Both the position numbers and the translations under genes were made by a program. Below, piece after piece: positions 1 to 32,802 of a stretch of 32,802 nt of DNA. Positions within the stretch are counted from its first letter, which is position 1, and each line of letters begins with the position of its first letter. The notes beneath the pieces were generated by a model. That model did not search any database, was not told the origin of the DNA, and was given only the letters and a program-made list of their open reading frames with translations. Source of the DNA: Clostridia bacterium (GTDB taxonomy: Bacteria; Bacillota; Clostridia; TANB77; CAG-508); NCBI GenBank assembly GCA_022798895.1, contig JAAWNJ010000014.1, positions 1 to 32,802 on the forward strand, read 5' to 3'.

Positions 1-171
1 CCCAAATACATAAGTTAGTGTGATTCCTGCTAAGATGAGCAAAACCACTATGGTCACTACTAAAGCTACAAGGGTTATCCCAGCTGTTGAAGCTTTGCTG
101 ATTACAGATGGGTTATCCTGGCAGGATATACCCTTTTCATTCTTTTTCAATTTTTTAACTCTTCCCTTCAT
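1..171 (-). CDS. Pilin-like protein, type IV prepilin N-terminal segment (3' part runs off the window start)
   Basis: Minus-strand reading from ATG at 171: MKGRVKKLKKNEKGISCQDNPSVISKASTAGITLVALVVTIVVLLILAGITLTYVFG. The hydrophobic segment matches the pilin-like ORF at 4529. Confidence 0.75.
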   Translation of the reverse strand, partial: MKGRVKKLKKNEKGISCQDNPSVISKASTAGITLVALVVTIVVLLILAGITLTYVFG

Positions 172-382
172 TCTTCCTTTGCTCCTTCTTTTTTATTCTT
201 ATGTATAGTTTTCACATTTTGGGTTTATCTTATACACTGTCTTTTAATATTAGTATAATACATATATATATATTATTTCAATATATTTTATCAGTATATG
301 TCATAAGATGTCAATAATCAACTTTAATTTTTTAGTTAATTCTAAGAAAAAAGGAAGCCATTTTTAGACTTCCTTTCTGTAA

Positions 383-559
383 CTAGCTGTTTTCAGCTGT
401 TCTATTTGCAATTTCAATTGCTTTTGTAACAATGTTACCACAAGTTTTTGATGGAACATTTCCCCATCCGCCATCTTGTTTTACTTGGTCATATACACCA
501 AGTTCTTTGGCAATTTCTTCTCTTAATTTATTGGAAATAAGTTTGCTGTTCTTTGACAT
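383..559 (-). CDS. Alpha/beta-type small acid-soluble spore protein (SASP), 58 aa
   Basis: Not in the ORF track (<60 aa). Translation MSKNSKLISNKLREEIAKELGVYDQVKQDGGWGNVPSKTCGNIVTKAIEIANRTAENS, with SASP-like KLREEIAKELGV and GGWGN..SKTCGNIV motifs; GGAGG-like RBS upstream. Confidence 0.88.
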   Translation of the reverse strand: MSKNSKLISNKLREEIAKELGVYDQVKQDGGWGNVPSKTCGNIVTKAIEIANRTAENS

Positions 560-748
560 CGAATTTACCTCCTACTAGAGTTTCCTATTTGTGAAATTTT
601 ATTTTCTTACTTGATTAACAGTGAAAGCTTTTTGCTTTTTGTTACTTTTGTTTCACATTATTATTTTGTACCTAAATCTCTAAAATATTTCTTAAATTTT
701 TTCCATTTTATTTAAAATTATTTTTTTGCCTACAAATCTGTAACCATT

Positions 749-2134
749 TTAGTGAGTTAATGTACCATTTGGTGTATTAATAATCACTAAAATGTCTTCT
801 TCCTTTCCTGTTTCGCAATTGATATATACTAAGAAATCAGTATCATCTACTTTTCCTTTGAACTCCCAGCATAGTACTTCACTTTTCCATTCTGTTGGAA
901 TAATGGCTAAACCTTCACTTTTGATATCTAAATTTTTGTTTAAATTTTTCTTTGCTTGCTCTTTTGAAATGAGAACTTTCGAAATATCTCTAGTTTCATG
1001 ATTATTCAAGTATCCACTCGTTTCAACTCCCATAACTTCTCCATTATCTAAAGCAACTTTTACCTTGATTAAGTCTGGATAAACTGTTACATCATCTTGT
1101 TCATAAGCATAGTTAATGGTAACAATTCCATCCTGTTTTAGATAATAGGTTTCTTTCATATTTTTGAAACCACGTTCCTCTAAATATTTCTTTCCAATTT
1201 CGTTTGCTCTTTCTTGGCTAACACTTTCTGCCTCTATACTACGGTTATAGTTCATAAATACAATATGTCCACCTTTTTCTGTAACAGAAATATTAAAGTT
1301 TGCCTCTTTTTCATTATTTACTTTCGCGTTGAAATCATAGGTAATCATGTTTGTATTTTCTGATTTACCTGATAGTGTAATTTCTTGTACTTTATCTTCT
1401 CCAATAAATTTTTTTGCTATTTCTTTTGCCTTGTCCTCACTGATATTTTCGCCTGTTAAGCCTTTTTTCTCTTTTTTCGTAATATGCTCAGAAAAAGCTC
1501 CATCATAAATTAGCCCTGAATACTCGTGGAAGTTTTCTTCTAAGTTTGTAAAGCTATTTTTAGAGATGTTGCTTACTTCTTGTGCAAAGGCAACTGTTCC
1601 TTTTTTCGTTAGCTCTCCCCAGCTAATTCTTCCATCATTCATATCTGCTGATAATTGATTTAATGTGTTTTCTAATTCCACACTATAATCATGTAATTGT
1701 TTTAAATTGTTTAAATCTTCTTGACTTAACTTTTCATTATTAATATTTTTACGTGAAAGTGAATAGCTATAATCACTTACTTGATTTAAAAACTTTTCTG
1801 TTTTCTCTAATTCTACACTTTCTATTGGAAGTCTTGATAAATATACTTGTGCTAAGTTTGCCTCTTTCCATACATTCGTTAATGTTTCTGCGCCATGTTC
1901 TGGTGTACTAGAAATTAATGATTTTGCTAAGTACGTCTCTACATTTTGCACATAATCTACTAATTCAAAAAATGCCATATTATATTGATTTTCTGAAGCT
2001 AATCTATAATCTGTTTGTTTTTTGTAAATCCATACTCCCATTGCAATAATAATGGCAAATAATACGACAACGACACTAAGCATATGCCTGTCTTTTAATC
2101 GATTTTTCCAATCTACTAATTTATTTTGTCCCAT
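749..2134 (-). CDS. ypeB: Germination protein YpeB (N-terminal TM, PepSY-like repeats)
   Basis: 461 aa ORF; N-terminal TM followed by YpeB-like helical region (ENQYNMAFFELVDYVQNVETYLAK), C-terminal PepSY-like repeats; adjacent to sleB. Confidence 0.88.
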   Translation of the reverse strand: MGQNKLVDWKNRLKDRHMLSVVVVLFAIIIAMGVWIYKKQTDYRLASENQYNMAFFELVDYVQNVETYLAKSLISSTPEHGAETLTNVWKEANLAQVYLSRLPIESVELEKTEKFLNQVSDYSYSLSRKNINNEKLSQEDLNNLKQLHDYSVELENTLNQLSADMNDGRISWGELTKKGTVAFAQEVSNISKNSFTNLEENFHEYSGLIYDGAFSEHITKKEKKGLTGENISEDKAKEIAKKFIGEDKVQEITLSGKSENTNMITYDFNAKVNNEKEANFNISVTEKGGHIVFMNYNRSIEAESVSQERANEIGKKYLEERGFKNMKETYYLKQDGIVTINYAYEQDDVTVYPDLIKVKVALDNGEVMGVETSGYLNNHETRDISKVLISKEQAKKNLNKNLDIKSEGLAIIPTEWKSEVLCWEFKGKVDDTDFLVYINCETGKEEDILVIINTPNGTLTH

Positions 2135-2231
2135 TTCTTTTTCTTCCTTTCTATTTGAAATAGTTAGTTGAATTTCATTTCAACTTGTTCTTGTTAAAAT
2201 ATTGCCCTAATAATAGCTATATTTCTGCCCC

Positions 2232-2732
2232 TTAACGGCAAAATCTATGCTTACCAATAGTTTTAATCAATGGTCTTGACCAAATCCATTTATTAGTTGC
2301 AGTATCTGGATTAAAATAATAAATCGCTCCATCTGTTGGATCCCAACCATTTAGTGCATCTCTCGCTGCCTTTACAACTGTGGCACCTTCTTCTATTGGT
2401 ACATTAATCTGTCCATCTGCAACTGCTGTAAATGCTCCTGACTGATAAATAACTCCTGCAATAGTATTTGGAAATTTAGAATCTTTGACACGATTCAAAA
2501 TAACTGCTCCTACTGCTACTTGTCCCTCATAAGGTTCTCCTCTCGCTTCTCCATTTATAGCTCTTGCGAGTAGTTGTACATCTGAAGTATTTCCACTGTT
2601 GCTATCTGCTGCATAAACAGGCTCTTGTCCAACTAATTCTAATATTCCAAAAACTGCTAAGAATGTAGATATCATAGTAAGTATCATTAAGATAGTTCTA
2701 AAAATAATAGATTTTATTTTTTGTTTTTTCAT
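2232..2732 (-). CDS. sleB: Spore cortex-lytic enzyme SleB, cell wall hydrolase domain
   Basis: LLARAINGEARGEPYEGQVAVGAVILNRVKDSKFPNTIAGVIYQSGAFTAV is characteristic of the SleB hydrolase domain; signal/TM N-terminus; linked to ypeB. Confidence 0.88.
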   Translation of the reverse strand: MKKQKIKSIIFRTILMILTMISTFLAVFGILELVGQEPVYAADSNSGNTSDVQLLARAINGEARGEPYEGQVAVGAVILNRVKDSKFPNTIAGVIYQSGAFTAVADGQINVPIEEGATVVKAARDALNGWDPTDGAIYYFNPDTATNKWIWSRPLIKTIGKHRFCR

Positions 2733-2812
2733 GGTTAACTCCTTGTCTTAAAATTTTCTTTGCCACTATTTTGTGCATATTTTGTAAAATTATTCAAAAA
2801 ACTAAAATAAAA

Positions 2813-2858
2813 AACTAGTCAAATTTACTCAATTTCACTTGAGAATTTTTGACTAGTT
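2813..2858 (-). terminator. Rho-independent terminator for the pilin-like gene
   Basis: AACTAGTCAAA (2813-2823) / TTTGACTAGTT (2848-2858) with inner CTCAA/TTGAG; U-rich tract follows on the minus strand. Confidence 0.75.
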
Positions 2859-2893
2859 GTATGATACAATTTACATTAATATACAATCTTATT

Positions 2894-4529
2894 TTATTTA
2901 ATTCCTATATATACATAATATCCTTTGTCATCACCACCATTTTGTGGGTACAAATTAGAGCTGGTTCCGCTAATTTCTCCATAATAAGTAGAACCTTTAT
3001 TATATCCAGTAATAACCATATCCACCGTTAGGTCACACACTTGAAGTAGCCAGGCTTCCCTTTCATACTGGTATTCACATTTCAGGCAGAAGATCGCTTT
3101 TGTAAGTGTGCCCTCATCAAGTTTGGAGGTTCTAACTAGCCTCCCAGCGGCGGATACCGTTTGTTGTGTGAAGGCATTATGAGCAATCAGCCCATCCCCG
3201 AGTTATCTTCCAAACTGGGCAGCTATACAGTGCGTTTTTCGCCACGCGCATTTCACGCGGTGCAGATCTCTTCTCTGTATATTTCTTTATCGGATTACTT
3301 GACCATTTCTCCCATACATATAATTTCGTTGTTCCAGATACACTTTGATCGCTTGTATTTCCTTTTGCATCATATACCTTTACCATACAGCTATGACTTC
3401 CTGTACTTAAATCTGTAATAGTTTTACTCTTTGTTACACTTAATGTTGTTGCTGAACATGTCTGTGTATCTCTTAATACATTATCAACATAAAATTCCAC
3501 TTTCACAATTCCAGCTTTTGTGTCTTCTGCTGTCACACTAAGGGTAATTCCTGTCTCTGAATATTTTTCGGCTGTGAAATTTGTTATTGTTGGACCTTCG
3601 TTATCAAAATTAAATCCTTCACTTCGGCATATATTAGTTTTGCCACTTTCTGTTTCTAGTAATGTCCATAAATAATAAGTTCCTGTATAGCCTTTTCCTA
3701 TAATCGTTTCATAATTACTACAATTTTCTATAAAACTACTTTGTGTTGGTTCTACTGTCGTGTTTAGCCACTGATATTTTATACTTTTTACTTTGTCATC
3801 AGTTTCTTTTACCTCTACCTTTACTGGATGTTCTTTTTGATATTCTTCATTGCCATTTGGGCTATATTCTACTGACATAACAATTCCATCAACAGTTATT
3901 AGCTCTATAGCTGATAACTCTGCATATACTTTAATGGTGTATTTTCCATTTTGTTTTACAGAACAATTCTCTATAATTTCATCCTTTCTATTGCTATATT
4001 CATACTCTTTTATTACATGTCCTTCTTGTATAATTTCAATTTTATGAATTCCATTTTTTTCTTCCTTTGCGGTTATGGTAAATGTTGCTAATCTAGAATT
4101 TTCTGCTAGTACAGGAGCACTTACTGTTAAGCTTGGAAATACCAATTCCTCTTTTTTTCCTAAGTATTTTCCTAATTTGGGAACACTTCTATCTAGCTCA
4201 AAAGCATAACCATCTATAATTACAATATCATCTATGATTTCTGCATCTTGAATTTCATTTAAAATATAAGTATCTAAAAAATCATTTTCATTGTACTTTA
4301 TATTTGTCCTTTTCTCTACTTGAACAGTAGTTAATACAACTTCTATCTTTTCCCTTGCTTTTGCTATTTCTGTTTTTAATTTTGCATTTGATGCTTGTTT
4401 GAATATGCTATTGTCTCCTAATACATAAGTTAGTGTGATTCCTGCTAAAATGAGCAATACCACTATTGTTACAACGAGTGCTACAAGTGTAATTCCCTTC
4501 TCTTTATTTCTTTTCTTTTGTTTCTTCAT
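2894..4529 (-). pseudogene. Pilin-like surface protein gene interrupted by a ~245-bp insertion (N-terminal part 3177-4529, C-terminal remnant 2894-~3031)
   Basis: N-terminal ORF MKKQKKRNKEKGITLVALVVTIVVLLILAGITLTYVLGDNS... ends in an atypical basic tail (RSAPREMRVAKNALYSCPVWKITRGWADCS). A native-looking C-terminus in another frame lies beyond: TVDMVITGYNKGSTYYGEISGTSSNLYPQNGGDDKGYYVYIGIK*. Confidence 0.7.
3031..3275. mobile_element. Candidate small non-coding inserted element (approximate boundaries)
   Basis: Locally GC-richer block with several hairpins (GGAGG/CCTCC; CACGCG/CGCGGTG; CACACTT/AAGTGTG) between two parts of one pilin-like gene; no ORF of its own. Confidence 0.5.
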
Positions 4530-4643
4530 CTTTCTTTATTTTCCTCTCTCTGTTTTTGTATATCTTTATATTAGCATTCAATTAAATGCATGTCAAGAGA
4601 ATTTATTTGAGTGCATGGTAATATTTTTATAGGAGGTATTGTC

Positions 4644-4862
4644 ATGTATCTAAAGAGATTAAAAGATTTAAGAGAAGATAGAGATTTAACACAAAGTGAA
4701 GTAGCAAGTTACTTACAAATTACGAGACAACAGTATGGTTTATATGAAACTGGTAAACGTGACATTCCAGCAGAATTTATCAAATTTCTAGCTATATTTT
4801 ATCATACCTCTACAGATTATATTCTAGAATTAACGAATAACATAGATTCATACAAAAGCTAA
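4644..4862 (+). CDS. XRE-family helix-turn-helix regulator
   Basis: MYLKRLKDLREDRDLTQSEVASYLQITRQQYGLYETGKRDIPAEFIKFLAIFYHTSTDYILELT; RBS aggaggt upstream of ATG 4644. Confidence 0.88.
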   Translation: MYLKRLKDLREDRDLTQSEVASYLQITRQQYGLYETGKRDIPAEFIKFLAIFYHTSTDYILELTNNIDSYKS

Positions 4863-4969
4863 TTTCTTTGGTATTACGCTTGATATTATATAATAATTAC
4901 AATATAATATATCTTGGATTGTAAACGTGATTATAATTGGCTCATTTAAAAAGAGAAAGGAAACCCAAA

Positions 4970-6091
4970 ATGAAAAAAGTATTAATATTTTATGCTTCTT
5001 ATGGTGGTGGACATTTATCAGCTGCAAAATCCATCTTAAAGTATATTACTGAATGTTGTCCTAATGCAGAAGCTGAAATGATAGATTGTATGAAATACAT
5101 TAATAAACCAATTGAAAAGGTGACAACTGGTGCTTATCGAGAAATGGCAAAAAAAGCTCCAAAACTATGGGGAAAAGTATATTCTGGATCTGAAAAAGGC
5201 CTTCTTTCCCAAATTAGTAAGGATAGCAATAAATTAATGGCTAGAAAATTAAATCATTTATTACAAGAAAAAAAGCCTAATCTTGTTATCTCTACACATC
5301 CTTTTAGTAGTCAAATGGTTAGTTACTTGAAGAAAAAGGGAAAACTAAATTGTACTTTAGCAACTATAATGACTGACTTTGCTATGCACAAGCAATGGCT
5401 TATTGGGCATGAGTTTACACAATATTTCTTTGTCTCTAATGAAGCTATGAAACAAGATATAATAGAGTATGGAGTTTCTAATGATAAAATATTTGTAACT
5501 GGAATTCCTATGTCTGATAGATTTTTTGAAAACTTTGATACTAAAAAAATTCACGAAATGTTTGACTTAGATATGAATAAAAAAGTCATTCTTTTTTTTG
5601 GTGGTGGCGAGTTTGGATTAGGAAAAGAAAGAACTTCACAAATTCTAAAAGCTTTTATTCAAAAAGCTCTTGATTATCAAATTGTGGCAGTAGCTGGAAA
5701 AAATGAAAAAATGAAAGAAGCTTTTGAACAACTAGTTAAAAATAATAATGCTCAAGATAGAGTTCGTGTGTTAGGTTTTACTGATAAAGTCCCTGAATTA
5801 ATGCATATTTCTTCTTTAGTGGTAACCAAGCCTGGCGGACTTACTACTACTGAAAGTTTAGCTTCTAACCTTCCTATGGTAATTATAAATCCCATCCCTG
5901 GCCAAGAAGAGGAAAACGCAGAGTTTTTGGTTTCTAATAGGGTTGGTATTTGGATAAAAAAACAAGATATTCCTGAGGAGATTATTACTACTTTGCTTTC
6001 TTCTGATGAATTAGAAAAAATGAGGGAGAATACTCAAAAGTTCACCAAACAGTATTCTACGAAAATGATTTGTGATATGTTATTAAACTAA
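4970..6091 (+). CDS. MGDG synthase/MurG-like glycosyltransferase (diacylglycerol glucosyltransferase family)
   Basis: MKKVLIFYASYGGGHLSAAKSI start; VVTKPGGLTTTESLASNLPMVIINPIPGQEEENAEFL donor-binding motif of GT28 proteins. Confidence 0.85.
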   Translation: MKKVLIFYASYGGGHLSAAKSILKYITECCPNAEAEMIDCMKYINKPIEKVTTGAYREMAKKAPKLWGKVYSGSEKGLLSQISKDSNKLMARKLNHLLQEKKPNLVISTHPFSSQMVSYLKKKGKLNCTLATIMTDFAMHKQWLIGHEFTQYFFVSNEAMKQDIIEYGVSNDKIFVTGIPMSDRFFENFDTKKIHEMFDLDMNKKVILFFGGGEFGLGKERTSQILKAFIQKALDYQIVAVAGKNEKMKEAFEQLVKNNNAQDRVRVLGFTDKVPELMHISSLVVTKPGGLTTTESLASNLPMVIINPIPGQEEENAEFLVSNRVGIWIKKQDIPEEIITTLLSSDELEKMRENTQKFTKQYSTKMICDMLLN

Positions 6092-6100
6092 GTATATATA

Positions 6101-6150
6101 AAAATGAAATGATAGTAAAGAATTTAAAATCATTACTATCATTTCATTTT
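6101..6150. terminator. Bidirectional rho-independent terminator
   Basis: 18-bp perfect stem AAAATGAAATGATAGTAA / TTACTATCATTTCATTTT between convergent genes. Confidence 0.85.
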
Positions 6151-6184
6151 TATTTTATATTCTCTTTATCAAGAGAAACTGATG

Positions 6185-6784
6185 CTAAATCTCTCTTCTA
6201 CCTTCTAATGCTTTACTTAAAGTAACTTCATCTGTATACTCCAGATCTCCACCAACTGGAATTCCATGTGCAATTCTTGTTGCCTTAATTCCTAATGGCT
6301 TTACTAATTTAGAAATATACATTGCAGTCGCTTCTCCTTCTACACGTGGATTAGTTGCTAAAATAATTTCTTTGACTTCACCATTCATTAATCTAGATAG
6401 TAATTCTTTGATTTTAATATTATCTGGCCCTACTCCATTCATAGGAGAAATGCTACCATGTAATACATGATAAACTCCTTTAAATTCGTGAGTTCTTTCC
6501 ATTGCTACCACATCTCTAACATCTTCTACTACACAAATAATAGTATGATCGCGATTTAGATTACCACAAATTGGGCAAGGGTCTGTATCTGAAATATTAT
6601 AACATTGTGAACAGTATTTTAAATTACTTTTTGCTTCTAAAATAGCTTTTACAAATTCATTAGTCTCTTCTTCTGTAGCATCTAACATATGAAAAGCAAG
6701 CCTAGCTGCTGTCTTGCTCCCAATGCTAGGCAATTTTTCAAATGCTTCAATTAATTTTTCAATTGATGGTGCATAATAACTCAT
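6185..6784 (-). CDS. recR: Recombination protein RecR
   Basis: [25 protein letters not shown]-x2-C...C-x2-C zinc finger; TOPRIM; linked to ybaB and dnaX. Confidence 0.96.
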
Positions 6785-6800
6785 TTTACTATTCCTTTTC

Positions 6801-7142
6801 CTACATCATGCCTGGTATATTATACTTGCCTAATTCTTGTGCTTGTGCACTGTCTACTTTCCTCAATGCTTCATTAACACAACTTAAAATTAGGTCTTGT
6901 AACATCTCTACATCATCTGGATCAACAGCTTCTTTTTTGATAGTAATTTCTTTTACTTCTTTACTTCCAGATACTTTTACATAAACTGCTCCACCACCTA
7001 CTACTGCATCAAACTCTTTTGCTGCAAGTTCTGTTTGAGATTTCTCCATATCTGCTTGCATTTTTTTCGCTTCTTTCATTAATTGGCCTAAGTTCATTCC
7101 GCCAAATCCACCCATTCCTGGAAATCCGCCTTTTTTTGACAT
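6801..7142 (-). CDS. YbaB/EbfC nucleoid-associated protein
   Basis: [59 protein letters not shown]; position between dnaX and recR. Confidence 0.94.
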
Positions 7143-7195
7143 AATATTTTTTCTCCTTCTTTTATGTTTACTTTTAAAATTAATTAACATTTCTT

Positions 7196-8803
7196 CTATT
7201 CTTCTATTTCATTAACTGGAATACCTAAATCCTTGATTGGATTTTGTTCTTCCGCTTCTTTTGCTTTTTGCTTTAAAATCTCATCTTGATTATCTAATAA
7301 CTTTACTCTCATTGGTTTTCCACATTCTATGGAAACTAATCTTTCTAATTCTTGTATATTTTCAGGACGTTCCATAGTAGCTTTAATAAATGGAGTTAGT
7401 CCATTTTGGAATACAATACCTACTGTCATATCATTGACTAGTGTAGCAATTGTGCTCATTAAATTGGTAGCTAATATCATTTTTCTTTCTTCTCTTAATG
7501 TACTTATAATCTTTGGCCAAAATTCTAGTTGTTTGATATTTAACTTACTAAAATCTATTGGCTCTTTCTTTTCCACTTTTGCTACTGTATTTGTTTTTGC
7601 TTTTTCTGTATTACTACTTGCTTGGAAATTTCCTTGTGCCATTTTTCTTTCTAGTTGTGTTATTCTTGTTTTTAGTTCTTCTATTCCTCCTGAGCTTGCC
7701 ATATTTTCATTTTGCATTGTTTGAATTACTGGTTGACACAATTTAATCATGGCAACTTCAAATAATACTGCTTTCTGTGAGGACCATTTCATATCATTTT
7801 CTAGTTCTGATAACACATAAATCATTTGTAATAGTCTTTCTTTTGACACTTTCTCTGAAATACTTGCTATTTGTTTTAGTTCTTCTTGGTTATAGATCTT
7901 TAGTTTCTCAGTTGTTTTCCAAACTAAAATATCTTTTGTATACTTAATTAATTCCCATAGTAAATTCGTTAAATCTTTTCCTTCTTGCATGACCGCTTCT
8001 ACTGTGGTAATTGTTTTCTCTATATTACTTTCTATTATTGCTTCCACTATTTGTGAGATAAAGGTTAGTTTTGGAATTCCTACTAAATCTTTTACTAAGT
8101 CCTCATCTATCTTTTGGCTTCCTTCTTGTAAGCATCTTTCTAAAATACTTAAAGCATCTCTCATAGCTCCTTCTGCTAGAATAGAAATAATGCTTAATGC
8201 CTCTTTTGTAATTTCAATTTTGCTTTCATCACAAACATATTGTAATCGTTTACTAATGTCATTATTCGAAATCTTTTTGAAATCAAAACGTTGACATCTA
8301 GAAAGAATAGTTGCTGGTAATTTTTGTGGCTCTGTAGTAGCTAAAATAAATTTAACATGTGATGGTGGTTCTTCTAGTGTTTTTAATAATGCATTAAAGG
8401 CTCCTGTTGATAGCATATGAACCTCATCGATAATATAGACTCTATATTTAGCAAGTGTTGGTAAAAAATTCACTTCATCACGGATAGCTCTAATGTCATC
8501 TACACTATTGTTAGAAGCTGCATCCATTTCTACAATATCAGTTAAAGAACCAGATAAAGCAGCTTTACAGATTTCACATTCATTACAAGGTTCACCATCT
8601 TGTGGATTTAAGCAATTAACTGCTCTTGCTAAAATTTTGGCACTAGTCGTTTTTCCTGTTCCTCTTCCGCCATTTAACAAATAGGCATGTCCTACTCTTC
8701 CTGCTATAATTTGATTTCTAATGGTTTTGGTAATATGTTCTTGCCCTACCATATCTTCGAATTTTAACGGTCTAAACTTTCGATATAATGCAGTGTATGC
8801 CAT
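7196..8803 (-). CDS. dnaX: DNA polymerase III subunit gamma/tau
   Basis: [32 protein letters not shown]...[20 protein letters not shown], zinc-binding CNECEIC; RBS ggggagga before ATG 8803. Confidence 0.96.
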
Positions 8804-8849
8804 TTGTCTCCTCCCCAAACAATTAAAAAGGTATCAAATCTTTATTCTT

Positions 8850-8961
8850 AGCCACTCTATGGAGAATAAATACCACATAGAAGTATCTACTTATTGCTGC
8901 TTCCTTCCGGACCTGACAAGGTTCATAGGCTCCTATTGGTTTTACTCTCCATACAATGGCT
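8850..8961 (-). ncRNA. ffs: Signal recognition particle RNA (bacterial small SRP RNA)
   Basis: Minus strand contains TGAACCTTGTCAGGTCCGGAAGGAAGCAGCA; ends pair (AGCCATTGTATGGAGAG / CTCCATAGAGTGGCT). Confidence 0.93.
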
Positions 8962-9027
8962 AAAATAAAAAACTTCATACCTTTGTATTATATACTTTTT
9001 TATTTTGTTTAGCAAGAGAATTTTATG

Positions 9028-9777
9028 CTATTTTACTCTCTTAAATACAATATCTTTCATATCTGTTTTTTCTATATAGCAATTTTCTTCTTCATCTAAA
9101 TTTCCTGTTGGTAGTTCTAATGCTATTTCTGCTTGATATTTAGCTTTTGTTGTTTCTATCATAAAGTCACAAGTAATAGCAAATTTGATTTCTTCATTAG
9201 TCACTTTTATCTTTTTTAATAATGTATTATTATGAATAATTTCTTTGTCTTTGTCTGAAGTATAGTTACCAATGCTACTGTTACTAAATCTAATTAAAGC
9301 CTGCCCACCTTTACTTCCAATTTCCAAATTAGAAGAGTTGCTACTACTACTTCCTTTATATTCTAACTTTTCATCTACTAAAAACTGCTCATCATAAGTA
9401 TAAAGTCTCCCTGCCTCACTATTAGGCATATAGGTTTGAATAGCTCCTTTTTGTGGTGCCTTTTTTATTTGAATATTACTAATTTTGACACTTTTAATGA
9501 GTTCATCTTCTTTGATGTTATTTGTATTTTGGTCTATATAAAAATACACATCATTATTCTGGCAAATGTCAAAATTCCATTTTTCTTTACTTTTCTCTGC
9601 TGTTTCAACACCTTCTACTGTTCCAATGACTACAATTTTGGAAAGCTGATATGGCATATTTGTTTCGCCTTCCACCTCATATTTAATCATCATAATGGCA
9701 ACACCAAGAAGTACTAAAACTAAAATGCTTACTGCTATTATGAGTTTTATGGTTTCCTTTCTTTTTTCAGTTATCAC
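9028..9777 (-). CDS. Hypothetical membrane-anchored extracytoplasmic protein
   Basis: 249 aa with a single N-terminal TM (LIIAVSILVLVLLGVAIMMI); no family recognised. Confidence 0.65.
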   Translation of the reverse strand: MITEKRKETIKLIIAVSILVLVLLGVAIMMIKYEVEGETNMPYQLSKIVVIGTVEGVETAEKSKEKWNFDICQNNDVYFYIDQNTNNIKEDELIKSVKISNIQIKKAPQKGAIQTYMPNSEAGRLYTYDEQFLVDEKLEYKGSSSSNSSNLEIGSKGGQALIRFSNSSIGNYTSDKDKEIIHNNTLLKKIKVTNEEIKFAITCDFMIETTKAKYQAEIALELPTGNLDEEENCYIEKTDMKDIVFKRVK

Positions 9778-9838
9778 ATCTTCCTCCTTAAGATTTTATT
9801 CTTTTGTATATTTCTTACTACTTTAATTTTACATTTGG

Positions 9839-9929
9839 CGGAGTGGGTGGGATTCGAACCCACGTGGCACTTATACAGTACCTAATTGATTTCGAATCAA
9901 CCTCGTTATGACCACTTCGATACCACTCC
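9839..9929 (-). tRNA. tRNA-Ser (anticodon CGA)
   Basis: Minus: GGAGTGGTATCGAAGTGGTCATAACGAGGTTGATTCGAAATCAATTAGGTACTGTATAAGTGCCACGTGGGTTCGAATCCCACCCACTCC; anticodon loop TTCGAAA, long variable arm. Confidence 0.93.
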
Positions 9930-9931
9930 TT

Positions 9932-10393
9932 TTATTTCTTTTTTTGACGTAGTTCTTTAAAAAATTGCTTTAATATCCCTTCACATTCTTGTCCTAAAAT
10001 TCCTGTTTCTATCTCTATTTTATGATTAAATGGATAATCTTGTAATAAATTTAATACTGAACCACATGCTCCTGTTTTTGGATCCATTGTTCCAATATAT
10101 AACTTTCTAATTCTAGACTGAATGAGAGCTCCTGCGCACATACTACATGGCTCTAAAGTTACATACATATCACAATCTGTTAAGCGCCAAGAATTTAACT
10201 TTTTACTTGCTTTTTGAATTGCTAGAATTTCTGCATGCTTTGTAGTATCTAGCTTGTACTCTTTTTCATTATATGCTCTTGCTATGATTTTATGATTTTT
10301 TACAATAATAGCTCCTACTGGAATTTCTTCCTTGTCATAGGCTTTTTTAGCTTGTTTTAGAGCTTCTTTCATGTATTTTTCAACTTCTAGCAT
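9932..10393 (-). CDS. tadA: tRNA-specific adenosine deaminase
   Basis: HAEILAIQKA and PCSMCAGALIQSRI zinc deaminase motifs. Confidence 0.94.
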   Translation of the reverse strand: MLEVEKYMKEALKQAKKAYDKEEIPVGAIIVKNHKIIARAYNEKEYKLDTTKHAEILAIQKASKKLNSWRLTDCDMYVTLEPCSMCAGALIQSRIRKLYIGTMDPKTGACGSVLNLLQDYPFNHKIEIETGILGQECEGILKQFFKELRQKKK

Positions 10394-10555
10394 TTTTTCC
10401 TACTTTCCTATTTTCATGTCTAATTTGCTTTATTATCATACAATATTTCATAATTTCTGTCAAATCTGATTGGTGAAATATTCACATAGATTCCTTGATT
10501 TTTAGTAGGATTGGTGGTAAGATAAATAGCATATCTTTATAAAGGAGTGTCATCT

Positions 10556-10627
10556 ATGGCAAAATCAAACAAGTTTGTCACAGCTGCATATCAGCATTTG
10601 GATGAGCTGGTTCTTATGGCACTTTAA
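10556..10627 (+). CDS. Putative 23-aa small ORF
   Basis: MAKSNKFVTAAYQHLDELVLMAL with AAAGGAGTG RBS, followed by two hairpins ending in a terminator. Confidence 0.35.
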   Translation: MAKSNKFVTAAYQHLDELVLMAL

Positions 10628-10654
10628 AGGAAAGAGCACAGTATCTTTCCAAGA

Positions 10655-10695
10655 CCAAAGGCAAGGGAAATCCCTTGCCTTTGGTTATTTTTATT
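10655..10695 (+). terminator. Strong rho-independent terminator
   Basis: CCAAAGGCAAGGGA / TCCCTTGCCTTTGG 14-bp perfect stem followed by TTATTTTTATT. Confidence 0.88.
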
Positions 10696-10729
10696 CCTTG
10701 TGTCTAAATTTACCAATTTTAATCTTTCT

Positions 10730-10801
10730 TTAAAAAAGATTTGCGTGTGTTTCAATATCAAATAACAATATCACTAACCTATCTTCTTCAATTTTATACA
10801 T
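10730..10801 (-). pseudogene. C-terminal remnant of a RelE/YafQ-like toxin
   Basis: MYKIEEDRLVILLFDIETHANLF* directly downstream of the RelB-like antitoxin; resembles the C-terminal strand/tail of RelE/YafQ toxins (YKIEDD..VLLL...GTHSDLF). Confidence 0.55.
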
Positions 10802-10803
10802 AT

Positions 10804-11118
10804 TTATTCCTCTTCTAAGTCTTTCATTAGTTCATCAACACTATTATAAGTCTTATCCATTCTATCTTTTTCTAGCTCTTCAAAATTGACTTTACTATAA
10901 TCATGTAAATGTCCACATTCACATATATAAGAACCATAACCATCATTTAATTCTACAATGCCTTTTCTTTTTAAAGAAAATGGAATACCATTGTTAAGTT
11001 TTATTTGATGTAAAAATATATTTATTGCTTCACTTAAAGATAAACCTAAATCATCTAATATTGGTGTAATTTCTTTTCTTATATTATCATTTATTCTTAC
11101 TGTAGACATATTAATCAC
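10804..11118 (-). CDS. RelB/DinJ-family type II antitoxin
   Basis: STVRINDNIRKEITPILDDLGLSLSEAINIFLHQIKLNNGIPFSL ribbon-helix-helix DinJ signature. Confidence 0.85.
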   Translation of the reverse strand: MINMSTVRINDNIRKEITPILDDLGLSLSEAINIFLHQIKLNNGIPFSLKRKGIVELNDGYGSYICECGHLHDYSKVNFEELEKDRMDKTYNSVDELMKDLEEE

Positions 11119-11236
11119 CCCTTTTACAATTTACTATATAATAACATTATACTTTATATTGTATACAAATGTCAACATTTTGTATACAATATTATCATAT
11201 GTAAATAAACACAATTTATTCTATAATTTTAAAAAA

Positions 11237-11263
11237 ACTAAAAGTCCGAAATAGACTTTTAGT
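11237..11263. terminator. Terminator downstream of tRNA-Arg
   Basis: ACTAAAAGTC / GACTTTTAGT with A/T tracts on both sides. Confidence 0.8.
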
Positions 11264-11269
11264 TTTTGG

Positions 11270-11343
11270 TGTGCCTAGCGGGAATTGAACCTGCGACCTC
11301 TCGCTTAGGAGGCGAGCGCTCTATCCAACTGAGCTATAGACAC
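11270..11343 (-). tRNA. tRNA-Arg (anticodon CCT)
   Basis: Minus: GTGTCTATAGCTCAGTTGGATAGAGCGCTCGCCTCCTAAGCGAGAGGTCGCAGGTTCAATTCCCGCTAGGCACA; anticodon loop CTCCTAA. Confidence 0.94.
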
Positions 11344-11451
11344 ATATATAATTGCCTTATTTCAAGGCAATTCCTATTATACGATATTTTTGCATTTTGT
11401 GCAAGTGCCTCTATTGACTTAATATGATATAATCTAATATGGTGATTAAAA

Positions 11452-12168
11452 ATGCAACGTATTTTAAGTTATTTAAGAAAAACCATTGAAACCTATCATT
11501 TAATCGAAGAAGGAGATAAAATTGCAGTTGGTCTTTCAGGTGGCAAAGACTCTTTTGCTTTATTAATGAGTTTAAAAGCACTGCAAAAATTTTATCCTTC
11601 TCATTTTGAATTACTTGCTATTAGCATTGACCCTGGTTTTGAGTTTTTTAATCAAGAATTTTTGAAAAATAAATGTGAAGAAATTGGAGTTCCTCTCGTT
11701 ATAGAACAATCACATATCAAAGAAATTGTTTTTGATGTAAGGCAAGAAAAAAATCCTTGTTCTTTATGTGCTAACTTACGTAGGGGGATTTTAAACTCTG
11801 TTGCTATTCAAGAAGGATGTAATAAAATCGCTTTAGGTCATAATCAGGATGATGCCTTAGAAACCTTTTTATTAAACTTTCTATATGCTGGGAATTTATC
11901 TACATTTGCCCCTGCTAGTTATATGGATCGTTCTAAAATAACTCTTATTAGACCTTTAATTGATACTCCTGAAAAGGAAATTAAGAAGTTTATAAAACGT
12001 AATCAAGTGGAAGTTATGCCTAAGGTCTGTCCTATGGATGGAATTTCTAAACGTGAAGATATGAAAAATATGATAGTAGAATGGGAGAAAAAAATACCAA
12101 CTATTCGTAGCAATATGGTTGGTGCTATTAAAAGGGCTCATATTAATGGGTGGAAGGAAAGTAAATAA
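11452..12168 (+). CDS. TtcA-like tRNA 2-thiolation PP-loop ATPase
   Basis: VGLSGGKDSFALL PP-loop; CSLCANLRRG and GHNQDDALETFLLN motifs. Confidence 0.88.
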   Translation: MQRILSYLRKTIETYHLIEEGDKIAVGLSGGKDSFALLMSLKALQKFYPSHFELLAISIDPGFEFFNQEFLKNKCEEIGVPLVIEQSHIKEIVFDVRQEKNPCSLCANLRRGILNSVAIQEGCNKIALGHNQDDALETFLLNFLYAGNLSTFAPASYMDRSKITLIRPLIDTPEKEIKKFIKRNQVEVMPKVCPMDGISKREDMKNMIVEWEKKIPTIRSNMVGAIKRAHINGWKESK

Positions 12169-12177
12169 ATAGATAGT

Positions 12178-12290
12178 AAATGATTATAGATATATTTTCC
12201 GTTCAGCTATGGACGCTCCGCTACAGGGTCTCTTGCCTTTCAGGCATTCCCTATACCTTGCTTCACTTCAAATTATATCTATAATCATTT
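12178..12290. repeat. Long inverted repeat enclosing ~79 nt of GC-richer sequence
   Basis: AAATGATTATAGATATA (12178-12194) / TATATCTATAATCATTT (12274-12290), with nested AGGG/CCCT and TGCCT/AGGCA stems, between convergent genes. Confidence 0.7.
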
Positions 12291-12301
12291 TTGTTATTCT
12301 A

Positions 12302-14032
12302 CTATTTACTTAATTCTTTCATAGCTATTTCTAACTCTTCTAATTTTTCATCTGCATCCTCTAGGTTGTTTCCTTTTACACCCATGTAGAACTTAATCTT
12401 AGGTTCTGTTCCTGAAGGACGTACACAGCACCAACTATCACCTGCTAGGTCAAAATATAATACATTTGATTTTGGTAAATTAGTACTTACATCTTCTCCT
12501 GTTTCATTGTTATGAATATTTTGTGCTTGGTAATCTCCAAAGAAAATTACTTTTTCTCCTGCAATTTCAGTTGCTGGATGCTTTCTCATATTTTCCATCA
12601 TTTGTTTAATTTGCTCTGCACCTTCTATACCTTTTAATGTAATAGAAAATTGCTTTTCTTTGTAATATCCATATTTTTCATACATAGCAAGCATGGCATC
12701 CCATAAAGTCATTCCTTTTTGTTTATAATAGCATGCTGCTTCGCAAAGTGTCATTACTGCTACTATTCCATCTTTATCTCTTGCATGTGTTCCAATAATA
12801 CATCCATAACTTTCTTCATAAGAATATAAACATTCATACTCATTGTTGTTTTCTTCAAATCCACGAATAATCTTAGCAACATTTTTAAAACCAGTTAAAG
12901 TTGAAAATAGCTTTACATGATAAGATTTAGCAATTGCATCTGTTAAGTTTGAAGATACAATCGTTTTAATAATGGCTCCATTACTTGGTAATGTTCCATT
13001 AGCTTTCTTTTGTGATAAAATATATTCTGCAATTAAATTTCCTGTCATGTTTCCATTAAATTGAATATACTCACCTGTTGTTTGATTTTTAGCATATACT
13101 CCTAATCTATCTGCATCTGGGTCATTAGCTAGAATGATATCTGCATCTTTTTCTTTTGCTAATTCTAATGCTAATTTAAAAGCTTTTGGATCCTCTGGAT
13201 TTGGATAATCCACTGTTGGGAAATTACCGTCTGGGTCTGCTTGTTCTTTTACTACATAAATATTTTCAAATCCTAATTCTTTTAAAATAGTTTGAACTGG
13301 AATATTCCCTGTTCCATGAAGTGGCGTATAAACAATTCTAATATCTTTTTGTGTTTCATCAATTGCTTTTTGATTTACAACTAATTTTTTAAGTTCTTCT
13401 AAATATTTTTTATCAATTTCAGCGCCAATAGTATGGTATAGTCCTTGGCTTTCTGCTACTGATTTTTCTATTTTCTTAATAGCAGATAAATCTGTTACTT
13501 TATTTACTTCTGCTATAATTTCTTTATCTGTTGGCTCTACAATTTGAGCACCATCTTCCCAATATACTTTGTATCCATTATATTCTGGTGGATTATGACT
13601 TGCTGTTACTACAATTCCTGCAATACAGCCTAATTCCCTTACTGCAAAAGATAGTTCTGGAGTTGGTCTTAAGGTATCAAATCGATAGGTTTTAATTCCA
13701 TTTGCATTTAAACAAAGTGCTGCTTGCTCACTAAATTCTACTGACATTCTTCTAGAGTCATACGCTATTGCTACTCCTCTATTTTGTCCACCTTTTTGGA
13801 TGATATAATTTGCTAACCCCTGTGTTGCTTTAGTAACAGTATAAGTATTCATTCTATTGGTTCCAATACCAATAACACCTCTTAATCCTGCTGTTCCGAA
13901 TTCTAAATCTTTATAAAATCTATCTTCTATTTCTTTTTCATTATTTTCAATATTTTTTAAGTCTTGTTTGTCTACTTCAGAAATAGCTAGGTCATTTAAC
14001 CATTGTTCATATTTTACTTTATATTTTTCCAT
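12302..14032 (-). CDS. Phosphoglucomutase/phosphomannomutase (alpha-D-phosphohexomutase family)
   Basis: VTASHNPPEYNGYKVYWEDGAQI, DPDADRLG, RPSGTEPKIKFYMG motifs. Confidence 0.95.
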   Translation of the reverse strand: MEKYKVKYEQWLNDLAISEVDKQDLKNIENNEKEIEDRFYKDLEFGTAGLRGVIGIGTNRMNTYTVTKATQGLANYIIQKGGQNRGVAIAYDSRRMSVEFSEQAALCLNANGIKTYRFDTLRPTPELSFAVRELGCIAGIVVTASHNPPEYNGYKVYWEDGAQIVEPTDKEIIAEVNKVTDLSAIKKIEKSVAESQGLYHTIGAEIDKKYLEELKKLVVNQKAIDETQKDIRIVYTPLHGTGNIPVQTILKELGFENIYVVKEQADPDGNFPTVDYPNPEDPKAFKLALELAKEKDADIILANDPDADRLGVYAKNQTTGEYIQFNGNMTGNLIAEYILSQKKANGTLPSNGAIIKTIVSSNLTDAIAKSYHVKLFSTLTGFKNVAKIIRGFEENNNEYECLYSYEESYGCIIGTHARDKDGIVAVMTLCEAACYYKQKGMTLWDAMLAMYEKYGYYKEKQFSITLKGIEGAEQIKQMMENMRKHPATEIAGEKVIFFGDYQAQNIHNNETGEDVSTNLPKSNVLYFDLAGDSWCCVRPSGTEPKIKFYMGVKGNNLEDADEKLEELEIAMKELSK

Positions 14033-14047
14033 CTCTTTATCCTTTCT

Positions 14048-15292
14048 TTAACTAATATGATAAAATGCTTTATATAAAGCTCTTGCTGTTTCTGGACTGT
14101 CTACGCCTTCAGCATTTTTTACTGGTGCAAATTCATCTTCTCTTTTTACCCTTAGAATACTCATGCTATCCACTGTTGAGAAGGCATCAAATAGAAATGC
14201 TTCAAATTTGTAGGCATTTGGCTCTGTTGGTTCTACTACTTCTCCTTTATCATTTAAATAACTTGCTTTTTTGAAAGCAACATGATATGGCAATTTATTT
14301 GTACTTATTTGTTCTAATGCTGATAAATGGAACTGATTACATAGAATATGAGATTCTCCGTAAAGAAGTTCACCTTTCTCATCTGTTCTCTCTGCTAATT
14401 CGTCTGATATTTCAGTATATTCAATTACATTTGGCTTATTATCTTTTTTGCAGAAAACACCTACTCTTTCATGCGGATTAGCCTTTACAACACTTTTTCC
14501 TGCCATCAGAGTTCCTTCACTAATGGCTAGCCCTGTTAATACTGGATCTACCATTTTTGCTAAGACATTATCTACTCCACCAATATATACCCATTCAATT
14601 CCTTTTTCTTTCATATCGTAAAGTACACCATTTTTTCTCATGGCTTCAAAAATTCCGCCATGCCCATCTGCTGCTAGTTTCATTGTTCCATCTTCATTTA
14701 ACAAAATTTTTCCTTTTGTATCAATCATTGGTAATTTTCCTTGAATAAAGAAACTAACTGCTTCCTTTGGATATCCAAAGTAGTTATGATCTTTAAAAAA
14801 TTGAATGGTATCTTCATTGTTAGCATCACTTGTCATTAAATACCATGGAATGGTAACATGATATTTTTCACAAGCTTCTCTCATTGTGTCACATAATATT
14901 TCAAAAATAGATTGATGTGAGTCTAATCCTAAATCATAAGTTCCTTTTGGTCCATTATGTCCAAGTCTTGTTCCTTGTCCTCCTGCCATGGTAACTACTG
15001 CTAATTTTCCAGCTTTGATTGCCTCTTCTCCTAAAGAAGTATATTTTTCTAATTCTTCTTGTGATAATTCTGCTTTTGTTACATGACTAATAGGTTCTAA
15101 TTTTGCATTTTCAAAATTTGCTTTTATTTTAGTTGTTTCATAAAGTTCTTGCATTTGTTTAAAATTCGTTGTTAAGATTGCATCTAACAGCTCACTTTGT
15201 CTTTCTTTTGATAGGGAATTAAAAGAATTTAATAAATGTTCTTGTCCATACTTTTGAAGCATTTGCTTAGCAGCTAATAATTTTTCTTCCAT
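14048..15292 (-). CDS. UDPGP-family UTP--sugar-1-phosphate uridylyltransferase (UDP-N-acetylglucosamine pyrophosphorylase-like)
   Basis: VVTMAGGQGTRLGHNGPKGTYDLGL; PWYLMTSDANNEDTIQFFKDHNYFGYP; typical of UAP1/UDPGP-type enzymes. Confidence 0.92.
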   Translation of the reverse strand: MEEKLLAAKQMLQKYGQEHLLNSFNSLSKERQSELLDAILTTNFKQMQELYETTKIKANFENAKLEPISHVTKAELSQEELEKYTSLGEEAIKAGKLAVVTMAGGQGTRLGHNGPKGTYDLGLDSHQSIFEILCDTMREACEKYHVTIPWYLMTSDANNEDTIQFFKDHNYFGYPKEAVSFFIQGKLPMIDTKGKILLNEDGTMKLAADGHGGIFEAMRKNGVLYDMKEKGIEWVYIGGVDNVLAKMVDPVLTGLAISEGTLMAGKSVVKANPHERVGVFCKKDNKPNVIEYTEISDELAERTDEKGELLYGESHILCNQFHLSALEQISTNKLPYHVAFKKASYLNDKGEVVEPTEPNAYKFEAFLFDAFSTVDSMSILRVKREDEFAPVKNAEGVDSPETARALYKAFYHIS

Positions 15293-15431
15293 AAAATTAC
15301 CTTCCTTTTCTTAAAATAGTTTGTCCCTATAAAAACTGTAACTAATATCTACTATCTTATATCATATCCATTTTTTCGTCAATTATGTTTTGAAGAATTC
15401 TATTTAGTTTAATAATTCTTAAGATTAAAAA

Positions 15432-15462
15432 ATATCACTTTCGCTTTTGCTACTTGTGATAT
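15432..15462 (-). terminator. Probable terminator of the 15.5-16.0 kb gene
   Basis: ATATCAC/GTGATAT stem followed on minus strand by TTTTTTAATC. Confidence 0.6.
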
Positions 15463-15471
15463 GCTTTCAAT

Positions 15472-15987
15472 TTATGCTTCTTTTTTATATCCTTCAAATA
15501 CATCTGTAATTTCTCTTTCTCCTGATGTATTTAAAACCCTATCATGCGAATTTAATATTTCTACAATGTGATGATTAAATTCTGTTACTTCAAAGAAATT
15601 AATTATCTTTATATTATTTACCTTTTCTTTTTCTACCCATCTTTGTATATTTTCATTATTTTTCTCAATATAACCTCTGCTTCCATTAATTAATATAATG
15701 TTTTCTTTTTTCTCATTTACTTCTAAGTCTAGTAGTTGATGAATATCTCCATATTTCTTAGAATTAATTTCTTCCCAACGAATTCCTAAAATTTCTTCTT
15801 CATTTCTTAAATTCAATTTTCTTACTAATGTTACAATATTTTCTCGTATATTGTTTTCTAGGAGTGTTATCACGTTTATTTGTTCTTCTATTTTGTGGTT
15901 TATATATGGCAATAACATTGTTGCAAAATGCCAATCACTCACATAAAAACTACATAGTTTTTCGACTCTTTGATTTTCTTTTCTCAT
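15472..15987 (-). CDS. Hypothetical protein (~171 aa)
   Basis: ORF MRKENQRVEKLCSFYVSDWHFATMLLPYINHKIEEQ...; GGGG-type RBS 9 nt upstream of ATG at 15987; no family recognised. Confidence 0.65.
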   Translation of the reverse strand: MRKENQRVEKLCSFYVSDWHFATMLLPYINHKIEEQINVITLLENNIRENIVTLVRKLNLRNEEEILGIRWEEINSKKYGDIHQLLDLEVNEKKENIILINGSRGYIEKNNENIQRWVEKEKVNNIKIINFFEVTEFNHHIVEILNSHDRVLNTSGEREITDVFEGYKKEA

Positions 15988-16231
15988 TTGAAACAACCCC
16001 TTCATTTGTATTTTGCATCTTGGAAAATTTTACCATTTATTACTTACGGAAGTCAAGCTTTTTCCAAATAAATCGTACGTCTTTATTCGACATTTAGATA
16101 TCATTTTTTTATCAAATTTGTATGAATTTTCTTTGGCAAGTCAAAAAATTTTTTCCAATACTGTATATTTTTTTTAATTTAGTCAATAATTCTATTAAAC
16201 ACAAAAATTTTGAAAATACGGAGGATAAAAA

Positions 16232-16855
16232 ATGAAAAGATTTTTTGTATTATTATTGTTATTAACTTTATTTATATTAGTATCTGCACTTTCTTACGTA
16301 AATGCGGTCTCTAGCAATATTGCTGATAGTGTATTTCGTTTACATGTTATTGCAAATAGTGATAGTGAAGAAGATCAAGCCCTAAAATTAAAAGTAAGAG
16401 ATGAACTTCTTTCCTATATGAATACTTTAGCCAAAGATTGCTCCTCTAAAGAAGAAGTAGTAGCTTTAGCAAAAGAACACCAAGCAGAATTTAAAGCAAT
16501 TGCCCAAAAGGTGATTTCTGACAATGGTTTTTCTTACCCTGTTACAATTCAAATTGGTGATAGCGATTTTCCTACCAAAACTTATGGGGATATTTCACTT
16601 CCAGCTGGAACCTATGATGCTTTAAGAGTACAAATAGGTGAAGCTAAAGGAAAAAATTGGTGGTGTGTCATGTTTCCTCCTCTTTGTTTTGTAGATGTTA
16701 GTACTGGTATTGTTCCTGATGACTCTAAAAAAGAAATGCAAGAAAGTTTAAGTGATGAAGAATATGATTTAATTAGTAAAACGGATAATGATGAGATTCA
16801 TTTTAAGTTTAAGTTAATAGAATTTTTCCAAAATTTAAGACTTGGACAAAAATAG
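16232..16855 (+). CDS. spoIIR: Stage II sporulation protein R
   Basis: DSVFRLHVIANSDSEEDQALKLKVRDELL; GKNWWCVMFPPLCFVD is a SpoIIR signature. Confidence 0.94.
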   Translation: MKRFFVLLLLLTLFILVSALSYVNAVSSNIADSVFRLHVIANSDSEEDQALKLKVRDELLSYMNTLAKDCSSKEEVVALAKEHQAEFKAIAQKVISDNGFSYPVTIQIGDSDFPTKTYGDISLPAGTYDALRVQIGEAKGKNWWCVMFPPLCFVDVSTGIVPDDSKKEMQESLSDEEYDLISKTDNDEIHFKFKLIEFFQNLRLGQK

Positions 16856-16947
16856 TTCCATTTTACACAAGAATTACTTGTCAAAAAGAACAAACTATGG
16901 TATAAACTTGTTGAAATGAAAAGAAATTTAAATGGGGGTTGTTCATT

Positions 16948-18234
16948 TTGGATAAATTAGTAATTCAAGGACCAACAAAATTAAAAGGAGAAGTAACCAT
17001 TAGTGGTGCAAAAAATGCAGCAGTAGCTATCCTTCCTGCAACCTTGTTGATAGATGGTATTTGTAAAATTGAAAACTTACCAAATATCAGTGATGTAAGA
17101 ACTTATTGTAAAATTTTAGAAACTTTAGGTGCAAAAATCACTTGGTTTTCAGATAATGAAATAGAAATTGATACAAGAAACATTGGATGTACACAAGCAC
17201 CTTTAGATATGACTAGTAGATTTAGAGCTTCTTATTATTTATTAGGTGCTCTTTTAGGAAGATGTGGTGCTGCTGAAGTTGGCATTCCTGGTGGATGTAA
17301 CTTAGGTGCAAGACCAATTGATCAACATATTAAAGGTTTTGAAGCATTAGGCGCTAAAGTAGATGTTGCACAAGGAAAAATCTCTGCTAAAGTAAAGAAG
17401 TTAACAGGTACTTCCATTTATATGGATATTGTTTCTGTTGGTGCAACTATTAATGTTATGCTTGCTAGTGTATTAGCGGAAGGAACTACAACAATCGATA
17501 ATGCTGCAAAAGAACCTCATATTGTTGATGTTGCAAACTTCTTAAATACTATGGGTGCTGATATTCGTGGTGCTGGTACAGATGTAATTAAAATTAATGG
17601 TGTGAAAAGCTTACATGGAGACACTACATATTCTGTTGTTCCAGATCAAATTGAAGCTGGTACTTTCATGCTTGCAGCAGTTGCTTCTAAAGGTGATATT
17701 TTAATTAAAAATTGTATTCCAGAACATTTAGATTGTATTACTGCTAAAATCGTTGAAATTGGTGGAACAGTTGAAGACTTAGGTGATAGTGTTCGTGTTT
17801 CTATGAATAAAAGACCAAATAAAGCAATTGTCAAAACACTTCCATATCCTGGTTTCCCTACGGATTTACAACCTCAAATGGGTGTTGTACTTTCAGTTGC
17901 AGATGGTATAAGTACCATTAATGAAAGTATTTGGGATTCTAGATTTCAATACACTGCTGAATTAAACAAAATGGGAGCAAAAATTGCACCACAAGGTGGA
18001 AAAACAGCTGTATTTGAAGGTGTAAAAGGTTTAGTTGGTTCTCAAGTTTGTGCAACAGATTTAAGAGCAGGTGCAGCACTTCTTGTTGCAGGCACAATTG
18101 CTAATGGAGAAACACATTTATACAACTTACAACATATTGATAGAGGATATGAAAATATAGAAGAAAAATTTAGAAATTTAGGAGCAAAAATTCAAAGAGT
18201 TTCTGAACCTGATGAAACTATGTGCGATACCTAA
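16948..18234 (+). CDS. murA: UDP-N-acetylglucosamine 1-carboxyvinyltransferase
   Basis: MDKLVIQGPTKLKGEVTISGAKNAAVAILPATLL (TTG start), GRCGAAEVGIPGGCNLGARPIDQHIKGFEALGA. Confidence 0.96.
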   Translation: MDKLVIQGPTKLKGEVTISGAKNAAVAILPATLLIDGICKIENLPNISDVRTYCKILETLGAKITWFSDNEIEIDTRNIGCTQAPLDMTSRFRASYYLLGALLGRCGAAEVGIPGGCNLGARPIDQHIKGFEALGAKVDVAQGKISAKVKKLTGTSIYMDIVSVGATINVMLASVLAEGTTTIDNAAKEPHIVDVANFLNTMGADIRGAGTDVIKINGVKSLHGDTTYSVVPDQIEAGTFMLAAVASKGDILIKNCIPEHLDCITAKIVEIGGTVEDLGDSVRVSMNKRPNKAIVKTLPYPGFPTDLQPQMGVVLSVADGISTINESIWDSRFQYTAELNKMGAKIAPQGGKTAVFEGVKGLVGSQVCATDLRAGAALLVAGTIANGETHLYNLQHIDRGYENIEEKFRNLGAKIQRVSEPDETMCDT

Positions 18235-18270
18235 AAAAGTTCTAACAAAAGAAGTAAAGGAAAAACAAAC

Positions 18271-19065
18271 ATGCTAAAGTTTTGTAGTTTATATAGTGGT
18301 AGTAGTGGGAATAGTCTATTTGTTGAAACACCCAATAGCAAGGTTCTAATTGATGCTGGTGTTAGTACGAAAAAAATTGAAACTGCTTTAAATGATTTAG
18401 AGGTAGACCCTCATGATATTGACGCTGTTTTAGTAACACACGAACATTCTGATCATGTAAAAGGTCTAGGAACCTTAGCTAAAAAATTTAATATTCCCAT
18501 TTACGCTAATCAAGAAACATGGGATGCTATGCCAGAAATTGCGGAAAAAGTTCAATTAGAAAATCAAAATTTTTTCAAACCAAATGAAAAATTTGATATT
18601 GGAGATTTAAATATTCTTCCTTTTAAAATTCCACATGATGCTGCTAATCCATGTGGTTTTAATTTGTTTTGTGGCAATCAAAAAATCAGTATTGCTACTG
18701 ATTTAGGACATATGGATTATGATCTTATTAAATACTTAGAAGAAAGTCAGTTTATTTTATTAGAAGCAAACTATGACCCTAATATTTTAAAGTGTTCTAG
18801 GTATCCTTATCCATTAAAGCAAAGAATTGCAGGTCCAAATGGTCATTTATCTAATGAAATGGCTGGAAAAACAATTTCTTATCTTTTAAAAAGTGGATTA
18901 AATAAAGTGATGCTTGGACATTTAAGTAAGGAAAATAACTTCCCAGAACTTGCTTATCAAACAGTTATTGATGAACTTTGCCATCAAAACTTTAATGAAA
19001 ATCATTTTTCATTAAGTGTTGCTAGCCGTTTGGCACCTAGTAGTGTAGTAAATATAGAGGGATAA
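18271..19065 (+). CDS. MBL-fold metallohydrolase, WalJ/YycJ-like
   Basis: SLYSGSSGNSLFVETPNSKVLIDAGVSTKKIE; THEHSDHVKGL; GHLSNEMAG; located before rlmH. Confidence 0.9.
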   Translation: MLKFCSLYSGSSGNSLFVETPNSKVLIDAGVSTKKIETALNDLEVDPHDIDAVLVTHEHSDHVKGLGTLAKKFNIPIYANQETWDAMPEIAEKVQLENQNFFKPNEKFDIGDLNILPFKIPHDAANPCGFNLFCGNQKISIATDLGHMDYDLIKYLEESQFILLEANYDPNILKCSRYPYPLKQRIAGPNGHLSNEMAGKTISYLLKSGLNKVMLGHLSKENNFPELAYQTVIDELCHQNFNENHFSLSVASRLAPSSVVNIEG

Positions 19066-19066
19066 T

Positions 19067-19549
19067 ATGTTACATATTGAAATTATTTGTGTTGGAAAAT
19101 TAAAAGAAGATTATTTAAAATCTGCTATTGCAGAATATAGGAAAAGATTATCGAAATATTGCTCTTGTCAGGTCATTGAATTGCCTGATGAAAAATTGCC
19201 TTCTCCTCTTTCTGAAGCTGATAAAAGAAAAGTAATTGAAAAAGAAAGCAATTCTATTTTAAGTCATATTAAGGAAAATAGCTATGTGTTTGCTTTAGAC
19301 TTAAAAGGAAAACAATATACTTCTGAAGAATTTTCTGAAAAACTATCTAATATTGCTCTTCGTGAAAATTCTACTATTACTTTTTTAATTGGTGGAACTT
19401 TAGGTATGTCTCAAGAATTACTAGAACATGCTAATCAATTAGTTTGTTTTTCTAAAATGACCTTTCCACACCAATTAATTCGTGTATTTTTATTAGAGCA
19501 ATTATTTCGTAGTTTTAAAATTCAAAACAACGAAACTTATCATAGGTAA
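19067..19549 (+). CDS. rlmH: 23S rRNA (pseudouridine1915-N3)-methyltransferase
   Basis: LHIEIICVGKLKEDYLKSAIAEYRKRLSKYC; TFLIGGTLGMSQELLEHANQLVCFSKMTFPHQLIRVFLLEQLFRSFKIQNNETYHR. Confidence 0.96.
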   Translation: MLHIEIICVGKLKEDYLKSAIAEYRKRLSKYCSCQVIELPDEKLPSPLSEADKRKVIEKESNSILSHIKENSYVFALDLKGKQYTSEEFSEKLSNIALRENSTITFLIGGTLGMSQELLEHANQLVCFSKMTFPHQLIRVFLLEQLFRSFKIQNNETYHR

Positions 19550-19566
19550 ATTAATATATAATTGAA

Positions 19567-19728
19567 TTGTAGAGGAAAAAGGAAAAAGAAAACAATAATC
19601 TCTTTTGAATAAAATCGGGGGCACGAATTTTTACCTAAAAAGACAAAAGATATTTTTTTCTGAACATATCAGGGGTGATATATTAAAAGGGAATCATATA
19701 TAAAATTAAAAACCTTTTTCCTCTACAA
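19567..19728. repeat. 16-bp inverted repeats flanking ~130 bp (MITE-like)
   Basis: TTGTAGAGGAAAAAGG (19567-19582) / CCTTTTTCCTCTACAA (19713-19728); internal ATATCA-GGGG-TGATAT hairpin at 19666-19681. Confidence 0.6.
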
Positions 19729-19746
19729 AAATAAAAACATAAATTA

Positions 19747-19875
19747 CTATTCGGAAATTTTTTTCAAGATATGTTTAGCACATATATAAGAAATGAAATT
19801 TCTAAGAATAAAATAAATAGAAACAAATGATATTTCTAAAATGATACATAATTTAATCAATTGAATTAATCTCAT
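19747..19875 (-). CDS. Putative 42-aa hydrophobic small protein
   Basis: MRLIQLIKLCIILEISFVSIYFILRNFISYICAKHILKKISE*, AAAGGA RBS upstream. Confidence 0.4.
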   Translation of the reverse strand: MRLIQLIKLCIILEISFVSIYFILRNFISYICAKHILKKISE

Positions 19876-19972
19876 AACTTGTCCTTTCTGCTCTTTACCT
19901 TTTGCAAATTTTACTCTGAACTTGTTATGTTTTTTATCTTACTACCAATTTTTTCATTTGTCAACAAAAACT

Positions 19973-20500
19973 TCACGACATAATTTGACAAATTATGACA
20001 GAGCTTATCATGCCTGCTAAGTCTGCAAGTAGTGCTGCTGCTAATACAAAGCGGATTTTCTTCACTTTGACACAAGCTGTATAAATAGCAATAGTATAAA
20101 AAGTAGTTTCTGTTGATCCCATAATAACTGAAGTTATCATTCCCAATGTTGTATCTACTCCATATTGTTTCATAATGTCTACTGCTACTCCCATAGAAGC
20201 ACTTCCTGATATTGGTCTTAACATTGCTAAAGGAAGGATTTGACTTGGAATTTTTAATAGGTTAGTTACTGGTGAAATAAGTCCAATAATAAAATCTAAA
20301 ATTCCTGATGTTCTAAGTGCCCCTACTGCTAAGAATATTCCAATTAAAGTAGGAAATAGACCTACTACAATTTTTACACCTTCTGTTGCACCTTCTAAAA
20401 AACAATCAAATACTTTTTGTTTTTCTTTTATTCCATAATATAAAATAATTAAAATAATAATGGGGATAGCTGATGCTGATAAATAGTTAACAATTTGCAT
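19973..20500 (-). CDS. spmB: Spore maturation protein B
   Basis: EGATEGVKIVVGLFPTLIGIFLAVGALRTSGILD; LRPISGSASMGVAVDIMKQYGVDTTLGMITSVIMGSTETTFYTIAIY. Confidence 0.94.
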   Translation of the reverse strand: MQIVNYLSASAIPIIILIILYYGIKEKQKVFDCFLEGATEGVKIVVGLFPTLIGIFLAVGALRTSGILDFIIGLISPVTNLLKIPSQILPLAMLRPISGSASMGVAVDIMKQYGVDTTLGMITSVIMGSTETTFYTIAIYTACVKVKKIRFVLAAALLADLAGMISSVIICQIMS

Positions 20501-20510
20501 ATCATACCTC

Positions 20511-21086
20511 CTAAAATTTCTTCATCATTATTTTAGTTGCTGTAATTCCTACTGTTGCTGCTATAATAGTAGCTACCCAAACTTGCAGAATAACACCACT
20601 TGGTGCTATTGAACCAAGTGAACTACGAATGGCAATGACATTTGTGGGAATTAATTGCAAAGAAGCTGTATTTAATACAATGAACATTGCCATAGAATTT
20701 GTTAAAGTATCTTTTTTAGGATTTTCTTTTTGCATAGTTTCCATTGCTTTTAAACCTAATGGTGTGGCGGCATTTCCAAGTCCTAATAAATTAGCTACTA
20801 CATTCATAGAAATTTCTTCTTTGGCTTGTTCATTATGTTTTAATTCCGGAAATAGGAATTTTATAGCTGGCTGTAACATTTTGGTAAGTTTCGACATTAG
20901 TGTCGTTTTTTTGGCTATATTCATAATCCCATTCCATAAACAAATTGTTCCAAAAAAAGTTAATGTTAGTTCAACTGCTGATGCAGCAGAATCAAAAATT
21001 CCATTACTTACTTTTTCTACATTCCCTGTTAATAAGGCATAAATAAAAGCAATTCCTATAAAAATTGGCCAAATAATATTTAACAT
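20511..21086 (-). CDS. spmA: Spore maturation protein A
   Basis: VELTLTFFGTICLWNGIMNIAKKTTLMSKLTKMLQPAIKFLFPE; NLLGLGNAATPLGLKAMETMQ. Confidence 0.94.
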   Translation of the reverse strand: MLNIIWPIFIGIAFIYALLTGNVEKVSNGIFDSAASAVELTLTFFGTICLWNGIMNIAKKTTLMSKLTKMLQPAIKFLFPELKHNEQAKEEISMNVVANLLGLGNAATPLGLKAMETMQKENPKKDTLTNSMAMFIVLNTASLQLIPTNVIAIRSSLGSIAPSGVILQVWVATIIAATVGITATKIMMKKF

Positions 21087-21300
21087 ATCACTACTTTCTC
21101 CTATCCTTTTATGTTATTCTTCTCCCTTTTTTTTATGACTATTTATTTTTATGAAGTTTCGACAAATTATTTGCATTTTCATATCATTTTTTTCCATTTT
21201 TGTTAATTTTTTACAATTTTTTATTGCTTTTAGGCTATTTGTGTGTTATTATAATTCATATCGCGTTTGTCGAATTTTGTTGTTTTAAGGAGGAAAGAGT

Positions 21301-21555
21301 ATGAAATCTACAGGAATTATAAGACGAGTAGATGAATTAGGAAGAGTGGTAATTCCAATCGAGCTAAGAAACAAATTTGGTATTGCTGAAAAGGACCCAA
21401 TTGAAATATTCGTAGATGGTTCTAACATTGTACTAAAGAAATTCGAACCTAATTGTATCTTTTGTGGAAGTTCTAAGAAATTGTCTGAATATAAAGATAA
21501 ATTAGTTTGTGACAAATGCTTAGAGAAATTATCTGAAATAAAAACAGAAGAATAA
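21301..21555 (+). CDS. AbrB-family transition regulator with C-terminal zinc ribbon
   Basis: MKSTGIIRRVDELGRVVIPIELRNKFGIAEKDPIEIFVDG; C-x2-C...C-x2-C tail. Confidence 0.92.
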   Translation: MKSTGIIRRVDELGRVVIPIELRNKFGIAEKDPIEIFVDGSNIVLKKFEPNCIFCGSSKKLSEYKDKLVCDKCLEKLSEIKTEE

Positions 21556-21575
21556 ATATAGAAAAATATAAAAAC

Positions 21576-21605
21576 CACTAGTCCAATCACTAGTGATTTT
21601 TTATG
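21576..21605. terminator. Terminator between convergent abrB-like and rsmI
   Basis: CACTAGT / ACTAGTG hairpin followed by ATTTTTTATG. Confidence 0.65.
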
Positions 21606-21618
21606 CTTCAATAACCTT

Positions 21619-22446
21619 TTAGCTATTCAAAAACTGCTGATAAATTTCATTTTTAGGAACATTTCTATCTTTTGCTATTTGTTTAATAATTTCTTTCTTT
21701 TCTAATCCTAATTTTTCATAAAACATATAATGTTCTTGTAATGTCATTTGTTCAAAATCCATTTCTTCTTTATCCTCATTTGCATTTAAATCTAAAATGA
21801 TAACAAATTCTCCTTTTGGTTCTTTATATTTTTGTATTACTTCAGATACTTTCCCATATATTTTTTCTTCATGAATTTTTGTCAATTCTCTAACAATACA
21901 AATTGGTACATCTCCTATTGCTTGTAAGATATCTTCTAATGTCTTTTGCAATTTATGTGGCGCTTCATATAAAATAACGGTTTTTGTTTCTTTTGCTATT
22001 TTACTAAAAGTTTCTTTTCTATTTTTTTTATTCAATGGCAAAAATCCATAAAAGCTAAATTCTTTAGTAGAAATTCCTGAAACAATAAGGCTATTAATTA
22101 ATGCACATGCACCTGGAATAGGTACTATTTCAATTTCTTCTTTGATTGCTGCTTTTACAATTTCTTCTCCTGGGTCTGATATTCCTGGTGTTCCTGCATC
22201 TGTGACAATTGCAATATTTTTTCCTGCTATTACTTCATTTATTAATTCTTCTGTTTTTATTTCTTCATTATGCCTATGATAACTTATCATTGGCTTACTG
22301 ATTTCAAAATAGTTTAGTAATTGCAAAGTATGTCTGGTATCTTCTGCTGCAATTAGGTCTACTTCTTTTAAAGTCTGAATTGCTCTAAAAGTCATATCTA
22401 GCAAATTTCCAATTGGCGTTGCTACTAAATAAATGGTTCCTTTCAT
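21619..22446 (-). CDS. rsmI: 16S rRNA (cytidine1402-2'-O)-methyltransferase
   Basis: GTIYLVATPIGNLLDMTFRAIQTLKEVDLIAAEDTRHT; IVTDAGTPGISDPGEEIV. Confidence 0.95.
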   Translation of the reverse strand: MKGTIYLVATPIGNLLDMTFRAIQTLKEVDLIAAEDTRHTLQLLNYFEISKPMISYHRHNEEIKTEELINEVIAGKNIAIVTDAGTPGISDPGEEIVKAAIKEEIEIVPIPGACALINSLIVSGISTKEFSFYGFLPLNKKNRKETFSKIAKETKTVILYEAPHKLQKTLEDILQAIGDVPICIVRELTKIHEEKIYGKVSEVIQKYKEPKGEFVIILDLNANEDKEEMDFEQMTLQEHYMFYEKLGLEKKEIIKQIAKDRNVPKNEIYQQFLNS

Positions 22447-22469
22447 GTTTTGCTCCTCATTCTATTTTT

Positions 22470-23204
22470 CTATTTATTATATATTTCTAAAATATCCTTT
22501 GTATAGTTCCCTTGTAAATCATAAATGTAAATTGGTTTTTCTACTTTTAAAAATGGTCTTGCATTTTTAATTGCTTTTACTAAAATTAAATTTGGTTCTT
22601 TTTCTTGGTTTGGATGGACAAATTTTATGACTTTGGGTTCTAATTTATATTTTCTTAAACTTGTCATAATATCAGCTAATCTCTCTGGCCTATGTACCAT
22701 GTAAATACTTCCTTGGTCTTTTAGTAAATAACTAGCAATAGAAATAAAGTCTTCTAAATTAGCAGTAATTTCATGACGAGAAATTAACTTTGCTTCATTT
22801 TCATTGATACCTCCTGTTCCCTTCTTTTTATAGGGCGGATTTGTGACAATTGCGTCAAGGCTTTGTGTTTCATATATTTTTTTTAGTTCTTTGATATCTT
22901 TACAAATAATATCAATTCTTTCTTCTAAATGGTTTAACTGCACACTTCTTTGTGCCATTTGTGCTACTTCTGGCTGTATTTCTACTCCTGTTATTTTCGT
23001 ATCTTGTGTTTTAGCAGATAATAAAATGCCTAAAATTCCAGTTCCAGTTCCCATATCTAGTATAGTGCTATTTTTCTTAATCTCTTTAGCAAAGTCTGAT
23101 AACAGCACACTATCCATTCCAAAACAAAATCCATTTTTGTTTTGGATAATTTTTAATCCATTTAATTCTAAATCATCTATTCTTTCATTTTCCTTTAATT
23201 TCAT
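22470..23204 (-). CDS. tRNA1(Val) (adenine(37)-N6)-methyltransferase-like protein (TrmN6/YabB family)
   Basis: LDMGTGTGILGILLSAK SAM motif; IVTNPPYKKKGTG NPPY motif. Confidence 0.9.
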   Translation of the reverse strand: MKLKENERIDDLELNGLKIIQNKNGFCFGMDSVLLSDFAKEIKKNSTILDMGTGTGILGILLSAKTQDTKITGVEIQPEVAQMAQRSVQLNHLEERIDIICKDIKELKKIYETQSLDAIVTNPPYKKKGTGGINENEAKLISRHEITANLEDFISIASYLLKDQGSIYMVHRPERLADIMTSLRKYKLEPKVIKFVHPNQEKEPNLILVKAIKNARPFLKVEKPIYIYDLQGNYTKDILEIYNK

Positions 23205-23261
23205 AATTGCTCTTTCCTTGTATTATTATACTATATTACTATCATTTATTTCTTAAATTAC

Positions 23262-23290
23262 TAGACTAAGTGCAACAGATAAGTTATAAT
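23262..23290 (+). promoter_or_regulatory. Putative sigma-A promoter (TAGACT-17-TATAAT)
   Basis: Consensus -10 TATAAT with 17-nt spacing, ~45 nt upstream of the 30-aa ORF. Confidence 0.45.
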
Positions 23291-23337
23291 AAGAACAGCC
23301 TTTCGCAAGGTAATCTTGAAGAAAGGAGGTAAGCATA

Positions 23338-23430
23338 ATGCTTTTGCTAAAAATCATACTAAAGATAATTGCTATTGTAATTGATATAATTCTTCTAGTA
23401 ATAGATATTATAAGTCACTTACATAAATAG
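23338..23430 (+). CDS. 30-aa hydrophobic peptide (type I toxin-like / small membrane peptide)
   Basis: MLLLKIILKIIAIVIDIILLVIDIISHLHK*; AAAGGAGG RBS; own promoter and strong terminator. Confidence 0.55.
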   Translation: MLLLKIILKIIAIVIDIILLVIDIISHLHK

Positions 23431-23435
23431 CAAGC

Positions 23436-23464
23436 CCCCCGTAGTCGCCACTACGGGGGTTTTT
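23436..23464 (+). terminator. Strong GC-rich terminator
   Basis: CCCCCGTAG / CTACGGGGG stem followed by TTTTTT. Confidence 0.9.
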
Positions 23465-23613
23465 AATGTTCATGCTTTTACTGTTATACTAAAGATTTGC
23501 TATAGCTATAATAAATTATAGCATATACTTTTACTATATGCAAGAATTTTTCAAACATTCATTGTCAAAAGTAGCCATTATTACATAAACTATACTAATG
23601 GCGAGGTGATTAC

Positions 23614-23775
23614 ATGGAACAGCTTAATCGAGGAGAAGTTTCTAAAAAGGAAAAGTTTAATTTCAAAGAAAAAAAAGAGAATACAATGCATTCTCTTTTT
23701 GAAGTAGAACATTTTTTACATGATTTTAGAAATATTTGTAAGGGCTTAAAGCTTTACCAAATTTTACGTAAATAA
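23614..23775 (+). CDS. Putative 53-aa hypothetical protein
   Basis: MEQLNRGEVSKKEKFNFKEKKENTMHSLFEVEHFLHDFRNICKGLKLYQILRK*; GCGAGGTG RBS. Confidence 0.5.
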   Translation: MEQLNRGEVSKKEKFNFKEKKENTMHSLFEVEHFLHDFRNICKGLKLYQILRK

Positions 23776-24450
23776 TTAAGTTGTAGTGTTTCCTGTTTTA
23801 TTGTTTTGCGTGTTTCCTGTTGTATTAGTTGTTTTATTTATTTGTGTATTATTAGTTGTATTGTTAGTATTAGTTTGCTTTGTAGTACTATTGTTTTTTT
23901 CAATTCTAATAAAAGCATTTTTGAAATTTATTTTATTATCTTTAAATGCTTGGTCTTCTCTACCATTAATTAGAATTTTTACACTATTTACTTCATTTAA
24001 TTGTGTTAAAGTATTTACAATGGCATATACTGTCATATTTTCTGCTTCTTGCCCACCTTTATGGTTATCTATAAACTCTTTAGATAGATCTAAATATACC
24101 ATATCCCCTTTTAACTCTGCTTTTAATACTCTTGTTCCTTCTGGGATAACTGTTTGTAGCTTATCACTTTTTGGTCCCTCTAATAGCAAGCCCATTAATG
24201 TAGCATAAGGATCTGTTAATAAGGTTTTACTGTCTACCATTCTTCCTTCTGGCATTAATTCTTTTGTTTCTTTATTTTGGTAATATAGTGTGACAATTGT
24301 CTGCCTCATGGTGTCATTCCCAACTTCCTCTTGTGGCTGAATTTCATTTTGACTTACATCTTTATCCTTATTAGTAAGTAAATAAATAGTTACCCCTACA
24401 ATTCCTATTATTAAAATAGCCATTATTGTTAAAAATACTTTTCTATTCAT
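23776..24450 (-). CDS. GerMN-domain protein (sporulation/germination), N-terminal TM, Asn/Thr-rich C-terminus
   Basis: VTLYYQNKETKELMPEGRMVDSK...LLEGPKSDKLQTVIPEGTRVLKAELKGDMVYLDLSKEF matches the GerMN pattern. Confidence 0.85.
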   Translation of the reverse strand: MNRKVFLTIMAILIIGIVGVTIYLLTNKDKDVSQNEIQPQEEVGNDTMRQTIVTLYYQNKETKELMPEGRMVDSKTLLTDPYATLMGLLLEGPKSDKLQTVIPEGTRVLKAELKGDMVYLDLSKEFIDNHKGGQEAENMTVYAIVNTLTQLNEVNSVKILINGREDQAFKDNKINFKNAFIRIEKNNSTTKQTNTNNTTNNTQINKTTNTTGNTQNNKTGNTTT

Positions 24451-24620
24451 CTGTTTTTCTCTCCTTTTCTTTTTATTGATTATTCTGTTAGAACAACCTT
24501 GAACTTGTACTATTAGTTCTATCTCTATTCTGGTTTTCATTTGTTTAGAACTTTATTTTTCATTTTCTCAACTTTTCCATAAAATGCTGTTATACTATGT
24601 AATGTAATTTTTTACTGTAA

Positions 24621-24693
24621 GTGCATGTAGCTTAAATGATAGAGCGCCCAATTGTCACTTGGGAGGGTGGGGGTTCAAGTCCCGTCATGCACG
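24621..24693 (+). tRNA. tRNA-Asp (anticodon GTC), atypical D-loop and T-stem
   Basis: GTGCATGTAGCTTAAATGATAGAGCGCCCAATTGTCACTTGGGAGGGTGGGGGTTCAAGTCCCGTCATGCACG; 7-bp acceptor stem, anticodon loop TTGTCAC, T-loop TTCAAGT. Confidence 0.8.
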
Positions 24694-24697
24694 TCAT

Positions 24698-24728
24698 GAG
24701 AAGTAGTTAATTCTACTTCTCTTTTTTA
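24698..24728 (+). terminator. Terminator downstream of tRNA-Asp
   Basis: GAGAAGTAG / CTACTTCTC followed by TTTTTT. Confidence 0.85.
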
Positions 24729-24880
24729 TCTTCTAAAATCTTTAAAACTTTCTTAATTTCACATTTTCCAAGCTATTCTCCCACTATTTTACATTGACAA
24801 ATGCCTATTCTAAGTATACAATAAAGGGTATCAATTTAAGATGAATACTAAATAAATTTTATCATATAAAAACGAACTAA

Positions 24881-24913
24881 CAAAATCTAAAAAGCAAAGC
24901 TTTTAAGATTTTG
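24881..24913. repeat. 15-bp inverted repeat (one mismatch) in the leader of the activase gene
   Basis: CAAAATCTAAAAAGC-AAA-GCTTTTAAGATTTTG. Confidence 0.6.
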
Positions 24914-25004
24914 TAATATTCGTAATAACTATCTTCTACGTCAATTGCTTACGCAATTTCCTAGAATATAGAAATAGGACATAAAAAGGAGCGCGAAGTT
25001 TTTT

Positions 25005-28000
25005 ATGAGCAAATTATTACATGTTGGTTTAGATGTAGGCTCTACCACTGTAAAAATCGTCATTATGGACGAAAATTTAAATGAGCTATATTCTGATTAT
25101 CAAAGACACTTTTCAGATACTAAAAATACAGTATGCAAAGTATTAGAAAATTTAGCTACTCAATATTCTGACCATGAATTTAGCATTGCTTTAACAGGTT
25201 CAGGAGCAATGAGTGCTGCCAAATTTTTAGATTTGCCTTTTATTCAAGAGGTAGTTTCTTGCAAACGTAGTGTTGAAAAATATATTCCTGAAACAGATGT
25301 AGTTATTGAACTTGGTGGAGAAGATGCTAAAATCATTTATTTTGATAAATCTATTGAGCAACGTATGAATGGAACTTGTGCAGGTGGCACAGGTGCTTTT
25401 ATCGATCAAATGGCTTCTTTACTACATACAGACCCTACAGGACTAAATGAACTTGCCAAAAATCATAAAATGCTTTACCCTATTGCTTCTCGTTGTGGTG
25501 TTTTTGCTAAAACGGATGTACAACCTCTTCTAAATGAGGGAGCTGCAAAAGAAGATATCGCTGCTTCCATTTTTCAAGCAGTTGTTAATCAAACCATTAG
25601 TGGGTTAGCTTGTGGCAGACCAATTCGTGGTAATGTTGCCTTTTTAGGTGGTCCTTTAAATTACTTATCTGAACTTCGTACTCGTTTTATTGAAACCTTG
25701 CATTTAACAGAAGAACAAATTATTATCCCAGCAGAAGCCCATTTGTTAGTTGCAAAGGGTGCTGCGCTTGATTCTATTTATTCTAGTCATCCAATTACAG
25801 TTGAAAAGTTAAGAGCAAAAATAGAGATGTTAAAAGTATCTCATGATGATACTTCACATCCTTTATCCCCTTTATTTTCTATTGATGCAGAATATCAAGA
25901 ATTTAAAGAAAGACATGATAAAGAAACTGTTAAAAAAGGAGATTTAAAATCTTATGAAGGTGACTGCTTTGTAGGAATTGACGCTGGTTCTACTACCACA
26001 AAGTTAGTAGTAATTGACCCAGACCGGTACTCTTCTTTATTCTCTCTATGGTAGCAATAAGGGAAATCCTTTACAAAGTGTTATTAATATGCTCAAAAAA
26101 TTATATAGCGAGAAACCTAAAAAAGCAGTTATCCGTTATAGCGGAGTTACAGGATATGGAGAAAAATTAATTCAGTCTGCCTTAAATGTAGATTTAAATG
26201 AAATTGAAACAATTGCCCACTATACTGCTGCAAAACAATTTATGCCTAATGTTACTAGTATTGTAGACATTGGTGGTCAAGATATGAAGTATATTCGTAT
26301 GAAAAAAGGTGCAATTGATAATATTATGCTAAATGAAGCTTGTTCTTCTGGTTGCGGTTCTTTTATTGAGACTTTTGCTAAGAGTTTAAATCTATCTATT
26401 GAAGAGTTTGTAAACTCTGCTTTAGAAGCTAGAAAACCAGTGGATTTAGGCTCTCGTTGTACAGTATTTATGAACTCTAAAATTAAACAAGCCCAAAAGG
26501 AAGGTTATAGCGTAGGAGATATTTCAGCAGGACTTTCTTATTCTGTTATTAAAAATGCAATTCAAAAGGTAATGAAGGTAAGAGACGTTAAGAGTTTAGG
26601 TGCACATATTGTGGTACAAGGTGGTACTTTCTATAATGATGCCGTTCTTCGAGCTTTTGAACTCATTGTAGGAAGAAATGTAGTAAGACCTGATATTGCA
26701 GGCTTAATGGGTGCTTATGGTGTTGCTTTACTTTCTAAAGAACAATATGAAGCAAATCTAGATATGGAATATGTATCAACACTTGCTGATTTAGAAAGCT
26801 TAGATAAATTAGAAATTAGTATTTCACATGTTCGTTGTAATGGTTGTGAAAATCATTGCTTATTAACCATTAACAAATTCAATAATGGTTCTCAATATAT
26901 TTCTGGTAACCGCTGTGAGAAGGGTGCTGGTGGTGTAGGGGAACACAAAGACTTACCAAATATTATGAAGTATAAATATGAAAGGCTATTTAGCTATACT
27001 CCTTTAGAAGAAAAAGATGCTCCTCGTGGAACTATTGGCATTCCTAGAGTATTAAATATGTATGAAGATTACCCTTTCTGGTTTACCTTCCTAACTAATC
27101 TAGGATTTCGTGTAATTCTATCAGAAAAGAGTAATCGTAAAACATATGAAAAAGGTATGGAAAGTATGCCTTCTGAGTCTGTTTGCTTCCCTGCTAAACT
27201 TTCTCATGGTCATATTATTGGCTTAATTAAACAAGGTGTTAAAACAATTTTTTATCCTTGTATGCCATATTCTAGAAAAGAATATGAAAAAGCAGATAAT
27301 CACTATAACTGCCCTATCGTTATTTCCTATTCTGAAGTACTAAAAAACAATGTGGAAGAAATAAAAGAAAAAGATATCAAGTTCTTAAATCCATTTCTGC
27401 CTTTTGAACCAAAGACTTTAACTGAAACAATTTTAGAATTGCCTGAATTTGAAGAATATCATTTTACCAAAAAGGAATTACTTGAGGCTAGCCAAAAAGC
27501 GGAAGCAGAATATCAAAACTTTAAAGAAGATATCCGTAAAAAAGGACAAGAAGTTTTAGATTACATAGAAAAAACAAATAGCAAAGGTATTGTCTTAGCG
27601 GGTCGTCCTTATCATACAGACCCTGAAGTAAATCATGGTATTGATACCTTAATTACAAGTCTTGGGCTTTGCGTTTTGACAGAAGATTCTATTTCTAACT
27701 TGTCACAAGTTAAACGTCCTATTCGTGTAGTAGATCAATGGGTATATCATGCAAGACTATATGCTGCAGCTGATTTTGTAGGCAAACATCCTGCTTTAGA
27801 ATTAGTTCAACTAAATTCTTTTGGTTGTGGAGTAGATGCTGTTACAACTGACCAAGTGGAAGAAATACTAAATAGTTTTGGTAAGATGTATACTTTAATT
27901 AAAATAGACGAGATTAATAACTTAGGAGCTGTTCGTATTCGTATTCGTTCCTTACTTGCTAGTATGAAAAAACGTGAGATAAATCAAGAATTAAAACAGG

Positions 28001-29334
28001 GCGATGGAAATTATGAGCAACATAAAGAAACCTTTACAAAAGAAATGAAAAAAGACTATACTATCCTAATTCCACAAATGGCTCCTATTCATTTTGATTT
28101 AATTGAAGCTGCCATGTCTTCTTCTGGATATCATGTAGAATTACTAAGAGAATGCACTCCACATACTGTAGAAACAGGACTAAAATATGTAAATAATGAT
28201 GCTTGTTACCCATCTATTTTAACTACTGGTCAAATGATAGAAGCATTAGAATCTGGAAAATATGACTTGAATAAAACTGCTTTAATTATGTCACAAACAG
28301 GTGGTGGTTGTAGAGCTACTAACTATATTGGATTTATTCGTAAGGCATTAAAAGATGCTGGCTTTCCTAATATACCAGTTATTTCTTTCAATGTGGTGGG
28401 TATGGAAAAAATGCCTGGATTTAAACTTACCATCCCTTTAATTGAAAGATTGCTAAAAGTACTAGTTTATGCAGATTTATTGCAGAAAATGCTTACGAAA
28501 AATAGGGCATATGAAGTGCATAAAAGTGAAACTCAAGCTCTATTTGATGGCTGGATGATAAAGTGTAAAAAGTTAATTGAGAAATCTACTTTGAAAGAAT
28601 TTAAAGCTAGTATATACGAAATTGTAAATGATTTTGAAAAAATAGAGTTAGATACATCTGTAGAAAAGCCTAAAGTTGGTATTGTGGGAGAAGTTTTAAT
28701 TAAATATCATCCTTTTGGTAACAATTTTGTAGCTGATAAATTAGAAGAAGAAGGCGCAGAAGTAATCTTACCTGATTTTATGGGATTTATTAAATTTATT
28801 GCTACCCATAAAATTACTTTTAATCAATTAATTAAGACAAATAAGATGTCATCTAAGCTATTTAAAGCAGCCATTAAATTAATTGATATTTTAGAAAAAG
28901 ATGTTATTATTGCACTTAAAACTTCTAAAAAAGGCTATTTATTACCTTGTAATATTTTTGAACTAGAAACTAAGGTAAAAGATGTATTATCTATTGGTAA
29001 CCAAACTGGTGAGGGCTGGTTCTTAACAGCTGAAATGATAGAATATATTGAACATGGTATTCCAAATATCGTCTGTGTACAACCTTTTGCTTGTTTGCCA
29101 AACCATGTTGTGGGAAAAGGTGTTATTAAAACCATTCGCTCTTTATATCCAGAAGCCAACATTTCTCCTATTGATTATGACCCTGGTGCTAGTGAAGCTA
29201 ACCAGACAAACAGAATTAAGTTATTAATGACTGTTGCAAAAGATAACCTAGCTAAACAACAAAAGGAAAGAAAGGCCTTGGAGAAAGAAAATGCAGAAAT
29301 AACATCTGACAAAAAAGAAAAGGTTGAAAAATAA
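25005..29334 (+). pseudogene. Large acyl-CoA dehydratase activase (BadF/BadG/BcrA/BcrD ATPase, 2-hydroxyacyl-CoA dehydratase-related), split by a +1 frameshift
   Basis: ORFs 25005-26054 and 26014-29334 form one product: ...GIDAGSTTTKLVVIDPD | GTLLYSLYGSNKGNPLQS.... One extra C at 26024/26025 breaks the frame. Two ASKHA activase domains (LDVGSTTVKIV; GIDAGSTTTKLV) plus DUF2229-like region. Confidence 0.88.
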
Positions 29335-29349
29335 TAAATATACTAAAAT

Positions 29350-29377
29350 AGCCATTTCTTCGATTAAAGAAATGGCT
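29350..29377 (+). terminator. Terminator of the activase gene
   Basis: AGCCATTTCTT-CGATTA-AAGAAATGGCT followed by TTTG. Confidence 0.75.
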
Positions 29378-29447
29378 TTTGCTATATATATTTTTTTAGT
29401 AATATGAATATATTCTGATTTGTTTCAATATTATTCTTAATTTACTT

Positions 29448-29720
29448 TTATACTAATTTTTTTACCTCTTCTATTTCAACTCCATTTTGTGTTATTCTTC
29501 CCTGTATTGAAATAAAGTTACCTTGTTGCAAATTTCGATAAATCCAATCTGCTATTTCGTCATAGGCATATCCTCTTACTATTTGTCCTTTTTCTATTTC
29601 TAAATCTAAAAGAACAATTGATGTATGCTTTTTACTTAAACTTTTTGTATTGGAGTTATATATAAACTTAAAATCTATTTTATTTTTGATAGTTCCACTT
29701 AAAAAACATAAATTTATCAT
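29448..29720 (-). CDS. Small OB-fold/SSB-like protein
   Basis: MINLCFLSGTIKNKIDFKFIYN...SIVLLDLEIEKGQIVRGYAYDEIADWIYRNLQQGNFISIQGRI resembles single-stranded DNA-binding OB folds. Confidence 0.6.
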   Translation of the reverse strand: MINLCFLSGTIKNKIDFKFIYNSNTKSLSKKHTSIVLLDLEIEKGQIVRGYAYDEIADWIYRNLQQGNFISIQGRITQNGVEIEEVKKLV

Positions 29721-29970
29721 AGTTTTACCTTTCCTCTATACTATAGCTTAATCTTTCTATTTTCTTCATCTATCTAATTTATCTTCTAAAATTAAAGCAT
29801 AAAATTTATATATTCTATTTTAAAATTAAAATCTACTAATATAAATTTCATTGATACCTATTTACCTAAAAAGTTTTATCAAACTTTCTTTGGAGGGAAT
29901 AAATCTCTTTAATACTAATACTTATCATGGAATATATTCCTTAAAATATATTATCTAGACTTAGCATTAG

Positions 29971-30110
29971 AGTGGACGGAAGGAATTGTTGGCATTGTTG
30001 TTGGTCGTAGTATTGTTGTTGCGATTAGACGTAGTGTTATTGCTGTTGTTGTAATTACCTCCCCTATTAACACAAGGGTTACTATTGCTACTATTCGTGT
30101 TAGTAGAATT
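29971..30110 (-). repeat. DGR template repeat (TR)
   Basis: Co-linear (offset +2010) with VR 31981-32120. 28 mismatches, 26 at T on + (template A on the coding strand). Located directly 3' of the RT gene. Confidence 0.95.
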
Positions 30111-30127
30111 TGATTTATCCCCATTTT

Positions 30128-31186
30128 TTATGGTATATAAAATAACTTTTGATTTAAATTATTTGTATCTGCTATCTTTATATATCCCATATGTCCACAT
30201 AAATACCTTTTGGCGTCTTTACTGCTCATCTTTCCTCTTTTTATATTGTATTCCATTTCTCTTATTTTCTTCTTTAGCTTTCTTTTTCCTCTATCTCGTA
30301 TCTTTAATCTATATTCATTAATTTTATAGCCACAAAAGTTAATCCCTTGTTTACTTTTAAAAATTTGTGTTTTTTCATTTAATTCTAGTTCTAAATTTTC
30401 TTCCAAAAACTCCTTTATTTTTCCTAAACACATTTTGGCTTCTTGTTTGTTTTTTACAAATAAGATAGAATCATCTAAATAGCGAAAATAGTATCTAATC
30501 CTTAACTCATGTTTTATATATTGATCTAACTCATTTAAATAAATATTGGCAAATAACTGTGAAGTATAATTTCCTATTGGTAATCCCTTTCTCTTTCTAT
30601 TTAACTCTTTTTTATTTAACATTGTTTGTTTTTCTTCTTGTGTACAATTAGAATAAATAATCTCTTGTAAAAGCCATAATACTTTCTTATCAGTTATCTT
30701 TCTTTTTAAAATATGAAATAAAATATCTTTATCAATATGATCAAAATATTTTCTAATATCCATTTTTAAAACATAGTATTCTTTCCAAGTATTTTTACAA
30801 TGTTTCATTGCTTTTTGCACATCTAAAGCTGCCTTGTGCATTCCTCTATTTTGAATGCAAGCATAAGTATGATAAATGAGACTTTTTTCAAAATATTCTT
30901 TTAAGAAATTGTCTACGACAAACCTATGCACAATTCTATCTATGTACCTACTTTTCTCTATTCTTCGTAATTTTGGTTCTGTTACATAAAATGTAGTATA
31001 TCCGCCATGTCTATATGTGCCAATTTTTAATCTCTCATATAACCACCAAATATATTCTTCTTGCTTTAGATTAAATAAAATTACTTCTTCTCGATAGCCT
31101 TTTCCTTTTCTACTTAACAAATGAGCTTTCATTAGATTTTCATAAGTTAATTTCTTATCAAACTCATTTCTTATCGTTTTTGGCAT
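30128..31186 (-). CDS. DGR reverse transcriptase
   Basis: KMDIRKYFDHID, KGLPIGNYTSQLFANIYLNELDQYIK (DGR-type SQ motif), YYFRYLDDSILFVKNK; adjacent TR/VR pair. Confidence 0.95.
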   Translation of the reverse strand: MPKTIRNEFDKKLTYENLMKAHLLSRKGKGYREEVILFNLKQEEYIWWLYERLKIGTYRHGGYTTFYVTEPKLRRIEKSRYIDRIVHRFVVDNFLKEYFEKSLIYHTYACIQNRGMHKAALDVQKAMKHCKNTWKEYYVLKMDIRKYFDHIDKDILFHILKRKITDKKVLWLLQEIIYSNCTQEEKQTMLNKKELNRKRKGLPIGNYTSQLFANIYLNELDQYIKHELRIRYYFRYLDDSILFVKNKQEAKMCLGKIKEFLEENLELELNEKTQIFKSKQGINFCGYKINEYRLKIRDRGKRKLKKKIREMEYNIKRGKMSSKDAKRYLCGHMGYIKIADTNNLNQKLFYIP

Positions 31187-31658
31187 AGTATTTAATTAGT
31201 CCTCCTAATATTTTTCCTATTTCTGTTATTTTACTTATTGCTATTTGAAATTTCTTCTCATCTATCCATTTATTCTTTAACATAATCCTTAAATAAATTC
31301 TCTGGCAATTTAGACTTACATCTATCTTATTCAAATAATTCATTTTATTTTTTTCTTTCACTTTCGGTATATATAGAGTATTTTCTAGCATCTCATACAT
31401 GGATACTTTATATTCATTACAATATACAATATATGCTACATCTAGCCTTGCCAACTTTTCCAAATAATATTCTATTCTTGTTTCTGGAATTCCTATTTTA
31501 CAAACTTCCTTTTTGAAACAAATACATTTTAGCCCTAGTTGTTTATTCAAAAAAACTGCATCTTTCCCTGTTGCTACATAAAATGGACCTAACTTTACAA
31601 ATACTATTTTTTCTTTATCTTTTTCCTTTAAAATTTCTAACATATTACTAAAACTCAT
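31164..31658 (-). CDS. DGR accessory protein: MutS domain I-like N-terminus with Avd-like C-terminal helices
   Basis: FVKLGPFYVATGKDAVFLNKQLGLKCICFKKEVCKIGIPETRIEYYLEKLARLDVAYIVYCNE resembles MutS domain I. The C-terminal ISKITEIGKILGGLIKYYAKN resembles the Avd last helix. Overlaps the RT start by 23 nt. Confidence 0.75.
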   Translation of the reverse strand: MSFSNMLEILKEKDKEKIVFVKLGPFYVATGKDAVFLNKQLGLKCICFKKEVCKIGIPETRIEYYLEKLARLDVAYIVYCNEYKVSMYEMLENTLYIPKVKEKNKMNYLNKIDVSLNCQRIYLRIMLKNKWIDEKKFQIAISKITEIGKILGGLIKYYAKNDKK

Positions 31659-31904
31659 CTTTTATTCACACCTTTCTAATTTTGGCGCATTTTCATGTCT
31701 GCAAGCAAAACTTGCAAACACGAAAAAAGCGCCATGCTAGTGGCGCCACGCTAGTGAAAAATTGAAATTTCTTTTCGTTTCACTCAAGACTTTTCAATTT
31801 TTCACTATTAGCGTATCTTCGATTCGCTATATATTCTTTTTAATTTGGAAAAACCTTTCCTTTTTTTCTTTTTCGATTTTACGTAAACCAGCATACAGTA
31901 TTTA

Positions 31905-31924
31905 CAATTGCCTTTCGGCAATTG
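31905..31924 (-). promoter_or_regulatory. Hairpin downstream of VR with GAAA tetraloop (candidate DGR target-recognition hairpin)
   Basis: Coding strand CAATTGCC-GAAA-GGCAATTG, perfect 8-bp stem, 56 nt past the VR 3' end. Confidence 0.55.
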
Positions 31925-31958
31925 CATAAGTTATCTGTAGTTCACTTCGTTCACACAG

Positions 31959-32802
31959 CTAACTTAACTTCAAAAACAAAAGTGGACGGAAGGAATAGCC
32001 GGCATTGCTGTAGGTCGTAGTGTCGTAGTAGCGACCAGACGTAGTGCTACCGCCGCCGCTGTAATAACCTCCCCTAGTAACACAAGGGCTACTAGAGCTA
32101 CTACTCGTGCGAGTGGAATGCTCTGTGCTCCACTCTATGCAATTAGAAGCCATATCATGGATATTACATACCTTATCTCCTGCTTTTCCTGTATTTAATT
32201 TGCTTGAATTTACTGATGTCTTGTTGGCATAATTACTGTTTCCACTGTATTTTTGTATGAATACTATTGCTGTATCCCAGCTATAACTATTTATCAAATC
32301 ACTTTCTACATAATTACTACTATACATTTCTCTTGCTTGTGTTGCTGCATTTGGTTGCGTTATATCTACCCATGCCACTTTATTTACTTGTGAATCTACT
32401 TTTCCATCACTTCCTTGACTTGCTTCATATCTTCCTAGGTAGTATCCACCGTTAGTCTTTGTCTTTGCGACAAAATCTCCTAGATTTTTAGCAGCGGTAT
32501 TTCCTGAATTACTAGTTAATTCTTGATAATAATTTGATATTGTTACTACTTGTGTATAATTATCTGCATTTTGCTGCAATGTTGGTGTTCCATTAGTAGT
32601 GTCAAATGTATATCTTCCTAAAGTGACAGTTGTTGTACTTCCATCTTTATTTTTTATCTCTCCTACTGGTATCCACACAAATTGATTTCCTTCTTCATCT
32701 TCTATTACGATTCCATCTTGTACTGCAGGCATTCCATCTCCATTATATGTGTATTCTACATTTCCTGTACCTCCATTTGGTACTACTTTAAAGCCTCCTG
32801 GA
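31959..32802 (-). CDS. DGR variable (target) protein, FGE-sulfatase/C-type-lectin-like domain; 5' end beyond the window
   Basis: Open frame continues to the window edge (PGGFKVVPNGGTGNVEYTYNGDGMPAVQDG...). NQFVWIPVG, GGYYLGRYEAS, NIHDMASNCIEWSTE, RGGYYSGGG, SFRPL motifs. VR encodes the C-terminus. Confidence 0.93.
   Translation of the reverse strand, partial: PGGFKVVPNGGTGNVEYTYNGDGMPAVQDGIVIEDEEGNQFVWIPVGEIKNKDGSTTTVTLGRYTFDTTNGTPTLQQNADNYTQVVTISNYYQELTSNSGNTAAKNLGDFVAKTKTNGGYYLGRYEASQGSDGKVDSQVNKVAWVDITQPNAATQAREMYSSNYVESDLINSYSWDTAIVFIQKYSGNSNYANKTSVNSSKLNTGKAGDKVCNIHDMASNCIEWSTEHSTRTSSSSSSPCVTRGGYYSGGGSTTSGRYYDTTTYSNAGYSFRPLLFLKLS
31981..32120 (-). repeat. DGR variable repeat (VR)
   Basis: C-terminal coding HSTRTSSSSSSPCVTRGGYYSGGGSTTSGRYYDTTTYSNAGYSFRPL; adenine-biased divergence from TR. 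Confidence 0.95.

Follow-up and report, generated by a model that had tools for sequence, protein, structure and literature searches.

The right-hand part of the window (the whole stretch of 32,802 nucleotides analysed here) carries a reverse transcriptase gene lying between two similar copies of a 140-nt repeat. We asked whether this locus is a genuine diversity-generating retroelement (DGR), whether it has rewritten its target, and which genes and RNAs belong to it. The features are as follows, in order of position.

29448..29720, minus strand: SSBL, an SSB-like OB-fold protein of 90 aa, the next gene after RT-14
29799..29972, minus strand: structured RNA, Rfam RF02921 (RT-14), directly 3' of the TR
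29971..30110, minus strand: template repeat (TR), in a 140-nt ungapped alignment with the VR
30128..31186, minus strand: DGR reverse transcriptase (RT), 352 aa, LPIGNYTSQ and YLDD intact
31164..31658, minus strand: fused accessory gene, 164 aa, MSL (MutS domain I) in residues 1-80 and Avd in residues 81-164
31879..31904, minus strand: post-VR hairpin (TAAATACTGTATGCTGGTTTACGTAA), resembling the hairpin directly after other targets' VRs
31905..31924, minus strand: perfect hairpin CAATTGCC-GAAA-GGCAATTG behind the VR, from sequence reading and fold
31928..31963, minus strand: dispersed palindromic repeat GTTAGCTGT...ACAGATAACTT, directly after the VR, altering the target's last codons
31959..32801, minus strand: 3' part of the target gene with its C-terminal variable domain, 280 aa up to the contig end
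31981..32120, minus strand: variable repeat (VR), differing from the TR at 26/55 A and 2/85 non-A positions

Realignment of the two repeats gave 28 differences over an ungapped 140 nt, 26 of them at template adenines; the repeat coordinates and difference counts of the preliminary description proved exact. The TR is composed of 55 A and 85 other bases, and the differences remain adenine-biased on realignment (26/55 versus 2/85; Fisher p 5.8e-11; binomial p 4e-9), with both non-A changes being T-to-C. Read in the target's frame the TR gives NSTNTNSSNSNPCVNRGGNYNN..., and in-frame translation of both repeats reproduced the reported recoding of Asn codons (10 AAT and 10 AAC in the TR; 19/20 altered in the VR). 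The 3' ends are distinct, as IMH* and IMH (TR ...CTCTAAT, VR ...CTTT), and the same contrast was found in nine relative loci. An adenine imprint was likewise seen at nine relative loci, one example differing at 26/56 A versus 0/84 non-A positions. Chance likeness or ordinary paralogue divergence was rejected as the source of the TR/VR resemblance on account of this adenine specificity.

Further VRs, as envisaged in the preliminary description, were found by a genome search in which the TR matched five other places, namely the window VR and four on other contigs. The genome (G000), of a gut-type Clostridia, is a draft MAG of 135 contigs (97.7% complete, 3.2% contamination), where C48 is the window contig and C129, C17, C84 and the like are others. 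The C129 target differs from the window TR at 23/55 A and 1/85 non-A positions, and the C48 and C129 VRs are identical to each other at 84/85 non-A positions while differing at 27/55 A positions. Just upstream of the VR the scaffold of the two targets is identical at only 588/679 positions (contrast with the VR non-A positions, p 3e-4), which argues again against ordinary paralogue divergence and indicates that both VRs were recently rewritten from one template. The C48/C129 pattern is, by all appearances, conversion of both VRs by one template and not shared ancestry. Both contigs stop within target genes. The VRs of C9a, C68 and C78b, with 12-14 non-A differences from the window TR, fit it in part and look like older rewriting events; the remaining paralogues do not fit. 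We rejected the idea that all ~20 paralogues are present targets of the window TR, the tight fit being confined to C48 and C129. Another paralogue, on C22 (L048, G000:C22), is matched best by a template from the related genome G306, that of its C38 DGR (29/54 A and 8/87 non-A differences, p 8e-9). No RT close to that of the C38 DGR was found in G000, and C22 thus seems to record a DGR that has been lost or exchanged.

The RT carries RVT_1 (Pfam), matches phrog_1423 (PHROG) and matches the solved reverse transcriptase 8ub7 over its full length (E 1.9e-38), an entry series that we take to be the BPP-1 DGR complex. Its catalytic YLDD is intact and not mutated, and LPIGNYTSQ is present. RT (30128-31186) and accessory gene (31164-31658) sit between VR and TR, as first described, in the order target, accessory, RT, TR, RT-14, SSBL. 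The earlier claim of past mutagenic retrohoming is well supported: two loci diverge from the one TR specifically at adenines, and this is backed by an intact DGR-type RT with its full-length 8ub7 match, by an Avd domain above the Pfam cut-off and by a structured RNA after the TR. Calling the element complete was slightly overstated, given that its parts are present but the contig stops inside the target and Avd lacks its first ~40 residues; the element also extends further than first described, to 29448, taking in the RT-14 RNA and the SSB-like gene. A prophage origin was rejected because the neighbours are chromosomal (YpeB, DNA polymerase III gamma/tau, phosphoglucomutase, EPSP synthase and a germination protein) and the phage records held no match for the accessory protein or SSBL. 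We consider it nearly certain that the locus is a genuine chromosomal DGR with the anatomy listed above, and the repeats, as sequences, indicate that it was active in the past and used recently.

The window end, which is the contig end, truncates the target gene, and ~20 further places in the genome are homologous to it. Full-length paralogues have a prepilin-like N-terminus (GITLVALVVTIVVLLILAGITI) and a Big_2 domain, and because of these the targets are likely to be surface-displayed proteins. For the FGE/CLec-type fold assigned in the preliminary description, the window copy matched no Pfam family at E<=0.001, and a PDB profile search with the target sequence returned no match; its paralogues reach PF03781 at E 0.0034-0.013 only, below the cut-off. 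An FGE/C-lectin fold is probable for the target but weakly supported, with no direct backing from the window copy.

Inverted repeats do occur behind the VR in the form of hairpins, and an insertion of the dispersed repeat separates the VR from the usual one: the TAAATACTGTATGCTGGTTTACGTAA hairpin is displaced ~75 nt from the window VR, whereas at other targets it adjoins the VR. The GTTAGCTGT...ACAGATAACTT palindrome was rejected as a conserved DGR signal because it recurs throughout the genome (9 copies, against 0 for a reversed-pattern control). One copy sits immediately behind the C17 VR as well.

The RNA following the TR scores 64.1 bits against the RF02921 model (gathering score 48.1). 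RT-14 was found in 13/13 relative loci scanned, and wherever the imprint located the TR in relatives, RT-14 begins at the 3' end of that TR. Within its 5' part, an alignment of 36 sequences showed pairing in 572/576 cells, with compensatory pairs. RT-14 is a known RNA motif, and its place is defined here: it begins where the DGR template repeat ends. A spacer next to the TR of BPP-1 recruits RT-Avd and primes cDNA (PMC12875486); by analogy, and judging from its position, RT-14 may be an RT-recruiting, priming spacer like BPP-1 Sp. In one relative (L101, G268:C20, 4868-6865) six tandem RT-14 units stand beside one DGR RT, with template-like sequence before at least three of the six.

A second DGR occurs in the same genome (L038, G000:C17, 4376-6661), with a plain Avd, a VR at the contig end and a DGR-type RT that is 44% identical to the window RT; an RT-14 scan at this DGR found none. 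Elsewhere in the genome there are five further RT-14 copies, each after a TR-like sequence and with no RT nearby. The template on C84 (L132), which lies among ordinary genes and is followed by RT-14, differs from the C17 VR at 9/33 A and 0/116 non-A positions, besides a 9-nt gap (p 5e-7). From this imprint, the C84 template evidently acts in trans on the C17 VR. Four more TR-like cassettes (L130 and L131 on C97, L133 on C18, L134 on C92) are each followed by RT-14 with no RT nearby; the C97a cassette contains inserted repeats, and those on C18 and C92 are A-poor and perhaps represent decayed or overwritten templates.

The accessory gene departs from its relatives, in which two separate neighbouring genes encode MSL (~140-170 aa) and Avd (~125 aa) and are followed by the RT. 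The window protein contains MutS_I (PF01624; 40.4 bits, cut-off 20.6) and bAvd (PF22296; 46.0 bits, cut-off 40), and a PHROG search also matched it to Avd; against the NCBIfam Avd model NF033474 it reached 51.6 bits and missed the cut-off of 80, its Avd N-terminus being absent. Compared with G306:C56 (L061; public record JAAWKD010000049), the window shows one clean ~295-bp deletion, with the junction between 31419 and 31418 joining MSL codon 80 in frame to Avd and both halves at ~89% protein identity to G306. By this alignment the accessory gene is evidently an in-frame fusion of MSL and Avd made by the ~295-bp deletion, and ~40 residues at the Avd N-terminus are consequently missing from the protein. 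We found no description of an MSL::Avd fusion in a literature search.

The fusion rests on one draft MAG assembly, and MSL and Avd could be separate in the real cell if the assembler had joined them wrongly, as might happen in a 135-contig draft with several repeated DGR-related regions and contigs that break inside target paralogues. Such an artefact is nonetheless very improbable, given that one relative matches both sides of the junction equally closely, with one clean break between them, and that a genome search found no other Avd of the window type, the C17 Avd being the only one besides.

The predicted model of the accessory protein combines a MutS-domain-I fold with three Avd helices (pLDDT 86, pTM 0.55), and its best Foldseek matches are all MutS (E 7e-5). 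Of the MutS Phe-x-Glu motif, the Phe is kept in 14/14 MSL-type sequences and the Glu in 0/14, V/I/L/Y taking its place; the window MSL part reads FYV (Phe26), and the genome's own MutS reads FYE. Tentatively, the MutS-I domain might hold mismatched TR-RNA:cDNA or cDNA:VR duplexes. We lean towards the view that the fused MSL::Avd protein still works.

A competing account, which we regard as doubtful, holds that the DGR was active until recently and is now decaying: the deletion would have killed accessory function, the repeat behind the VR would impair homing, and the imprint would be a young fossil. The loss of the Avd N-terminus in the fusion fits this account, as does the state of several relatives, whose RTs are broken (L096 lacks residues 170-314; L098 and L108 are in two frames) or, in L097 (G097:C24, 1120-3993), apparently split after residue 240 by a group II intron. 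G098 has another MSL::Avd fusion (L106, G098:C62, 2532-2954), joined at a different point, and because almost no RT is left there (28 residues, SSBL being kept) fusions may mark decay. The closest Avd of G306 has an in-frame TAG; the many TAG stops in the Avd matches of other relatives were rejected as interruptions and read as gene ends that the alignment had passed, the Avd ORFs ending there. Yet this same G306 DGR (L061/L090, G306:C56), interrupted in the same Avd region, keeps a perfect TR/VR imprint (26/56 A versus 0/84 non-A). In the window itself, the RT, TR and RT-14 are intact, the VR departs from the TR at only 2/85 non-A positions, the fusion is exactly in frame with halves ~89% identical to G306, and the accessory model folds well in both halves. 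These points speak against decay.

Downstream of RT-14, SSBL has a predicted model with an OB fold (pLDDT 90), for which the 50 best Foldseek matches are all SSB or PriB. A PF00436 search with the window SSBL gave no match, and the family matches 14/19 SSBL homologues at E<=0.1 (best 3.2e-8). Across 391 genomes of the order, SSBL lies <=4 kb from 96/114 MSL/Avd places, among the matches listed; of the SSBLs with no listed MSL/Avd neighbour, RT-14 adjoins 16/20 and an RT piece is near 11/20. On the strength of fold and position, we think SSBL is probably a true DGR part. It could instead be an unrelated small gene hitchhiking downstream of the DGR, a view helped by its function being read from fold and position only and by its failure to reach PF00436 in the window; we judge this improbable in light of the co-location at 96/114 places across the order (among the matches listed), which holds despite strong sequence divergence, and of the RT-14 found beside 16/20 SSBLs with no listed MSL/Avd neighbour. 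A literature search found no SSB-DGR link, although one may have been described elsewhere.

In the mechanism that we propose, the DGR RT, acting with an Avd-type partner, would copy the TR RNA with its trailing RT-14. Miscopied template adenines would give a mutated cDNA, and this cDNA would replace the C-terminal VR of surface-type proteins, at the adjoining target as well as in trans at one or more other loci. SSBL might coat the cDNA or the opened target. The machinery of this clade is larger than the textbook set, comprising MSL, Avd, RT, TR, the RT-14 RNA and a small SSB-like protein. It is conceivable, though we put it forward with reserve, that this Clostridia order has its own DGR subtype, characterized by a Glu-less MutS-domain-I protein and a dedicated SSB, by RT-14 templates that also act in trans from RT-less sites, and, here, by MSL and Avd merged into one working protein. 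The natural MSL::Avd fusion suggests that MSL and Avd act at the same place, and the SSB-like gene constantly present nearby points to a factor that handles cDNA; both bear on the roles of DGR accessories such as MSL and on the way in which mutated cDNA is shielded and brought to its target. The position of RT-14 directly behind the template provides a means of locating DGR templates, even ones remote from an RT.

The closest point of reference is the BPP-1-type DGR of a Bordetella phage, whose parts have been described (PMC12875486, PMC3240598). The window shares with it the TR/VR pair, adenine-specific change, a DGR RT and Avd, as well as a structured spacer beside the TR and, here with a dispersed repeat inserted in between, inverted repeats behind the VR. 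Unlike BPP-1, the window has its TR after the RT, is chromosomal and not phage-borne, carries an MSL::Avd fusion as its accessory and has an extra SSB-like gene. MSL (MutS-like, PF01624) is mentioned as a DGR accessory in PMC10053308. DGRs of that type and the window alike carry a MutS domain I protein in their operon; in relatives, MSL and Avd are encoded next to each other by separate genes, whereas the window encodes one fused 164-aa protein. The window copy of RF02921 and those of its relatives score above the Rfam gathering threshold. SSBL has in common with bacterial SSB/PriB (PF00436) the OB fold, and it differs from cellular SSB in its size (about 80-90 aa), in having no long C-terminal tail and in the fixed place of its gene beside DGR templates.
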